Shown piece by piece: positions 1-64,000 of a stretch of 64,000 bases of DNA; position 1 is the stretch's first letter, and the number at the start of each line of letters is the position of its first letter. The notes under the pieces are model-generated. The model was not told where the DNA came from and did not search any database. It saw only the letters and a list, made by a program, of their open reading frames with translations. Source of the stretch: Roseibium sp. TrichSKD4 (lineage in GTDB: Bacteria > Pseudomonadota > Alphaproteobacteria > Rhizobiales > Stappiaceae); NCBI RefSeq assembly GCF_000148725.1, contig NZ_GL476319.1, forward strand, positions 701,923 to 765,922, read 5' to 3'. Made by a program: the position numbers and the translations under genes.

Positions 1-211
1 AGCCATCTTTTGCACCGGTAATCGCGGCCGGATTCCAGAACATAGATGAGATCGACGGGCCGGAAGTCGCATTACCGGCGAATGACATTCCCTGATAGTA
101 GGAACTTTGTTCGCGAAGCGCGAACCCACCTGCTGTTGCAGTTTCAGCAACCATGATTGCCGCAACGGCTGTGGATGCAAGTAAGATCGTGTTCTTGTTG
201 AACCGAAGCAT
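1..211 (-). CDS. OmpP1/FadL family outer-membrane transporter, N-terminal part only
   Basis: The first 70 codons of a gene reading leftwards out of the window. The ATG at 211-209 follows a GGGAGGG ribosome binding site. The product starts with a signal peptide (MLRFNKNTILLASTAVAAIM, then AETATAGG). The mature start, GGFALREQSSYYQGMSFAG followed by a segment ending MFWNPAAITG, is the N-terminal hatch signature of FadL/TodX porins, which carry long-chain fatty acids and other hydrophobic molecules across the outer membrane. The acyl-CoA ligase at 21163-22833 could act later on such substrates, but it is far away. The substrate cannot be told from this fragment. Confidence 0.85.
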   Translation of the reverse strand, partial: MLRFNKNTILLASTAVAAIMVAETATAGGFALREQSSYYQGMSFAGNATSGPSISSMFWNPAAITGAKDG

Positions 212-553
212 TTAGCCCTCCCAGACACCCGCCAATCCCCAAAGGCGAGTTTCACATTGATTTGCGTAATGATTTCGAAAGCGCTAACTCAAATCAACCG
301 AAAACATCGACTTTCAACACCGTGGGTTTTCATGCCCGGAACGCGATTTTACGCAGTGAATGCGAGTTCCAGTAACTAGGGATTGGTGGATAGCCAGCAA
401 AACGCTTGATTTCAGCAATTCAATTTGTGTCCGGTATCGCCCTTTGAAACATTGCCTATTTTTTGGGCAATCAATAACTTCAAGACGAAATGTTCATTTT
501 CGACAAACTGTGCCCAAAATGTCACGCAGCTCCCTGACAAATTCCCCTGAAAT
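212..553. other. Intergenic region between fadL and thiD
   Basis: No supported gene. It must hold the fadL promoter (leftward). The short open frame at 360-560 has no ribosome binding site and a composition unlike its neighbours. I see no clear hairpin or repeat. Confidence 0.5.
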
Positions 554-1381
554 TCAATAATTGATCCAAAAAAGGAAATTATCAGCCCCAAAACTCATGG
601 AAATGATGCACCGGGCCATGCCCCTTGCCAATAGAAAGCTCGTCAGAGTAGATATCGCCTGGGTGATGTAGTCCTTGCCTGTACCGACGGCCTTTTGCAG
701 GTCAGCTCCCTTGGCAAGCTCTGCGGCAATTGCTGAGGACAAGGTACAACCGGTTCCATGGGTGTTTTGGGTCTCGTGACGTGGTGCGCGCAGCCAGACA
801 CGATCCGCCCCACTCAACAAGAGATCTGCACTTTCATCGCTTTTGCCATGACCACCTTTCATCAAAACGGCCGAAGCGCCAAGCTCTGACAACTGTTCAG
901 CTTGTGCAGTCATATCCTCTTCAGACTGGGCAACATCGCAACGAAGAATATGAGCGGCCTCATGCAAGTTCGGCGTAATGAGAGCGGCGAGTGGAAATAA
1001 CTGCTCCACCAAAGTGGAAACGGCTTCTGAAACAAGCAACGGGTCGCCTGAGGCTGCGACCATAACCGGGTCAAGAACCACAGGTCCGGTGTGGAGTTCG
1101 CGCAAACCAGACGCCACAGCTTCAATGGTTTTTGGCACGGACAACATACCAATCTTCGTCGCACCAACGTCTAGATCTGAATAAACCGCATCCATCTGCG
1201 CCCGTACAAAGTCAGCCGGAACATCGTGAATACCGCTAACCCCTTGGGTGTTTTGCGCCGTCAACGCAGTCAAAACACTCGCGCCATAAACACCGCGAGC
1301 AGAAAACGTTTTCAAATCCGCCTGAATGCCAGCACCGCCACCTGAATCCGATCCGGCAATGGTTACAGCAATGGCGATCAT
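554..1381 (-). CDS. thiD: Bifunctional hydroxymethylpyrimidine/phosphomethylpyrimidine kinase ThiD, 3' end frameshifted
   Basis: Phosphorylates hydroxymethylpyrimidine and its monophosphate in thiamine synthesis, in the cytosol. The N-terminal AGSDSGGGAGIQADLK substrate loop, PVVLDPVMVAASGD, ITPNLHEA, VLMKGGHG and the HGTGCTLSSAIA catalytic/anion-hole motif are all present. I chose the ATG at 1381 because GGAG lies 8 bases upstream; an in-frame ATG at 1393 is less likely. The last ~25 codons (to 554) do not look like ThiD. Shifting frame near 648-655 gives IGKGHGPVHHFHEFWG and a stop at 582-584, the normal C-terminus of the family. The gene therefore carries a one-base loss or two-base gain there, real or a sequencing error. 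The kinase core is intact. Confidence 0.88.
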   Translation of the reverse strand: MIAIAVTIAGSDSGGGAGIQADLKTFSARGVYGASVLTALTAQNTQGVSGIHDVPADFVRAQMDAVYSDLDVGATKIGMLSVPKTIEAVASGLRELHTGPVVLDPVMVAASGDPLLVSEAVSTLVEQLFPLAALITPNLHEAAHILRCDVAQSEEDMTAQAEQLSELGASAVLMKGGHGKSDESADLLLSGADRVWLRAPRHETQNTHGTGCTLSSAIAAELAKGADLQKAVGTGKDYITQAISTLTSFLLARGMARCIISMSFGADNFLFWINY

Positions 1382-1555
1382 GTCAGTCTCCATGGAGTGT
1401 TCGTTGCGGTGCGTACGCAACCGGGTGGCGAACGGCTACCAATCCGCAAGCGCCATTGCAAGATGGTCGAGTTGTTTTCAAAGCAGGAATTGACTGCCCG
1501 GCGCAGATGCGCGATGTCCTTGTGAGAAAGTCACCCCACACTCAGGACAGGCGCA

Positions 1556-1792
1556 ATGGTTCCTTTTTTCGTCATGATCAAATGCCAGCTGGGCAAAACC
1601 TATCAAGTCGCCAACGCCATTGCTGATGCGGAAATCGCGTCGGAAATCTATTCCACCAGCGGTGACTATGATCTGCTTGTGAAGTTCTACGTCGAAAACG
1701 ACGCCGATATTGGCCACTTCGTCAATGAAAAGGTCCACCCAGTCGACGGGATTCAGGACACAAAGACAGTCATCACCTTCAAGGCCTTCTAG
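1556..1792 (+). CDS. Stand-alone Lrp/AsnC ligand-binding (RAM) domain protein
   Basis: A 78-residue protein consisting only of the ferredoxin-like RAM domain normally found C-terminal in Lrp/AsnC regulators (CQLGKTYQVANAIADAE, SGDYDLLVKFYVE, the final TKTVITFKAF). It has no DNA-binding helix-turn-helix. Members of this group form small-molecule-binding oligomers, and their role is often unclear. The ATG at 1556 follows AGGACAG. It lies divergent from thiD and convergent with the EamA transporter; no operon partner is seen. Confidence 0.82.
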   Translation: MVPFFVMIKCQLGKTYQVANAIADAEIASEIYSTSGDYDLLVKFYVENDADIGHFVNEKVHPVDGIQDTKTVITFKAF

Positions 1793-1811
1793 GTTAAGGC
1801 CCCCGGTTTTG

Positions 1812-2810
1812 TCACGACTTGGAAGGTGTTGAGGCACGGCGGGTTTTGGTTCGATCCAGCCCAAGTCTGTGCTCACGGTAGATAACGAAAATCCCGGCTG
1901 CAATCACAATTGCCGACCCGACCAACACCGGGGCAGATGGCGTATCTGAAAAAAGCAGCCAACCAACCGCGATAGCCCAGAACATGTTGATGTAATCAAA
2001 AGGAGCGATCGTCGATGCATCCGCGAACCGATAGCTCTGGGTCAACAATATCTGCCCGACACCACCCGACAAACCTACGAGAACCAAAAGAAGAGCGGTA
2101 ACCCCATCCGGCATAACCCAAGCCTGACTTGGGAACACAAACCCAAGCGGGATTGTCAGCAGCGAAAACACGGTCGCAAACCCTGCGAACCAGGTGACAA
2201 TTGTTGCTGTCCGCTCAGTTTCGCAGAGCTTGCGGACAAAGATCATTGCCAGCGCCGCAAAGAGGGCCCCCAGCGCGGCACACACCGCTCCAACGGCTTG
2301 ACCATCCTTGAAGTCCCCTTCCCCGAGATGCGGCGACAGGATGACTAAAATCCCGGTAAACCCGACCAAAACTGCGCTCCAGCGGAAAATCCGAACCTTT
2401 TCACCCAGAAGAAAGAAGGCAAGCACCACCACCATCAGCGGCGTTGCAAACCCGATGGCAGTGGCATCAGCCAATGGCAAAAGATGAAAAGCGGTGAAGG
2501 AACAAACCATCGCCGTCACGCCGACCATGGCCCGGCCTATATGGCCGCTAGCGCGCTTCGTCTTGAAAGCCAGCATCAACTCGCCGCGAAAGGCGACCAT
2601 AATCAAAACCGGAAACATGCCGAAGAAATTCCGGGCAAACACAACCTGCCCAATGGGAACCGTTTCTGCCACCAGCTTCAGCAATGTCACCATGAAGAAA
2701 AAGGCGACCGTCGACAGCACCTTGAGCGCAATGCCCATCATCGGCGCATGCCGGGTCATCCCCGTTGATACAGGATTATTTTCGATCTTCGCACTTGAAG
2801 GCGGCGGCAC
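1812..2810 (-). CDS. DMT superfamily (EamA) transporter
   Basis: A 332-residue membrane protein with about ten hydrophobic helices forming two EamA repeats (first around residues 24-160, second around 170-315). The pattern FHLLPLADATAIGFATPLMVVVLA is typical of drug/metabolite exporters and is shared with the second EamA gene at 18046-19014. The likely role is efflux of a small metabolite across the inner membrane; the substrate is unknown. The open frame starts with GTG at 2810 (AAGGA upstream); an ATG at codon 18 is an alternative. It is monocistronic. Confidence 0.85.
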   Translation of the reverse strand: MPPPSSAKIENNPVSTGMTRHAPMMGIALKVLSTVAFFFMVTLLKLVAETVPIGQVVFARNFFGMFPVLIMVAFRGELMLAFKTKRASGHIGRAMVGVTAMVCSFTAFHLLPLADATAIGFATPLMVVVLAFFLLGEKVRIFRWSAVLVGFTGILVILSPHLGEGDFKDGQAVGAVCAALGALFAALAMIFVRKLCETERTATIVTWFAGFATVFSLLTIPLGFVFPSQAWVMPDGVTALLLVLVGLSGGVGQILLTQSYRFADASTIAPFDYINMFWAIAVGWLLFSDTPSAPVLVGSAIVIAAGIFVIYREHRLGLDRTKTRRASTPSKS

Positions 2811-3481
2811 GGAACGTGTCCTTGAATGTTGAGCAAAAAACAGCCGACAAACTGATCTGAGCGATAGGCCTTTTAAAGGCCCGGATCGAAAATATGCCGA
2901 CCATCCATGAGGAATGAACTGAGAGATTGAACTATGCGCCTGTTCTAACTGGCAATCAATCGCTTAGACGCGCCTATCTTCTACCGATACCCAAGAACGC
3001 TGTTCACAAATCCTCACATTTATACAGGCTTTCCTGAATTCCGGAAAAGGACGACCTATAGTCAGCTTGAAGGATCGAATCGAAGGATCGAACGGATGTT
3101 CAAGTCGTTTTTCATGAATCAGCGCTGGGTCGCATGGGCGTGGGCGGGCTCGGTAATTATTCTCGCCGTGACTTGGTACAAGGTTCAGCTCGATGTAGAT
3201 ATCAACGAATGGTTTGGCTCGTTCTACGACACCATTCAGAAAGCTCTCGCCGAGCCGGGCAGCGTGTCAATGTCCGAGTATATGGCCGAACTGATGACGT
3301 TTTTTAAGATCGCCGCCATCTATGTGGCCATCGCTGTGGTTTTGGATTTCTATACCAAACACTTTATCTTCCGCTGGCGAACGGCAATGAACGACTATTA
3401 CATGACCCATTGGCATGTGGTGCGGCATATCGAGGGCGCGGCCCAGCGCGTGCAGGAAGACACAATGCGCTTCGCCCGCAT

Positions 3482-3515
3482 CATGGAAATGTTGATTTTC
3501 ACTGAGAACTGACCC
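3482..3515. repeat. IS21 left end: target duplication plus terminal inverted repeat
   Basis: CATGGAAA (3482-3489) is the left copy of the 8-bp target site. The 26-bp left inverted repeat follows at 3490-3515 and matches the complement of 5960-5985 without mismatch. Confidence 0.95.
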
Positions 3516-3561
3516 GGTATTTTCACCGAGAATTGACCCACCTTTAGTTATGCGTCGTGGT

Positions 3562-4353
3562 CTATGACGCGGTCAATGTTGGGGTCTCCTTTCTAGTTTT
3601 CTTTGTATCCTTGGAACTGGCTTTGAAGCGGTAGCTGTCGTTGCCTGTTTCCAAGATGTGGCAGCGGTGCGTGAGGCGGTCTAAGAGAGCGGTGGTCATC
3701 TTTGCATCTGTGAAGACCTGCGCCCATTCTGAGAAGCTACGGTTGGTTGTGATGATGACGCTTGTGCGCTCGTAGAGCTTGCTGAGCAGGTGAAAGAGCA
3801 GTGCCCCACCTGATGAACTGAACGGCAGGTAACCGAGCTCATCCAGGATGACCAAGTCGACTTTGGTCAGCATATCAGCGATTTTCCCAGCCTTGCCAAT
3901 CGCTTTTTCTTGCTCCAGTGCATTGACCAGCTCCACTGTTGAGAAGAACCGAACCTTGCGCCTGTGGTGTTCGATCGCCTGAACGCCGATTGCTGTGGCG
4001 GTGTGGCTTTTGCCCGTGCCGGGCCCACCGATCAGAACGACATTCTCGGTGTTTTCGATGAACTCACACCGGTGTAACTGCCGGACTTTCGCTTCGTTAA
4101 TTTCACTGGACGCAAAATCAAAGCCGGTGAGGTCTTTGTATGCAGGGAAGCGGGCGACCTTTGTGTGGTAAGCGATGGATCGAACCTCTCGTTCCGCCAT
4201 TTCAGCCTTGAGCAGCTGTGATAACATCGGGGTCGCGGCTTCAAAGGCTGGGGCACCTTGGGCGACCAGGTCTTCGACGGCATTTGCCATGCCATAGAGC
4301 TTGAGGCTGCGCAGCATGATGACGATAGAGGCTCCGGCTGGGTCATGACGCAT
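3562..4353 (-). CDS. istB: IS21-family helper ATPase IstB
   Basis: A 263-residue AAA+ ATPase that loads target DNA for the IstA transposase. Walker A is GGPGTGKSH at residues 109-117, Walker B is [13 protein letters not shown] around 165-177, and [11 protein letters not shown] follows as sensor 1. The length is normal for the family. The start overlaps the last 11 bases of istA, so translation is probably coupled. It lies inside the element at 3490-5985. Confidence 0.96.
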
Positions 4354-5872
4354 GGCGCTTCTCCCCAGCCTGTCTCAGGCCATCGTAACGATTTAGATTT
4401 GCCTCGGGCGTGGTTTGCAATGCCAAGGCGTCCGGTGGGTCGACTTCTGGATGTTCCGTCGGCTTACGGTCGATCAACCGGTGTAGAAGGTTCAGGATAT
4501 GCGTCTTGGTTGGCACACCCGCTTCCAGCGCCTTGTCCACGGCGCGTAACACGTCCTCTTCGTTATGCTGCAGAACCAATGAGAGGATGTCGACCATTTC
4601 CCTGTCACCCCCCTCCTTGCGTAACATGCGTTCCTGCAGCCGTTGGAAGGCTTCCGGCATCTCGGTGAAGGGCGCGCCATTGCGAAGGGCGCCAGGTTTG
4701 CGCTGAATGACAGCAAGATAGTGCCGCCAGTCATAAACAACCTTGCCTGATTTGCGGCAGGACCGATCAATGAGCCGTGCATGTTCACAAACTGTTTGCC
4801 CTTCGGCCACAACGACCAGTCGGTCAGGGTAGACATGCAGGCTGACACGGCGGTTCGCAAAGCTGGCGGGCACGCTATACCTGTTGCGTTCGAATGTGAT
4901 CAGGCATGTGGGAGACACTCGCTTGCTATGTTCGATAAATCCATCGAAGGCCGGCGGCAGAGCCATCAGCATTGGCTTCTCAGCTTTCCACACATCGGCG
5001 AGAGACCCCGGCAAGGCTTTGTGCGGCGTCTCCGCCCAAAGGGCGATGCACCGATCTTCAAGCCATTGGTTCAGTTCAGCCAGATCTGCAAGGACGGGCA
5101 TGACCTGCCAAAGCCGATTGCGCGCGTCCTGGACGTTCTTCTCGACCTGGCCTTTCTCCCAACCTGAAGCCGGATTGCAGAACTCAGGCTCAAAGACGTA
5201 GTGGCTAGCCATCGCCTTGAAACGGACGTTGATGTCCCGCTGCTTGCCTTTGCCGACGCGATCAACCGCTGTCTTCATATTGTCATAGATCCCTCGGCCA
5301 GGAACGCCGCCAAACACGCGGAACGCGTGCCAATGGGCGTCAAACAGCATCTCGTGCGTTTGCAGCAGGTAAGCCCGGACCAAAAACGCCCGACTGTGTG
5401 ACAACTTGATATGCGCGACCTGAAGCTTCAGTCGCTCGCCGCCAATATTGGCCCAGTCTTCACTCCAATCAAACTGGAAAGCTTCGCCGGGCTGGAAGAT
5501 CAGAGGCACAAATGTGCCGCGCCCTGTCGTCTGTTCCGCCCGCTGCCGGTCCGCACGCCACGCACGGACAAAGGCCGCCACACGTTCATAGGAGCCATCA
5601 TACCCTAACTGCACCAGATCCACGTGCATCTGTTTGACGGTTCGACGCTCTTTGCGCGACTTGCGCGTCTGGGCCACAAACCAAGAAGACAAACGGTCCG
5701 CATACGGATCAAGTTTGGTTGGTCGCGGCGGGGTTTTGAACTTCGGCTCAACAATGCCCTCGCGCAGATACTTCTTCACCGTGTTGCGAGATAAACCCGT
5801 GCGACGGGAAATCTCTCTGATTGGCATTTTGTCACGCAATGCCCAGCGTCGAATGACACTCAAAAATCCCAT
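4343..5872 (-). CDS. istA: IS21-family transposase IstA
   Basis: A 509-residue DDE transposase. An N-terminal helix-turn-helix spans about residues 11-38 ([20 protein letters not shown]). The integrase core includes FQFDWSEDW (first Asp), [10 protein letters not shown] (second Asp) and [12 protein letters not shown] (Glu), followed by the C-terminal Mu-transposase-like domain. I placed the start at the ATG at 5872, preceded by GGAG; the open frame extends 17 codons upstream into the IS end, where translation is unlikely. No frameshift is seen. Confidence 0.96.
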
Positions 5873-5959
5873 GTCGATCACTCCATATCCCCCGAGCCAA
5901 AAACGTCGGGGTAGTGTGTTCACATGGGTCAGTTCTCAGTGACAATTTATGGGGCCACC

Positions 5960-5993
5960 GGGTCAGTTCTCAGTGAAAATCAACACATGGAAA
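5960..5993. repeat. IS21 right end: terminal inverted repeat plus target duplication
   Basis: The right inverted repeat is 5960-5985. CATGGAAA (5986-5993) repeats the sequence at 3482-3489. Removing the element and one copy restores the SbmA/BacA-like reading frame (...[10 protein letters not shown]...). Confidence 0.95.
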
Positions 5994-6629
5994 GCCTCGG
6001 CGTCTCCTTCATGCGATCCATCATGACGCTGATCGCCTTTTTGCCCTTGCTTTGGGATCTTTCCAGCAATGTAACCGCGTTGCCCTGGATCGGCGAAGTC
6101 AGCCATTCTCTGGTTTATGTCGCGATCCTGTCGGCGGCCTCTGGCACGGTCCTCTTGGCGGTCGTCGGCATTAAACTTCCCGGTCTGGAGTTCAACAACC
6201 AAAAGGTTGAAGCCGCCTACCGGAAAGAACTGGTCTACGGAGAGGATGACGAAAGCCGCGCCGACCCGCCTTCGGTAGAGGAGCTGTTCGGCAAGGTTCG
6301 GAAGAACTATTTCCGCCTCTTCTTCCACTATCTGTATTTCGATGTAGCAAAGTGGTCCTATCTGCAGGCAACTGTGCTCGTGCCTTATGTTGCCCTGGGT
6401 CCGACCATTGTCACCGGGGCCATCACCCTTGGCGTCATGCAGCAGATCGTGCGGGCGTTCAACAGAGTGGAAAGCTCGTTCCAGTATCTCGTCAATGCCT
6501 GGACCACCATCGTGGAACTAATGTCCGTCTATAAACGCCTGCGCGCCTTCGAGGTCCACATCAAAGACTATCACCAGAGCGGCGGCACACCATCACCTGC
6601 TGTGGCAGAGTAAATTGCACTCAGAAAAC

Positions 6630-6654
6630 AAAAGGCGCCCACATGGCGCCTTTT
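6630..6654. terminator. Bidirectional intrinsic terminator
   Basis: AAAAGGCGCC (6630-6639), loop CACAT, GGCGCCTTTT (6645-6654): a perfect 10-bp stem with A/T tracts on both sides. It lies between the convergent sbmA-like gene and the molybdenum hydroxylase gene and can serve both. Confidence 0.85.
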
Positions 6655-6678
6655 CAAGTCTCACACCCGATGTCCGTA

Positions 6679-8985
6679 TCAGGCTTTGGCAGCTTGTATC
6701 GCTTCCCAAACCAGCAGCGGAGTTGCCGGCATGTCGATAATCTCGCGAACACCGGCACCATCTTTCAAGGCGCGCTGAAGCGCATTCATCACCGCTGCGC
6801 ACCCGCCAATGGTTCCTGCCTCTCCTGCTCCCTTAATGCCCATGGCATTGGTGGTTGAGGGAACATTGCGGGTCTGGAAATGAATGTTTGGAAGATCCGC
6901 AGCCCGAATGAGCTGATAATCTAGAAGAGAGGCGGTCAAAAGCTGGCCGTCTTCATCATAAACCGTCCGCTCACACAAAGCCTGACTGATAGCTTGTACA
7001 GTTCCACCCTGAACCTGACCTTCCAAAAGCAGCGGGTTCACGGTAACGCCGAAATCGTCGACGATCACGTAATTGGTGATCTCGACATCTCCAGTTTCCG
7101 GATCGACCTCCAGCTCACATATATGCGTGCCATTTGGATAGGTCGCTTCCTTCTGCTTGACCATATCTTGACCCGTCAGCGTCTCACCGCTGGCGGCCGC
7201 GATTTCAGACAGCGCGATCTGCCGGTCGGTGCCCACAACGCGCACATTGCCGCCAACAAGCTCAAGGTCTTCCGCGCCAACCTCCAACTGATCGGCAGCC
7301 TTCTCCTTCACCTTGTCGGCAAGGATGTTTGTCGCGTTGCGCACGGAAGGGAGCCCAAGCGGAATGGAGCGAGACCCACCCGTCCCGCCCCCCCTGCGAA
7401 CCCTGTCCGTATCACCCTGAATGACCTCAATGGCATCCATGTCGACACCGAACTGATCGGCAATAATCTGGCCGTAGGCGGTCGCATGCCCCTGCCCGTT
7501 GGTCTGCGTACCGATAAGAAGCGTCAAAGAGCCGTTTTCATTGAGTTCGACCGTCGCCTCTTCCCCACCCGGAAAGGCGCAGGCCTCGACATAAGAACAC
7601 AGGCCAATCCCGCGCATTTTTCCATTGGTGCGGCTTTCGGCCTGCCGCGTGGCAAACCCCTCCCAATCCGCCACTTTCAGAGCTTCGGTCAGGTGCCCGT
7701 CAAAGTCGCCTGTGTCATACATCCGGCCTGTTTGCGTTGTGTAGGGCAACGCGTAAGGTTGAATGAAGTTCCGGCGACGGATTTCCAACGGTCCAAGCCC
7801 GGTTTCTTCGCCAGCCTTATCCATCAAGCGTTCAATCAAATATGCAGCTTCCGGACGCCCTGCCCCGCGATAGGCATCGGTAGGAACCGTGTGGGAGTAG
7901 ACCCCGGTGACGGTTACATCCAAGGCCTGAATGTCATAAAGCCCGGTGGACATAGACGCTCCGACAAAGGGAATGAACGGCCCAAACTGGTGGAGATAAG
8001 CTCCCATGGCCGCAATCAGATTGACCCGAAGCCCGAGGGTCTTGCCATCCTTGTCCAAGGCCAAATCCGCGCTTGTGACGTTGTCCCGTCCATGGGCATC
8101 GACGATGAAATGCTCAGTCCGATCACCATCCCAGCGAACAGGCACCCCGAGTGCCTTGGCCGCGATCATTGTCAGCGGATATTCCCGATAACAGAACGCC
8201 TTGGTGCCAAAGCCGCCGCCCACTTCCGGCGTCACAACGCGCAGCTGACTTGGATCAATCTTCAGAATGTTCCCGCAGATGATATCCCGCATGCCGTGGC
8301 CGCCCTGCGTGCCAAGGGTCAGCGTGAACCGATCACTCGTTTCCTCGTGTTCAGCAACGCAACCCCGCAGTTCCATGTAATTGGCCACAAGGCGATTGTT
8401 GATGAGTTTGATGGAGACAACCTTGTCCGCCCCTTCAAAAGCCGCAGCGCATTTATCCACATCGCCTTGCCCCTGAACAAAGGCAACGTTGGAACCAAAT
8501 TCCGGCCAAACCAACGGGGCATCGGCATCAAGCGCTTTTTCGGTGTCGACGACAACGTCCAGCGGGTCGTAATCGATCTCAACCATCTCGGCTGCGGACT
8601 TTGCCGTTTGAACATCGTCAGCCACGATGAACGCGATGGCATCACCAACATACCGGACAGTGTCAGAGCAAAGAAGTTCCTGCGGTGGCAGCTTATAGTC
8701 ACTGCCATCCTTTTGGGGCGGCATGGCAAGCGTGGGCACATCCCCGTAAGATGCCACATCTGCATGTGTCATCACCAAACGAACGCCCGGCATTTGACGG
8801 ATTTCATCTAGCCCGCTGAGAGTGAATTTCGCATGCGCCATGGACGAGCGCACCATGACGCCAGTGAGGCAGCCCTCTGGCCGATAGTCCCCAGTATAGA
8901 TCCCCTTACCCGCAATCAGGGCGTCATCTTCCTTGCGGCGGACCGGCGCACCAATACCGAATTTGGGCGTAAGCATCTGGTTCAT
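6679..8985 (-). CDS. Xanthine dehydrogenase/CO dehydrogenase-family molybdopterin-binding large subunit (form II CoxL-like)
   Basis: A 768-residue molybdenum hydroxylase large subunit. Residues about 10-120 form the aldehyde oxidase/xanthine dehydrogenase a/b hammerhead. The molybdenum cofactor motifs GTQGGHG, VTPEVGGGFGTKAF, DAYRGAGRPEAAY and GTQTNGQGHATAYGQ follow, and the catalytic Glu is in IKGAGEAGTIGG. The AYRGAGR loop is the form II version; the Cu-binding AYRCSFR loop of true aerobic CO dehydrogenase is absent, so CO oxidation should not be assumed. The substrate is unknown. The ATG at 8985 has AAAGG upstream. The FAD (CoxM) and 2Fe-2S (CoxS) subunits are not next to it, which is unusual. 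Confidence 0.9.
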   Translation of the reverse strand: MNQMLTPKFGIGAPVRRKEDDALIAGKGIYTGDYRPEGCLTGVMVRSSMAHAKFTLSGLDEIRQMPGVRLVMTHADVASYGDVPTLAMPPQKDGSDYKLPPQELLCSDTVRYVGDAIAFIVADDVQTAKSAAEMVEIDYDPLDVVVDTEKALDADAPLVWPEFGSNVAFVQGQGDVDKCAAAFEGADKVVSIKLINNRLVANYMELRGCVAEHEETSDRFTLTLGTQGGHGMRDIICGNILKIDPSQLRVVTPEVGGGFGTKAFCYREYPLTMIAAKALGVPVRWDGDRTEHFIVDAHGRDNVTSADLALDKDGKTLGLRVNLIAAMGAYLHQFGPFIPFVGASMSTGLYDIQALDVTVTGVYSHTVPTDAYRGAGRPEAAYLIERLMDKAGEETGLGPLEIRRRNFIQPYALPYTTQTGRMYDTGDFDGHLTEALKVADWEGFATRQAESRTNGKMRGIGLCSYVEACAFPGGEEATVELNENGSLTLLIGTQTNGQGHATAYGQIIADQFGVDMDAIEVIQGDTDRVRRGGGTGGSRSIPLGLPSVRNATNILADKVKEKAADQLEVGAEDLELVGGNVRVVGTDRQIALSEIAAASGETLTGQDMVKQKEATYPNGTHICELEVDPETGDVEITNYVIVDDFGVTVNPLLLEGQVQGGTVQAISQALCERTVYDEDGQLLTASLLDYQLIRAADLPNIHFQTRNVPSTTNAMGIKGAGEAGTIGGCAAVMNALQRALKDGAGVREIIDMPATPLLVWEAIQAAKA

Positions 8986-9252
8986 GGCGAAACCTTTAGG
9001 TCTTGGATGGGGACTTGAGCAATGAATGAAGCTCACTGCTGTTTAGCACGGTCAGAAACATAACGCTCCACATTCGCCGAGACCAGAGCCACACTCAAAA
9101 TTCTGAAACCCGTTCCACACTCTCCAAATACGCAAAGCGAAGCGTACGATCGCACTCACACGTCTTTGATAGCAAACCGTCAAACTGTGTGTTGGCGTAT
9201 GGAAGTGGTCTTTCTAAGAAAAGACCATCTCATCTTTTTCAGGTGTAAGAAC

Positions 9253-10166
9253 ATGGCCAGCCTTCATCGCGTATTCTTCGTTCTGTCCAGCCTCGCGCTT
9301 ATCGCAGCCCTATTCATGGGCACCCAGCGAAGGCCGACACGCTGACGGAGATCACAAAAGACGCTTGGCTCAAAGCGGCGACCTCCTGGCCAAAAGCAAA
9401 AGACGGCCTGCCGGATGGCAATATTGCCCAAAGGTCAAACGGTGACATAACCGCAGCCTGGTACAGCGCTCCGACGACGAGATACCGTCACGGCGTGATT
9501 GGCGATGCAATTGAAGCCGCTCAACTAAATATCCGCACGCGCAACGGGAAAACTCTCTCCCTCACCCTGCCCCAAACAGAAGTCTTTGAAGACAGAACCC
9601 CTCGCCTTGCAGACCTTGACGGAGATGGCCAAACTGAAGTCATCACCATCCGCTCGTCCAACCGTGGCGGGGGATCAGTTACCCTCTATGCATTGCGAAA
9701 TGGCCAATTGCAGGAAGTCGGTAGCACAGGTTTCATCGGCCGCGCCAACCGCTGGCTCAATATTGCTGGCATAGCCGACTATCTTGGCAACGGTATGCAG
9801 CAAGTCGCCTATGTCGAGATACCGCATATCGGTGGAACCCTTAGGCTTTATGAGTTTAATGACGGCAAGATGCGGCAGGCCTTGTCGAAATTCGGGTTCT
9901 CAAACCACGCTATCGGTTCTCGAAACCTCGGTCTGTCTGCAACAGCAGATATGAATGGCGACGGCACCTTCGACCTTCTCGTTCCAGATACGAGGCGCAG
10001 CACGCTACATGCACTGTCATTCAAGGGCGGCAGCATCCAGCAGCTCGGGAAATTCCGACTTCCTGCCCCGCTGGAAACCGACATACACACAAGCGGATCA
10101 AAGGCCTCCACAACCTTCCTCTTCGGGCTGACAAACGGACGGTACTACGAACTATCGATGCCTTAG
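9253..10166 (+). pseudogene. Exported FG-GAP/VCBS-repeat protein with a frameshift after the signal peptide
   Basis: The ATG at 9253 starts a signal-peptide-like stretch (MASLHRVFFVLSSLALIAAL) that runs into a stop at about 9343-9345. A different frame opens at about 9333 (ADTLTEITKDAWLKAATSWP) and continues to 10166. The two join into one typical exported protein if one base is added or two removed near 9316-9332. The downstream part has FG-GAP-like calcium loops: LADLDGDGQTEVI, IADYLGNGMQQVAYVE and TADMNGDGTFDLLVPD, spaced as beta-propeller blades. Such proteins are usually periplasmic; the function is unknown. Either a sequencing error or a broken gene; a remnant from a start near 9495 would lack export. 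Confidence 0.75.
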
Positions 10167-10168
10167 GG

Positions 10169-11212
10169 TCAGATAATCTCGTCTTCGTCAAACATCGGGT
10201 CGGCAAGAAGTTGCGAATTCAGGCTGTCGATTGTGTCTTCGACAACATCCGCCTGCTTGATCTCAGCGATATGAATGAGGCCGTCGCCTTCATTGACAAC
10301 AGGAAGGTTCGTGCGTCCGATGATCAGGCCTTCCATGGGCGCATAAACTTCGCTCTCCACTTCTCCGAAGGGGTCTGAAACGATCCCGAGGAGGTCGTCT
10401 TCCTGGACGAACTCACCGGCTGACTTAAAGAGCCGCAGCAAACCACCAGCAGGCGAACGCACCCAAGAGCTCATTGACGCAAGCAAGGTCGGTTTACGAG
10501 GTTTCGCAATGCCCTTGTTTCCAACCATCTTGAGCGATTTCATCACCCGAAGAATGCCCGAGACGCCAGACCGCACCACCATTTCGTCCAGCCGAAGCGC
10601 TTCACCGCCCTCAAACAGCAGAACATCAACACCAGCTTCTTGAGCCGCCTGCCGCATGGAGCCCTCCCGCAATTTTGCGGTGATGGTGACTGGCGCACCG
10701 AAAGCACGAGCCAAGGCCATTGTCTCCAAAGAGGATGGCGACACGCGAATTTGCGGCAGATTTGTGCGGTGGATCGCAGCTGAGTGAAGGTCGATGCGAA
10801 GGTCAGACCGCCCGACAATTTCACTCATGAAGATTTCGGCCAATCGACTGGCCAAAGAGCCACGCGGACTACCGGGAAACGACCGGTTTAAGTCACGCCG
10901 GTCGGGAAGATAGCGCGAGTGGTTCAGAAATCCGAACGCATTTACAATCGGCACCAGCAAAAGCGTGCCCCGCAGGCCATCGAGGTTGGACGCTTTCAAG
11001 AGCCTGCGTGCAATCTCAACCCCAATAATTTCATCGCCGTGAACAGCCGCACTGACAAAGAGTACGGGTCCAGCCCGACGCCCATGCACGACATGCACCG
11101 ACATTGAAACCGGTGTATGGTCGGACAACACGCTCACCGGCACATCAACCGTCTTGCGTGTGCCCGGCGCAACCCGTTGCCCGCCAATTTCAAAGGCCTT
11201 GCGCGTTGCCAT
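10169..11212 (-). CDS. Succinylglutamate desuccinylase/aspartoacylase family zinc deacylase
   Basis: A 347-residue M14-like zinc carboxypeptidase-fold protein. Visible zinc ligands and catalytic motifs are VHGDEIIGVE (His and Glu), DLNRSFPG, and IDLHSAAIHR (His). The C-terminal part (YAPMEGLIIGRTNLPVVNEGDGLIHIA) is the biotinyl-like beta domain common in this group. It starts 5 bases after the rimK stop, with AAGGG upstream, and forms one operon with rimK and rimB. RimK adds glutamates to the C-terminus of a target such as ribosomal protein S6, so a linked amidohydrolase could trim or recycle the tag. That link is inferred from context only. Confidence 0.87.
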   Translation of the reverse strand: MATRKAFEIGGQRVAPGTRKTVDVPVSVLSDHTPVSMSVHVVHGRRAGPVLFVSAAVHGDEIIGVEIARRLLKASNLDGLRGTLLLVPIVNAFGFLNHSRYLPDRRDLNRSFPGSPRGSLASRLAEIFMSEIVGRSDLRIDLHSAAIHRTNLPQIRVSPSSLETMALARAFGAPVTITAKLREGSMRQAAQEAGVDVLLFEGGEALRLDEMVVRSGVSGILRVMKSLKMVGNKGIAKPRKPTLLASMSSWVRSPAGGLLRLFKSAGEFVQEDDLLGIVSDPFGEVESEVYAPMEGLIIGRTNLPVVNEGDGLIHIAEIKQADVVEDTIDSLNSQLLADPMFDEDEII

Positions 11213-11217
11213 TGGCG

Positions 11218-12123
11218 TCAGCCCTTACCCTTGGTTTTCGTCTTTCCAACCTTCGCGTTCTTTTCCAACACTTCGATAATCTTGGAGGCAATATCAATGC
11301 CTGTCGCCTTTTCAACGCCTTCAAGTCCGGGAGAGGAATTGACCTCCATAACCACCGCACCGTGATTGGAGCGAAGCATATCAACACCGCACACATTCAG
11401 ACCCATCGATTTGGCGGCCCTGAGCGCTGTTGACCGTTCTTCCGGCGTAATCCGAACCGCCTTTGCGCTGCCGCCTCGGTGAAGATTGGACCGGAAATCA
11501 CCCTCAGCCCCGGTTCTCTGCATGGCAGCGATAACCTTACCGCCCACCACAAGCGCCCGAATGTCCGTTCCACCAGCCTCCTTGATAAACTCCTGCACCA
11601 GGATGTTCACGTTGGCCCCGCGAAAGGCTTCGATCACCGATTTCGCGGAGCGTTCCGTATCAGCCAGAACCACCCCGATGCCTTGCGTGCCTTCAAGCAA
11701 CTTGATCACGACTGGCGCCCCGCCAGCCGTCGCCAGCACCTGCTCGGTCATTTTCGGGTCATGCGCAAAGGTCGTGACCGGCAGTCCAATCCCATCACGG
11801 GCCAGAAGCTGCATGGATCGCAACTTGTCTCGCGACCGGCCAATGGCGACGGATTCATTTAACGGATAAACACCCATCATTTCGAATTGGCGCAAGACCG
11901 CCAAACCATAATAGGTGATAGACGCGCCGATCCGCGGAATGACCGCGTCAAATCCGGTCAATTTCTCGCCGTTGTAATAGATCTCCGGCCGCCGGGACGC
12001 GATGTTCATGTAACATCGCAAGGTGTTGATGATTTCCAGTTCGTGACCGCGTGCCTCTGCTGCTTCCTTCAAACGCCGGTGCGAATAAAGGTTCGGGTTC
12101 CGCGCCATCATTGCGATTTTCAT
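11218..12123 (-). CDS. rimK: RimK family alpha-L-glutamate ligase
   Basis: A 301-residue ATP-grasp ligase that adds glutamate to the C-terminus of ribosomal protein S6 and can make poly-glutamate. Visible features are the N-terminal pre-ATP-grasp domain ([20 protein letters not shown]), the ATP-binding stretch [20 protein letters not shown], the [20 protein letters not shown] loop and the metal-binding [19 protein letters not shown]. The C-terminus is Lys-rich. The start overlaps the rimB stop (ATGA) behind GGGAGGGGG. The length is normal. Confidence 0.95.
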
Positions 12124-12671
12124 GGCTTGCCCCCTCCCTCGTTCTGTTTGTCCTGAACCGGCGCCATCGTTCGTTCTTCGGACAGATGGGTTTTTGGCTG
12201 ACGGTCTTCATTTTGCACATCCGGCTCGCCCAACAGGAAGGAGCGACCGGGATTGACCAGCAACTTTCGTCGCCGAATGGCCGTGCGTCCCAAGATCATG
12301 TCAAAGCCCATATTTGATCGGTCCGCCAAGGACACTTCGATGCGCCAACGACGCTGACCGAGTTTCATGAGCACTTCAATGATAGGACGGTTTTCTGGAA
12401 CGCCGCTCGTGTTCTTGATGGGGCGTTCGTCGTGAAGAGGTACTTCCACATGGGTTGAATGATGAAGCTCGGAAGCAGGAATGGTGAAACGCACCCACTT
12501 CACACCTTCTCTTTCGAAAAAGGACAGATCTCCGACGTGGAGCGCGGAGGTTCGCGCCCCCGTATCGATCTTGGTGCGCATCCCAGAAACCCCTAGTTCC
12601 GGCAAGCACACATATTCCCGCCAACCAATGACTTGGATTTCCCTGGAAGACTTCTGCTTTGCGCTTGTCAT
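12120..12671 (-). CDS. RimB-like ATP-dependent zinc protease family protein
   Basis: A 183-residue member of the retropepsin-like putative zinc protease family (PF05618) that travels with RimK. Its signature is [16 protein letters not shown] around residues 30-45, with Asp in the aspartic-protease-like DTGA motif, and [21 protein letters not shown] near residue 125. The last ~35 residues are polar and poorly conserved. It is the first gene of the rimB-rimK-deacylase operon. RimB has been proposed to act with RimK on S6 glutamylation. The start ATG has only a weak ribosome binding site. Confidence 0.88.
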
Positions 12672-13015
12672 TCAATTGGGCCCCGTTCCAAGGTTAGAGC
12701 AAGTCAGGCAATGCCATCAAATACGATTTGACCTCAAGAAAACAGAGCATTTCGGGCGCTTTTCCTTTTCAACAAGCTTGGCTGGGAACCTCGCCTACAA
12801 TCCGCACCCAAACGGTCGCAAATCGTCGTGATTCAGACATTTCTAACCAAAACAGATGCAGGACCTGGCCGGATACAAGTTGAGGTAGAGACAATTTCGC
12901 GAATGTCCCTGACCTCGGTACCGAGCAAACGGCTTGCGGGCAGAAAAACCTTCCCCTAGCTTCACCACTCTATTTCGCACCCATTTCAATCCCAAGAATT
13001 TGAAAGTCTCAAAAC
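12672..13015. other. Intergenic region between divergent rimB operon and nucleoside hydrolase
   Basis: Divergent promoter region. I see no gene, strong hairpin or operator in it. Confidence 0.5.
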
Positions 13016-13957
13016 ATGGCGCCGCGCAAGATCATCATTGACACGGATCCCGGGCAGGACGACGCAGTCGCCATTTTGCTGGCGCAAGCCAGCCCTGAGG
13101 AGTTGGAAGTGTTGGGCATTTGCGCCGTTGCAGGCAACGTACCCCTTCCCCTCACACAAAAGAACGCCCGCATTGTGTGCGAGCTGGCTGGGAAGCCGGA
13201 AACGAAAGTCTTTTCTGGCTGTGAGCGACCCATGTTCCGCAAACTGGTGACGGCAGAACACGTTCATGGCAAGACAGGCCTTGATGGCCCGGTGATGAAA
13301 GATCCGACCATGCCGCTGCAGGAGCAACATGCAGTCGACTTCATCATCGAGACCCTGCGCCGCGAACCTGCAAACACAGTGACCCTGTGCACATTGGGTC
13401 CGCTGACGAATGTTGGCACCGCCATGCACGTGGCTCCGGACATTATTCCGAAAATCCGGGAAATCGTGATGATGGGAGGCGCTTATTTTGAGGTGGGCAA
13501 CATCACGCCTGCAGCCGAGTTCAACATCTATGTCGATCCGCATGCCGCCAATATCGTGTTCAAGTCCGGCGCGCCACTTACTGTCATGCCACTGGATGTC
13601 ACTCACAAGGCACTGACGACGCCGGAGCGCGTGGAAGCTTTCCGCAATCTGGGAACGGAACCTGGACGCATGGTCGCCGAGTGGACCGATTTCTTCGAGC
13701 GGTTCGACATGGACAAATACGGCAGCCAAGGCGCTCCGCTGCACGATCCTTGCGTCATCGCATGGTTACTGAAACCGGACCTCTTTTCCGGCAGAAAGAT
13801 CAATGTGGAAATCGAAACCCAGTCGGAACTCACCATGGGCATGACGGTCGCCGACTGGTGGAACGTCATGGACAGACCCGAAAACGCCACCTTCATCCGC
13901 GACATCGACGCCGACGGCTTCTACGCCCTCTTGCTGGACCGCATCGGACGGTTGTGA
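13016..13957 (+). CDS. Inosine-uridine preferring nucleoside hydrolase family protein
   Basis: A 313-residue hydrolase that cleaves the N-glycosidic bond of nucleosides to base and ribose in the cytosol. The calcium-binding signature IIIDTDPGQDDAVAIL is at residues 6-21. CTLGPLTNVGTAM, IVMMGGAYFEVGNITPAAEFN (active-site loop) and the late APLHDPCVIAWLL (catalytic Asp/His region) are all present. Length and motif order are normal. It is monocistronic, followed by a hairpin that begins on its stop codon. With adeC (24196-25905) it suggests purine salvage ability in this region. Confidence 0.92.
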   Translation: MAPRKIIIDTDPGQDDAVAILLAQASPEELEVLGICAVAGNVPLPLTQKNARIVCELAGKPETKVFSGCERPMFRKLVTAEHVHGKTGLDGPVMKDPTMPLQEQHAVDFIIETLRREPANTVTLCTLGPLTNVGTAMHVAPDIIPKIREIVMMGGAYFEVGNITPAAEFNIYVDPHAANIVFKSGAPLTVMPLDVTHKALTTPERVEAFRNLGTEPGRMVAEWTDFFERFDMDKYGSQGAPLHDPCVIAWLLKPDLFSGRKINVEIETQSELTMGMTVADWWNVMDRPENATFIRDIDADGFYALLLDRIGRL

Positions 13958-13982
13958 TCCGGGCACGGTCTGCGCCCGGATC
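13956..13982. terminator. Hairpin terminator after the nucleoside hydrolase gene
   Basis: GATCCGGGC (13956-13964) pairs with GCCCGGATC (13974-13982) across a 9-base loop. It overlaps the TGA of the upstream gene and sits between convergent genes. The T tract is poor. Confidence 0.6.
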
Positions 13983-13993
13983 AAATCTGACCG

Positions 13994-15565
13994 TTAAAGG
14001 TTGCCCTTGCTCATTTCCCCGGCGATGTGGTCCGCCTGCCGGATGGCCAGAGCAACGATGGTCAGGGTCGGGTTTTCTGCTGCACCTGTGGTGAACTGAC
14101 TGCCATCCGAGATAAACAGATTGGCGATATCATGGGTTTGACCCCAGCGGTTCACCACACCATCGCGCGCCTTTTCCGACATGCGGTTGGTGCCCAGATT
14201 GTGCGTTGACGGATAGGGAGGCGTCGGGAAGGTCCGCGTTGCTCCCACGGCCTCATAGACTGCCATGCCTTGCTTGTAGGCATGATCGCGCATCGCAATA
14301 TCATTCGGGTGATCATCGAAATGCACGTTGGGTGCCGGTAGGCCGTATTGATCCAGCGCATCGTGATTGAGCGTGATCCGATTGGTTTCCTGCGGCATGT
14401 CTTCGCCAACCAGCCACATGCCCGCCATGTTCTCATAAGCATCGAGAGCTGTGGTGAACTCACGCCCCCATCCGCCCGGGTCAAGGAAAGCGGCCATAAA
14501 CGGCAAGCCCAGCGCGAGGGTCTCCATCTCATAACCGCCGACAAAACCGCGTGACGGGTCATGACGAGATTCATCCTGAATGATCCCGGCCATGGTCGTG
14601 CCCCGCCACATCTTCACTGGCTTGTCGAACACGGCATAAACCGATCCGGTCATGTGGCGCATGTAGTTGCGCCCGACCTGACCGGAAGAATTGGCCAACC
14701 CATCCGGAAACATGTTACTTGCAGAGTTGAGCAGCAGGCGCGGGCTTTCGATGGAATTGCCAGCCACGCAGACAATTCTGGCCCTTTGCATATGCTGGTT
14801 GCCGTCCTTGTCCGCATAGACAACGCCGATCACCTTGCCGCTCTCGTCATGCTCGATCTTTAGAACGTGCGCATGTTCGCGAACTTCCAGATTGCCAGTC
14901 GCTTCACCACGCGGGATGTCGGTATAAGCGGCGGACCATTTAGCCCCCCATTTACAGCCCTGGAAACAGAACCCGGTCTGTTGGCACGCCAGGCGATCAT
15001 CATAGTCGGCGCTGTTGATCGCCATCCGGCCCGTGTGGACGTCCTTGTAGCCAAGCTTCTTCGCGCCCGCTTCAAAGACCTTGAAGTTGTTGTTACCCGG
15101 CAGACCTACGCGGTCACCAGTGCGGGTGACACCCAGCTTGGCTTCCGCCTTTTCGTACCACGGCTCCATTTCCGCCAGATCAATCGGCCAATCGAGCAGG
15201 TTTGCGCCCTGCACGTCGCCATAGGTTGTCTTGGTCTTGAACTCATGCGCCTGAAAACGCAGCGATGCGCCCGCCCAGTGGGTGGTGGTGCCCCCAACTG
15301 CCTTCACAATCCAGGCCGGCAGCCCGGAAAAGTCTTTCGCAACCCGCCAATCCCCAGAGGTAGTGCGCTTGTCGAGCCACGCCAGCTGACCGAAGCTTTC
15401 CCACTCATCATTGATATAGTCGTCCGGCAGATAACGTCCGCCCGCTTCCAGCGCGACAACGCTGACGCCCTTTTGCGCAAGCTCATTGGCAAGGACGCCA
15501 CCGCCCGCGCCGGTTCCAATCACGACGACAACACTGTCGTCGGACAAGTCAAATGGTGCAGCCAT
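13994..15565 (-). CDS. GMC-family FAD oxidoreductase (gluconate 2-dehydrogenase large-subunit type)
   Basis: A 523-residue flavoprotein. The N-terminal Rossmann motif is VVVVIGTGAGGGVLANELAQ, followed by VVALEAGGRYLPDD. The middle has GGTTTHWAGASLRF and a Cys pair in QQTGFCFQGCKWG. The C-terminus carries the GMC catalytic region STHNLGTNRM and DGSQFTTGAAENPTLTIVALA. Such subunits oxidise sugars or sugar acids on the periplasmic side and pass electrons to a cytochrome c. It starts 11 bases after its small subunit, behind GGGAGGG. No cytochrome c subunit is adjacent. The substrate is unknown. Confidence 0.9.
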   Translation of the reverse strand: MAAPFDLSDDSVVVVIGTGAGGGVLANELAQKGVSVVALEAGGRYLPDDYINDEWESFGQLAWLDKRTTSGDWRVAKDFSGLPAWIVKAVGGTTTHWAGASLRFQAHEFKTKTTYGDVQGANLLDWPIDLAEMEPWYEKAEAKLGVTRTGDRVGLPGNNNFKVFEAGAKKLGYKDVHTGRMAINSADYDDRLACQQTGFCFQGCKWGAKWSAAYTDIPRGEATGNLEVREHAHVLKIEHDESGKVIGVVYADKDGNQHMQRARIVCVAGNSIESPRLLLNSASNMFPDGLANSSGQVGRNYMRHMTGSVYAVFDKPVKMWRGTTMAGIIQDESRHDPSRGFVGGYEMETLALGLPFMAAFLDPGGWGREFTTALDAYENMAGMWLVGEDMPQETNRITLNHDALDQYGLPAPNVHFDDHPNDIAMRDHAYKQGMAVYEAVGATRTFPTPPYPSTHNLGTNRMSEKARDGVVNRWGQTHDIANLFISDGSQFTTGAAENPTLTIVALAIRQADHIAGEMSKGNL

Positions 15566-15576
15566 TGTGCCCTCCC

Positions 15577-16101
15577 TCAGATCCAGTTGATGTCGTCAAA
15601 GCCGCGGTCGATATAGCCACCTTGGGAGTAGCTCTCGCCCTCATAACCAAAGAGTGGCCAAACGGCTTTTTGATTGTAGAGACCTGTCACCAGACCTCCC
15701 CGAATCATTTGAAAGAAGCTGCTGCCTTCCATGGCGCGCAGGAGGTCAACGCGGTCCCGCTCCCAGCCCGCACCTGTGTAACTGCTGTGCCCTTTGCCTT
15801 GGGCAGCTGCATTCAAAGCGGCAACGCCGCTTTCGATCATTTCCGCCTGATCCGCATTGTCATAGCCTTTCACGGCAGCGGCGTAATATTCATCAGCCAC
15901 ATGATCGTGCGGATATATATCGCGCGCCATCTGAATAAGCGTTGCCATGGTTTCCGGTTTCAAGGCCTTCACTTCCATGGCCCACGCCGCATCCGTAGCC
16001 GCGACAAAACCCGGTCCGACCACAAAAGCCGCGCCAAAGGCCAGGCTTCCCGTCAGTAAGTCCCGCCGCGACATACTGCGACGATCCAGGATCGTTTCCA
16101 T
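15577..16101 (-). CDS. Gluconate 2-dehydrogenase subunit 3 family protein with Tat signal
   Basis: A 174-residue small subunit. The N-terminus has a twin-arginine signal (SMSRRDLLTGSLAFGAAFVV, cleavage after a later AWA). In this enzyme class the small subunit carries the folded flavoprotein subunit through the Tat system. The start at 16101 is chosen because GGGAGGAG lies just upstream; the open frame upstream to 16233 is not needed. It is directly followed by the GMC subunit, so the pair is one operon. Confidence 0.9.
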   Translation of the reverse strand: METILDRRSMSRRDLLTGSLAFGAAFVVGPGFVAATDAAWAMEVKALKPETMATLIQMARDIYPHDHVADEYYAAAVKGYDNADQAEMIESGVAALNAAAQGKGHSSYTGAGWERDRVDLLRAMEGSSFFQMIRGGLVTGLYNQKAVWPLFGYEGESYSQGGYIDRGFDDINWI

Positions 16102-16233
16102 TTGCTCCTCCCTCGGGCCCGGTCGTCCGGACCCCTCATATGTGCGCCCTGTCTCAGGTTGTCCTGATCCAAAGGCGCTGTCCTCCTCAAACCAAAAACC
16201 GGAGCACGACCTCCCAATCGCGCTCCGGTTCAA

Positions 16234-16629
16234 TCATTTGAATCGCCCGTGTTTTTGCAGAACCTCGATTTGATACCCGTCCGGGTCTGCAACGAAAAAG
16301 AACTTGGCAAGCAGCGCGCCCTCGCGCTCAAATTCTACGATCTTGCGTGGGGCCAGCCCTTCTGCCTCAAACCGTGCATGTTCGGCATCCAGATCATCGA
16401 CGCAAAGAGCCAAGTGGCCGTAGCCATCGCCAAGGTCATAGGGCTCTTCGCGCCCCTTGTTGATGGTCAATTCCAGCTCAAAATCGGCTTCAGGATTTCG
16501 CAGATAAACTAGAACGAAACTGTCGAACTCCAACCGTTCGGCAACATTCAGTCCAAAGGCTTTTTGATAAAATTCCACGGATCGCGCTTCTTCCAGAACG
16601 CGGATCATGGAGTGGATTGCTTTCGCCAA
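16234..16629 (-). CDS. VOC family protein, glyoxalase I-like
   Basis: A 131-residue vicinal-oxygen-chelate protein with the glyoxalase I pattern. IHSMIRVLEEARSVEFYQKAFGL (first metal His), GHLALCVDDLDAEHARFE (second His) and DPDGYQIEVLQKHG (Glu) are in the right places. Lactoylglutathione lyase (methylglyoxal removal) is the likely activity, but other VOC functions cannot be ruled out. The start is TTG at 16629 behind a strong GGAGG. It lies about 130 bases upstream of the dehydrogenase pair on the same strand. Confidence 0.83.
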   Translation of the reverse strand: MAKAIHSMIRVLEEARSVEFYQKAFGLNVAERLEFDSFVLVYLRNPEADFELELTINKGREEPYDLGDGYGHLALCVDDLDAEHARFEAEGLAPRKIVEFEREGALLAKFFFVADPDGYQIEVLQKHGRFK

Positions 16630-16726
16630 CTTACACCTCCAAGGATCGGACTTACGATCATGAAGGGATTTTGGGGGAGTTGGTCAGCCCCGTGGTAGTA
16701 GCACGATACTACAGGTGATTTTTCGT

Positions 16727-17017
16727 CTATTCGGCCGCTTCAAGCACCGGACGAGACGCCATCTGTCGGGTCCGGATCAAGCAAGCGCACCGCAGCAGCG
16801 AGGTGAAGTTCGGCGCTTCGCCGCGCAGTTCCAGAACCTCGGAATGCAGCTTGGAAACAAAGGCGGGCGTTGTCAGCCCCTCACCGGCGGCAATGTCATC
16901 CAGAATGTCCCAAAACGACTTTTCAAGCCGAATGCTCGTACTTTGTCCGTTCAGCCGCAAACGACGGGTCAGCGGCTCATAATCTGCAGGATCCTGACCG
17001 GCAAATATCTGGCACAT
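16727..17017 (-). CDS. Ribbon-helix-helix domain protein
   Basis: A 96-residue protein. Residues about 17-65 (RRLRLNGQSTSIRLEKSFWD, then ILDDIAAGEGLTTPAFVSKL) match the RHH_4 family of small DNA-binding proteins common in alphaproteobacteria. The rest (NFTSLLRCACLIRTRQ) fits family members, whose targets are unknown. The ATG at 17017 has GAGGAAAA upstream; earlier in-frame codons lack this. It is probably a small regulator. Confidence 0.82.
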   Translation of the reverse strand: MCQIFAGQDPADYEPLTRRLRLNGQSTSIRLEKSFWDILDDIAAGEGLTTPAFVSKLHSEVLELRGEAPNFTSLLRCACLIRTRQMASRPVLEAAE

Positions 17018-17196
17018 GCTTTTCCTCCCTGACTTGAGAAAGCAATCTTGCAGCATATGAGGTTTTTCAAGATCACCCAGCAACCATGCCGAGTTTAGAT
17101 TGATTCAAAATCTCAACTTAACCCTACGTTAAACCACAACTTCACTTTTAAAAGCACGACCATCGTATTGATACAATTATCAGGTTCACCATCCAA

Positions 17197-17781
17197 TCAT
17201 CCGTACGGATCTTTTGGCGAGCGGTCTTCAGACAGGCTACGACGGGAAGATCGCGTCAGGTTTTCAATTGCGTCAGCCAGATGCACTTCCTGAATGTTGT
17301 AGTCGCCGCGCGCAACGCGAATCTTGTGCGCCTCCAGCATGACTTCCCCCATCTGGATGCCAGCGGGCGGCTCAAATCGGTAGCTGGCAAGCTCGATCAA
17401 GAGGCCAAGGGGATCGCGGAAATAGATGGAATCCATGAAACCGCGATCTTTCTCGCCGCTATGGTCAATGCCTCGCTCGTCCAGACGTTTGGCAATCTGA
17501 CGGAACGTGGCTTGAGACACATTCAGGGCAAGGTGGTGGACGCAGCCAATATCCTGTGGTGCAGGAGAGGCATCCGCTTTGCGCTCTTCGTTTGTGAAGA
17601 TGGTGATGAGACGCCCGTCACCGGGATCAAAATAAAGGTGACTCTGCTTGGCATCATCCAGATTGGGCTGCTCAAACACGAACGGCATGCCGAGCAGGCC
17701 TTCCCAGAAATCTATCGAGGTCTGACGATCTGCGCCAACAAGCGTGATGTGATGGATGCCTTGGGTCTGGATCTTTTGCAC
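17197..17781 (-). CDS. VOC family protein, ring-cleaving dioxygenase-like
   Basis: About 194 residues. The N-terminal module IHHITLVGADRQTSIDFWEG (metal His) is followed by IGCVHHLALNVSQATFRQIA (second metal His) and SIYFRDPLGLLIELASY (Glu ligand). This suits the two-module VOC dioxygenase/glyoxalase group. The C-terminal ~50 residues are an extension. The GTG start at 17781 has AGGAG at good spacing; an ATG at 17826 has none. The substrate is unknown. Confidence 0.82.
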   Translation of the reverse strand: MQKIQTQGIHHITLVGADRQTSIDFWEGLLGMPFVFEQPNLDDAKQSHLYFDPGDGRLITIFTNEERKADASPAPQDIGCVHHLALNVSQATFRQIAKRLDERGIDHSGEKDRGFMDSIYFRDPLGLLIELASYRFEPPAGIQMGEVMLEAHKIRVARGDYNIQEVHLADAIENLTRSSRRSLSEDRSPKDPYG

Positions 17782-18045
17782 GGTCTTGCTCCTGAATAGA
17801 ACCTCAGTGTTGCAAGCCCTACGCATTCAAACAATGCCGAGATCAGTGAACGGTCTGTCTGCCCGCTGCTGAACACTGAGGGACAGAAAAGGGAGACGCA
17901 GCCCTTCCCAAACAGTTCAGAAGCATTATGATCCAGTACAACTCCAATTCGCGACCCTATCCGCTTTACGTGCCCCAGTTTCGTTGGCCGCCAGTCAAAC
18001 GACCGCATGGGCGGACGGCTCACTTTTCGATGCAAGACCCCTTTT

Positions 18046-19014
18046 ATGACGCAGTCTCCGGACGAAGATACCCACTCTCACTCCCTGTCTCAGCGCATCG
18101 AACGCCTCACCGAACGGCTGCCATCCAACACGATTGGCGCGCTCTGGATCCTGCTCGCCGCCTTTCTCTTCACCATCATGGCAACCTTGATCAAACTGGC
18201 GGGTGAAGGATTGTCGGTGTTTCAGATCCTTGTTGTTCGGCAGGCCGTGATGGTGGCAATCGTTGCACCGAAAATTCTCCCCAACCTGCCCGGATCACTC
18301 GCGACCAAACGACCGGGTCTGCAAGCAGCGCGAATTGTCTTTGCCTCAACTGCCATGCTCTGCGGTTTTACGGCTCTGATTGAGTTGCCACTTGCCGATG
18401 CAACGGCCCTCAATTTCTCAAAGACCTTTTTCATCACGATCTTCGCCATCATCTTTTTGGGAGAAACAGTGGGCTTTCACCGCTGGGGCGCGACCATCGT
18501 GGGCTTTTTGGGCGTTCTGATTATGCTGCGACCAGAGGGCGATGGGCTGGTTGACCCCTATGCCGCACTCGCCATTGCCGGTGCAGCCTGCGCGGGCATG
18601 GTCATGGTCATCCTGCGCATTCTCACGCGCACAGATCCCCCCATCACAGTGCTGACCTATCAGGCTGTTTTTGTCGGGCTGCTCATGGCCATTCCAGCCT
18701 ATATGACCTGGCAAACCCCAAGCATGGAACAGTGGGCGATCATGATCGTGCTTGGCGTGGTGTCATGGGCAGCACAAATGTGCAACATCAAGGCTTTCAA
18801 GGCCGGAGAGGCAACCGCCATTGCCTCGCTCGACTACACACGCCTGCTCTACGCCACCGTGTTTGGAGCCGTGATTTTCGGCAACTGGCCGAGCGTTGAA
18901 ACGCTCATCGGCGCTGCGGTCATCATCGCCGCCTCGCTCTACACCGTCCGCCGCGAAGCCATCAAAGGCCGCGCCCTTGCCCGCAACGCCGACGGGCGCG
19001 GATATAACAACTGA
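18046..19014 (+). CDS. DMT superfamily (EamA) transporter
   Basis: About 322 residues with ten predicted membrane helices in two EamA repeats (first from LWILLAAFLFTIMATLIKLAG, second from AALAIAGAACAGMVMVILRI). Its ELPLADATALNFSKTFFITI resembles the matching part of the gene at 1812-2810, so the two are paralogues. The likely role is export of a small metabolite. The start is uncertain: the ATG at 18046 begins a hydrophilic leader (MTQSPDEDTHSH) with a weak ribosome binding site; the frame is open to 18007. Confidence 0.85.
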   Translation: MTQSPDEDTHSHSLSQRIERLTERLPSNTIGALWILLAAFLFTIMATLIKLAGEGLSVFQILVVRQAVMVAIVAPKILPNLPGSLATKRPGLQAARIVFASTAMLCGFTALIELPLADATALNFSKTFFITIFAIIFLGETVGFHRWGATIVGFLGVLIMLRPEGDGLVDPYAALAIAGAACAGMVMVILRILTRTDPPITVLTYQAVFVGLLMAIPAYMTWQTPSMEQWAIMIVLGVVSWAAQMCNIKAFKAGEATAIASLDYTRLLYATVFGAVIFGNWPSVETLIGAAVIIAASLYTVRREAIKGRALARNADGRGYNN

Positions 19015-19067
19015 AGGATCAGCACAAGCAATCGCCTATGAACACCCTTCAACCGAACGACCACCTG

Positions 19068-20120
19068 CTATTTTGCAGAGACTCGTTTGGCAGCTGGAAC
19101 GGCGAAGTCCAGAAGCACCTTTAACGAGGTTTGCCAACTGGCTGAATCGTTGTAACGACCGGCAAATGAGGCAACCACGAAATCTCGGGCAGGCTGAACA
19201 GTCAGCCGTTGTCCACCATTGCCGACAGCAACCGAAATCTCGTTGTCCGGACCGCTGAGATACCACAGATACCCGTAGCGCGAATGCTGATGGATTGTGA
19301 CTTTTGGCTCAAAGGACGCCTCCAGCCATTCTTCCGGCACAATCCCCTCGCCGTCATTTGCGACCATGCGCCCGATCTTCATCAGGTCGGGAAGCGTCAT
19401 ACGTAGACCTGATGCGGCCGAGATCACACCATCATCCCCGGCGATCCATTCAAATCCCTTGATCCCCAATGGCCCGAACAGCTTTTCGGCTGCATAGTCA
19501 TCAAGGGATTGCCCAGTCCCTTTTTCTATCAAACGTCCGATGAGAGCGGCTGCGCCACCGCTGTAAATCCAGCTTTGACCGGGCGCTTCCCGAATGGGCT
19601 GTTCGAGAATATAGCGAAAACGGTCTTGAGCCATTTCCATGGCAATCTCGCTGTTTCTCGGGTCTGAGTAGGGAAGGTCTTCGTTCCACTCCAACCCCAT
19701 TTGCATGGACAAAACATGCTCAATAAGGATGCCGCCCCGCTCAGGATCGTTTGCAAGGTCTGGGTATTCCGGGAATTGATCGTAGAGAGCTGTGGATGGC
19801 TCAGGTACTTTCCCCTCCCCCAAAGCGATCCCATAGAGCAGCCCCACAACCGATTTAGTCACCGACCTCAGATCGTGCAGAGTCTCCGGCCCGTGCTTGA
19901 CTGATCCGATGGACTGACCCCAGCGCTCGTCTTCGCCTTCAAAATAGACTTCAGCCAAAAGTTTGCCCTGATACTCGGCCATCGCCCCATGCAGTCCCGG
20001 AAGCTCACCTTTTTCAAAGGCAGCTTTCAATTCTGTGTTCAGGTCTTCGGCATTGACTGACTGCATCGAGAACACTCCAAACAAAATGATAGCCAGAGAC
20101 TGCCAAAAACTATTTTTCAT
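19068..20120 (-). CDS. Exported serine hydrolase, class C beta-lactamase fold
   Basis: A 350-residue protein with an N-terminal signal peptide (MKNSFWQSLAIILFGVFSMQ, cleavage near VNA-ED). The Ser-x-x-Lys nucleophile motif is in LRSVTKSVVGLLYG, the Tyr of the second motif is in SWIYSGGAAALIG, and AVGNGGQRL is a plausible KTG-like box. The family includes esterases, peptidases and penicillin-binding-like proteins; a true beta-lactamase role is not implied. The start at 20120 is chosen for the signal peptide; the ribosome binding site is weak. The substrate is unknown. Confidence 0.85.
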   Translation of the reverse strand: MKNSFWQSLAIILFGVFSMQSVNAEDLNTELKAAFEKGELPGLHGAMAEYQGKLLAEVYFEGEDERWGQSIGSVKHGPETLHDLRSVTKSVVGLLYGIALGEGKVPEPSTALYDQFPEYPDLANDPERGGILIEHVLSMQMGLEWNEDLPYSDPRNSEIAMEMAQDRFRYILEQPIREAPGQSWIYSGGAAALIGRLIEKGTGQSLDDYAAEKLFGPLGIKGFEWIAGDDGVISAASGLRMTLPDLMKIGRMVANDGEGIVPEEWLEASFEPKVTIHQHSRYGYLWYLSGPDNEISVAVGNGGQRLTVQPARDFVVASFAGRYNDSASWQTSLKVLLDFAVPAAKRVSAK

Positions 20121-20199
20121 AATATATTCCAGATATTTAGACCAAACATCACAATATAGAGATCCGAAACACGCTCTGCTGGGCAGAAGGTGTATGTCT

Positions 20200-21081
20200 T
20201 CAAGTCCCGTTAAAATGAACCGTTCCCAACTCTGAAACGTCATAACCCCCGAGGTCCTGCGCTTTGTCGGCAAAACTCTTGGATCGGCTGAATTTCAACA
20301 GCGTCTGGAATGCGGGATAGAAAAAGTCCTTGCGGGAGATCAGGAGATCAAACCGTTCTTGATGCAAGGGCACAAAATCCAGCCGTGTCTGCCGCGCGGC
20401 TGTCTCCAATCCAAAGGCCGCATCTGCTTCGTCTGACAAGACAGCGAGCGCAGCTTCCCGCTCATCCCGCGCAGCCGGGCCGAAGGAAATCTCAGCTTCC
20501 AGCGCTCCGCCACTTTGAGCGAGCAGTTTTTTCAAGAGGATGTGGCTTCCTGCCGCTTCTTGCCGCTCCACAAGACGTTTTCCGGCAAGATCAGACAGGT
20601 TTCTGATGTTCTTCGGATTTCCAGCTGAGACGATCAAACCACGCTGTCGTTTGGCCCATTCCACCAAAACAACCGGCTTGAACCGATATGTTTTTGCAAT
20701 TGTGCCGACATTCCAGTCTGAGCCAGCTTCATCCGGTATGTGAAGGCCCGCCAACAGGCCTTCACGCTTTTCATAACGCTCCAGCCCGTCAACACTGCCG
20801 TCAAACAGACTTGCCAGGCCGCAATCGGAAGCCCGTAGCGCCCATTCCAGCAGAGGGTCATGACTGCCCAGCGCCACTTTAGGACGAGGCACCGACGCTG
20901 CCGCCTCACCCGCCTGATCAACCCAGGCAAGAACCGCATCGCGTGGAAACAGCAGCTTTCCAGTCGCCCGGCTGTGCGGCACATCGCCAGTTGCTACCAG
21001 ATCATACACCTTGCGTTCCTTGACCCGAATGAGGTCGGCCAATTCGCGTGTGGTCAGATAGGGCGGCAAATCTTCAAGCAT
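20200..21081 (-). CDS. Helix-turn-helix regulator with periplasmic-binding-protein-like domain
   Basis: A 293-residue protein. Residues about 6-55 (YLTTRELADLIRVKERKVYD, then PHSRATGKLLFPRDAVLAWV) are an excisionase/MerR-like helix-turn-helix. Residues 70-280 resemble the PBP-like domain (PF12727) found in molybdate-type regulators (SHDPLLEWALRASDCGLASL, NPKNIRNLSDLAGKRLVERQ, ADAAFGLETAARQ). It probably senses a small ligand such as an oxyanion, which is unproven. The ATG at 21081 has GGAG 6 bases upstream. It lies between the acyl-CoA ligase and serine hydrolase genes on the same strand. Confidence 0.82.
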   Translation of the reverse strand: MLEDLPPYLTTRELADLIRVKERKVYDLVATGDVPHSRATGKLLFPRDAVLAWVDQAGEAAASVPRPKVALGSHDPLLEWALRASDCGLASLFDGSVDGLERYEKREGLLAGLHIPDEAGSDWNVGTIAKTYRFKPVVLVEWAKRQRGLIVSAGNPKNIRNLSDLAGKRLVERQEAAGSHILLKKLLAQSGGALEAEISFGPAARDEREAALAVLSDEADAAFGLETAARQTRLDFVPLHQERFDLLISRKDFFYPAFQTLLKFSRSKSFADKAQDLGGYDVSELGTVHFNGT

Positions 21082-21162
21082 CAAGAACTCCGGACAGATC
21101 AAAAACGAACCTTGTCGGTAGCCCGCGCGCTAGAGATTGGCAAGTGCCGCAAAGCGTTTGCC

Positions 21163-22833
21163 TTATGCCGTTTCGCGGTCAACCGCAGCCCGTTTGGCGG
21201 CTTCCTCCTCAACCAGCTCTTTTTTGGACAGTTTACCAACCATTGTCTTTGGCAACTCACTTCGGAACTCGATTTCGCTCGGCAGCTCGATTTTCGACAG
21301 ATGATCCTTCAGGAATGTCTGCATCTCCTCTGCCGTCATCTCCTCGCCGTCTTTCAGCTTGATGAACGCTTTTGGACATTGCCCGCGGTAGTCATCCGGG
21401 ATGGCAATCACGATGGTCTCATCGACGGCCTGATGCTGGTAGATCGCTTCTTCGATCACACGCGGATAGACGTTGTAGCCGGAGCACAGGATCAAGTCCT
21501 TGATGCGGTCGACCAGATAGATGAAGCCATCGTCTTCCTGATAACCAACATCACCAGTGTGCAGGTATCCATCGGAACTGATCGTCTCGGCTGTTGCATC
21601 CTCGCGCTTCCAGTAACCCTTCATGATTTGTGGGCCATAGAGGCAAAGCTCGCCTTTCTCTCCCTCGCCGACTTCCTTGGTCCGGTCTTCAATATCGACA
21701 AACCGCACCACGGTTCCAGGAACCGGTCGCCCGATTGAGCCGGGCCGGCTGTCGCGGCTCAGCGGGTTGACGCAGGCCACCGGCGAAGATTCGGTTAGGC
21801 CGTAACCTTCGACCAGAATGCAGCCTGTCATGTCTTCGAACTTTGCCTTCACCTCAACTGGCAGAGGCGCACCACCTGACAAGCAGAGCGAGATGCTCGT
21901 CAGGTCGTAGTTTTTTGTCATCGGTGAATTGTTGATGGCGGTGAAGATGGTCGGAACACCAGGGAAAAGCGTGACCTTCTTTTTCTTGATGACCTCAAGA
22001 ACAGCTTTCAGCTCAAAGCGAGGCTGAAGCACCATTTCTGCGCCCAAGATGACAGACAGGTTTTGCGCAACTGTCATGGCAAAGACGTGGAAAAACGGAA
22101 GGACGCAAAGCACCTTTTCCTCGCCCTGCTTTGCGCTATGGAACACATCCTGCATCTGTTCCATATTCGCCGACAGGTTCTTGTGCGTCAGCATGGCACC
22201 CTTCGGCACACCTGTTGTTCCACCCGTGTATTGCAGCACCGCGATATCGTTTTCCATATCGATTGCAGCAGCTTCTACAGACGAACCCTTGGTCAGGAGG
22301 TCGGCAAAAGGAACATGTGCGCTGTCCCACTCAATGTTTGCCACTTCCTTACGCTTGAACAGGCTGAAAAGGACCTTCTTGACCGTCGGCAAACAGTCGG
22401 TCATCGGGCAGACGATGATCTTGTCCAGGACGTTCTCTTGGCGAACGGCCTCCACCTTGTCGTAGATCACCTTCAGGTCCATCGTGACCATGATCTTGAC
22501 GTCAGCATCACGCGCTTGAAACGCAATCTCGCGCTCCACATAAAGCGGATTAAAATTTGCAACTGTTCCGCCAATCTTCAGCGTCGCAAAATAGAAAATC
22601 GGATAAAAGGGCGTGTTGGGAAGACAAAGCCCCACCTTCACCCCCGGCCCGACACCCATGGATTTCAAACCAGCAGCGGTTTTTTCAACCAGATCGCCCA
22701 GCTCACCATAGGTCCAGACCCTACCCATGAAATCGACAGCAGGCCGATCTCCAAATCGCTCTACAGTTTCTCTCAGGTAGTCGTATATCGGCCGTGGCTT
22801 GAAGGCTTCGATCCAGTCTTCCGCAGTTGTCAT
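21163..22833 (-). CDS. Long-chain fatty acid (or dicarboxylate) CoA ligase
   Basis: A 556-residue AMP-forming acyl-CoA synthetase. The ATP/AMP motif is YTGGTTGVPKGAMLTHKN around residue 190. VEGYGLTESSP, GELCLYGPQIMKGYWKRE, GYLHTGDVGYQEDDGFIYLV and the C-terminal Lys region ELPKTMVGKLSKKEL are all present. The enzyme activates fatty acids to acyl-CoA for beta-oxidation at the inner membrane face. The start at 22833 is supported by GGGAGAA; the frame is open upstream. Chain-length specificity cannot be told. Confidence 0.9.
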   Translation of the reverse strand: MTTAEDWIEAFKPRPIYDYLRETVERFGDRPAVDFMGRVWTYGELGDLVEKTAAGLKSMGVGPGVKVGLCLPNTPFYPIFYFATLKIGGTVANFNPLYVEREIAFQARDADVKIMVTMDLKVIYDKVEAVRQENVLDKIIVCPMTDCLPTVKKVLFSLFKRKEVANIEWDSAHVPFADLLTKGSSVEAAAIDMENDIAVLQYTGGTTGVPKGAMLTHKNLSANMEQMQDVFHSAKQGEEKVLCVLPFFHVFAMTVAQNLSVILGAEMVLQPRFELKAVLEVIKKKKVTLFPGVPTIFTAINNSPMTKNYDLTSISLCLSGGAPLPVEVKAKFEDMTGCILVEGYGLTESSPVACVNPLSRDSRPGSIGRPVPGTVVRFVDIEDRTKEVGEGEKGELCLYGPQIMKGYWKREDATAETISSDGYLHTGDVGYQEDDGFIYLVDRIKDLILCSGYNVYPRVIEEAIYQHQAVDETIVIAIPDDYRGQCPKAFIKLKDGEEMTAEEMQTFLKDHLSKIELPSEIEFRSELPKTMVGKLSKKELVEEEAAKRAAVDRETA

Positions 22834-23034
22834 GGCGTTCTCCCGCGCAAATCCGGCAGCTTGCCGTGTTTGTGTCCCCACCTGCCATTTTGCATGAAAA
22901 TGGTCCTCCAAGGGGAAAACAAATTTGTCGGCAACTGCCTTCTCATTGATATCTCCAGCCCTGAATTGGGCATAACCTTCCGTTCACGTCAACTCGCGAC
23001 GTAACGTAACCCCTTCACTTTCTGGATTTCCCGT

Positions 23035-24189
23035 TTATCGCTTCGGCCACGCCCAGGCAGGCGCGTCTACATCATCGACAATCGTTTCACCCAATTCCTT
23101 GCGAAGTTCATGGCGCACCGCCCCGCGTTTTCCTGCCAAGGCTTCAACAAGAGGCTTTGCGTGAGACACGACAACGACTTGTGTGTTTTCCGCCGCCTTG
23201 GCAATCAAGCGTCCAAGTGGCTCCAGCAGCGACGGGTGCAAGCTCGTTTCCGGCTCGTTCAAGACCATCAGCGGAGGCGGTCTCGGCGTTAACAAGGCCG
23301 CTGCCAACAGGAGATAGCGCAGCGTTCCATCAGACAACTCGGCTGCGCGAAGTGGACGTAAAAGGCCACGCTGCTCCATCAGAATTTCAAACAAGCCGTT
23401 TTGGATCTGAACACCCACCGTCGCGCCGGGAAAAGCATCGTCAATGACATCTTCAAACAAGCCCGCATCACCAATTTCGCGAATGGTGCTGATAGCTGCG
23501 GCCAAATCTCGTCCATCGGAGGCCAGCGCCGGTGTTCTGGTGCCAATCTGCGGCTGGCGCGCCGGGGCTTCCATATCAGTCCGCAAGTGATCGTAGAACC
23601 GCCAGCTGCGCATCCGCTCACGCATGACAAGAAGTTCCAACGCTTCCTTGGGATCAGCTGCATGGGTCATCATGCTGTCAAAGGCTGCCAGATCCCGCAT
23701 GACAGGAACGCGTTGCCCCGCATCGTTCATGACACACGCCAAAGGCCCGGCCCGATTGGCCAATTCATTGCGCCGCGAGAGCTTTTCGCCGATCCAAAGG
23801 CTTTCGGCCTTTATCTCCGGATCCAGATAAAAGACCGACCGACTTGGCTGAGGAAGGCCAAGATCAATGGCATAACCGTAGTCTTCGTCAGCAAAGCCCA
23901 GTTTCAGGCTCACTGTCTCAGACCGCACGACACCCTGAACCGGCAGCTCACCGTGTTTCATGGCTCTGGAAAAACGTTCCGGCCCTGCCCACAGGGTGGA
24001 TTCAAGCCCGCCTTCCCGAGCCAACGTTGCCACCGCATTGCCTTGCGCCACCTCAGCCAGCAGACGAATGGCACGGTAGAGGCTGGACTTCCCGCTGCCA
24101 TTGGCTCCAGTCACAACCGTTATTCGATCCAACGGGAGGACAAAATCCCGCAAGGACCTGTATCCGGAAACGGCAACAGTCAGGATCAT
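23035..24189 (-). CDS. AAA family ATPase, SMC/RecF-like
   Basis: A 384-residue ABC-type ATPase without membrane segments. Walker A is VVTGANGSGKSSLYRAI at about residues 25-41, the ABC signature-like ELSDGTLRYLLLAAALL is near 290, and Walker B with D-loop is LMVLNEPETSLHPSLLEP near 310, followed by the switch His in VVVVSHAKPLVEA. This is the AAA_21 architecture seen in stand-alone nucleases and OLD-like defence proteins, but no nuclease domain is fused or adjacent. It starts 6 bases after the adeC stop, so the two may be cotranscribed. The function is unknown. Confidence 0.83.
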   Translation of the reverse strand: MILTVAVSGYRSLRDFVLPLDRITVVTGANGSGKSSLYRAIRLLAEVAQGNAVATLAREGGLESTLWAGPERFSRAMKHGELPVQGVVRSETVSLKLGFADEDYGYAIDLGLPQPSRSVFYLDPEIKAESLWIGEKLSRRNELANRAGPLACVMNDAGQRVPVMRDLAAFDSMMTHAADPKEALELLVMRERMRSWRFYDHLRTDMEAPARQPQIGTRTPALASDGRDLAAAISTIREIGDAGLFEDVIDDAFPGATVGVQIQNGLFEILMEQRGLLRPLRAAELSDGTLRYLLLAAALLTPRPPPLMVLNEPETSLHPSLLEPLGRLIAKAAENTQVVVVSHAKPLVEALAGKRGAVRHELRKELGETIVDDVDAPAWAWPKR

Positions 24190-24195
24190 GACGGA

Positions 24196-25905
24196 TCAAT
24201 CAACCAATTCAAATTTATTGACGTCAAACATGCCAAAGTCGGTGATCTTCAAATGTGGGATAACCGGCAGCGGCAGGAACGCCACTTGCAGGAACGGTTC
24301 AGGCAACTTGCAGCCAATCGCACGTGCTGCGGCCCGAAGGTCTTCCAGCGAATGGCGCACACTTTCAAACGGCTCAAGGCTCATCAAGCCTGCAACCGGC
24401 AAGGCCAATTCAGCGCGCACTCCATTGTCATCGGCAACAGCAAAGCCACCCTTCATGGCGATAACCCGGTTGACCGCATGGGCCATGGCCTGATCAGATA
24501 CACCGACAACGCAAATATTATGGCTGTCATGCCCGACAGATGAGGCGATGGCCCCAGACGTCATGCCGAAACCGTTCACGAACCCCTTGCCGATATTGCC
24601 AGTTCCCTTATGGCGGTCGACAACAGCGACCTTGAGCACATCCTGCTCCGTATCGGGCAACAATGAACCACCAGAAGTCGGAAGAGTCCGCGTTAAATCC
24701 TCTGTGAGAATACGCCCGGGAACAACACCAATTACCCGCGTTTCACGGTTAGAGGCCGGAACATTGAAATCCTCAGGCTCAACGCGAGATATCTTGACGC
24801 TGTCCAGCCCGACAGGTTCGACAGTTTTACGCTGAGCGAACAGGGTTTCAGACACAATCCGTCCACCACTGATGACGCTTGCGACCTGACACTCCCGCAC
24901 ATCATCCAGAACCACAATGTCCGCACGGCGGCCCGGTGCGATGACCCCGCGATCCTTCAAACCAAAGGCATTGGCCGCTGACCAACTCGCAGCACGATAA
25001 GCATCGAGTGGTCGTATCCCCTTCGAAATCAGTCGCCGGATCATGCTGTCAACGTGCCCCTCCTCTGCAATATCGAGAGGATTGCGATCATCTGTGCAAA
25101 GGGCAACAAAAGCAGACACATCGGGTGTTAAGATCGGTGCCAACGCATCCAGATCCTTGGAGACAGACCCCTCCCGGATCAGGATGGTCATGCCCTTGGC
25201 AAGTTTTTCCAGTGCTTCGGCGGCACTTGTTGCCTCATGGTCGGTGCGAATACCGGCAGCCAGATAGCCATTCAAGTCCTTGCCCAACAGCAACGGCGCG
25301 TGCCCATCAATATGCCCGTCCTGAAATGCTGCAAGTTTTGCCAGAACTTTCGGATCTCGGGCTAAAACACCGGGAAAGTTCATGAATTCAGCAAGGCCGA
25401 TTACCTTCGGGTGATCACGAAACGGCAACAGGTCTTCGATCTCAAGACAAGCGCCAGCAGTTTCAAAAGCAGTTGCCGGCACACACGAGGAAAGGTTGAC
25501 CCGCAAATCCATGACCGTTTGAAGGGACGCGTCGAGAAAATACTGTATGCCTTCTGCGCCCAGAACATTTGCAATCTCGTGTGGATCACAGATTGCAGTT
25601 GTCACACCATGGGGAAGCACGCATCGGTCAAACTCAAATGGCGTGACAAGCGATGATTCCACGTGAAGGTGCGTATCGATAAATCCGGGGACCACTACCC
25701 GGCCACCCGCATCAAACTCGGACTTTCCCTCATAAGTGCCATGGGTGCCCACGATGCGATCTCCCACAATCGCAATATCCGTTTCCGTGATCGTCCCGGT
25801 CACCACATTGAAAAGGCGGGTGTTTTTCAAAACAAGATCAGCTAGTTCCTGCCCAGCGCCGCAGGCAATTGCCTTTCCCAGAAATTCTTGAACATCCAAT
25901 TTCAT
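24196..25905 (-). CDS. ade: Adenine deaminase
   Basis: A 569-residue amidohydrolase that turns adenine into hypoxanthine and ammonia. The metal-binding [69 protein letters not shown] and [12 protein letters not shown] are as in the AdeC family, which also has the C-terminal domain seen here ([20 protein letters not shown]). Length and order of motifs are normal. The ATG at 25905 has AAAGAGA upstream. It probably leads an operon with the AAA ATPase. Confidence 0.94.
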
Positions 25906-26276
25906 AACGATCTCTTTTATTCTTTTCCCGTTTCCCCAACACTCTCACATACAAATGAAATCTCAAGCCAATTGCCACAACTGTCGACATGTCCACCATT
26001 TCTCGAGCAACCAGCACATTTAAATTTGGTGTGATAAACCTATTCACACTTTAAGTAGCGTTTTTCACGTAGACACCCGCTAGGATGCGGGCGTTGCATC
26101 CACTGTCGGCATAGGCACTTATCGCAACGCAATGTCTTTTTTTTGCGTTGCAAATAAAATTCCATTTGACTCGTTCAATTGAGAAATGAATTATTTCACC
26201 AAGATTAATTAATAAGATCTGCCCGCCGGCAACGGATGACAGCTTGGGATTGGCTGGACGTCTGGGAGGAGTATCC
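25906..26276. other. Divergent intergenic region between ade and the ROK regulator
   Basis: About 370 bases, AT-rich towards the right. It holds promoters for both directions and the inverted repeat at 26124-26151. No gene is seen. Confidence 0.5.
26124..26151. promoter_or_regulatory. Perfect 9-bp inverted repeat, possible operator
   Basis: GCAACGCAA (26124-26132) and TTGCGTTGC (26143-26151) are perfect complements separated by 10 mostly T bases. The spacing suits a dimeric regulator. It could be the site of the neighbouring ROK protein or of an ade regulator; this is inferred from position only. Confidence 0.45.
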
Positions 26277-27566
26277 GTGAAACATACACGGCGAAATGGA
26301 CGAGGATCGAATTCGGCGCAACTGCGCCGTTACAACGAGCGTATCGTATTGCAGTTCCTCAGGAAACTGGGAGAGGCATCCAAGGCAGATTTGGCTCGCG
26401 CAGCCAAACTAACCAACGCAGCGGTCGGAGGTATCATTCAAACACTGGCCGACGAGGGCCTGATTTCAGAAGCCGGCAAACGCCACGATGGCGGACGCGG
26501 CCAACCCGCCACACTTCTCAAACTCGCGCCGCGTGGGGCTTTCGGATTTGGCGTTCGCATTGACCGGACAAATCTGGAAACTGTGCTGATCGACTTCGAA
26601 GGCAAGGTCATTGGCCGGTGCAGCCACGACATGATTCTCCCCGCACCACATCAGACCATGCAGATTATCCGGGATGATCTCGACAATCTGATTAGTTTGC
26701 TCTCGGAGGAAGAGAAGTCCCGCATCACTGGCATTGGATTGGCTCAACCCTTCAACCTCGGGTCATGGTTGCACGAACTGGGTCTGCCGGAAGCAAACTT
26801 CAAGCTGTGGGATGACTTTGACAGCGTTGCGGCCCTTGAAAAAGAGACCGGTTTTGAAGTTTTCCGCGAGAATGATGGCACGGCTGCTGCTGTCGCTGAG
26901 CTCTTTTACGGGCATGGCCGACAACACGACAATTTCCTTTACCTGTTCCTTGGAGCCGCAATCGGTGGCGGCCTTATTCAAAACGGCGATGTGTCTCGGG
27001 GCATGAGCGGCAATGCAGGAGATATCGCGATGATGCCCGTGCCACCTGGACACCTGACGACAACACCAAAGCCAAAAAAAGACTGGGACATTCTTCTAAC
27101 ACGCGCCTCATTGGTGGCTTTGGCAAGACACATCAATCCGAGCGACTTTTCAGCTCTCAGCCGCGCGGACCTGCAAAATGCGGTCGACGAAAACAATCAG
27201 CTGTTTGCCGAATGGCTTGAAGACTGCATCGACGCGCTCAAACCCGCCATTCGATCGGCCTATGCCCTTTTGGACATTCCGGTGGTGATCATTGACAGTG
27301 ACCTGACAGGTGACTTTGCCGATCTTCTCACTAAAGGGTTGGCCGCTGCACTTGAAGACGCAGCGCCGGAAGCCCGCGAAACACCGGAGATCCTGTTCGG
27401 GAACTTTGGACAGGATGCCGGAGCGGTGGGTGCTGCAAGTCTACCACTCTTCTTTAACTTCTCGCCGCGTTCGACCATACTGACCGGGGGAGTATCACAA
27501 GGCTCGGCAGGTGCTGCCATTCATGAGGCCAATGGAGTTGGCCATAGTGCAGCGCTTGCAGTTTGA
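26277..27566 (+). CDS. ROK family transcriptional regulator
   Basis: A 429-residue protein: an N-terminal winged helix-turn-helix (about residues 20-70, NERIVLQFLRKLGEASKADL, then ARAAKLTNAAVGGI) and a ROK sugar-kinase-like domain (ITGIGLAQPFNLG, FRENDGTAAAVAELFYGHG, LFLGAAIGGGLIQNG). The ROK zinc motif CxCGxxGC is not evident. The GTG at 26277 follows GGGAGGAG; upstream codons lack a site. It lies 69 bases before frcB in the same direction, so it most likely controls the frc sugar transporter, as in other alphaproteobacteria. The effector is probably a sugar. Confidence 0.9.
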   Translation: MKHTRRNGRGSNSAQLRRYNERIVLQFLRKLGEASKADLARAAKLTNAAVGGIIQTLADEGLISEAGKRHDGGRGQPATLLKLAPRGAFGFGVRIDRTNLETVLIDFEGKVIGRCSHDMILPAPHQTMQIIRDDLDNLISLLSEEEKSRITGIGLAQPFNLGSWLHELGLPEANFKLWDDFDSVAALEKETGFEVFRENDGTAAAVAELFYGHGRQHDNFLYLFLGAAIGGGLIQNGDVSRGMSGNAGDIAMMPVPPGHLTTTPKPKKDWDILLTRASLVALARHINPSDFSALSRADLQNAVDENNQLFAEWLEDCIDALKPAIRSAYALLDIPVVIIDSDLTGDFADLLTKGLAAALEDAAPEARETPEILFGNFGQDAGAVGAASLPLFFNFSPRSTILTGGVSQGSAGAAIHEANGVGHSAALAV

Positions 27567-27635
27567 AAGGCGAACGGGGTCAAGGTCTGGCCAGCCCCAT
27601 CGTCAACAGTTCTAAACGGCCAGGGAGGATAAAAC

Positions 27636-28652
27636 ATGATCCGTAAACTACTTGCCACAGCATCAGTGCTTGCAGCCATGGCGGCGGCTCCAGCAGCAGC
27701 TGCAGACATTTCCGCATGCCTGATCACCAAGACCGACACCAACCCGTTTTTCGTGAAAATGAAAGAAGGTGCGACGGCAAAGGCAGAAGAACTCGGCATC
27801 GAGCTGAAGTCCTTCGCAGGTAAGGTCGATGGCGACCATGAAACCCAGGTAGCTGCGATTGAAACCTGTATCGCCGACGGCGCGAAGGGTATTCTCCTGA
27901 CCGCGTCCGACACCTCATCAATCGTTCCTGCCGTCAAGCAGGCTCGTGATGCTGGTCTTTTGGTGATTGCCCTCGACACACCGCTCAGCCCAATCGATGC
28001 AGCTGATGCAACTTTTGCCACCGACAACTTCCTCGCTGGAGAGCTGATCGGCAAATGGGCAGCAGCCAGCCTCGGCGATGCCGCCAAGGACGCCAAGATC
28101 GGCATGCTTGACCTTGCCATCAGCCAGCCAACCGTTGGTGTTCTGCGCGATCAGGGCTTTCTGCAAGGCTTCGGCATTGATCTCGGTGACCCGAACAAGT
28201 GGGGTGATGAAACCGACTCTCGGATCGTTGGTAACGACGTGACTGCCGGTAACGAAGAAGGTGGCCGCCGCGCCATGGAGAACCTTCTCGCCAAAGACCC
28301 AATGATCAACGTGGTTTACACGATCAACGAACCAGCTGCCGCAGGCGCCTATGAGGCCCTGAAGTCCATCGGCCGCGAGAACGACGTACTCATCGTGTCC
28401 GTTGATGGCGGTTGCCCGGGCGTCCAAAACGTCAAGGATGGTGTTATCGGCGCTACATCTCAGCAATATCCGCTGCTAATGGCCTCACTCGGTATCGAAG
28501 CCATTAAGGCATGGGCTGACACTGGCGCCAAGCCGGAAACAACACCTGGAAAAGACTTCTTTGATACAGGTGTTGCGCTCGTCACAGACAAGCCGGTTGA
28601 CGGCGTTGAGTCCATCGACACCACCGAAGGCACCAATCTCTGCTGGGGCTAA
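27636..28652 (+). CDS. frcB: Sugar ABC transporter periplasmic binding protein (FrcB-like)
   Basis: A 338-residue binding protein with a 22-residue signal peptide (ending [11 protein letters not shown]). It has the type I sugar-binding fold pattern: [54 protein letters not shown] and [19 protein letters not shown]. Its nearest familiar relative is FrcB of the rhizobial fructose/mannose/ribose importer. Position ahead of permease, ATPase and fructokinase genes supports fructose. The start has a strong GGGAGGATAAAAC site. A hairpin after the stop probably makes this gene more abundant than the permease message. Confidence 0.9.
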
Positions 28653-28672
28653 GTTTCCAGATACACACATCG

Positions 28673-28700
28673 AAAGGGGCACGGGCAACCTTGCCCCTTT
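28673..28700 (+). terminator. Hairpin between frcB and frcC
   Basis: AAAGGGGCA (28673-28681) pairs with TGCCCCTTT (28692-28700), followed by TCTTC. It is a partial terminator or RNA-stabilising hairpin of the sort that raises binding-protein levels in ABC operons. Confidence 0.7.
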
Positions 28701-28724
28701 TCTTCAGGGCAGAAAGAGTTTGGT

Positions 28725-29807
28725 ATGACCTCCGAAACAGACACGAAAAAAGGACCGGCAGATTTCGAAACTGCGGCCGCCTCAAGTCCGCAAACCGTTG
28801 CCGAGTTCGATAGCCATAATCAGGTCTGGAGCCACAAGCTGCAGCATAGATTGCACCAAACACCAGCTTTGGTACCCCTGATTGTTTTGGTTCTTTCAAT
28901 TGCGATCTTCGGCATTTTGCTCGGATCCAAATTCTTCTCTCCGTTTGCCATGACCTTGATCCTGCAACAGGTTCAAATCGTCGGCATCGTGGCAGCCGCC
29001 CAAAGCCTAGTCATTTTGACGGCAGGCATTGATTTGTCAGTGGGCGCTATCATGGTGCTGTCATCCGTGGTCATGGGGCAGGTAACATTCCGATATGGCT
29101 TGCCTGCAGAAATTGCCGTGTTGTGCGGCCTGATTTGCGGAACCATTTGCGGTTACATCAACGGCTTCCTCGTCGCGGTCGTCAAACTGCCTCCGTTCAT
29201 CGTCACACTCGGTATGTGGCAGATTGTTCTGGCAACCAACTTCCTTTACTCCGCCAACGAAACCATTCGCTCGCAGGACATCAGCGCCAATGCGCCATTG
29301 CTTCAGTTCTTCGGCAACAAGGTGAATATCGGCGGCGCGATCTTCACTTACGGCGTCATCTTTATGGTGCTTTTGGTCATTGTCTTGGCCTATGCGCTCC
29401 GACAGACAGCTTGGGGGCGCCACGTTTACGCGGTGGGCGATGACCCTGAGGCAGCGCAGCTCTCAGGCGTTCAGGTCAAGAAGACCCTAATTTCAGTCTA
29501 CATGATCTCCGGTCTTATTTGCGCCTTTGCAGGATGGGCAATGATCGGTCGAATTGGCTCAATCTCACCAACAACTGGGCAGCTTGCCAATATTGAATCC
29601 ATCACAGCCGTTGTGATCGGCGGCATATCTCTGTTCGGTGGCCGCGGATCGATTCTAGGAAGCCTATTCGGTGCGCTGATCGTTGGCGTCTTCACCCTAG
29701 GCCTGCGCCTGCTTGGAGCAGACGCACAATGGACCTACCTCCTCATCGGCCTTCTCATCATCGCCGCTGTCGCGGTCGACCAATGGATCAGAAAGGTGTC
29801 TGTCTAA
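28725..29807 (+). CDS. frcC: Sugar ABC transporter permease (FrcC-like)
   Basis: A 360-residue inner-membrane permease with about ten helices after a ~45-residue cytosolic N-terminus. The diagnostic stretches LVILTAGIDLSVGAIMVLSS, VVKLPPFIVTLGMWQIV, AVGDDPEAAQLSGVQVKKTL (the ATPase-contacting EAA-like loop) and AVVIGGISLFGGRGSILGSLFG belong to the RbsC/FrcC family. The stop overlaps the frcA start by one base (TAATG). It works with FrcB and FrcA. Confidence 0.92.
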   Translation: MTSETDTKKGPADFETAAASSPQTVAEFDSHNQVWSHKLQHRLHQTPALVPLIVLVLSIAIFGILLGSKFFSPFAMTLILQQVQIVGIVAAAQSLVILTAGIDLSVGAIMVLSSVVMGQVTFRYGLPAEIAVLCGLICGTICGYINGFLVAVVKLPPFIVTLGMWQIVLATNFLYSANETIRSQDISANAPLLQFFGNKVNIGGAIFTYGVIFMVLLVIVLAYALRQTAWGRHVYAVGDDPEAAQLSGVQVKKTLISVYMISGLICAFAGWAMIGRIGSISPTTGQLANIESITAVVIGGISLFGGRGSILGSLFGALIVGVFTLGLRLLGADAQWTYLLIGLLIIAAVAVDQWIRKVSV

Positions 29808-30580
29808 TGCAACCTGTTCTGCAAGCCCGAAACCTGGTCAAACGCTATGGCCGCGTTGTCGCCATGGACCACACAGACTTCGAACTCTATCCCGGCGAAA
29901 TCCTTGCCGTGATTGGCGACAATGGCGCGGGAAAGTCCACCTTGATCAAAGCCCTCAGCGGCGCTGTTCAATCGGATGAAGGCGAAATTCTGCTGGACGG
30001 AACACCAGTCCATTTCTCCTCACCGATTGATGCGCGGGAGGCGGGAATTGAAACCGTCTATCAGACCCTTGCCATGTCCCCTGCCCTGTCCATCACAGAC
30101 AACATGTTCATGGGCCGCGAACTGCGCAAACCCGGTTTTCGCGGAAAATGGCTCCGTCAGCTTGATCACAAGCGAATGGAAGACATGGCCCGCGATAAGC
30201 TCACTGAGCTTGGATTGTTGACCATCCAGAACATCAATCAGGCCGTTGAAACCCTCTCTGGTGGCCAGCGCCAAGGTGTTGCGGTTGCACGTGCAGCGGC
30301 TTTTGGGTCCAAGGTGGTTATCATGGATGAACCAACGGCGGCTTTGGGTGTTAAGGAAAGTCGGCGCGTGCTGGAGCTTATCAAGGACGTTAAGGCGAGA
30401 GGCCTGCCCATTGTCCTGATCTCCCACAACATGCCTCATGTTTTCGAGGTCGCAGATCGCATCCACATTCACCGCCTCGGCAAACGCGCCTGCGTGATCA
30501 AGCCGACAGATTTTTCCATGTCCGACGCCGTTGCGATCATGACTGGGGCAATGGATCCTCCTTCCGACATGGCCGCTTGA
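29807..30580 (+). CDS. frcA: Sugar ABC transporter ATP-binding protein (FrcA-like)
   Basis: A 257-residue single ABC domain, the usual FrcA length rather than the double-domain RbsA form. Walker A is GDNGAGKST at residues 37-45, the signature is LSGGQRQGVAVARA, and Walker B is VVIMDEPTAALG. The ATG at 29807 overlaps the frcC stop (TAATG), with AAAGG upstream. It powers the FrcBC importer. Confidence 0.93.
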   Translation: MQPVLQARNLVKRYGRVVAMDHTDFELYPGEILAVIGDNGAGKSTLIKALSGAVQSDEGEILLDGTPVHFSSPIDAREAGIETVYQTLAMSPALSITDNMFMGRELRKPGFRGKWLRQLDHKRMEDMARDKLTELGLLTIQNINQAVETLSGGQRQGVAVARAAAFGSKVVIMDEPTAALGVKESRRVLELIKDVKARGLPIVLISHNMPHVFEVADRIHIHRLGKRACVIKPTDFSMSDAVAIMTGAMDPPSDMAA

Positions 30581-30659
30581 TCCATCTCTTCAATTTGGAC
30601 AGCCAGCGACCCCAGGTACTGGCCGTCTACTCCTTAGATAATCTTGTGAAAGACCCACC

Positions 30660-31607
30660 ATGATCCTTGTGTGCGGCGAAGCCCTGTTTGACGTTTTTTC
30701 CGAAAATTCCAACGGACCTTCTATTCCGTTTCATGCGGTTATTGGCGGCTCGCCTTTCAATGTCGCCGTTGGTCTTGCAAGGCTTCAGGCTGAAGTTGGC
30801 TTCTTCGGCGGAATTTCGAAGGACACGCTCGGCCAAAAGCTGATCGACCAGCTCGATAAAGAAGGCGTTGATACTTCGATGGTTCATCGCTCAAACGCAC
30901 TTACCACGCTTAGCCTTGTGCAAAAGGACGCAAACGGCGTCCCGGCATACACATTCTATGGCGAAGGCGCTGCGGACCGAATGGTTACCGCAGAAAATCT
31001 TCCCTCGCTGCGAACTTCGCCAACCTTCATCCATGTCGGCTCTTACACGGCATTGGTCAAACCAGTGTCAGACAGCCTGAAAACACTGATCGCTCGCCAC
31101 AAGGACAGCAGCCTGATTTCCTTTGACCCGAACATCCGGCCAACTGTTGAGCCGGACATGGAACTGTGGCGCGAAAACACAGCAGAATTGGCCAAGTCTG
31201 CGGACCTGATCAAAGTCAGTGACGAAGACCTGTCCTTGATACATCCCGGTAAAAACCCAGCCGAAATTGCGCACAACTGGATCTCAGGTGGCTCAAAACT
31301 GGTCGTGGTCACCAGAGGCGGCGATGGCGCAACCGGCTATACAGCTGACCACGAAGTTTTGATCAAGGGCCGGAAAGTTGATGTAATCGATACGGTCGGA
31401 GCTGGAGACACCTTTCAGGCCGCACTTATGGCGGGCTTGAACGACCGGCATATTTTAAACCGGAAACAACTTCAGTCGATAGATCCAGAAACACTAAAAG
31501 GTCTGTTAGAAACAGCGGCTGAAGCTGCGGCGATTACCTGCTCCCGCCAAGGGGCAGACCTTCCACGTCGATCTGAAGTAAACGGATTTGCTGCAGCTGC
31601 GAAATAA
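30660..31607 (+). CDS. frk: Fructokinase (PfkB family)
   Basis: A 315-residue carbohydrate kinase. The PfkB first signature is in IGGSPFNVAVGLARLQAEVGFFG and the second is DTVGAGDTFQAALMAGL near residue 245, whose Asp is the catalytic base. The N-terminal ILVCGEALFDVF is typical of fructokinases. It lies 79 bases after frcA and just before zwf, so fructose brought in by FrcBCA would be phosphorylated to fructose-6-phosphate and sent through Pgi and Zwf. Ribokinase-like activity cannot be ruled out. Confidence 0.88.
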   Translation: MILVCGEALFDVFSENSNGPSIPFHAVIGGSPFNVAVGLARLQAEVGFFGGISKDTLGQKLIDQLDKEGVDTSMVHRSNALTTLSLVQKDANGVPAYTFYGEGAADRMVTAENLPSLRTSPTFIHVGSYTALVKPVSDSLKTLIARHKDSSLISFDPNIRPTVEPDMELWRENTAELAKSADLIKVSDEDLSLIHPGKNPAEIAHNWISGGSKLVVVTRGGDGATGYTADHEVLIKGRKVDVIDTVGAGDTFQAALMAGLNDRHILNRKQLQSIDPETLKGLLETAAEAAAITCSRQGADLPRRSEVNGFAAAAK

Positions 31608-31622
31608 AGGGCTGACAAGCGC

Positions 31623-31638
31623 TTTAAATCGATTTAAA
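31623..31638. promoter_or_regulatory. Palindromic operator upstream of zwf
   Basis: TTTAAATCGATTTAAA, a perfect 16-bp palindrome 30 bases before the zwf start. The same core recurs before edd and pgi. The CG centre and size suit a LacI/GalR-type repressor. Confidence 0.75.
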
Positions 31639-31668
31639 AGAAGCGCAAAGTTTCGAGGGGAAGCGTAA

Positions 31669-33141
31669 ATGGTCACACGCGTAATTGAGGTCGAAGAATT
31701 TGATCTGGTGGTGTTCGGCGCCTCCGGCGATTTGGCCCACCGCAAGCTGATGCCCGCACTTTACCACCGGTTTGAAGACGGTCAGATCCCGGAAAGCGCG
31801 CGGATTGTCTGCACGTCTCGCCGGGATTATTCCGACGACGCCTATCGGGACTGGGCCCGCGCAGCCATTGAAGAGCATGTCAGCGAGCACGACAACTACA
31901 AGCTGGCCGCCTTCCTTGAGAAGCTGACCTATATGGCCATCGACATTGGCAGTGGCGAGGGCTTTGACAAGCTGGCGGAGTGCCTGAAAGAACGACCCGA
32001 TGTCATTCGCGCCATTTATCTTGCTGTTGGACCGGACCTCTTCGGCCCTATCTGCGAGCAGCTTGGCAAAGGCGGAATGGTCAATGAACTGACCCGCATC
32101 GTTATTGAAAAGCCGATTGGCAAGGACGGTGCGTCTGCAAAAGCCTTGAATGACACGGTTGGCGCTGTGTTCGACGAACACCAGATCTTCCGGATCGACC
32201 ACTATCTGGGCAAGGAAACAGTCCAGAACCTGATGGCGCTACGTTTTGCCAACGCACTTTTTGAGCCGCTTTGGAACGCAGCTCACATTGATCACGTTCA
32301 GATCACCGTGGCTGAATCCCTCGGCGTTGGTGGCCGCGCCGGTTACTACGACACCGCCGGCGCGATGCGGGATATGGTTCAAAACCACATTCTCCAGCTC
32401 CTCTGTCTTGTCGCGATGGAGCCGCCTGAATCCATGGACGCCGATAGCGTTCGGGACGAAAAACTGAAAGTACTGAAAGCCCTTGCGCCGATTAAAGGTG
32501 AGGATGCGGACCGCCTCACCGTGCGAGGCCAATATCGCGCAGGCGCTTCGGCTGGCGGCGCTGTTCCCGGTTATTTGGAGGAACTTGGCCATGAGGACAG
32601 CACCACAGAGACCTTTGTCGCGCTGAAGGCGGAAATCGCCAACTGGCGGTGGGCCGGAGTGCCCTTCTATCTGCGCACGGGCAAGCGGCTGGCCCAGCGC
32701 GTATCTGAAATTGTGGTTCAGTTCCGCCCAATCCCGCACTCTATCTTCTCAGAGGAAGCTGGCGGTATATCTGCCAATCGCCTGATCATCCGCCTGCAGC
32801 CGGATGAAGGCGTGCAGATGAAGGTCATGATTAAGGACCCGGGCCCTGGCGGCATGCGCTTGCGTGAGGTGCCTTTGGACATGTCCTTCGCCGAAGCCTT
32901 CAAGGTACGCAATCCGGATGCTTATGAACGACTGATCATGGATGTCATTCGTGGCAACCAGACACTGTTCATGCGCCGCGATGAGGTGGATGCTGCCTGG
33001 GCCTGGATTGACCCGATCCTGTCCGCTTGGTCCACCAGCAAGGAACCGCCGCGCGGTTACACGGCAGGAACATGGGGGCCGTCTGCCTCCATCGCCCTTG
33101 TAGAGCGCGATGGTCGGACTTGGGCAGAAGACGAACTGTAA
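31669..33141 (+). CDS. zwf: Glucose-6-phosphate 1-dehydrogenase
   Basis: A 490-residue enzyme that oxidises glucose-6-phosphate to 6-phosphogluconolactone, the first step of the Entner-Doudoroff and pentose phosphate routes. The NADP-binding FGASGDLAHRKLMPALY, the EKPIGKD motif, the active-site RIDHYLGKETVQN and the VPFYLRTGKRL stretch are all present. The start follows GAGGGGAAG. A palindromic operator lies upstream. The 6-phosphogluconolactonase gene (pgl) that often follows zwf is missing; edd comes next. Confidence 0.96.
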   Translation: MVTRVIEVEEFDLVVFGASGDLAHRKLMPALYHRFEDGQIPESARIVCTSRRDYSDDAYRDWARAAIEEHVSEHDNYKLAAFLEKLTYMAIDIGSGEGFDKLAECLKERPDVIRAIYLAVGPDLFGPICEQLGKGGMVNELTRIVIEKPIGKDGASAKALNDTVGAVFDEHQIFRIDHYLGKETVQNLMALRFANALFEPLWNAAHIDHVQITVAESLGVGGRAGYYDTAGAMRDMVQNHILQLLCLVAMEPPESMDADSVRDEKLKVLKALAPIKGEDADRLTVRGQYRAGASAGGAVPGYLEELGHEDSTTETFVALKAEIANWRWAGVPFYLRTGKRLAQRVSEIVVQFRPIPHSIFSEEAGGISANRLIIRLQPDEGVQMKVMIKDPGPGGMRLREVPLDMSFAEAFKVRNPDAYERLIMDVIRGNQTLFMRRDEVDAAWAWIDPILSAWSTSKEPPRGYTAGTWGPSASIALVERDGRTWAEDEL

Positions 33142-33152
33142 GACGATAAACC

Positions 33153-33174
33153 GGCAACGGCCACATCCGTTGCC
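33153..33174 (+). terminator. Hairpin after zwf
   Basis: GGCAACGG (33153-33160) pairs with CCGTTGCC (33167-33174) over a 6-base loop; only a weak pyrimidine tract follows. It separates zwf from the edd operator. Confidence 0.5.
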
Positions 33175-33219
33175 CTTCTCCAGAAAACAACAGCTGACAT
33201 GAGCAACGCTATCTGGAGA

Positions 33220-33237
33220 ACTTAAATCGATTTAAGT
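33220..33237. promoter_or_regulatory. Palindromic operator upstream of edd
   Basis: ACTTAAATCGATTTAAGT, a perfect 18-bp palindrome sharing the TTAAATCGATTTAA core with the zwf site. It lies about 70 bases before the edd start. Confidence 0.75.
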
Positions 33238-33308
33238 GCCGAGTTTGAGCCATTTGGCTTCTCGGCATTTCGATGTGCCCGCAAACAGGGCCCGGAGGGA
33301 TGAGCAAG

Positions 33309-35129
33309 ATGACGCTTCAAGCCAGAGTTGGCGAGATCACCGAACGGATCGCCAAACGCAGCCATGACACACGCTCCGCTTATCTGGAGCGCTTGAACAA
33401 AGCGGCAGAAAAAGGCCCAAAACGATCCCGGCTTTCCTGTGGCAACCTCGCCCACGGATTTGCCGCCTGTGGTGTATCCGAAAAGGCGGCTCTTTCGGGG
33501 GACGTGGTGCCAAATCTTGGCATCATCACCGCCTACAATGATATGCTGTCAGCCCACCAGCCTTATGAGACGTACCCGGACTTGATCCGGCAGGCAGCTC
33601 GGGACGCTGGTGCTGTTGCTCAGGTTGCAGGCGCTGTGCCAGCCATGTGTGATGGAGTGACACAGGGCCAAGAAGGCATGGAGCTCTCCCTGTTTTCCCG
33701 TGATGTCATTGCCATGGCAGCGGCCGTTGGCCTCTCGCACCAGATGTTTGATGCTGCCGTTTATCTTGGGATATGCGACAAGATCGTTCCGGGCCTCGTC
33801 ATTTCAGCGCTCACATTCGGCCACATGCCAGCGATTTTCATCCCGGCAGGTCCAATGACAACCGGCATTTCCAACGATGAAAAGGCCAAGGTCCGCCAGC
33901 TCTACGCAGAAGGAAAAGTTGGCCGCGACGCGCTCTTGGCGTCTGAATCCAAGGCCTATCACTCTCCCGGCACCTGTACGTTTTATGGAACGGCCAATTC
34001 CAACCAGATGCTGATGGAAATCATGGGTCTGCACATGCCGGGCGCTTCCTTTGTCAATCCGGGCACGCCTCTGCGAGATGCTCTGACGAAGGAAGCCGCG
34101 AAACGCGCCTTGGCCATCACCGCTCTTGGCAACGAATTCACACCGGTTGGCGAAGTCATCGACGAAAAAGCCATCGTAAACGGCGTTGTCGGTCTGCATA
34201 CCACCGGCGGCTCGACCAACCATACCATGCACCTTGTTGCCATGGCTGCAGCGGCTGGCATCAAACTGACTTGGGATGATATCTCAGACCTGTCGGACAA
34301 CACGCCACTACTGGCCCGCGTTTATCCGAACGGGAAAGCTGATGTGAACCACTTCCAAGCCGCGGGTGGCCTTGGATTTGTGATCCGCGAGCTTCTCTCA
34401 GAAGGATATCTGCACAGGGATGTCAAAACGGTCTATGGCTCAGATCTATCCGCCTACACAGTTGAGGCGCAACTGGATGGTGAGGGCAACATCACACGCC
34501 AAGCAGTCCCTGAGAAATCGGGCGACGAAACCGTGGTTGCACCGATCTCCAAGCCGTTTCAGACCACAGGCGGATTGCAAATGCTGTCTGGCAATATCGG
34601 CAAGGCAGTCATAAAGATTTCAGCTGTTGCCGAAGATCGGCACATCATCGAGGCTCCTGCCCGCGTGTTCCACACTCAGGAAGACTTCCTCAAAGCCTTC
34701 TCCAACAAGGAGATCACCGGCGACATCGCGGCTGTGGTTCGGTTTCAGGGTCCAAAGGCCTGCGGAATGCCAGAGCTGCACAAGCTAACTCCTTGTCTCG
34801 GCATTCTTCAGGACCGTGGACACAAGGTTGCACTCATCACAGATGGACGCATGTCAGGCGCATCCGGCAAGGTTCCAGCTGCCATTCACGTAACGCCAGA
34901 AGCCGCCGACGGTGGCGCGATTGCCAAAATCAAGGATGGCGACATGATCCGTGTGGATGCCAAAACTGGCAAACTGGAGGTATTGGTGGACGCGGACGAG
35001 TTTGCAGCCCGCCCACTCGCTTCGGCAACTCTGGACGACCACCAAACCGGCGTTGGTCGGGATCTCTTCGCCACGTTTCGGCAAGCCGTCGGCACTGCAG
35101 ACACCGGCGCATCCGTCTTTGGACTTTGA
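33309..35129 (+). CDS. edd: Phosphogluconate dehydratase
   Basis: A 606-residue IlvD/Edd-family iron-sulfur dehydratase that turns 6-phosphogluconate into [28 protein letters not shown]-like [45 protein letters not shown] and [20 protein letters not shown] are present, including the cluster Cys residues. I chose the ATG at 33309 because GGAGGG ends 9 bases upstream; the ATG at 33300 touches that site directly. eda follows within 23 bases, so they form one operon. Confidence 0.96.
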
Positions 35130-35152
35130 CCCTTATCAACCGGACCAGACAT

Positions 35153-35791
35153 ATGGCTCAGAACGTCGCAAAAATTGAAAAAATCATGCTGGCCGCGCCG
35201 GTTATTCCGGTTCTCGTCGTCGAGGACCCGAAAAAGGCCGTTCCGATGGCAGAGGCTCTGGTCAAGGGTGGCCTGCCATCGATTGAGATTACTCTTCGGA
35301 CTGAAGGCGCACTCGAGGCCATTCGTCTGGTTTCAGAAAACGTGGAAGGTGCCTTTCCGGGCGCAGGTACCGTTTTGAATGAGGCTCAATATGAGGCAGC
35401 AGTCTCTGCGGGCAGCCAGTTCATCGTGTCGCCCGGAGCCACGAACACCTTGATTGATGTCGCAGAACAAAGCGATGTGCCATTGCTGCCCGGTGCTGCA
35501 ACAGCATCTGAAGTCATGGCACTTATGGAACGCGGGTATGAACGCCTGAAATTCTTCCCGGCTGAACAGGCAGGCGGGGCGGCATATTTGAAGTCCCTCT
35601 GGTCACCGCTTGCCGCTGCGAAATTCTGCCCGACAGGGGGCGTGAGCCTCGAAAAAGCGCCAACCTACTTGAAATTGCCGAATGTCTTGTGTGTCGGTGG
35701 CTCATGGATTGCCGATGCCAAAGCCGTTGAGGCAAAAGATTGGGCCGGCATCGAGGACCGTGCCCGCGCTGCTGCAAAGCTCACCGCTTAA
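35153..35791 (+). CDS. eda: 2-dehydro-3-deoxy-phosphogluconate (KDPG) aldolase
   Basis: A 212-residue class I aldolase that splits KDPG to pyruvate and glyceraldehyde-3-phosphate. The Schiff-base Lys is K133 in RLKFFPAEQAGG. The general acid/base Glu is in PSIEITLRTEGA, and the phosphate-binding FCPTGGVSLEKAPTYL is present. It is directly downstream of edd. Its last 4 bases overlap the end of the convergent PilZ gene. Confidence 0.96.
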   Translation: MAQNVAKIEKIMLAAPVIPVLVVEDPKKAVPMAEALVKGGLPSIEITLRTEGALEAIRLVSENVEGAFPGAGTVLNEAQYEAAVSAGSQFIVSPGATNTLIDVAEQSDVPLLPGAATASEVMALMERGYERLKFFPAEQAGGAAYLKSLWSPLAAAKFCPTGGVSLEKAPTYLKLPNVLCVGGSWIADAKAVEAKDWAGIEDRARAAAKLTA

Positions 35792-36339
35792 TCGATGGGG
35801 TTGTTATCCTGCTTCAAGGCCTTCACATCCCAGATGAGACGAAGGCCGCATCCGGTTTTGCTGGTCCAGGCAACCTCGCCAAGGATAGGTTTATCGAATT
35901 GAGGAATGCCCAAGAGTACTTCATCATCGGGAAACTCATCCATGCCACTGACTTGAATACGGCAACCGTTGGGAGCCGCATCCACGATCTTCCCAGAAAG
36001 CTTGATGGATCCCGACTTGTTGGAGATCTTGACCGGAATATCGACAGTAGACCTCTTCTCGCGGCGCAGATCAGCAACTGAGTTGTTTGTGTCCGGAAAA
36101 ACAACAGCCGCATCTTTTTTGCGAACTGCGGTGATTTGCCCGCGAACGAGATGACCGGCGTCTTCAATGCGAATTCCAATGTTTTTTTGCAACTCGGAGA
36201 TGCGGTCCGACGTCAATCGGCATCCCCACTCGTTCATATTGGAAATCGTTGCAGGGACACAGGTCAGCTGGTCGAAATCAATGACCAGAACCTCTTTGAC
36301 GTCATCTTTGGACTTTCTGAGCTCCCCAAGGGCACTCAT
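35788..36339 (-). CDS. PilZ domain protein
   Basis: A 183-residue protein. The C-terminal half has the c-di-GMP-binding PilZ pattern: RREKRSTVDIPVKI (Arg-rich N motif) and DAAPNGCRIQV (the D/N-x-S-x-x-G position, with Pro in place of Ser). The N-terminal half (PATISNMNEWGCRL) looks like a second, degenerate PilZ fold. The start at 36339 has AGGAGAG upstream; the open frame to 36471 has no such site. A cytosolic c-di-GMP effector is likely, with the target unknown. It sits convergent to eda, between the sugar genes, without evident functional tie. Confidence 0.8.
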   Translation of the reverse strand: MSALGELRKSKDDVKEVLVIDFDQLTCVPATISNMNEWGCRLTSDRISELQKNIGIRIEDAGHLVRGQITAVRKKDAAVVFPDTNNSVADLRREKRSTVDIPVKISNKSGSIKLSGKIVDAAPNGCRIQVSGMDEFPDDEVLLGIPQFDKPILGEVAWTSKTGCGLRLIWDVKALKQDNNPID

Positions 36340-36643
36340 GTACTCACTCTCCTGCAACCTGCCGCATGCAGAAATACCGAAACAAACGTCCGGCCCTGCA
36401 TTACAAACTTTCCGCTTGGTTACAGGAAAATGATTAAAAATATGAAACTTGGACATTGGAAATAGCATCAAGCTGGAAGATCAATTGATGAGAATTGGCA
36501 AGGGTCGGTCCTCAAAGATGAAATAAATCCTGAGTCCTTTGCTTGAGAAATTGACTGCCTTTTGACACACGAATGTGTTAAGCCGTGCGAGAAATGAATC
36601 GCTGAGAATTCTGCGATTTAAATTGATTTAAATGGAGGTGTCT
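36340..36643. other. Divergent region between PilZ gene and pgi
   Basis: Holds promoters in both directions and, at its right end, the pgi operator at 36617-36632. No gene is seen. Confidence 0.5.
36617..36632. promoter_or_regulatory. Palindromic operator upstream of pgi
   Basis: TTTAAATTGATTTAAA differs from the zwf site at one position. It ends 2 bases before the GGAGG ribosome binding site of pgi, so bound protein would block transcription start or early elongation. Confidence 0.72.
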
Positions 36644-38272
36644 GTGTCCCTTGAAACTGTCTTCCGTTCCCTTTCCGAAAAAGCGAACAAACTGAAGCAA
36701 TCCAGCCTTCGGGACCTTTTTGCAGGCGACCCAGACCGCTTCTTCACATTTTCAGCAACGACCGGCGACCTGCTCCTCGATTACTCAAAGTCACATATCG
36801 ATAAGGAAGCCATGGCCTTGTTGGAACAATTGGCCCGAGAAGCTAAGGTTGAGGAACAGCGCTCAGCAATGTTCGCTGGCGAGAAAATCAACACAACCGA
36901 AGATCGCGCCGTCCTTCACACCGCGCTGCGCAATCAATCAGGACATCCGGTCCTGGTAGATGGCGACGACGTAATGCCGGACGTTCAGGCTGTCTTGAGC
37001 GCAATGTCCGACTTCTCCGAAGCTGTCCGTTCCGGCGACATCACAGGAGCGACAGGCAAAGCCATCAAAGATGTCGTGAATATCGGCATAGGCGGATCAG
37101 ACCTTGGTCCGGCCATGTGCACACTCGCCCTTGCGCCATATCACGACGGACCAGACTTGCATTACGTCTCCAATGTCGATGCAGCGCACCTGGCAGATGC
37201 TTTGGAAGGCCTGGACCCGGAGACCACTCTTTTCATCATCGCCTCCAAGACCTTCACCACCATCGAGACGATGACCAATGCACGCTCTGCCCGCAAATGG
37301 GTCGCAGAGGCACTGGGAGAGGAAGCTGTCGGCGCGCATTTCGCAGCTGTATCAACCGCTCTCGACAAAGTGGCCGAATTCGGAATTTCCAGCGAGCGCG
37401 TCTTCGGCTTTTGGGATTGGGTCGGTGGGCGGTACTCCATCTGGTCAGCCATCGGCTTGCCGTTGATGATCGCCATTGGTCCAGATGCGTTTCATGAGTT
37501 TCTTGAAGGCGCACATGCCATGGACCAACATTTCCAGACAGCTCCGCTTCTGGAAAACCTGCCGGTCTTGATGGGCCTGATTGGGGTTTGGAACCGGGAT
37601 GTTCTCGGGCATCAGGCAAGAGCGGTCCTGCCTTACGATCAGCGCCTTTCCCGCTTGCCCGCCTATCTGCAGCAGCTTGACATGGAATCCAACGGCAAAC
37701 GCGTGACAAAAGACGGAACGGCTGTGGATCAGGAAACCGGGCCTTTGGTTTGGGGCGAACCGGGCACGAACGGCCAACACGCCTTTTATCAATTGCTCCA
37801 TCAGGGAACGACCGTCATTCCGTGTGAGTTCATCGTCGCAGCCAAGGGCCACGAGCCAGAAATGTGCCATCATCACGAAATGCTGGTGGCCAATTGCCTC
37901 GCGCAATCCGAAGCGCTCATGAAGGGGCGCACACTGGAAGAGGCAACAGCCCAGCTTGAGACCGCTGGCAAGTCGGCAGACGAGATAAAAACCCTTGCGC
38001 CACATAAGGTATTTCCGGGCAATCGCCCATCTCTGACACTTGTTCACGACCAATTGACGCCCTTCGCGCTGGGGCGCCTTATTGCGCTCTATGAACACAG
38101 TGTGTTTGTTGAAGGCGTGATCTGGAACATTAACTCCTTTGATCAGTGGGGTGTGGAGCTTGGCAAAGAACTGGCAACAGCTCTCTTACCGATGGTGCAA
38201 GGCGCAGCTGAAGCAAGTGGAAAAGACGCTTCTACCCAAGGGCTTCTTGCCCGAGTGCGCGGCACCGCCTAA
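36644..38272 (+). CDS. pgi: Glucose-6-phosphate isomerase
   Basis: A 542-residue isomerase for fructose-6-phosphate and glucose-6-phosphate. The sugar-phosphate loop [28 protein letters not shown], the glycine-rich [37 protein letters not shown] and the C-terminal [11 protein letters not shown] signature are all present. I chose the GTG at 36644, 5 bases after GGAGG; the ATG at 36632 overlaps the operator and precedes that site. It links fructokinase output to Zwf in the same locus. Confidence 0.96.
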
Positions 38273-38273
38273 C

Positions 38274-38301
38274 TGGTCGTTCCGTCAATATTGAACGACC
38301 A
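38274..38301 (+). terminator. Hairpin after pgi
   Basis: TGGTCGTTC (38274-38282) pairs with GAACGACCA (38293-38301) over a 10-base loop just past the stop codon. No clear T tract follows, so termination efficiency is doubtful. Confidence 0.5.
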
Positions 38302-38573
38302 CGGCAATCAATTGCCTCAATTTCGCCCTTACTAAGTGGGTTAAGAGCGCGTTGGCCTTGTGGCGTTCAGGAACCATTCAGCAACACTGCGTAGTTTTTG
38401 CTGCGCAGAATCAGACTTGTTGGAAACTGGGAATTGCGAGGTCGGGCGAACCGGACTAACCTCGCCTTGTTGTGATTTGCGGCAGACTCACCGTCAGGGT
38501 TGTGAAAGCGTGCCGCAGTAATTTTAAAATCTCCGACCAAACGGGCCGGAGGTTGTAACGGGAGACCGTGATC
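38302..38573. other. Intergenic region before the lipoprotein cluster
   Basis: About 270 bases. A short hairpin-like GGCAATCAATTGCC lies near 38312. Otherwise only the presumed promoter of the lipoprotein genes. Confidence 0.45.
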
Positions 38574-38843
38574 ATGAAGAAAGTGATCCTCGCCGCAGCA
38601 GCTGGCCTGTTGCTGACAGCCTGCCAATCAGATAGCCAGCGCGACCGCGCTCTTGTTGGCGGCGGCCTCGGTGCCGCAACGGGTGCTGTCATTGGCGCTG
38701 CAACGGGTAACGGAGTTGGACCGGCACTCGCTGGCGCGGCAATTGGCGCAGCCGGTGGCGCTATTGTTGGTTCAGCAACCGCGCCGAAGAACTGCGTGGC
38801 TTATGACCGAAATGGCAACCCTTATCGCGTCGTCTGCCCATAA
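38574..38843 (+). CDS. Glycine-zipper lipoprotein, copy 1
   Basis: An 89-residue small lipoprotein. The signal peptide ends in the lipobox LLTAC, so Cys19 should be lipidated. SDSQRDRALVGGGLGAATGA starts a glycine-zipper region of repeated GAA/GAT steps (about residues 30-70) that can insert in or lie on membranes. The C-terminus NCVAYDRNGNPYRVVCP has two Cys. Copies 2 and 3 follow in tandem. The ATG at 38574 is 9 bases after GGAG. Outer-membrane location is likely; the function is unknown. Confidence 0.85.
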   Translation: MKKVILAAAAGLLLTACQSDSQRDRALVGGGLGAATGAVIGAATGNGVGPALAGAAIGAAGGAIVGSATAPKNCVAYDRNGNPYRVVCP

Positions 38844-38892
38844 CGCATCAAAATCAAATTGAATACCAAGCGATATATAAAGGAATGTCCGA

Positions 38893-39162
38893 ATGAAAAA
38901 GCTTCTTCTTGTAGCCGTAAGCACGCTGTTCTTGGCTGGCTGCCAGTCTGACAGCCAGCGGGACCGCGCACTTGTCGGCGGTGGACTTGGCGCTGCAACA
39001 GGAGCCGCAATTGGCGCAGCAGTTTCCGGTGACGTCGGCGGTGCACTTGTTGGCGCTGCGATTGGTGGCGCAGGTGGTGCCATTGCCGGCTCCGCAACCA
39101 CACCGAAGAATTGCGTGGCCTACGACCGTAATGGCAACCCATACCGCGTCGCCTGCCCGTAA
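38893..39162 (+). CDS. Glycine-zipper lipoprotein, copy 2
   Basis: 89 residues, lipobox FLAGC, then the same SDSQRDRALVGGGLGAATGA and C-terminal NCVAYDRNGNPYRVACP as copy 1. Most differences lie in the signal peptide and the zipper centre, which points to a recent duplication. The start follows AAGGAATGTCCGA. Confidence 0.85.
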   Translation: MKKLLLVAVSTLFLAGCQSDSQRDRALVGGGLGAATGAAIGAAVSGDVGGALVGAAIGGAGGAIAGSATTPKNCVAYDRNGNPYRVACP

Positions 39163-39235
39163 TTTTAACAAGACCGATCTTGTCGGCATTTCATTGTAAA
39201 CTATGGGTGATTCGAACATCACCCATGGTGACTTG

Positions 39236-39511
39236 ATGAAACATCTTGTAGGAATTGCCCTTTGCTCACTCTTTCTGACCGCGTGTGCGGGCAGCTCGGA
39301 GAGTCAGCGTGACCGCATGCTGATTGGGGGTGGACTGGGTGCGGCAACCGGTGCGGTTGTCGGAGCCGCAGTGGGCTCTTCTGGTGGCGCTGCGCTTGCA
39401 GGCGCAGCAGTTGGTGTAGTTGGTGGCAGTATCATTGGTGCTGTAACCGCACCACGAGAATGCGTCATCCGTGATCCGGATGGCACGCCCTATCGGGTCA
39501 AATGCCCATAA
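39236..39511 (+). CDS. Glycine-zipper lipoprotein, copy 3 (diverged)
   Basis: 91 residues, lipobox FLTAC at Cys17, SESQRDRMLIGGGLGAATGA and C-terminal ECVIRDPDGTPYRVKCP. It keeps the plan of copies 1 and 2 but is clearly more distant. The start at 39236 is preferred because the signal peptide begins there; the frame is open to 39203. A strong terminator follows. Confidence 0.83.
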   Translation: MKHLVGIALCSLFLTACAGSSESQRDRMLIGGGLGAATGAVVGAAVGSSGGAALAGAAVGVVGGSIIGAVTAPRECVIRDPDGTPYRVKCP

Positions 39512-39512
39512 C

Positions 39513-39542
39513 AAAAGGCCGGTTCAAACGAACCGGCCTTTT
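39513..39542. terminator. Strong bidirectional terminator
   Basis: AAAAGGCCGGTTC (39513-39525), loop AAAC, GAACCGGCCTTTT (39530-39542): a perfect 13-bp stem, then more T bases. It serves the lipoprotein genes and the convergent ald. Confidence 0.93.
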
Positions 39543-39573
39543 CATTTTTTTTGGCTGATGTTTGTTGCCATTA

Positions 39574-40716
39574 TCAGGCGGCTTTGCTTTTAGCTTGGGC
39601 TAGAGCGACTTCCGGTGCCACATATTCGTAACCAAGTGACTCAGCAACAGCCTCAACGGTTACCAGACCATTGATGACATTCAGCCCCGGCAAGAACAGA
39701 GGATCCTCAAGAAGGGCAGCTTTCGCACCTTTGTTGGCAAGTGCCAACGCGTAGGGAAGCGTCACGTTGTTCAAAGCGTAGGTTGATGTCCGTGGGACTG
39801 CGCCCGGCATGTTTGCCACGCAGTAATGGACAACATCGTCAATGATATAGGTTGGATCGGCATGAGTTGTTGCCTTGGATGTTTCAAAGCAACCGCCCTG
39901 ATCGATCGCAACATCCACAAGCACGGAACCCGGTTTCATTCGACTAACCAGATCAGCTGAAACAAGCTTGGGCGCCGCCGCACCGGCCACCAAAACGGCA
40001 CCAACGACCATGTCTGCCTCAAGAACGTGCGCTTCCAGGGCTGCCTTGGTGGAGTAGACAGTCTTCAAAGCAGCGCCATAGGTCTGGGAAAGGTTCGCCA
40101 GAACGTTGGTGTTACGGTCGAGCACAGTCACATCAGCGCCGAGACCCAGCGCCATTGCGATCGCATGCGACCCAACGACACCACCGCCGATGACAACAAC
40201 CTTGGCCGGAGCAACGCCGGGTACACCGCCAACGAGAACGCCAGAGCCGCCATTTGCCTTCTCAAGCGACTTTGCGCCAGCGATCACTGACAAGCGACCC
40301 GCAACCTGAGACATTGGAACCAAGAGCGGCAGACCGCCATTGGCATCAACGACCGTCTCGTAAGCAATGCAGGTTGCACCTGACTTGACCAGATCCGCAG
40401 TCTGTTCTGCGTCCGGAGCAAGGTGGAGATATGTGAAGAGGATATGGTCAGGACGCAACATGGCGCGCTCAACAGCCTGAGGCTCCTTGACCTTTACAAT
40501 CATGTTCGCAATGTCGAACACTTCCTTTGCCGTGCCAAGAACCTTTGCACCCGAAGCTTCATAAGCCGCATCATCAGCACCAATGCCAATGCCAACACCG
40601 GCATTTGCCTCGACAAACACTTCATGCCCGTGCGCGATAAATTCAACAACGCTGTCTGGTGTCAGTCCGACGCGGTACTCGTGGTTCTTGATTTCCTTTG
40701 GCACACCAATGCGCAT
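39574..40716 (-). CDS. ald: Alanine dehydrogenase
   Basis: A 380-residue enzyme that interconverts L-alanine and pyruvate plus ammonia with NAD. The N-terminal [20 protein letters not shown], the catalytic Lys region VKVKEPQ, His in [12 protein letters not shown]-binding [13 protein letters not shown] and [13 protein letters not shown] are all family signatures. The ATG follows AAGGGGAAACGCC. It is transcribed divergently from an Lrp-type regulator, the usual arrangement for alanine-induced ald. Confidence 0.96.
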
Positions 40717-40877
40717 GGCGTTTCCCCTTCTGTGATGCTGTCTTACGCAACTATCTCAAAAGTGTATGCCTGAATGCACAGCATGTGCTTGCGAAGGTGA
40801 ATTGCGGAAACCGCATTTTTGCAATAATCATGCGTAAGGTTGAGACTTCACCGCATATTATGCGAGGTTATTAAAAA
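40717..40877. promoter_or_regulatory. ald/lrp divergent promoter region with Lrp-like half-sites
   Basis: 160 bases with several short dyads, for example TGCGGAAACCGCA near 40803 and GCATATTATGC near 40853, plus TGCAATAATCATGCG between them. Repeated weak dyads spaced along one face of DNA are typical of Lrp octamer sites. The exact sites are inferred. Confidence 0.5.
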
Positions 40878-41345
40878 ATGAAGCTAGATGTCATAGACAG
40901 ACGGATACTTGCCGTTCTGCAGACGGATGGCCGCATCGCCAATGCAGACCTAGCCGACAAGGTTGGCTTATCAGCATCAGCCTGCCTGCGCCGCATGCGT
41001 GCGCTGGAAGAAAGCGGCATCATCGCTCACTATGTGGCGCTACTTGACCAAACGAAGCTTGGCCGCCGCATGGATGTCTTTGTCGAGATCTCCCTTGTCG
41101 GCCAATCCAACGAGGTTTTGGAAGCCTTCGAAAAGGCCGTGGCTCGGGCAACCGAAGTAATGGAGTGCTTTTTGATGGCCGGAGATGCGGACTACATGTT
41201 GAGGGTCACGGCATCAGACCCATTGGACTTTGAACGCATCCACCGCGAACAACTGGCCCGCCTTCCCGGTGTATTGAGAATGAAAACGTCGTTTGCCATC
41301 CGCCCCATTGTCCGCCGTACAGCTTTCCCAATGGATACTGGATAA
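40878..41345 (+). CDS. Lrp/AsnC family regulator, probable activator of ald
   Basis: 155 residues. The N-terminal helix-turn-helix (DRRILAVLQTDGRIANADLA, then LSASACLRRMRALEESGII) is followed by the RAM ligand-binding domain (EVMECFLMAGDADYMLRVTA). The start has GAGG upstream. Its place divergent to ald matches AldR-type regulators that sense alanine; that ligand is an inference. Confidence 0.92.
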   Translation: MKLDVIDRRILAVLQTDGRIANADLADKVGLSASACLRRMRALEESGIIAHYVALLDQTKLGRRMDVFVEISLVGQSNEVLEAFEKAVARATEVMECFLMAGDADYMLRVTASDPLDFERIHREQLARLPGVLRMKTSFAIRPIVRRTAFPMDTG

Positions 41346-41352
41346 AAGAAAA

Positions 41353-41375
41353 CGGCTGCCCCTAAGGAGCAGCCG
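41353..41375 (-). terminator. Terminator of the histidine-rich protein gene
   Basis: CGGCTGC (41353-41359) pairs with GCAGCCG (41369-41375). Read on the minus strand it is followed by TTTTCTTTT. It may also stop transcription of the convergent lrp gene less efficiently. Confidence 0.78.
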
Positions 41376-41399
41376 CCAGTCAGTTTCGAAGCTTTTGCC

Positions 41400-42998
41400 T
41401 TAGTGATTATGGAGATAATTTCTGGCTGCTTCGTCGAGATAGAGCTTGTTGTTGTTATTGGTGTTGGTCACCATGCCATTGCCGATTTTCTTTGCTTCGG
41501 CTTCAGTGGTGCCCGCATCCAGCTTCACAACAAATGACCCCATGTTGTGACCGGTGTGCGAACCGTTATTGTTGTTGGAGATCAACTTGATGCGGAAGAA
41601 ACCGTTTCCAAGATCTTCAGCAGTGGTTTTTGCCTTATCAAGAGTGTGCGTGTAACCAAGGTCAATAGACCAGTCCTTGGTCAGCGGCTGATTGATATCA
41701 CCGAACGGAAGCGGTGAGTGCAGCAAGTGGTTGATCGACTTCTCACGCTCGGCCTTGGTCATCTTGCCGAAATCTTGACCGGTGGCGCGGACCAATGCTT
41801 CCTGAGTTTGCGGTGTCAGGTTTTCCCAGTCGTTCAGATTGGTCAGCTTGTTGGCGATTTTTGCCTCAAGATCAGCACCTGTCAGGTTCGGGTTGGCAGC
41901 TTTCACCTGAGCAACAGCTTGCTCAATTACCGGCTGAAGTCCGGTGATCGTTGAGCGTCCGGTAATCTGCTTGTCACCAGTTACATGGAACCCGCCATAC
42001 TGACGCTGCGTTGGAGCCAGTGCATTCGGGAACAGATGACGCGCATGAGAGTAGAAGTCATGTCCGGCGCCAACACCGCCTTGCTGAGCGTGGTTATGAC
42101 CAGCATGGTTATGACCTGCGTGTGCGTTGTTGCCAGCCTGCGCATTATGGTTATGACCGGCGTGCGCATTATTCGCACCGTGGTTATGACCTGCATGGGC
42201 ATTGTGATTATGGCCCGCATGATTTGCGTGACCTGCCGGACGGTTTGCCGCAGGCATTGGACGGGCTTGGTGCCCAGCATGATTGTGCGCACCGTGATTG
42301 TGGGCACCATGGTTATGAGCACCGTGATTATGCTGTCCACCTTGCGGAGCAGCAAATGTCGGGCGGTTTCCACCTTGGAACTGCTGAGCAGCAAAGCCAT
42401 TCTGATTGGCCGGAGCACGCAGGAATAGGGCTGGTTGAGTGTTGCCAAAGCCGTATTGAGCGGTACCCGCTCCATTAAAGTTCATGCCGCCAAAGTTGCC
42501 GCCATTCGCAAAACCACCACCGTTCATCGGGAGGTTGATCCGCAACTGCAAACCGTTGTTTTGACCACCAAATTGTCCGTAAGCAGGCTGCATGGCGCCG
42601 CCGCCACCCAAATTTAAGACTTGAGCGAATTGGCCGCCGCCGCCCATGGAACCAGACATTTGGAACAGCATGTTAGAAACTTGACGTAGACCTTGCGAGA
42701 GGCCCTTTAGGCTGAACATGGACCCCATGCCGCCTTGAATGCCAACAAAACCGGCATTCATCAGACCTTCAAGTTGCCCGGCAACGTTTGAAAGCTCACG
42801 CGCAATCTGTGCGATTGGGTTTTGCGCCACATTGGTGCGCGGTTGGAATGCCTGTGCATTGCCAAAGTTTGCAGCTTGCGGAGCGAACTGTGCACCACCG
42901 GCTGCATTGTTAAGCGCCTTGTTGAAGGCCTGACCTTGTGGTCGTTGAGCCTGCATGTTCGTTGCAGGCATTTTATGTACGTGTGTCGGACAAGTCAT
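41400..42998 (-). CDS. Large Gly/Asn/His-rich protein of unknown function
   Basis: A 532-residue protein that I do not recognise. No signal peptide or membrane helix is visible. Residues ~1-220 are rich in Gly, Asn, Gln and Phe (low complexity) with a hydrophobic patch around 55-125. Residues ~221-304 are a His-Asn-Gly-Ala repeat with units like HNHGAH and HAGHNH, a likely metal-binding stretch. From ~310 to the end it looks like a folded domain (HARHLFPNALAPTQRQYGGF, TGADLEAKIANKLTNLNDWE, KDWSIDLGYTHTL, ending LDEAARNYLHNH). The start ATG follows GGGGG. It has its own terminator. It could be a metal buffer or a secreted or surface protein using a non-classical route; both are guesses. Confidence 0.85.
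   Translation of the reverse strand: MTCPTHVHKMPATNMQAQRPQGQAFNKALNNAAGGAQFAPQAANFGNAQAFQPRTNVAQNPIAQIARELSNVAGQLEGLMNAGFVGIQGGMGSMFSLKGLSQGLRQVSNMLFQMSGSMGGGGQFAQVLNLGGGGAMQPAYGQFGGQNNGLQLRINLPMNGGGFANGGNFGGMNFNGAGTAQYGFGNTQPALFLRAPANQNGFAAQQFQGGNRPTFAAPQGGQHNHGAHNHGAHNHGAHNHAGHQARPMPAANRPAGHANHAGHNHNAHAGHNHGANNAHAGHNHNAQAGNNAHAGHNHAGHNHAQQGGVGAGHDFYSHARHLFPNALAPTQRQYGGFHVTGDKQITGRSTITGLQPVIEQAVAQVKAANPNLTGADLEAKIANKLTNLNDWENLTPQTQEALVRATGQDFGKMTKAEREKSINHLLHSPLPFGDINQPLTKDWSIDLGYTHTLDKAKTTAEDLGNGFFRIKLISNNNNGSHTGHNMGSFVVKLDAGTTEAEAKKIGNGMVTNTNNNNKLYLDEAARNYLHNH
42089..42340. repeat. Short degenerate tandem repeats encoding the His-rich tract
   Basis: Plus-strand units such as TGGTTATGACC, TGATTATGG and variants recur at about 12-24 base spacing and encode the HNHGA/HAGHN repeats of the gene at 41400-42998. 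Such tracts often vary in copy number between strains. Confidence 0.75.
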
Positions 42999-43275
42999 CT
43001 TAGCCCCCAGCTTTTTGCACTTGTGTCTAATCGTTACCTAGACACTAACAAAACTGGAGGACGCGCAATATCGAGTGCGAATACCGAGAGGATTACGTAG
43101 TATTAACCTAAATTTTTACAGTTTTATCTAATAGTTTCCAAACATTTCTGACCTGAGAGTTAGCACTATGAGGCCCGCAAACCCCACATCGGGAAGCAAA
43201 TATCCCGGTCGACGCTCTCCCCAACTGAGGCTATAGTCTCGCCGAAACATTTGATTTTTTAAGGAACGACCAAGG

Positions 43276-44160
43276 GTGTCCCTCTCAGTTACGCCGTTTT
43301 TAGACGCAACTTACCAACTCGCCGAATGTCCGACATGGGACGATAGATCAGAGCGGCTACTATGGGCCGACATTCAAGGCCGAACCATTCACTCAATGGA
43401 ATGGGCAACCCGCCAAATAACGTCCTGGACATTCGATAACGAGGTCGGGTCGTTTGGATTAACCGACGATGACCGACTGATTGTGTCTGTTTGGGATCGC
43501 ATCGTTCTGTTCGACCCAAAAACCGGCACCCAATCGACCTTGGCAGAAGTGGAAACGGATTTGCCCCAGACCCGCCTCAACGACGGGAAAATAGGGCCGG
43601 ACGGTGCTTATTGGGTTGGAACAATGGATACCAGCTCACCGCGCGAACCGATCGCCCGCCTTTATCGTGTGGATGCAAATGGCGATGTTGATGAGATCCG
43701 GGACGGGCTACAGGTTTCCAACGGCCTCGCATGGGCTCCAGACGGAACCACCATGTATCACGCCGATTCCAGCCCCGGCTGGATTGAAGCTTATGCTTTT
43801 GATCCGGCAACCGGAGCCCTTGGCGCAAAAATGCTGTTTGCCCAACAAACAAACGAAACCGGTCGCCCTGACGGCGCAACAGTGGATACTGATGGCAATT
43901 ACTGGAGCGCAGGTGTGTCCGCAGGCCTGCTGAATTGCTTTGCGCCAGATGGCAGCTTGAAATTAGCAACCGCAATGCCAGTTCCCAAACCAACAATGCC
44001 GTGCTTTTGCGGACCGAACCTGGACCAACTGGTCGTGACAAGCTTGAAACCACCTGCAGACCCAACCGCTCCAAATGAAGATAAACTTTCCGGCGGATTG
44101 TTTCTGGTGGAAGGACACGGCGTAAAAGGCATGCCCACCCACCGGTTTAAAACGGCCTAA
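43276..44160 (+). CDS. SMP-30/gluconolactonase/LRE family protein
   Basis: A 294-residue six-bladed beta-propeller lactonase. The metal-binding Glu is in ECPTWDDRSERLLWADI; TRLNDGKIGPDGAYWVGTMD, VSNGLAWAPDGTTMYHADS and RPDGATVDTDGNYWSAG carry the Asn and Asp ligands. These enzymes hydrolyse sugar lactones such as gluconolactone or arabinonolactone. It could stand in for a missing lactonase in sugar acid metabolism, but activity on 6-phosphogluconolactone is not expected. The GTG start has AAGGA upstream. Confidence 0.9.
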   Translation: MSLSVTPFLDATYQLAECPTWDDRSERLLWADIQGRTIHSMEWATRQITSWTFDNEVGSFGLTDDDRLIVSVWDRIVLFDPKTGTQSTLAEVETDLPQTRLNDGKIGPDGAYWVGTMDTSSPREPIARLYRVDANGDVDEIRDGLQVSNGLAWAPDGTTMYHADSSPGWIEAYAFDPATGALGAKMLFAQQTNETGRPDGATVDTDGNYWSAGVSAGLLNCFAPDGSLKLATAMPVPKPTMPCFCGPNLDQLVVTSLKPPADPTAPNEDKLSGGLFLVEGHGVKGMPTHRFKTA

Positions 44161-44179
44161 TCGATAAGACAGTCATCGT

Positions 44180-44764
44180 TCACTTGGCACATTTAGAAGA
44201 GATGGGGCGCCATACTGTTTGCGCGTCCCGAACCTTCACATGTTCCTTGACGAAGGAGTAGACCGCCGGTTCCGTTACATAGTGGCTTGAAGCTGGACGA
44301 ACCAACACCTTTTGATTGACTGTACTAAAGATGGCTGGTTGGCGAACCTTGACCTTGCCAGCCGGTTTCACCAGCACAGTCTCCGCAACGGTCTGGTAAA
44401 CCGCCGGATACTGAACCTTGCACAATATCTTGCGACCTTTGCGCATCTGGTATTCCCATCCTGTTCGGGCAGGTTGCACTATGACCTTGCGATGACGCTT
44501 TTGATAGACCGGAGCCGTCTTGCGATAGGTAATTCGCTCGGGCTGCACCAAAACCCGGCGCTTTTGGTATCCGTAGACTGCAGGTGTTTTGACAAGTCGG
44601 CGTCGCTCCGGCTGCACAAGAACCCGCTTTTGCACCACCTTATATGCGGCTGGAACGACTGCCTGTTCATAACATGACAGAGGCTGTCCACCTGCAAATG
44701 CCTGCGAAACCATGCCTGAACTCAGAACGATGGCGAACCCAATTGATAAAAAGCGAAAACGCAT
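44180..44764 (-). CDS. Exported basic repeat protein of unknown function
   Basis: 194 residues with a signal peptide (MRFRFLSIGFAIVLSSGMVS, cleavage after AFA). The mature protein is made of about six imperfect ~24-residue units of the form P-[AT]-x-[YF]-x(5-9)-[KR]-V-[LI]-V-[QKR]-P-[AE]: for example YKVVQKRVLVQPERRRLVKT, YGYQKRRVLVQPERITYRKT and FSTVNQKVLVRPASSHYVTE. It is very basic, with three Cys. A cell-envelope or polymer-binding role is possible; I recognise no family. Confidence 0.78.
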   Translation of the reverse strand: MRFRFLSIGFAIVLSSGMVSQAFAGGQPLSCYEQAVVPAAYKVVQKRVLVQPERRRLVKTPAVYGYQKRRVLVQPERITYRKTAPVYQKRHRKVIVQPARTGWEYQMRKGRKILCKVQYPAVYQTVAETVLVKPAGKVKVRQPAIFSTVNQKVLVRPASSHYVTEPAVYSFVKEHVKVRDAQTVWRPISSKCAK

Positions 44765-44856
44765 AACCCCACTCCACCCGAAATACTAAAGCACTCCGGA
44801 CAGAGTAGAAAAAGTTAACAAGAAGTTAAAGCCTTGATGCGAACAGAAGCAGGAAA

Positions 44857-45645
44857 CTACTCGTGCTCGTAGTCCGTATCCTTATTTATAATCGCTTTTG
44901 CTTCTTCAGGAACCCACTCACCCCAGCGTGGTTGCAGCTTGTGGTCGACGCTGACCCGATCATCAAAAACGAAGCACTCGCCCTTCCAGAGGCTCTTTTC
45001 CTCTGGCACCTTCTCCAGATAATTCAAGATACCGCCCTGAAGGTGATAAACATCGTCATAGCCGTTTTTCAGCATCCAGGCCGTTGCCTTCTCACAGCGA
45101 ATACCACCGGTGCAGAACATGGCCACTTTTGGCTTTTTCTTCAGAAGATTATCCTGCTGGTGGACCCACTGAGGGAAATCGCGAAAAGCTTCTGTCACTG
45201 GATTGACCGCATTTTCAAATGTGCCGAAGGCGAACTCATAATCATTGCGAGTATCAATGACCACAACATCAGGGTCTGATATCAGTTCGTTCCAGTCTTC
45301 CGGCTTCACATAAGTGCCGACGGTATCATTTGGATCGATATCATCAATCGCAAGACGGACAATCTCCTGCTTCAGGCGCACCCGGATCTTCTTGTAAACA
45401 TGGCGGTGAGCCCAGGCTTCCTTGTGTTCCAGATCGGCAAGACGCTCATCAGCGCGGATGCGTTCCAGTACGGCGCGGACACCTTCTTCAGGACCACAGA
45501 TCGTGCCGTTAATCCCTTCCTTGGCCAGAAGAACGCAGCCGCGCACATTTTGCTCCTGGCAAAAAGCTTTCAGCGGATCACGCATCGCCTCATAGTCATC
45601 AAGAGAGGCAAACTTGTAAAAGGCGGCAACGAGGAAGTCGGACAT
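44857..45645 (-). CDS. trhO: tRNA uridine(34) hydroxylase TrhO (rhodanese-like)
   Basis: A 262-residue protein of the YceA/TrhO group, which makes 5-hydroxyuridine at position 34 of tRNA using oxygen. The N-terminal acylphosphatase-like part (AAFYKFASLDDYEAMRDPLK and LLAKEGINGTICG) and the rhodanese domain with DTRNDYEFAFGTF and the active-site loop FCTGGIRCEKATAWML (catalytic Cys) are present. The length is near normal for alphaproteobacteria. The start has a weak ribosome binding site. Confidence 0.93.
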   Translation of the reverse strand: MSDFLVAAFYKFASLDDYEAMRDPLKAFCQEQNVRGCVLLAKEGINGTICGPEEGVRAVLERIRADERLADLEHKEAWAHRHVYKKIRVRLKQEIVRLAIDDIDPNDTVGTYVKPEDWNELISDPDVVVIDTRNDYEFAFGTFENAVNPVTEAFRDFPQWVHQQDNLLKKKPKVAMFCTGGIRCEKATAWMLKNGYDDVYHLQGGILNYLEKVPEEKSLWKGECFVFDDRVSVDHKLQPRWGEWVPEEAKAIINKDTDYEHE

Positions 45646-45775
45646 ATGAGCGTATCGTGGTTTTCATCAAGAGGGACAAGACCGCCTTCTATACAGGCAA
45701 CTAACCTCCTTTGAGAAGTCCGCAGTTCCCCGGAGGCGCCAAGTTATCGAGCGTCTTCAGTCCGAAGTGGCAAAA

Positions 45776-45805
45776 TGCCCTGCCCCGCAAGCGCGGAACA
45801 AGGCA
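45776..45805 (-). terminator. Terminator of the first reb unit
   Basis: TGCCCTGCCCCGC (45776-45788) pairs with GCGGAACAAGGCA (45793-45805) through 13 bp including three G-U pairs, 4-base loop. On the minus strand TTTTGCC follows. It lies about 30 bases past the rebB copy 1 stop codon. Confidence 0.72.
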
Positions 45806-45834
45806 CAAGGTGTTGACCGAGCAAGAGTGCGACC

Positions 45835-46167
45835 CTAGCGCCCGCCGGAATTGAACGCATTCAGCACAGTCAATAGACCTGACAGATTGTCTGCAACGCC
45901 GGTCTGACCAACTTTTTCGGTAGCACCGGCACCAGCCATCGAATCGAGGCTGTAGATTTGCATGACACCCTGGTTGGCAGCAGCTTGAGACAAAGTGTTT
46001 TGCTGCTGTTGTGCCGCTACACCATTTTCAAACAGAATACCGGTTGAATGAGCCATGGACTGATACAGTGTGCTGATCGCCATGGCTGGCGACTCGGCGA
46101 CAACTTTCACATTGGATTGGGTCACAGCATCCGTGATCATCGGGCTGACTGTAGACGGATCGGGCAT
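45835..46167 (-). CDS. RebB family R-body protein, copy 1
   Basis: 110 residues of the RebB (killing trait) family: VSPMITDAVTQSNVKVVAES, AMAISTLYQSMAHSTGILFE, then AAQQQQNTLSQAAANQGVMQIYS. RebB-type proteins assemble into R-bodies, cytosolic ribbon coils that extend on a pH change and can break membranes. It differs from copy 2 (46363-46695) at about 10 positions. The start follows a consensus AAGGAG. It has its own promoter-like element (46222-46246) and terminator, so it is transcribed alone. A glycine-rich C-terminal third (GAGATEKVGQTGVADNL) is shared with copy 2. Confidence 0.93.
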   Translation of the reverse strand: MPDPSTVSPMITDAVTQSNVKVVAESPAMAISTLYQSMAHSTGILFENGVAAQQQQNTLSQAAANQGVMQIYSLDSMAGAGATEKVGQTGVADNLSGLLTVLNAFNSGGR

Positions 46168-46221
46168 ATTCCATTCTCCTTGAGGCTGAACCGGTCCTCA
46201 CCGGCCCTTCACAGTTTTGAA

Positions 46222-46246
46222 GACGCAGCCGCCGACGATTTGTGAC
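46222..46246 (-). promoter_or_regulatory. reb promoter element 1 (TGTCACA-N15-CGTC)
   Basis: On the minus strand GTCACA (46246-46241), 15 bases, then CGTC (46225-46222), 55 bases before the rebB copy 1 start. The same elements at the same spacing precede rebB copy 2 and the reb operon. The shape is that of an ECF sigma -35/-10 pair. Confidence 0.8.
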
Positions 46247-46299
46247 AGGAGTGGCTTATCTGGATGGATTCTAGATGAAACAGCGCTGACCAAAAGAAA

Positions 46300-46333
46300 G
46301 GCGCTCCGCTCAGGATCACCGAAGCGAAGCACC
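46300..46333 (-). terminator. Terminator of the second reb unit
   Basis: GGCGCTCCGCT (46300-46310) pairs with AGCGAAGCACC (46323-46333), 11 bp with two wobble pairs in the RNA. The minus strand continues TTTCTTTTGG. It lies 30 bases after rebB copy 2. Confidence 0.75.
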
Positions 46334-46362
46334 AATCAAACGATCCAAAACCAGAAACCAGA

Positions 46363-46695
46363 TTAACGACCGCCGGAGTTGAATGCGTTCAGAACGGTCA
46401 ACAGGCCCGTGAGGTTGTCGGCCACCCCCGTCTGCCCCACCTTTTCAGTCGCACCAGCGCCAGCCATCGTGTCCACGCTGTAAATCTGCATGACGCCCTG
46501 GTTGGCTGCGGCCTGAGCCAGCGTGTTTTGTTGCTGCTGGGCGGCAACGGCATTTTCAAACAAAATGCCAGTCGAATGAGCCATCGACTGATAAATTGTG
46601 CTGAGCGCCATGGCCGGGGACTCACCAACGACCTTCACGTTGGACTGGGTCACGGCATCGGTAATCATCGGGTTCACTGTAGTGGGATCTGGCAT
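46363..46695 (-). CDS. RebB family R-body protein, copy 2
   Basis: 110 residues, about 91 percent identical by eye to copy 1, with the same RebB core (VNPMITDAVTQSNVKVVGES, AMALSTIYQSMAHSTGILFE) and glycine-rich tail ending LNAFNSGGR. Two nearly equal structural subunits are usual in R-body clusters (compare RebA/RebB of Caedibacter). I placed the start at 46695 behind AAGGAG, matching copy 1; the frame is open to 46743. Its promoter element is at 46751-46775 and its terminator at 46300-46333. Confidence 0.93.
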   Translation of the reverse strand: MPDPTTVNPMITDAVTQSNVKVVGESPAMALSTIYQSMAHSTGILFENAVAAQQQQNTLAQAAANQGVMQIYSVDTMAGAGATEKVGQTGVADNLTGLLTVLNAFNSGGR

Positions 46696-46750
46696 CTTGC
46701 GTTCTCCTTGATAGCTGTTTAGCAACCTGCCAACCCTTTGCATTTAGAAG

Positions 46751-46775
46751 GACGCTGCAGCTTGAACTGTGTGAT
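46751..46775 (-). promoter_or_regulatory. reb promoter element 2 (ATCACA-N15-CGTC)
   Basis: On the minus strand ATCACA (46775-46770), 15 bases, CGTC (46754-46751), 56 bases before the rebB copy 2 start. One base differs from the other two -35 elements; the -10 is identical. Confidence 0.78.
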
Positions 46776-46815
46776 GCTAAATATCTATTTTATTTAAGCT
46801 TTTCAAAAAGAAAAA

Positions 46816-46838
46816 CAGCAGGGCTATTTGCCCTGCTG
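46816..46838 (-). terminator. Terminator of the reb operon
   Basis: CAGCAGGGC (46816-46824) pairs with GCCCTGCTG (46830-46838), perfect 9 bp, 5-base loop. On the minus strand TTTTTCTTTTTG follows. The stem overlaps the stop codon of the coiled-coil gene. Confidence 0.9.
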
Positions 46839-47453
46839 CATCATTTTCTCTGCTTGAGCGCGCAGTTGTGAGAGTTGATTTTCCACCTCACGCGCCACCA
46901 TCGACTGAACATTCCCCATGAGCAGGTACAGCTGATAAGCAATTTTTGGATCAGCAATCCCTCCTCCCAAAGAAGAAGCGTTCTGGTTGGATGGGCCAGC
47001 ATTCGGCCTAACATCAGTTCCCTTTGACCCTGACTTCATCAAATCTATCAGGGTATCCTTGTCGTGAAGTGCCGACTTCAAAAGCTCCATATGCTTTTGC
47101 AAGTCTTGCGAAAGAACATCTGCCTTTTCATTGGCTTCTTGCAGGACATTCTCGACGACTTTCATCCCCTCATTCAGGGCTGCGTCACCCTCATTCTTCT
47201 TCTTCAGGATCTGCCCGGCGATCTCCAAAACAGTGGGCAGATTTTGGTAGGTTGATTTGAAGGACTGTTGCAACGAAGCAGTTTTCTGACTGCTCTCCAG
47301 CAAATCCTGCAAGGTAATCGTCGGCGATGTCTTAGCATGTCCACCTGTTGAAGCTGAGCTGGCTGTTTGCGCTGCCGCTCCGGTCTTCCCCGCCGCCTCA
47401 TTCGGGTCGTCGTTTCGTGCGCCTTTTGATGTTTCTTTTTCCGGCTCGTCCAT
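46824..47453 (-). CDS. Reb-cluster coiled-coil protein of unknown function
   Basis: 209 residues. Residues ~1-45 are polar and disordered-looking (Glu/Lys/Ala/Ser/Gly). Residues ~50-135 form long helices with heptad character (LQDLLESSQKTASLQQSFKS, AIL-type spacing in VVENVLQEANEKADVLSQDL). The C-terminal part is DPKIAYQLYLLMGNVQSMVA, then REVENQLSQLRAQAEKMMQ. No catalytic motif. It is the last gene of the reb operon, overlapping the preceding gene by 56 bases. The ATG at 47453 has AAGGAG upstream. It may scaffold or regulate R-body assembly; that is a guess. Confidence 0.82.
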   Translation of the reverse strand: MDEPEKETSKGARNDDPNEAAGKTGAAAQTASSASTGGHAKTSPTITLQDLLESSQKTASLQQSFKSTYQNLPTVLEIAGQILKKKNEGDAALNEGMKVVENVLQEANEKADVLSQDLQKHMELLKSALHDKDTLIDLMKSGSKGTDVRPNAGPSNQNASSLGGGIADPKIAYQLYLLMGNVQSMVAREVENQLSQLRAQAEKMMQQGK

Positions 47454-48000
47454 GACTAGAGATCTCCTTTTCAACTGAGACGTCAACAATTTCCGTTTCG
47501 CCTGCTTCAGAACGCTCAGCGACTTCGGTGATCGAAATGTGGTACCGTTCAGCTTCGCTGGAGCAATCCTTTTCCCGATAGATGCTGTTCCAGTCCCGCT
47601 GCGGAACATCACAGCGGCCGCAGCGCCTTGCCTGCCCTCTTGTTTCTGGCTGGTTTTCCGGTTGAGCGGTTTGGCTCGGCGCCACTTTGCAGGACACTTC
47701 GATCAAAATCGGAAGAACAGTTGCTTCTCCGCTGGTGGTTTCACCACTTTGCGCAATTCGATCCTCCTCACCTGATTGCCGACCTGCCCCGTGCAGAACC
47801 GCACGCGCCCGAACCAGATTGAGCAACAAACCAAGTTTCGTATAACGCTCCTCGCAAACCTTGCGTTCGACGACCTCTTCACTCAGTGTCTCGCCTTCAT
47901 CGCCGATCACACCGCTCTGAGCACTCAGACAGTATTCCTGCGCTGTTTCGAGGATCAGCACATCTAGGTTTTCGCAAATCGAGCTGAGGGTTTGGGGCAT
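47398..48000 (-). CDS. Reb-cluster protein of unknown function, Glu-rich with Cys pairs
   Basis: 200 residues, not recognised. The N-terminal ~95 residues look helical (LSSICENLDVLILETAQEYC and YTKLGLLLNLVRARAVLHGA). The middle is Ser/Gly/Glu-rich. A CGRC motif (RRCGRCDVPQRDW) could bind metal or form a disulfide. The tail is Glu-rich and then very basic (KRNIKRRTKRRPE). AAGGATCATCACC precedes the ATG. The 56-base overlap with the coiled-coil gene suggests coupled translation; the extreme tail might have little selection of its own. Confidence 0.72.
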   Translation of the reverse strand: MPQTLSSICENLDVLILETAQEYCLSAQSGVIGDEGETLSEEVVERKVCEERYTKLGLLLNLVRARAVLHGAGRQSGEEDRIAQSGETTSGEATVLPILIEVSCKVAPSQTAQPENQPETRGQARRCGRCDVPQRDWNSIYREKDCSSEAERYHISITEVAERSEAGETEIVDVSVEKEISSHGRAGKRNIKRRTKRRPE

Positions 48001-48135
48001 GGTGATGATCCTTCAAGAGGTTTTGAAACTTGAGTAGGCAGAGGCATTTGCAAAAGCGGATTGCCTTTGCATCTTCGCGGCCCTTGATCGCCTGTTTTCT
48101 TTGCGCCGCCTGATGCAACGCGCCTTATTCAAAGA

Positions 48136-48324
48136 TCAGCGGTTGCCAGCAATCCGCCGAATTTCTTCGTTCAGAATATTCTGATCCCGCTGTGGCAGGT
48201 CATCGACCGCTTCTTTCAAAGTGCGTTTCCGCTTCTTTTCAGGAAGGCTTTTGAACGGTGCCAAAATATCCGTGGCGTCTCCTGAGGCGGTATGATCCCC
48301 CGAAGCACTATCTTTGTTCGCCAT
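48136..48324 (-). CDS. Small reb-cluster protein of unknown function
   Basis: 62 residues: a polar N-terminus (MANKDSASGDHTASGDATDI) and a basic helical C-terminus (LPEKKRKRTLKEAVDDLPQR, then NILNEEIRRIAGNR). GGGAG precedes the ATG. It lies 25 bases after the RebB-like gene in the same direction. Size, strand and spacing argue that it is real; the role is unknown. Confidence 0.72.
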   Translation of the reverse strand: MANKDSASGDHTASGDATDILAPFKSLPEKKRKRTLKEAVDDLPQRDQNILNEEIRRIAGNR

Positions 48325-48349
48325 CAGCCCAGCTCCCTGCTCTACCCCC

Positions 48350-48901
48350 TCAGGATTTCAGATCGGAAAATATGGTTTTGGATGACGTCCCAGCCGTCTC
48401 ACTAACCGAGCCATATACTTTGACCGCATGATCCACGATGCCCTGAATCTGCGAAAGAAAGGGAATTTGCTCCGCCTCCTGGATAGGACCTTCGGCGGCC
48501 TTCTTGATGGCAACAGCCTGCGCGGCAACAGCGATCTGCATGATTGCGTTCATGTAGTTCTGCGCATCTTGAACCGCGAGAGCCGTAACCTGCCCAACCA
48601 TCATTTCCGGCGGGCTCGTGGCCAGTTCCTGATTGTAACTCGCAGTCTCCGTGTTGCTCATCTGAACAGACTGCACGATCTTTGGATTCAAGGCAGATGT
48701 GTCTGGCGCAGGTTTCACAGGCTGCGTTTGTGGCGTTTTCGCGGATGCTGGTCCATCACTTCCAGCCTTGTGCGCAGCTGACTGTTGCGCCCCGGCCTTT
48801 GGCTTGAGCCGCCCGGAAGCATCACGAGACAAGGTTGGATCCCCTTTAGGTGCAGCACCGCTATCCTCGCTGGATTTGTTGGCGCGTTTAAACAGTCCCA
48901 T
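48350..48901 (-). CDS. RebB-like protein with N-terminal disordered extension
   Basis: 183 residues. Residues ~1-70 are Ser/Ala/Pro/Lys-rich and look disordered. From ~71 on, LNPKIVQSVQMSNTETASYN and PPEMMVGQVTALAVQDAQNY follow the RebB plan (NP-I-x3-V-x2-SN, then SP-x2-M), and AIMQIAVAAQAVAIKKAAEG replaces the usual QQQ-rich helix. It is a divergent RebB relative or adaptor. GGGAGGTTCGAA precedes the ATG. It sits second in the reb operon. Confidence 0.77.
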   Translation of the reverse strand: MGLFKRANKSSEDSGAAPKGDPTLSRDASGRLKPKAGAQQSAAHKAGSDGPASAKTPQTQPVKPAPDTSALNPKIVQSVQMSNTETASYNQELATSPPEMMVGQVTALAVQDAQNYMNAIMQIAVAAQAVAIKKAAEGPIQEAEQIPFLSQIQGIVDHAVKVYGSVSETAGTSSKTIFSDLKS

Positions 48902-48921
48902 TTCGAACCTCCCGCCTTACG

Positions 48922-49152
48922 TTACTTGCTTTCGCCAATATCCATGATCAATTGGCATGTCTTGGACACAACTGCAGTTGTGACCTGATTCATTGCCTGC
49001 TGACTGTGCACCGCATTTTGAATGGAAAGACCTGAGGCATGGCTGGCCACCTGATATAGACTGGCAATCACCTGAGCCGGTGCTTCAGCAACAACTTTCA
49101 CATTTGTTTGGGTCACAGCGTCTGTGACTTGGGCATTCACTGCATCAGCCAT
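48922..49152 (-). CDS. Short RebB family R-body protein
   Basis: 76 residues containing only the RebB core: VNAQVTDAVTQTNVKVVAEA, PAQVIASLYQVASHASGLSI, QNAVHSQQAMNQVTTAVVSK. It lacks the glycine-rich tail of copies 1 and 2. AAAGGAATGG precedes the ATG. It is the first gene of the reb operon, with the shared promoter element 77 bases upstream. It may be a minor subunit or nucleator. Confidence 0.9.
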   Translation of the reverse strand: MADAVNAQVTDAVTQTNVKVVAEAPAQVIASLYQVASHASGLSIQNAVHSQQAMNQVTTAVVSKTCQLIMDIGESK

Positions 49153-49228
49153 TGTTTTTCCATTCCTTTAGTGTTGGGGGCAGCGCCGATTAGTGCAGCC
49201 GAATTACGTTGCAGGAGGCATATGAATG

Positions 49229-49253
49229 GACGCCCTAAAACCCCACTTGTGAC
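49229..49253 (-). promoter_or_regulatory. reb promoter element 3 (TGTCACA-N15-CGTC), reb operon
   Basis: On the minus strand GTCACA (49253-49248), 15 bases, CGTC (49232-49229). The -35 part lies inside the last codons of the sigma factor gene. It should drive the five genes from 49152 to the terminator at 46816-46838. Confidence 0.8.
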
Positions 49254-49843
49254 AACTGTGGACGCGCTCTAACGCCCATCTCTGCCTCGCGCTCCAAAAC
49301 GGATTTCAAGTGTTGTCTCAAATGCTGGACCCGCTTGCGCGCCAATGCCTCGGATATACTCAATCGACTTGCAATTTCCCGGTAGGAACAATCCTCACAG
49401 AACCGCAAATGAAAGATCGCCTGAACGTCGTCGGGCATTCCAGACACCAGCTTGAGCAAGTGTTTCAGGCGGTCCCTGTTTCCAAGCACGTCTTCCTGAT
49501 CCGGTTCCGGGGCCATCAAAGAGGCAGAATGATCCTGGTAGATATCGGCTCTAAAATCCCGCACCTGCCGCTCACATGTTAATTTCCGAAATCGGCTAAT
49601 ATATTCATTTTTCAGCGCAAAGAGCAGAAAGGCTCGCGGCTCTCGAACTTCTGTGTCGTGGCGTTCGACATGCGTGACAGCCTTGGTAAGGGTCGCAGAC
49701 TGAAGATCCTCCGCCTCCTCTCGATTGCCTTTCGTCAAACGGAGCGCACGGCGACGCAAAACAGCGCCATCTTCAATCCAGCTCATCCAGAGGCCGACTG
49801 ACGGCATGGCCATATATTGCTTGATCGCCTTCTCCTCAGACAC
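49235..49843 (-). CDS. ECF-like sigma-70 family RNA polymerase sigma factor
   Basis: 202 residues. Region 2 spans about residues 20-95 (LRRRALRLTKGNREEAEDLQ, AFLLFALKNEYISRFRKLTC). Region 4 spans about 130-180 (MPDDVQAIFHLRFCEDCSYR, then EIASRLSISEALARKRVQHL). Region 3 is absent, as in ECF factors. No anti-sigma gene is adjacent. The GTG at 49843 has GGGAGG 6 bases upstream; an earlier start to 49900 lacks this. It stands directly upstream of the reb genes, all of which carry the same promoter element, so it is probably their dedicated sigma factor. From memory, an ECF (FecI2) is linked to reb in Pseudomonas aeruginosa too. Confidence 0.9.
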   Translation of the reverse strand: MSEEKAIKQYMAMPSVGLWMSWIEDGAVLRRRALRLTKGNREEAEDLQSATLTKAVTHVERHDTEVREPRAFLLFALKNEYISRFRKLTCERQVRDFRADIYQDHSASLMAPEPDQEDVLGNRDRLKHLLKLVSGMPDDVQAIFHLRFCEDCSYREIASRLSISEALARKRVQHLRQHLKSVLEREAEMGVRARPQLSQVGF

Positions 49844-50228
49844 CGCTCGCCTCCCAGTCCCATCTTGCCCGCACCTGCTTGTTAACCAAGAAGACGTCAA
49901 AAAATGTAATATGAAAATTTTCCCTTTTTGGTTGTGTTTTTATTCGCCAGAAAACTTCACAAGAGATTTTGATCTAAGGCCAAAGAGAAGAAAAACCCTT
50001 ATTTAAGAGGCAGTTACAGGACATGCCTGTACATGTGGCGATGACCTAAAAAGATCAAAACAAGAACATTCTAACCGGAAGTCAGGCTCTCCTAACCCCC
50101 CGAGAAATCAGGGAATAGCAGCACCTTCAGACAACATTTTCGGTCCTAAAAACCGCCTGTCATTTAGTTTTTAGAGAAACAAGAAAAGGTTCGGGATCCG
50201 GATAACAATCAGCCCTAGGTGACTGACT
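49844..50228. other. Intergenic region upstream of the sigma factor gene
   Basis: 385 bases, AT-rich. A CGTCTTC resembling the reb -10 occurs at about 49906-49912 on the minus strand, but the -35 match is poor (TTTTCA). No gene is seen. Confidence 0.5.
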
Positions 50229-50783
50229 CTAAGCCTCACGCCATTTGATGGAACAGCCCATTGAAGGAATTTGCTCTTCCGGCCCCTTCCCCGTTTCAGC
50301 CACCTGTTTCATCGCGTCAAACAGATCCCTCCGCACATCATCTGCGGCAGTTTCCTTACGTGAGGCGTCCAGACGGCCACGGTACTGAAGTTCAAGCGCA
50401 TTGTTAAAGCCGAAGAAGTCAGGCGTGCACACGGCATCATACGCCCGTGCAACACTTTGATCCCGGTCATAAAGATATGGGAACGGAAACGCCTCGCGTT
50501 CAGCAAGGTCTATCATCTTCTCAAAACTGTCCTGAGGATATGCCTCTGCATCGTTGGAGCTGATCGCCACCACTCCAACGCCAAGCGCTTGTAAATCTCG
50601 TGCATCGCGCAAAATGCGATCAAGAACGGCGACGACATAGGGACAATGATTGCAGATGAACATCACCAAAGTGCCGTTAGGCCCTGCAATATCCGACAAG
50701 CTATGGGGTTGCCCGTCTGTTCCAGGCAAGGAGAAATCAGCAGCCTTCCGACCAAACTCACATACCGGTGGCACCGCAGCCAT
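50229..50783 (-). CDS. Thioredoxin-fold redoxin (AhpC/TSA-like)
   Basis: 184 residues: FGRKAADFSLPGTDGQPHSL, then TLVMFICNHCPYVVAVLDRI with a Cys-x-x-Cys-like NHCPYV site (one Cys; CNHC in full), GVVAISSNDAEAYPQDSFEK and YDAVCTPDFFGFN with cis-Pro. This is the group of cytosolic thioredoxin-family proteins often labelled alkyl hydroperoxide reductase-like. The start at 50783 follows GGGAG. The target is unknown. Confidence 0.87.
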   Translation of the reverse strand: MAAVPPVCEFGRKAADFSLPGTDGQPHSLSDIAGPNGTLVMFICNHCPYVVAVLDRILRDARDLQALGVGVVAISSNDAEAYPQDSFEKMIDLAEREAFPFPYLYDRDQSVARAYDAVCTPDFFGFNNALELQYRGRLDASRKETAADDVRRDLFDAMKQVAETGKGPEEQIPSMGCSIKWREA

Positions 50784-51510
50784 TTCATTCTCCCACATTC
50801 AATACCCAAGTGACACCAAATAACCAGCGCCCTCGTTAAGGATCGTAACCATACTAAAAAAAGACAATACTTCCAGTACGACGAATGGCGACGCCTTAGT
50901 TCAATGATTGACCTATAATTTATGGTGATCCCGTGAAAGAACTTGATACCAAATGAAATCTCACCCAGTCATCGACAATGAATTCTCCAAATAGAAACAA
51001 ACAGAAAAGAACTGACGAATAGAAGTTTAAAGCGAACCAGAAAGAAAATTACAAATACTAGCGACTTCCGAGCTATTGAAAAACACACAACAATAACAAA
51101 AGAACAGAATACATCAAAAAATCAATATCAACTCCAGAGAAATATAATCATTTAACATTTCAGAACCCAAATAAATCATGACTCAAAAAAATTACCATGA
51201 ATAAATATAGAGAATCGTCGAATTTCTGTATTTTGTGAATAACTTTTTTTACATAAAACTACTATCAATAAAAAAAATATGTAGAAAAATCTAGATAATA
51301 TACTCCTCATGTTAAATGATTATGACGAATATTACATAGAGTAAATATTATTAACGTAAAAATTGCACATAAAGCAATATGCAATCAATGTAAATCCTTT
51401 TCTTTTTCTTGAAAATAGGTTTTCCTTACCTCGCGATTTTACTCAATGGTAATTGCTGCAGCATCCGACAGCGAACTCCAAACGACTGAGTAAGCGGGGG
51501 AGATTTTATT
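50784..51510. other. AT-rich non-coding island
   Basis: About 730 bases, strongly AT-rich from roughly 50810 to 51420, with runs of A and T and no open frame of substance. It differs sharply from the GC-richer genes on both sides. It must contain the promoter of the cytochrome operon at 51511. It may bind a silencer such as a Ros/MucR or H-NS-like protein, or mark a transfer boundary. Confidence 0.75.
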
Positions 51511-53274
51511 TTGACTGAGAATACGTCAGATTCGACACTCGAAAGAACTGAAACCAAATTTCAAACGGACCCTAAGCAACAGCGTCAACAGACGACCGGA
51601 GCAAATACCAAACCCGGCGTCCGAAGCGACTTAGGAACAATTATTCTGCACTGGACGCTGACTATCGCGGTTTTCGCGAGCCTTGTGACCGGCCTGCGGC
51701 TTTCATCGGACGCCGAAGGGGCATGGTTCAGCCCACTTTTTGAACCCATCTTGCCGCAAGGCGAAATTTGGACATGGCATTTCCTCTCTGCCTTGTTCGT
51801 GTTGGGGCTAATTTTTTCCTACACGGCCTATATGTCCCTTGCTCGTTTGATGCGCCGGATTTCGGCGCAAAAGGCCAGCGTGATCACACAACACGCCAAC
51901 CGAAAAATGAAGATCTCGGCTATTAACGTGATCAGCTACTGGATGCTCTTTGTATCCATTATCGTGCTGACCGTGACCGGCATCCTCCTTTATATTGGTA
52001 AGGGTGGCCTTTGGGTTGATGTTCACTACATCTCGGCCCTGTTTGTGTTCGGCTACACATTTGTGCACGTTGTCTTGCACTACATGTATGGCGGCCTTCA
52101 GGAACTGCTGCGGCTCTTCCGCCCAACCGGACTCCGTCAGGTGCCCGGAATGGCAACTTACCCTTTGGCAAAGTCACTGGCCTTGGGTGCGATTATCATG
52201 GCCGGCGTTTATGCATTGGATATCGGAACGCGAGATCAGGTTATCGTTGCTTCCGGCGACAGTCTTCCAACGCTTGACGGCGAACTAACCGACGACATTT
52301 GGCGTCAAGCACGTGTCACCACGGTCACCACAAACCAAGGCGTTGACCTTGATGACACAGGCGAATCCGATGTTGAAGTCCGTGCCGTCCAGATAGGAGA
52401 CAAGATAGCCTTCGCTTTCCGCTGGGAAGACAACACCCGTTCACTTAAACGCCACCCGTTGCAAAAGACCGAAGAAGGCTGGCGGATGCTAAACAACCGC
52501 GGGAATTTATCCGACGAAACAGAGTTTTACGAAGACAAATTCTCGGTTGCTTTCGGCAAGTCAGACGCCTACGGCGGCGGCGGCTCCACTCACATGGGCC
52601 CAAAACCTCTTGCTGACCAACCAGAGACATTCCACAAGCGCGGCCTTCACTATATGACCGATGGAAGTCTGATGGACGTTTGGCAATGGAAAGCCTCTCG
52701 CGGCGGAATGCTCGGCCGCGTAGACGACATGTATTTTGGTCCACCGAAGGATGCCAATGAAGCTCAACGGGCAGGAACGAAGCGCTACAGCGCAGGATAT
52801 GCGGCTGATGAAGGCAAATCCTTCTACGTTTACAATTACAAAAAGAAGCCGGGGAGCGATTATACAGGCACAGTCGACGTACGCCGCCTACCCGCTGATT
52901 TCAAAGCCATCAACGCCAAGATGGGGGAAATCAACCTTTCCATCGACGTATCTGACACAGCCGGGTCCCAATGGTGGATGTTCGACAATGAATCGATCCC
53001 ATACTCCGAAGAAGTCGACGCCGAAATCCCTGTTGGCACTGTAATTCCTGGTGTGTTGATTACCGGTTCTTATGAGGGCAGTCGTGCCGACCTCGTCAGC
53101 GGAGCAAAATGGAATGACGGTTGGTGGACCTTGGAAGTTGTTCGCGATATCGACACAGGCCACAAACAGGATCTTGCAATGGAAGATGGCTTGTTCATGT
53201 ATGTGTCGGTCTTTGATCACAACCAAACCCGCCACACACGTCACTCCCGGCCCATCAAGCTGGTTATGAACTAA
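51511..53274 (+). CDS. Cytochrome b561-type membrane domain fused to an ethylbenzene dehydrogenase-like heme domain
   Basis: 587 residues. The first ~40 are polar. Five hydrophobic helices follow (about 41-65, 87-112, 138-165, 170-192, 212-232). His residues in TIILHWTLTIAVF, IWTWHFLSALFV and VDVHYISALFVFGYTFVHVV suit two b hemes. Residues ~245-587 (LPTLDGELTDDIWRQARVTT, AFAFRWEDNTRSLKRHP, VWQWKASRGGMLGRVDDMYF, DGWWTLEVVRDIDTG) match the EB_dh/DMSO reductase gamma-type heme-binding domain, probably periplasmic. TTG start behind GGGGGAG. It is cotranscribed with the ferredoxin reductase. It probably moves electrons across or along the inner membrane; the partner is unknown. Confidence 0.85.
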   Translation: MTENTSDSTLERTETKFQTDPKQQRQQTTGANTKPGVRSDLGTIILHWTLTIAVFASLVTGLRLSSDAEGAWFSPLFEPILPQGEIWTWHFLSALFVLGLIFSYTAYMSLARLMRRISAQKASVITQHANRKMKISAINVISYWMLFVSIIVLTVTGILLYIGKGGLWVDVHYISALFVFGYTFVHVVLHYMYGGLQELLRLFRPTGLRQVPGMATYPLAKSLALGAIIMAGVYALDIGTRDQVIVASGDSLPTLDGELTDDIWRQARVTTVTTNQGVDLDDTGESDVEVRAVQIGDKIAFAFRWEDNTRSLKRHPLQKTEEGWRMLNNRGNLSDETEFYEDKFSVAFGKSDAYGGGGSTHMGPKPLADQPETFHKRGLHYMTDGSLMDVWQWKASRGGMLGRVDDMYFGPPKDANEAQRAGTKRYSAGYAADEGKSFYVYNYKKKPGSDYTGTVDVRRLPADFKAINAKMGEINLSIDVSDTAGSQWWMFDNESIPYSEEVDAEIPVGTVIPGVLITGSYEGSRADLVSGAKWNDGWWTLEVVRDIDTGHKQDLAMEDGLFMYVSVFDHNQTRHTRHSRPIKLVMN

Positions 53275-53307
53275 ACCACTCGCCCACGAACCGCAGGAAG
53301 TCGCATT

Positions 53308-54336
53308 ATGTCTGGAAGCCGATGCACCTTTACAGTCAATGGAGAGGAAATTCAGGCAAATGTCGGTGACACTCTTGTAGAAGCCGCATTGGGAGGACGC
53401 ATAGTCCTCCCGCATGACTGCTGCACAGGAACCTGTGAAACGTGCCGTGTTCGCGTAGTAAGCGGCGAGATTGATGATATTGGCACAGCCGAGAAAGGAA
53501 CAGTTCTAGGCTGCTTATCTGTTCTACAAGGCGATGCTGAAATCACCTTTGACCCAGTCCCTCTTGTTTCAACTATCAAAGGCAAGGTGGAAACGATCAG
53601 GGACATTTCCCCGGGCTATCTGGAAGTTCGCGTTCGGATGGAAAAGAAATTTACCTGGCTTGCAGGTCAATACATCCGCGCAACTTTTGCTGGATTTCCA
53701 TCCAGGGATTACAGCCCAACAACACCACTGGCACTCGATGCCGAAGAAGACGTGCTTCTGTTTCACATCAAAATTTATCCAAACAGCATCGTCTCATCGC
53801 AATTCAACAACAAGATAAAGCCTGGGCACGATGTCAAAATCAAAGGCCCATTTGGAAACGGATTTATCCGAAACCAACCCGAACCCATGCTTTTAACCTC
53901 TACGGGAACAGGATTTGCCCCCATTTGGGCGATTGCTGTCTCTGCAGTCTTGGGCCAGCCAAGCCGAGAGTTGAAAATGATCGTGGGCGCGCGGGAAACC
54001 GAAGGCCTCTACATGAAAGAGGCTATCCGCTGGTTACGAAACAGAGGTGTTGATGTCTTGGTCACCGCGAGCGACGGAGACGGAGCACAAGTACTTACCG
54101 AACGCCCATATGAGCTTATACAAGGCCTAACCGAAGATCATGTGGTCTATTCTGCAGGAGCCCCGTCGCACGTTGAGGCGACTAGACAAGTCGCCCGCAT
54201 GGCTGGGGCAACGTTCTATGCCGACCCCTTCTTTGTGGCCGAAAAGAGCTCCTCCCTTTCAGGCTTAGTAAGCTCGTTCTTCAGCAAATTGAAATCACCC
54301 TTCTCACCACCACCTCAAGATCCCGATCAGAATTGA
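53308..54336 (+). CDS. 2Fe-2S ferredoxin/FAD-NAD(P)H oxidoreductase
   Basis: 342 residues. The plant-type ferredoxin domain spans 1-85, with cluster ligands C38, C43, C46 (HDCCTGTCETC) and C69 (VLGCLSV). The FAD domain has RDYSPTTPLAL, and IKGPFGNGF lies before the NAD-binding LLTSTGTGFAPIWAIAVSAV. The tail (SSFFSKLKSPFSPPPQD) is polar. The layout is that of oxygenase reductases. It is 33 bases downstream of the cytochrome fusion with AGGAAG upstream, so NAD(P)H could feed electrons to that membrane cytochrome. No oxygenase is nearby. Confidence 0.9.
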   Translation: MSGSRCTFTVNGEEIQANVGDTLVEAALGGRIVLPHDCCTGTCETCRVRVVSGEIDDIGTAEKGTVLGCLSVLQGDAEITFDPVPLVSTIKGKVETIRDISPGYLEVRVRMEKKFTWLAGQYIRATFAGFPSRDYSPTTPLALDAEEDVLLFHIKIYPNSIVSSQFNNKIKPGHDVKIKGPFGNGFIRNQPEPMLLTSTGTGFAPIWAIAVSAVLGQPSRELKMIVGARETEGLYMKEAIRWLRNRGVDVLVTASDGDGAQVLTERPYELIQGLTEDHVVYSAGAPSHVEATRQVARMAGATFYADPFFVAEKSSSLSGLVSSFFSKLKSPFSPPPQDPDQN

Positions 54337-54412
54337 CAGGACACCAAGATCTGGTCACTCAGGGGTTTGAGTATTCAAGATCAGCTTGGGTTTATGAAAA
54401 AGCTACGGTCTC

Positions 54413-57298
54413 TTAGGCACTTACGGCGTGGTGGCTTTCGGGGAAATGCTCACCAATGAGCTCAAGCGTGTTGGCTAGCGGCATTGGTCGTCCAAAATAG
54501 AACCCTTGGACGTCCGTACACCCAATCTCCTTGAGAATGTCGAGCATCTCACGTGTTTCTACGCCCTCGGCAGTTGTCGTCATCTTCAGGCTTTTCGCAA
54601 GCTCAATGACTGTTCGGACAATCGCCACCGCTTCTTCGGAATCGCCCATTGACCTGACGAAGGTCTGATCAATCTTGATTTTATCGAACGGGAAGCTGCG
54701 CAGGTAACTGAGCGAGGAATATCCCGTTCCAAAGTCATCCATCGACACACGAACCCCAAGAGACTTCGCCTGTCGCAATATGGAGAGGACTTCTTCTGAG
54801 TCTTGAAGCAGAACCCCTTCCGTCACCTCCAACTCCAGACGGCGCGGATTAAGACCAGAAGAGGCCAATGCGCCAACGAGTTCGGCACCAAAGCCAGCTA
54901 CCTTGAGCTGGCGTGGAGACAGGTTCACTGCAACCCGGATGTCAGACGGCCACTTGGCAGCCTGCATACACGCTTCGCGCAGCACCCAAGCGCCAATTGG
55001 AACAATCAAGCCAGTCTCTTCCGCCAGCGGAATGAAGTCAGCGGGTGACACCATGCCACGTTCTGGATGATGCCAGCGCAACAGAGCTTCAAAACCACAT
55101 ACTTGGAAGTTTTCCATCTCGAATTGCGGCTGGTAGTGCAACTCGAGCTGGTTATGCGCTATCGCGTCGCGTAGGGCATTAAGCAGCGCCTGCCGCTCGC
55201 TAACAGCCTCACTCATATGCGGCTCAAAATACCGGTGGGTTTTCCGGCCATCATCCTTGGCTTTGTAGAGCGCAAGGTCCGCCTGTTTGAACAAGTCATC
55301 TGCAACAAGGTCATCATTTTCGGCAAATGCGATGCCGATACTCGTACCAACCGTGACTTGGTGATCAGCCAGTTGGAAAGGCTGCGACAATTGACTGATG
55401 ATACAGCGCGCAAGCTCATCAACTGATTGGCGATCAACAGGAAGCTCCGTCACCACAGCAAATTCATCGCCGCCCAAACGTACGACGAGTTCGTCATTTT
55501 CCGTGATTTCAGTCAATCGAATTCCGACCTGCCTGAGCAATTCATCTCCGACCGGGTGTCCGAGGGAGTCGTTGACGACCTTGAATTCATCTAGATCTAG
55601 GCAGAGGATTGCAAACTCGCCGCCCTTCTTGCGTCGGCGCGACAGCAAGGCTTCCATGTGTTCAAGGAACTCAACACGATTTGGCAAATGTGTCAGAGGG
55701 TCATGGCGAGCAAGGAACGCAAGGCGATCCCGTGCCTCCTGTCGCTCGGTAATATCTTCCGAAATCTCAATCCACCCGCCATCAACAAGGGGCTGATTGG
55801 TTTTCAGAACAATTCTGTCTGACGGCAATTTCAACATGGACGTGCTGACAAGCAGATCGCCATTGTCCGTAGAATGGCGTTCGCCCTGCAGCTCATGACC
55901 AGAAATCTCGGTGCCGTCTTGGAGCGCCTCCAACTGCGAAGCGGTCATGCCAGGCTGAACCTGATCGTCCTTGTGCCCGAACAGTTCACCATATCGGCGG
56001 TTGGACACAATCAATTTGCCGGTCGCATCGAACATGCAAAGGCCGTGGGACATATTGTTCAAGGCCGCGTCGAACAACATGTTCTGGTCGCGCAGTTTGG
56101 TCTCCTGAGCCTTGAGCGTCCGGTTTTTCTCATGAACGCGAACACGAAGCGCATCACGCTCCTTCACAGACCGCTGCAAGAGAACAACAGATCGGGCAAT
56201 GTCACCGACTTCATCATGTCGGCCGGTGCCGGCAACATCACCTTCGAAGTCGCCACCAGCAATGCCCGACAAGGCTCTGGTGATATTTGTCAGAGGTCGC
56301 GTCACCTGCCGAGCCAGCAAATAGGCAACAGCTGCAAAGGCCAAAAGAGCGGAGAATCCGATGAAGATCAGCCATTTGAGTAGTTTCCCACCTTCTTCGC
56401 GTCCAATTTCGGTCAGCTGATTTTGTGTTTCCGTGAGATATTTTGTCGGTTTGAGCGCACAGAGCTCAAACATTTGGATTGGGCGGCCGCACTTCACAAT
56501 GTGCCCACCCGACGATTTTATATAGCCAGACAGACTTGCCGTTCTCCCATCAAGAACGCCGCTTGTCATTCCAGCGCTCGAAATCACTCGCCCGTCGAAA
56601 ACGACTGCAATTTCAAACCCGTTGATCTTTGCCAGATCAACGAGAATCTGTTCCTTCTTGCGGAACCATCGCTGGGCCAGGAGGCCACCGATCACATCTC
56701 CAAAATCGTCAAAAACCGGAACAAAGATGACCTCAGACATCGCATTTTGATGCTCACTAGGCGCGAATGCGGAGGTTTGGGCGACCGGAAGAAGTCTAGA
56801 GAAAGTTTGTTTTTCACCTGGAAAGCTCTCCTCCATTGAGAGCATCACGTCCTTCATAAAGGACAAATTTCCAAGGGTTGTTCCTATAGCAACGAGATCG
56901 GCTTCATAAGATGAGGCACCAATTACATGCCCGCGATTGTCTAAAACTAAAATGCTGTCGACATCAGCCGTTTTAGCTGCAGGGCCAAGCAGCTCAGACA
57001 TTGCTACGACATTTCGCGACTCCAAAGCAGTTTGCGTATCCGTACGCAAAGACAACGCTTCAATTCGCCTCAAATGGTCGCCAAACTGGAAGTTAAGTCG
57101 AGCTGCAGCCAGATCAACATCGGCTGCGAGCGTTTCAAGAAGGGCTTTTTCCGAGAGTTGAGCAAGCTTTGCTTCTTGCTCTCTCAGACCGTGCTCCATC
57201 TGATAGGCCACCACGGTTATCAAACCGGCAAAGGCCAGCAGGGCAGTAAAAACCGCCCCGTAGGTATAATGCCAAAGGATTGAATTGTGGCGGAACAT
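54413..57298 (-). CDS. Membrane GGDEF-EAL protein with periplasmic sensor, HAMP and PAS domains
   Basis: 961 residues. TM1 is at about 5-32 and a periplasmic sensor region at 35-300. TM2 (LLKWLIFIGFSALLAFAAVA) leads into HAMP (ARQVTRPLTNITRALSGIAG), then PAS (ALNNMSHGLCMFDATGKLIV), GGDEF (VVRLGGDEFAVV, intact) and EAL (FEALLRWHHPERG, LEVTEGVLL, MDDFGTGYSSLSYLRS, TTAEGVETREM, intact). The inhibitory RxxD site is not kept. It can in principle make and break c-di-GMP. It starts about 11 bases after the PstS-like stop; an ATG at 57334 would overlap it. The weak ribosome binding site suggests coupled translation with the binding protein. Confidence 0.92.
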   Translation of the reverse strand: MFRHNSILWHYTYGAVFTALLAFAGLITVVAYQMEHGLREQEAKLAQLSEKALLETLAADVDLAAARLNFQFGDHLRRIEALSLRTDTQTALESRNVVAMSELLGPAAKTADVDSILVLDNRGHVIGASSYEADLVAIGTTLGNLSFMKDVMLSMEESFPGEKQTFSRLLPVAQTSAFAPSEHQNAMSEVIFVPVFDDFGDVIGGLLAQRWFRKKEQILVDLAKINGFEIAVVFDGRVISSAGMTSGVLDGRTASLSGYIKSSGGHIVKCGRPIQMFELCALKPTKYLTETQNQLTEIGREEGGKLLKWLIFIGFSALLAFAAVAYLLARQVTRPLTNITRALSGIAGGDFEGDVAGTGRHDEVGDIARSVVLLQRSVKERDALRVRVHEKNRTLKAQETKLRDQNMLFDAALNNMSHGLCMFDATGKLIVSNRRYGELFGHKDDQVQPGMTASQLEALQDGTEISGHELQGERHSTDNGDLLVSTSMLKLPSDRIVLKTNQPLVDGGWIEISEDITERQEARDRLAFLARHDPLTHLPNRVEFLEHMEALLSRRRKKGGEFAILCLDLDEFKVVNDSLGHPVGDELLRQVGIRLTEITENDELVVRLGGDEFAVVTELPVDRQSVDELARCIISQLSQPFQLADHQVTVGTSIGIAFAENDDLVADDLFKQADLALYKAKDDGRKTHRYFEPHMSEAVSERQALLNALRDAIAHNQLELHYQPQFEMENFQVCGFEALLRWHHPERGMVSPADFIPLAEETGLIVPIGAWVLREACMQAAKWPSDIRVAVNLSPRQLKVAGFGAELVGALASSGLNPRRLELEVTEGVLLQDSEEVLSILRQAKSLGVRVSMDDFGTGYSSLSYLRSFPFDKIKIDQTFVRSMGDSEEAVAIVRTVIELAKSLKMTTTAEGVETREMLDILKEIGCTDVQGFYFGRPMPLANTLELIGEHFPESHHAVSA

Positions 57299-57308
57299 CA
57301 AGACCAAC

Positions 57309-58112
57309 TCAGTTGCCGATGGCGACGCCGCCATAATTTGTAATCAACTCGCGAGCTTCATCAGATGAAGCGTAGTCAATGAATGCCTTCATTTGATCAT
57401 TCATTTGTTGATCCTTGTAGATCAACGCGAGTGTGACAGCGCTCGGGTAGTCCTCACTTGTCGGATGGAAACCGTCGATCTTAAGAACCGACAGTCCCTG
57501 CTCCAGCAAACGCGAGTACGGACCAAAAGCAATCGCCCCTTTCACAGAACGAGCGGTTTCAATGGCTTCCTGGGTGGTCACAGCCGTTTTCGACCGAGGG
57601 CTGATTTCAAGAACATCCCAGCCCGGCATCGATGCCCGCAAGACCTTCAAGGTGCTGTCTGCATCTTCACGGCGCACCAGACGAACCCGAAGATCAGCTC
57701 CGCCCAATTCAGCCCAGTTGCGCACCTCACCGGAGTAAACCCGATAGAGGTCTTCTGCAGTGATAGCGCTTAACCCAACCGAGGGGTTGACGAAGAATGC
57801 ACTCGGTATCTTCGCAAAGGGCCTGTATTCTAGCCCCGCTTGTTGCTCGCTTTCCTTCAGCGGCCGCGCAACCCGCGCCAAACGTTCTTCATCAGAACTC
57901 ACTGCAGCAATGCCACCACCCGAGCCGATACTAGGCGGAATGGAAAGTTTCACTTCTGGGTTTTTTGAGGAAAAACCTGCGCCGATTTCGCGCAACATTT
58001 CCAGACCATCGCCAGTGCCAACGACAGTTAGCTCACTTTGCGATGCGTAAGTCTGCACTGACCCAGCCAGCGCACCAAATGCGATCAATAGACCAACACG
58101 AAGTACTCTCAT
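57309..58112 (-). CDS. PstS-like periplasmic substrate-binding protein
   Basis: 267 residues with a signal peptide (MRVLRVGLLIAFGALAGSVQ, cleavage after TYA). The mature protein begins SQSELTVVGTGDGLEMLREI and contains SIPPSIGSGGGIAAVSSDEE and VNPSVGLSAITAEDLYRVYS, as in the phosphate/oxyanion-binding PBP family. No transporter genes are adjacent. It is instead coupled to the GGDEF-EAL receptor gene, so it probably presents a ligand to that receptor. The ATG at 58112 follows AAGGG; a GTG at 58121 is less likely. Confidence 0.88.
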   Translation of the reverse strand: MRVLRVGLLIAFGALAGSVQTYASQSELTVVGTGDGLEMLREIGAGFSSKNPEVKLSIPPSIGSGGGIAAVSSDEERLARVARPLKESEQQAGLEYRPFAKIPSAFFVNPSVGLSAITAEDLYRVYSGEVRNWAELGGADLRVRLVRREDADSTLKVLRASMPGWDVLEISPRSKTAVTTQEAIETARSVKGAIAFGPYSRLLEQGLSVLKIDGFHPTSEDYPSAVTLALIYKDQQMNDQMKAFIDYASSDEARELITNYGGVAIGN

Positions 58113-58526
58113 AACTATCACCCTTGTTAAAGGTGACTATAGACTGACTTTAGGGGGGTTAATGTTTAGTGAAAGAGATATAAAAAAATGATTACAATTA
58201 CCTATAGAGTAAATCTAAAATGCAAAATAGATTTCAAAACAACTAGTAGCACTTCGATGTATTTTTTTAGGTCGTAAGAAAACAAACTCGCAAAAATCAA
58301 AACAAATGATAGAAAAACAAACAAAACACAACCATTAGCAGATATTTCATATGCCGTTGGTGTTTCAAAAAATAGCGGCCAAAAGCAACGCTAGGTTTAG
58401 AGCCAAAGAGAAAGCAATTTAATCTACAAAAGCACTATGTATTTCATCAGGTAACTATTTCGGTACTGGCGCAAAACTATAGAGCAAAAGTTACAGCGTA
58501 AGAAAATCAGAATTTAAAACAAAAGC
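58113..58526. other. AT-rich intergenic region
   Basis: About 410 bases, AT-rich and without a gene. It contains the promoter of the PstS-like/GGDEF-EAL pair. In base composition it resembles the island at 50784-51510. Confidence 0.55.
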
Positions 58527-58549
58527 CGCACCATCGGAAAAATGGTGCG
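58527..58549 (-). terminator. Terminator of serA
   Basis: CGCACCAT (58527-58534) pairs with ATGGTGCG (58542-58549), 7-base loop. On the minus strand GCTTTTGTTTT follows. Confidence 0.85.
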
Positions 58550-58590
58550 ACTTTGCTTTGCAGCATTACGTCCACGTTACCCGCCCCGCG

Positions 58591-59835
58591 TCAAACCCTG
58601 TTAAGGAGCCGTGCCCGGATCGTATTCGGCAGCGCCCGAATTTCTTCAAGAATCTGAACTGGGTCAGCCACAACACTGTCGACATCCAGAACAACGTAGC
58701 CGATATCCTGGTGTGACTGCATGAACTGGGCATGGATGTTCAGATCATGCCGCGTGAAGAGATCATTGAGGGTTCGCATTGCGCCCGGCGCATTATGGTG
58801 CACCTGAATGAACCGAGTGGCGTCCGTCCCTTTCGGAAGCTGAACTTGCGGGAACGAAACTGCCCCGAGCGTTGAGCCCACATCGGAATACTCAACCAAA
58901 CGCTTGGATACCTCTTCGCCAATCCGCGCCTGAGCTTCTTCAGTCGAGCCACCGACATGCGGCGTCAGGATTACATTATCAAGACCGCGCAACGGGCTGA
59001 TGAACTCATCCTTGTTCGACTTCGGCTCAGTTGGGAAAACATCAATAGCGGCGCCAGCCAAATGACCGCTTCTCAAAGCAGACGCCAGAGCGTCGATATC
59101 AATCACCTTGCCGCGGGCGTTGTTGATCAAAAACGCGCCCTTCTTCATCTTGGCAATCTGGTCGGCGCCAAACATGTTCCGCGTGTCATGTGTGTCCGGA
59201 ACATGGAGCGACACGACGTCTGATGCTTCCAAAAGAGCATCAAGGCTTTCGGCAGGCGTGACATTGCCGTGTTGAAGCTTGTCGATGGTATCATAATAAA
59301 TCACACGCAAGCCCATGGCCTCGGCCAGGTTGGACAGCTGCGTCCCGATGTTTCCATAACCGACGATGCCCAGCGTCTTGCCACGCACTTCCCGCGAGCC
59401 AACAGCCGTCTTCATCCAGCGCCCTTCGTGAGCGGCTGATGACTTCGGAAACACACCACGAAACAGCATGACAATTTCGGCAACGGTCAATTCGGCGACC
59501 GAGCGCGTGTTGGAAAATGGCGCATTGAAGACCGGAACACCCCGGATCAAAGCGGCCTCAAGATCCACCTGATTGGTGCCAACTGAAAAACAGCCCACTC
59601 CGACGAGCGTTTGAGCTGCGTCCAGCACTTCTGCGGTCACTTGGGTACGAGATCGAATGCCGAGCATGTGAACGCCCTGCAGCTTCTCGATCAAGGCATC
59701 CTTGTCGAGCGCTGTCGACAGCACTTCTATATTCTCGTAACCAGCCTTATCCAGAACAGCGTGAGCCGTTGGAGAAATGCCTTCAAGCAAGAGCCAGCGA
59801 ATTTGGTTTTTCGGCCGGGAGAGACCGTGGATCAT
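58591..59835 (-). CDS. serA: D-3-phosphoglycerate dehydrogenase
   Basis: A 414-residue enzyme for the first step of serine synthesis. The NAD-binding GKTLGIVGYGNIGTQLSNLA, the catalytic Arg/Glu region (LINNARGKVIDIDAL, AIDVFPTEP) and His in TPHVGGSTEEAQ are present. A C-terminal ACT domain (HHNAPGAMRTLNDLFTRHDL) suggests serine feedback. The length matches the E. coli-type enzyme rather than the long form. The ATG at 59835 has AAAGG upstream; the open frame to 59895 does not improve it. Confidence 0.95.
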   Translation of the reverse strand: MIHGLSRPKNQIRWLLLEGISPTAHAVLDKAGYENIEVLSTALDKDALIEKLQGVHMLGIRSRTQVTAEVLDAAQTLVGVGCFSVGTNQVDLEAALIRGVPVFNAPFSNTRSVAELTVAEIVMLFRGVFPKSSAAHEGRWMKTAVGSREVRGKTLGIVGYGNIGTQLSNLAEAMGLRVIYYDTIDKLQHGNVTPAESLDALLEASDVVSLHVPDTHDTRNMFGADQIAKMKKGAFLINNARGKVIDIDALASALRSGHLAGAAIDVFPTEPKSNKDEFISPLRGLDNVILTPHVGGSTEEAQARIGEEVSKRLVEYSDVGSTLGAVSFPQVQLPKGTDATRFIQVHHNAPGAMRTLNDLFTRHDLNIHAQFMQSHQDIGYVVLDVDSVVADPVQILEEIRALPNTIRARLLNRV

Positions 59836-60040
59836 GACGGCAGACCTTTTGTCCGGTGTCGGTAGAAGATGAAACTGGCGCAGAGGAAGCACCAAACCTG
59901 AAACCGCCGCCTCCGACGCTCTCAGGCGCCGGTGTCGTATACGCGTTAACCCATGACGCGTCTAGGCAACTTGAGTAATCAAGTGTCCAGAATGGCAGGT
60001 ATGCAGTTTTCTCAAGGGCATGCCCTTCAAGCCAATGAAA

Positions 60041-60063
60041 ATCCCGGCCACTTGGGCCGGGAT
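60041..60063 (-). terminator. Terminator of the ilvIH operon
   Basis: ATCCCGGCC (60041-60049) pairs with GGCCGGGAT (60055-60063), 5-base loop; TTTTC follows on the minus strand. It lies 22 bases after the ilvH stop. Confidence 0.85.
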
Positions 60064-60085
60064 CAGAATTCTCATCAAGAGAACC

Positions 60086-60658
60086 TCAGATGCCTTCCGG
60101 GCCGCGTTGGACGGCGGCGACGCCGGTGCGGGAAACTTCCGTTAGGCCCAGCGGCTTCATGATGGAGATGAACTGCTCGACCTTGTTGGTGCGACCGGTG
60201 ATCTCAAAAACGAAATGCTCGGTTGTTGCGTCAATCACCGTCGCGCGGAAGGCCTCGCCAAGGCGCAGGGCTTCCAGACGCTTTTCGCCGGTTCCAGCCA
60301 CCTTCACAAGCGCCAATTCACGTTCCAACGGCTTGTCTTGGCTGGCTATTTTTGCCTCAACGGTCAGGTCCGTCACCTTATGTACCGGCACCAGACGATC
60401 TAATTGGTGGCGGATTTGCTCAATGATCATCGGCGTACCGGTTGTCACTATGGTGATCCGGGACAGGTGCTTTTCGTGTTCGGTCTCAGACACGGTGAGG
60501 CTGTCGATATTGTAGCCACGTCCGGAGAACAGACCGATCACACGGGCAAGCACGCCCGGCTCGTTGTCAACGACAACAGAGAGCGTGTGCGTTTCCTGCT
60601 CATTGCTGACTTCAGCCAGGAAATATGCAGACGGGGCGGAGAGGTTTTGTGGGTTCAT
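60086..60658 (-). CDS. ilvH: Acetolactate synthase small (regulatory) subunit
   Basis: 190 residues. The N-terminal ACT domain (THTLSVVVDNEPGVLARVIG, LFSGRGYNIDSLTVSETEH) binds valine for feedback inhibition, and the C-terminal domain (EAFRATVIDATTEHFVFEIT) activates the large subunit. It lies 25 bases after ilvI with GAAGGA upstream. It is part of branched-chain amino acid synthesis. Confidence 0.96.
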   Translation of the reverse strand: MNPQNLSAPSAYFLAEVSNEQETHTLSVVVDNEPGVLARVIGLFSGRGYNIDSLTVSETEHEKHLSRITIVTTGTPMIIEQIRHQLDRLVPVHKVTDLTVEAKIASQDKPLERELALVKVAGTGEKRLEALRLGEAFRATVIDATTEHFVFEITGRTNKVEQFISIMKPLGLTEVSRTGVAAVQRGPEGI

Positions 60659-60683
60659 GTTCTTGTCCTTCAGTCCCGTGAAC

Positions 60684-62459
60684 TCAAACCAGCGCCTTGC
60701 CGGACGCATCAATCGCGTTGGCAACAGCTTCGTCGTTCGCCTCATCCGGCAGCAGCATTTCGTTATGCGCCTTGCCTGACGGGATCATCGGGAAACAATT
60801 GGTGAGGTTCGCGACGCGGCAATCAAAAATGACCGGTTTGTCGACGGCAATCATTTGCTCAATGGCACCGTCCAGATCACCCGGCTTGTCGACCCTAAAG
60901 CCAACACCCCCATATGCTTCAGCGAGTTTGATGAAGTCCGGCAGACTCTCAGTGTAAGAGTGAGACAGGCGGTTGCCATGCAAGAGCTGCTGCCACTGAC
61001 GCACCATGCCCATATACTGATTGTTCAAGATGAACACCTTGACCGGCAGACCGAATTGGACCGCTGTCGACATCTCTTGAATATTCATCAGGATGGAGGC
61101 ATCCCCGGCAATATCGATACAAAGGGCATCACGGTGCGCAACCTGCGCACCAATGGCAGCTGGCAGGCCATACCCCATGGTGCCCAGACCGCCAGAGGTC
61201 AGCCAACGGTTTGGCGCGTCGAAACCATAAAACTGGGCCGCCCACATCTGGTGCTGGCCAACTTCGGTTGAGATATAGGTTTCCCGGTCCTTGGTCAGCT
61301 CGTAAAGACGCTGGATGGCGTATTGCGGCATGATGACATCGTTATTCGGACGATAGGCCAGCGAATTGCGCGCGCGCCAGCTGTCAATCTCCGCCCACCA
61401 TGCCTTCAGCGCAGCTTCATCCGCTTTGGCAGATGACGTGCGCCACATGCGGACAAGATCTTCCAGAACATGGGCAACATCGCCGATGATTGGCAGGTCC
61501 ACCTTGACGATCTTGTTGATCGAAGACGGGTCGATATCGATATGAATTTTGCGGGAGTTCGGCGCAAACGCATCAATTCGGCCTGTGATGCGGTCGTCAA
61601 ACCGCGCCCCGATATTGATCATCAGGTCACAGTCATGCATCGCCATATTGGCTTCATAGGTCCCGTGCATGCCCAGCATACCCAGCCAATTGTCGCCAGA
61701 CCCCGGATACGCCCCCAGCCCCATCAAGGTGGAGGTGATCGGGAAGCCCGTCAGGCTGACGAGCTCGCGCAGCAATTGGGCCCCTTCCGGGCCGGAATTA
61801 ATGACGCCGCCGCCGGTGTAAAACACCGGCTTTTTGGCTGCCGCCATCATTTCAACAACCTGACGCAGCGCGCCTGCATCCCCCTTCAACTGCGGGCGGT
61901 AAGACTTGTGCGTAGCAGACGGGTTTACAGTCGGGCCTTGATACGTTCCGGTGGCGAACTGAACGTCTTTCGGAATGTCGACAACAACCGGACCCGGACG
62001 GCCGGAAGTGGCGACATAAAACGCCTCGTGCAGAATACGCGGCAAATCCTCAACGTCTTTGACCAGCCAGTTGTGCTTGGTGCAAGGCCGGGTGATGCCA
62101 ACCGTGTCACACTCTTGAAACGCGTCAGACCCAATCAACTGGGTTGGAACCTGCCCCGTGATGCAGACCAGCGGAATGGAGTCCAGCAAGGCATCCGTCA
62201 ACGCCGTAACCATGTTGGTCGCACCGGGGCCGGAGGTAACCAGAACAACGCCCGGTTTGCCGGTAGAGCGCGCATAGCCTTCAGCGGCATGTCCTGCGCC
62301 CTGCTCATGACGCACCAAAATGTGCTCAAGGCCTTCCTGCTGAATGATTTCGTCGTAAATCGGAAGCACAGCGCCGCCCGGATATCCAAAAATGGTGTCA
62401 ACACCTTGATCCTTCAGCGCCTGGATGACCATTTCTGCGCCGGTCATTTCGCGTGTCAT
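60684..62459 (-). CDS. ilvI: Acetolactate synthase large (catalytic) subunit
   Basis: A 591-residue ThDP- and FAD-dependent enzyme making acetolactate or acetohydroxybutyrate. The catalytic Glu lies in RHEQGAGHAAEGYARSTGKP; GYPGGAVLPIYDEI, the FAD region GMLGMHGTYEANMAMHDCD, and the ThDP motif CIDIAGDASILMNIQEM are present. The ATG at 62459 follows GAAGGA. The gene is preceded by a leader peptide and terminator that indicate attenuation by Ile/Leu/Val supply. Confidence 0.96.
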   Translation of the reverse strand: MTREMTGAEMVIQALKDQGVDTIFGYPGGAVLPIYDEIIQQEGLEHILVRHEQGAGHAAEGYARSTGKPGVVLVTSGPGATNMVTALTDALLDSIPLVCITGQVPTQLIGSDAFQECDTVGITRPCTKHNWLVKDVEDLPRILHEAFYVATSGRPGPVVVDIPKDVQFATGTYQGPTVNPSATHKSYRPQLKGDAGALRQVVEMMAAAKKPVFYTGGGVINSGPEGAQLLRELVSLTGFPITSTLMGLGAYPGSGDNWLGMLGMHGTYEANMAMHDCDLMINIGARFDDRITGRIDAFAPNSRKIHIDIDPSSINKIVKVDLPIIGDVAHVLEDLVRMWRTSSAKADEAALKAWWAEIDSWRARNSLAYRPNNDVIMPQYAIQRLYELTKDRETYISTEVGQHQMWAAQFYGFDAPNRWLTSGGLGTMGYGLPAAIGAQVAHRDALCIDIAGDASILMNIQEMSTAVQFGLPVKVFILNNQYMGMVRQWQQLLHGNRLSHSYTESLPDFIKLAEAYGGVGFRVDKPGDLDGAIEQMIAVDKPVIFDCRVANLTNCFPMIPSGKAHNEMLLPDEANDEAVANAIDASGKALV

Positions 62460-62605
62460 TTCGTGCTTCCTTCGGGTTTGCCCGTTTCTTGTTGGGCGTT
62501 TTACTCGTTCAACTGTCCTCATGAGCCGATGGCAGCCAAGCGCCGGTCGGACGGGAGAAAACGTGCTGCAAGGTGGAGAGATCAGACAGTTCGGGGCTGA
62601 GCTAC

Positions 62606-62629
62606 AAAAAAAGGCTCCTGAGGAGCCTT
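62606..62629 (-). terminator. Attenuator hairpin upstream of ilvI
   Basis: AAGGCTCC (62611-62618) pairs with GGAGCCTT (62622-62629), 3-base loop. On the minus strand this is followed by a run of T (62610-62606). It lies in the leader, about 150 bases before ilvI and after the leader peptide. Its 5' arm, read on the minus strand, can also pair with GGAGC at the end of the leader peptide frame, which would form an antiterminator. Confidence 0.85.
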
Positions 62630-62656
62630 GTCATGCGCGCCAGCGATCCGAACGGG

Positions 62657-62710
62657 TCATCCCGCTCCGATGGAGCGCTTTCCTACCACTAGAAGAATAG
62701 ACATCGGCAT
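62657..62710 (-). CDS. ilvIH leader peptide
   Basis: ATG at 62710 (or 62704) encodes MPMSILLVVGKRSIGAG and stops at 62657-62659. The run Ile-Leu-Leu-Val-Val is the classic control stretch of an ilv attenuator. Six bases after the Val codons come CGCTCC and then GGAGCG, which form a small hairpin (62663-62677). A ribosome stalled at the Val codons would cover the first arm and free GGAGCG to pair with the terminator's GGCTCC. AGGA lies 12 bases before the first ATG. Leader peptides of this kind are known for ilvIH in alphaproteobacteria (comparative work by Vitreschak and colleagues, from memory). Confidence 0.82.
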   Translation of the reverse strand: MPMSILLVVGKRSIGAG

Positions 62711-63058
62711 GGCGACGTTTCATCCTGTCCGGCCAGATACTTAAGCTCAGGCGCCACTCTTCAGCGAGGTCGCCGATCGAAGGCAGCGGCCCACCACCCT
62801 TCGATGCGCTGCACACTAGTCAGCGGGCGCAACAGGGTCAAGACCCAAAATTTCAATTATTGCGCCGAATTTGCTCCATCTTTTTGATTATTGCTCGACG
62901 TATCGTTTCTCAACGGCTTTTCATGGTGTCTCCCGGCAAGGGACTCACAATTTCCAACGCCCTTTAGATTTGATGCCAAACGAAACCAAACGGATTCATG
63001 ACATCCACTCACAGCCTGAGTTCAAGGCCGTGCAAGCATTAGAGCCAAAAACCACGAA
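62711..63058. other. Intergenic region upstream of the ilv leader
   Basis: About 350 bases that must hold the ilvIH promoter. The open frame at 62871-63062 has no convincing ribosome binding site or familiar sequence. No strong hairpin is seen. Confidence 0.45.
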
Positions 63059-63673
63059 CTAGCCCGCTTCAACGGGATCCAGAACAAGCAGAAGACGCGT
63101 CAAATCTCCGTCCCCCATGACCGGTGAGCGATGCAGCAAGCCGCAGCTTTCCGGCGCCGGGAAGTCCAACCCGCGCAACAAGGCAACCTGGCCCGTTTTC
63201 ACTTGCCGGTGCCGAGATGCAATATCCGCGTGGATATCGCGAACATACTCAGTTCCCTGCCCCCTGTATGTGCACAAGAGACGCGCTTTCACCTTGTCGA
63301 TGTGGAATTTCGGGCAGGTCGTTAGAGAGGCCGTTTCAAGCCGCATTCGAACAAATTCACCGCCCATGAGCTTTGAAAAAGCGCGTGCCAAATAGGCCAG
63401 ATCAGCCACCAGTGCCTTTTGGAAATCCGAAGCCTCCAAACCTGATTTTTCGCAGGCAGCTGTTAGGGCATTTTCCAACTGCTCAACATGCACAATTGCG
63501 CGCATCTCCGGCAATTGGCTGTGGGGAATACCCGCCAGCCAATCGGCAAAGGCGGGACCCAAAGTGCGTTGCCAAATAACTGCGGCAACGCCAGGGTCGC
63601 CAATAGCATTCAAAATCGAAAGCTCATTGCCGCGGACGACATCGCACGCCGCAGCATCTGCCTGCATCAGCAT
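63059..63673 (-). CDS. DUF1826 domain protein
   Basis: 204 residues of a family repeatedly found next to CobW-type zinc GTPases in proteobacteria. Visible features are VIWQRTLGPAFADWLAGIP, LARAFSKLMGGEFVRMRLET and the His/Cys-containing CPKFHIDKVKARLLCTYRGQ, then GLLHRSPVMGDGDLTRLLLV. The biochemical role is unknown; a part in zinc limitation is suggested by the neighbour. The start overlaps the CobW stop (TAATG) behind AGGAGG, so translation is coupled. Confidence 0.85.
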   Translation of the reverse strand: MLMQADAAACDVVRGNELSILNAIGDPGVAAVIWQRTLGPAFADWLAGIPHSQLPEMRAIVHVEQLENALTAACEKSGLEASDFQKALVADLAYLARAFSKLMGGEFVRMRLETASLTTCPKFHIDKVKARLLCTYRGQGTEYVRDIHADIASRHRQVKTGQVALLRGLDFPAPESCGLLHRSPVMGDGDLTRLLLVLDPVEAG

Positions 63674-64000
63674 TATGCCGCCTCCTGATGGCGTTTCCAG
63701 ATCGGGAAGGGATCCGGCATGGACGCAAAGCTTGAGAGATCACTTCCAGCCAGTTCCGGCACAAGGCAGCTGTTGAGTTGGCCAGTGAGCCAAGCCAAAT
63801 CAATCCCTGTTCCAATAAAGACAATTTCCTGCCTGCGATCCCCAAAGGGTTCTGCCCAATTCGACTTTGCATATTCCCGGGCGCGCGGGTCCTGTGGCCA
63901 TTGTTCTTCCGGCACAGAAGCCCACCACGTGCCCAGAGGGCTAACACTGGACAGCGCCCCGGCAAGCGAGAACTCGGCCACAAAATCCGGACGTGTTGCG
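63673..64000 (-). CDS. CobW-family GTP-binding metallochaperone, C-terminal part
   Basis: The last ~108 residues; the gene runs in from the right edge. ATRPDFVAEFSLAGALSSVS, PLGTWWASVPEEQWP and DRRQEIVFIGTGIDLAWLTG are the CobW C-terminal domain. The GTPase domain lies outside the window. With DUF1826 downstream, the zinc-delivery (ZigA-like) branch is more likely than cobalamin synthesis. No start or Zur site can be seen here. Confidence 0.88.
   Translation of the reverse strand, partial: ATRPDFVAEFSLAGALSSVSPLGTWWASVPEEQWPQDPRAREYAKSNWAEPFGDRRQEIVFIGTGIDLAWLTGQLNSCLVPELAGSDLSSFASMPDPFPIWKRHQEAA

Follow-up and report, generated by a model that had tools for sequence, protein, structure and literature searches.

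Organization of the reb locus

The window, i.e. the whole 64-kb stretch of DNA analysed here, carries on its minus strand a sigma factor gene and three reb transcription units (Table 1). All three Reb proteins match PF11747 (RebB family, R-body proteins) with 87–98 bits over a cut-off of 24. The sigma factor, whose translation probably starts at GTG 49843, belongs to the ECF (group IV) class, as it matches both Sigma70_r2 and Sigma70_r4_2 above cut-off, gives no region 3 match and scores 55.7 bits against the TIGR02937 sigma70-ECF profile (cut-off 42.9). A terminator-like hairpin that lies where the first operon ends, ahead of the second reb promoter, indicates that the three reb units are at least in part separate, in a scan that returned 6 hairpins overall versus 5.4 in shuffled sequence and thus no excess.

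Table 1. Features of the reb locus and its promoter elements
Feature	Position	Strand	Evidence or remark
Reb protein, 110 aa	45835..46167	-	PF11747, E 7e-27
Promoter element GTCACA-N15-CGTC, third reb unit	46222..46246	-	PWM 17.2; GTCACAAATCGTCGGCGGCTGCGTC
Reb protein, 110 aa	46363..46695	-	PF11747, E 3e-28
Promoter element ATCACA-N15-CGTC, second reb unit	46751..46775	-	PWM 19.0; ATCACACAGTTCAAGCTGCAGCGTC
Terminator-like hairpin and T tract, 10 pairs	46815..46839	-	Hairpin scan
Hypothetical ORF, at most 262 aa, end of first operon	46824..47612	-	One sub-cut-off Pfam match
Hypothetical protein, 200 aa, presumably in operon of 76-aa Reb	47398..48000	-	No Pfam match
Hypothetical protein, 62 aa, presumably in operon of 76-aa Reb	48136..48324	-	No Pfam match
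Hypothetical protein, 183 aa, presumably in operon of 76-aa Reb	48350..48901	-	No Pfam match
Reb protein, 76 aa	48922..49152	-	PF11747, E 6e-25
Promoter element GTCACA-N15-CGTC, first reb operon; overlaps sigma gene 3' end	49229..49253	-	PWM 19.7; GTCACAAGTGGGGTTTTAGGGCGTC
ECF-type sigma factor with only regions 2 and 4; ORF opens at TTG 49900	49235..49900	-	ORF list, profile matches
Degenerate TTTTCA-N15-CGTC upstream of sigma gene	49893..49917	-	Score 3.1; intact copy in many sister loci

A recurrent element upstream of reb genes

Each reb unit is preceded by an RTCACA-N15-CGTC element, and a pattern scan of the 64-kb window finds these three matches only, compared with a mean of 0.34 in 100 shuffled windows, none of which reaches three. 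The sequence-only reading had placed and described the sites correctly: a G directly precedes CGTC in all three, TGTCACA is present in two, and the distances of 55, 56 and 77 bases agree with gene starts at 46167, 46695 and 49152, respectively. The spacers, which it had called unrelated, indeed show no conservation across 33 non-redundant related sites: no column exceeds 0.3 bits apart from the base directly before CGTC (G/A, 1.2 bits). A further scored match at 26257–26281 (15.8) was dismissed as chance because it lies ~350 bases from the next same-strand gene start and overlies an opposite ORF.

Across 82 reb loci, the window included, we examined the upstream DNA of 241 reb genes (3 of 244 Reb ORFs, lacking a start, were dropped) for TCACA-Nk-CGTC with k from 8 to 23. 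A spacing of 15 recurs 66 times (63 without the window), whereas the fifteen other spacings total three matches, with two at k = 16, one at k = 9 and none at the remaining 13. The concern that random matches might occur at an equal rate is thereby dispelled for reb upstream DNA. The prevalent form elsewhere is TTCACR-N14-RCGTC-YWW, and the strict element is often found ahead of the sigma gene as well, in 17 of 66 sigma loci, all 17 among the 31 with a close sigma. As judged from this comparison, the element reaches well beyond the window and is not merely a local motif.

The element co-occurs with the neighbouring sigma factor

Wherever a sigma homolog was detected, TCAC-N16-CGTY stands before reb (66/66 loci: 31/31 with a close sigma and 35/35 others), compared with 0 of 10 sigma-less loci whose sequence extends 4 kb or more upstream. 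Six further sigma-less loci do have the element, and in these the sequence reaches back no more than 2.6 kb from the first reb gene. Whole-genome profile searches in nine of the ten sigma-less genomes found no such sigma, with a best score of 66 bits versus 228–248 in three positive genomes, the weak matches in eight of the nine being to other proteins.

Furthermore, the −10 variant, CGTC or CGTT, tracks the sigma clade: on a sigma tree built without locus L067, and with the mixed loci L034, L036 and L038 as well as L002 and L058 left out of the two-state count, C/T switches only twice over 60 counted rows, compared with a shuffled mean of 16.9. Within the Lysobacteraceae, the three loci with an alpha-type sigma carry CGTC and the 16 with the other sigma carry CGTT. 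In the three mixed loci the extra match, as read, falls in coding sequence, at the end of the reb gene that comes before. At the residue level many sigma columns track the −10 base, and since that base switches only twice on the tree no single residue can be named; whole reb clusters move together, so that the −10 and the sigma are inherited jointly. Of the ten columns invariant in an alignment of 19 of the 66 sigma rows, six fall in region 4. Together with the co-occurrence and the clade-dependent −10, this conservation gives strong comparative support to the earlier proposal that the element is the recognition site of the adjacent sigma, and the element is very probably read by that protein.

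Unlinked genes carry the element

The sequence-only reading had looked to a genome-wide search to define the regulon. In 14 alphaproteobacterial genomes, strict sites number 99 (30 taken as reb-cluster sites rather than fetched apart), hardly above the 87 reversed and 88 N13 control matches, so that many single matches outside the clusters must be chance and no regulon can be drawn there from the pattern by itself. For the alphaproteobacteria we therefore set counts aside and turned to the recurrence of gene families, the distance to the start and the specificity of the spacer, which do delimit one. The downstream gene recurs at 21 of 69 sites versus 4 of 88 for a one-base-short spacer (19/67 when the pair L124/L147 is removed), and YWW follows CGTC at 18 of 69 sites versus 4 of 88 controls. 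In 20 sigma-bearing beta- and gammaproteobacterial genomes, TTCACA-N15-CGTTYW occurs 60 times (20 taken as reb-cluster sites, likewise not fetched apart), compared with 8 matches with a one-base-short spacer, 31 for the reversed control and 5 in nine sigma-less genomes.

Going beyond the earlier reading, the comparison places the element before unlinked genes as well, all from sigma-bearing relatives rather than from the window's own strain. It lies upstream of a leaderless GH25 muramidase subfamily in 8/8 cases versus 0/22 other GH25 proteins (30 of 44 rows, those given with a locus), of an uncharacterised ~330-aa family (F5) at the right spacing in 17/23 versus 5 summed over 16 wrong spacings (5 of 28 rows, pieces without the N terminus, dropped), and of family F2 in 5/5; two members of family F1 have a 17-base instead of a 16-base spacer. 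These families were first chosen because some members had a site, and near-relatives are not independent; without the members used for picking, the counts are 6/6 for GH25, 1/1 for F2 and 13/19 for F5. The genomes searched for F5 covered 52 of the 66 sigma loci; the family turned up in 16 of these 52 and in none of 9 sigma-less genomes, a difference that is not significant (p 0.10). Pfam and PHROGs searches of F1, F2, F3, F5 and F6 gave no match, a PDB search of F1, F2 and F5 gave nothing useful, and no homologs of F1, F2, F4 or F5, the four families tested, were found in the 64-kb window. Single predictions downstream of the element in beta- and gammaproteobacterial relatives include nucleases, a phospholipase-like protein and a glucanase. 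A dnaG-like triple (L310/L314/L316) and the pair L124/L147 were rejected as targets, because conserved coding sequence or neutral conservation seems to account for them. One conserved site, TCACACTTGCGAATC, present in five of eight genomes, has no ORF found downstream, and an Rfam search of two copies gave no match.

A narrower reading would have the sigma control the reb cluster only, with the unlinked sites due to chance or to another regulator; it draws on the raw alphaproteobacterial counts outside clusters, which are no higher than controls, and on the report that ECF41 sigmas control only one neighbouring target (PMC3426412). The spacer specificity of F5, the GH25 contrast, the YWW enrichment and the excess in sigma-bearing beta- and gammaproteobacteria all argue against it, and we consider it improbable.

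Comparison with ECF41 and RebR

The resemblance to ECF41 promoters noted in the sequence-only reading is borne out by the description of TGTCACA-N16-CGTC with a spacer of 16 ± 1 (Wecke et al. 2012, PMC3426412): two of the three window sites have TGTCACA, their spacing of 15 is within range, and the local target adjoins the sigma gene in both systems. Most relatives have TTCACR as the −35, and unlike the ECF41 system (PMC3426412) the present one has a spacer of 15 and scattered targets. The protein differs too, for it ends ~23 residues past region 4 with no further Pfam domain, confirming that the fused C-terminal domain of ECF41 is missing, and no COE gene of the ECF41 target type was matched by Pfam among the seven genes downstream of the sigma, which are reb and hypothetical genes. 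The promoter may be called ECF41-like; the sigma protein is not ECF41.

Could the element instead be an operator to which an activator binds, for example RebR, a Crp/Fnr-type protein known from the vicinity of reb genes that activates reb in Azorhizobium (PMC5527310)? Although a Crp/Fnr gene is found in 33 of 82 reb loci, none is present in the fetched stretch of 35 of the 66 loci with sigma and element, the element is asymmetric whereas the RebR site is a palindrome, GTRMC-N4-GKYAC (PMC5527310), and the −10 CGTC has been likened to that of many ECF promoters (PMC3426412), all of which makes an operator quite unlikely. Slighter still is the chance that another ECF sigma of the cell, e.g. an ECF41 protein, reads the promoter and the neighbouring sigma is incidental: ECF41 promoters are nearly identical (PMC3426412) and the genomes have further ECF-like sigma genes, but the element goes with this sigma (66/66 versus 0/10) despite the weak profile matches in sigma-less genomes, and the −10 variant tracks its clade.

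A proposed R-body regulon

In all likelihood, the element is the promoter of the neighbouring ECF sigma, driving reb as well as scattered targets such that the R-body is co-produced with cytoplasmic proteins. RNA polymerase with this sigma would bind a −35 of TTCACR (GTCACA or ATCACA here) and a −10 of CGTC, 15 bases after TCACA, and would start transcription just after CGTC. The three reb units would be switched on together, as would the sigma gene in many sister loci (17/31); the window's own copy before the sigma gene is degenerate, which runs against the model. In sigma-bearing relatives the promoter would also drive the chromosome-scattered leaderless GH25 muramidase and several uncharacterised families. 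The R-body regulon proposed here would make the ribbon together with an enzyme that cuts the wall and with candidate payload proteins, most likely so that these proteins stay cytoplasmic until the cell is opened by the ribbon or by lysis.

More tentatively, this could be a self-contained weapon programme under one sigma, in which the ribbon replaces a holin, the cytoplasmic GH25 muramidase acts as endolysin after the ribbon has pierced the membrane, and a genome-specific set (F1, F2, F3, F5, F6 and the nuclease-, phospholipase- and glucanase-like proteins of beta- and gammaproteobacteria) serves as payload; the promoter, and not the gene neighbourhood, would then mark the R-body toxins that have long been sought.

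The gene neighbourhood itself has precedents in Reb Group 2, where synteny with the sigma HP2.3 and regulator HP2.4 suggested a regulatory role (PMC3583457), and in Labrenzia alexandrii, where an ECF sigma adjoins reb and whose strain DFL-11 is reported to form R-bodies (PMC3764935). The excerpts of these two papers describe neither the promoter element nor a regulon, and the word "promoter" is absent from the main text of PMC3583457 and PMC13430693. In Pseudomonas aeruginosa PA14, too, the reb cluster encodes a sigma, and reb expression there depends on it, under FecI2/RcgA control (PMC8322103). A sigma group and promoter shared with Pseudomonas reb were not found in two other Pseudomonas loci, L069 and L078, which have only a distant sigma relative (39–41 bits) and no TCAC-N16-CGTY before reb. 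HrpL, an ECF sigma with scattered effectors among its targets, offers an analogy. The HrpL regulon of Pseudomonas syringae likewise assigns one alternative sigma to a delivery machine (PMC4149516), but the R-body is no secretion system, the promoter is different and we claim no homology.

The literature still speaks of an unknown toxin as the killing agent that R-body producers release (PMC5773718, PMC3764935), and the unlinked element-bearing genes become candidates for what is released. A searchable promoter turns this question into a gene list for testing. It also offers an R-body control circuit that can be tested in Alpha-, Beta- and Gammaproteobacteria, as well as a sigma/promoter pair with a clade-dependent −10.

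One promoter element precedes each reb unit of the window

A single promoter element, RTCACA-N15-CGTC, had been claimed ahead of all three reb (R-body) units, and the pattern indeed occurs exactly three times in the 64-kb window, once upstream of each unit, where 0.34 matches would be expected. A terminator-like hairpin lies between the first reb operon and the second promoter. Judged by its domain matches, the neighboring sigma factor is of the ECF type but does not belong to ECF41, and the promoter element is ECF41-like, as the sequence-only reading had it. The closest relative of this sigma in the comparison comes from Roseibium sediminis (65%), which makes a Stappiaceae host probable. Of the eight proteins scanned in the cluster, none matches an anti-sigma family.

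Features of the reb cluster and neighboring open reading frames
Feature	Coordinates	Strand	Remarks
ECF-type sigma gene	49235-49900	minus	matches regions 2 and 4 only
76-aa Reb gene		minus	PF11747 match; follows the sigma gene, four hypothetical ORFs behind
Reb gene	46363-46695	minus	PF11747 match
Reb gene	45835-46167	minus	PF11747 match
194-aa ORF	44180-44764	minus	built from VLVQPER...TPAVY type repeats
532-aa ORF	41400-42998	minus	extended histidine-rich repeats of the HAGHNHGAHNH type; may bind metal

The element is conserved upstream of reb genes in relatives

We compared the 160 bases preceding the reb genes of 82 loci, using the 241 genes to which a start could be assigned (3 of 244 were dropped). 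Of these loci, 79 came from a single scan with one of the window's Reb proteins (best 80 of 155 relatives), the others being a Ruegeria locus, a Burkholderia locus and the window itself. The same spacing dominates in these relatives: among TCACA-Nk-CGTC matches with k from 8 to 23, k = 15 accounts for 66 of 69 (63 without the window), k = 16 for two and k = 9 for one, and the remaining thirteen spacings for none. The TCACA/CGTC pair also ranked first in an open search for two-part words, with 49 of 190 non-redundant upstream regions against 25 of 3800 control stretches, which could overlap real sites. Where the locus encodes a close homolog of the window's sigma, the 33 non-redundant strict sites define a consensus of mostly (T/G)TCACA, an unconserved spacer, (G/A)CGTC and mostly (C/T)(T/A)(T/A), with TCACG variants also present.

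Presence of the element follows the adjacent sigma factor

Of the 82 loci, 66 encode a homolog of the window's sigma, and every one of these carries TCAC-N16-CGTY (the same spacing, with CGTY covering CGTC and CGTT) before a reb gene, both for close (31/31) and for distant (35/35) homologs. The element is absent from 10 of the 16 sigma-less loci, in all ten of which the upstream DNA extends for 4 kb or more. This comparison (66/66 versus 0/10) points to the adjacent sigma factor as the probable reader of the element, as the earlier reading had suggested. The other six sigma-less loci carry the element and end no more than 2.6 kb upstream of the first reb gene; their sigma may have been lost with the contig end. 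Whole-genome searches with a 19-row sigma profile revealed no such sigma in nine of the ten genomes (L055 was left out), with a best score of 66 bits versus 228-248 bits in three positive genomes. Furthermore, in a Xanthomonas locus without the sigma (L053), the reb gene at 9991 is still preceded by a remnant that differs from the element in one base (-35 TCCACA, then CGTT), as if the promoter were decaying in the manner expected once the sigma is lost.

Alphaproteobacteria and part of the betas have CGTC as the -10; the rest of the betas and most gammas have CGTT. Along the sigma tree (60 rows, 5 mixed rows left out) the -10 switches between C and T twice, against a shuffled mean of 16.9 (0/500 shuffles as low). 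Within the Lysobacteraceae, three combine an alpha-type sigma with CGTC and 16 others a second sigma type with CGTT. Because reb clusters travel whole, this match reflects linkage as well as function. Ten columns are invariant among 19 aligned sigmas sharing 26-65% identity with the window's copy, six of them in region 4 (including L-x-R-K-R), a conservation that fits the -35, where TCAC is likewise invariant. In 17 of the 66 loci, the sigma gene itself has a strict site ahead of it; the window's copy is degenerate.

Sigma genes close to reb were already noted in 2013 (PMC3583457, PMC3764935), and FecI2 is required for reb expression in P. aeruginosa (PMC8322103). A full-text literature search, with most subscription journals outside its reach, turned up no earlier description of the promoter or the regulon, and the main text of PMC3583457 or PMC13430693 does not use the word "promoter".

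Recurrent genes distant from reb carry the element

The envisaged genome-wide regulon search gave a divided answer. Raw counts of KTCACA-N14-RCGTC in 14 sigma-bearing alpha genomes stay near the controls (99 matches versus 87 reversed and 88 with a spacer one base shorter) and thus reveal little alone, whereas recurrence and sequence context exceed the short-spacer control: 21 of 69 matches outside reb clusters precede ORFs homologous to another listed ORF (20 pairs) against 4 of 88 (2 pairs), and YWW directly follows CGTC at 18 of 69 sites against 4 of 88.

A search for homologs of the target families covered 61 genomes (52 sigma-bearing, 9 sigma-less). In a close subfamily of GH25 muramidases, all eight genes carry the element (seven at -44 to -57, one at -158), or 6/6 without two pattern-found members, versus 0/22 other GH25 proteins examined, 19 of them from sigma-bearing genomes; the comparison excludes 14 further rows. 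By simple hydropathy with guessed starts, the element-bearing enzymes begin their domain from about residue 10 with no hydrophobic leader (the start in L196 is unsure), and the N terminus of the 22 others is hydrophobic in 14 and not in 8. A leaderless muramidase needs a release route from the cytoplasm.

Apart from GH25, Pfam assigns a staphylococcal-nuclease type protein, encoded 116-137 bases past a strict site in four genomes (L092, L118, L125, L142), a greater distance than for other targets; the uncharacterised families F1, F2, F3, F5 and F6 match no Pfam family, and F5 has no PDB relative. F5 (~330 aa) occurs in 16 of 52 sigma-bearing and 0 of 9 sigma-less genomes, a difference that is not significant (p 0.10). 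The element lies within 300 bases upstream of 17 of 23 F5 genes at spacer 16 (TCAC to CGTY), or 13 of 19 without four pattern-found genes, with 5 in total at sixteen other spacers. For F2 (~106 aa), it precedes 5/5 close homologs, four of them pattern-found, and 0/2 distant ones; for F1 (~186 aa), three of five single genes and, in each of two tandem pairs, the leading gene; the other two single genes carry it with spacer 17. In the Pannonibacter genomes G014 and G017 (L159, L160, L163, L164, L175, L176), a tandem pair of F1 genes shares a stretch of ~3.5 kb with an F5 gene, on opposite strands, which makes a small island of candidate targets distant from reb.

In 20 beta and gamma genomes with a CGTT-type sigma, TTCACA-N15-CGTTYW yields 60 matches versus 8 with a spacer one base shorter and 31 reversed; nine sigma-less genomes yield 5 versus 11 and 10, respectively. 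Inspection of 40 beta and gamma sites outside presumed reb clusters placed some of them upstream of Crp/Fnr genes adjoining reb in two genomes, of two Xanthomonas genes homologous to F5 and of a small pair of uncharacterised genes. Weak, one-off cases include an endonuclease/exonuclease/phosphatase family protein, a ribonuclease that by eye carries a hydrophobic leader, a GH64 glucanase and a protein weakly matching phosphatidylinositol phospholipase C (E 4e-7 over ~65 residues). Several other sites look like chance.

A model for coupled R-body and target expression

We propose that the sigma-holoenzyme would recognise TTCACR/CGTC and switch on the reb units, often its own gene as well, together with a few further proteins made in the same cells; the extending R-body would then break the envelope and so release the muramidase and the other proteins. 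Most of the recurrent target proteins have no obvious leader by eye, and the nuclease type has one. What has been shown of this model is the promoter and its distribution only. In outline, the R-body sigma would resemble HrpL in its way of working, as one sigma serving a delivery machine. HrpL also controls the effectors of its machine.

Finally, a site with a 15-base start, TCACACTTGCGAATC-N5-CGTC, is common to five of eight genomes (L151-L155). No open frame was detected downstream, and Rfam gave no match for the two copies searched; the recurrent site may mark an RNA or be a conserved regulatory site.
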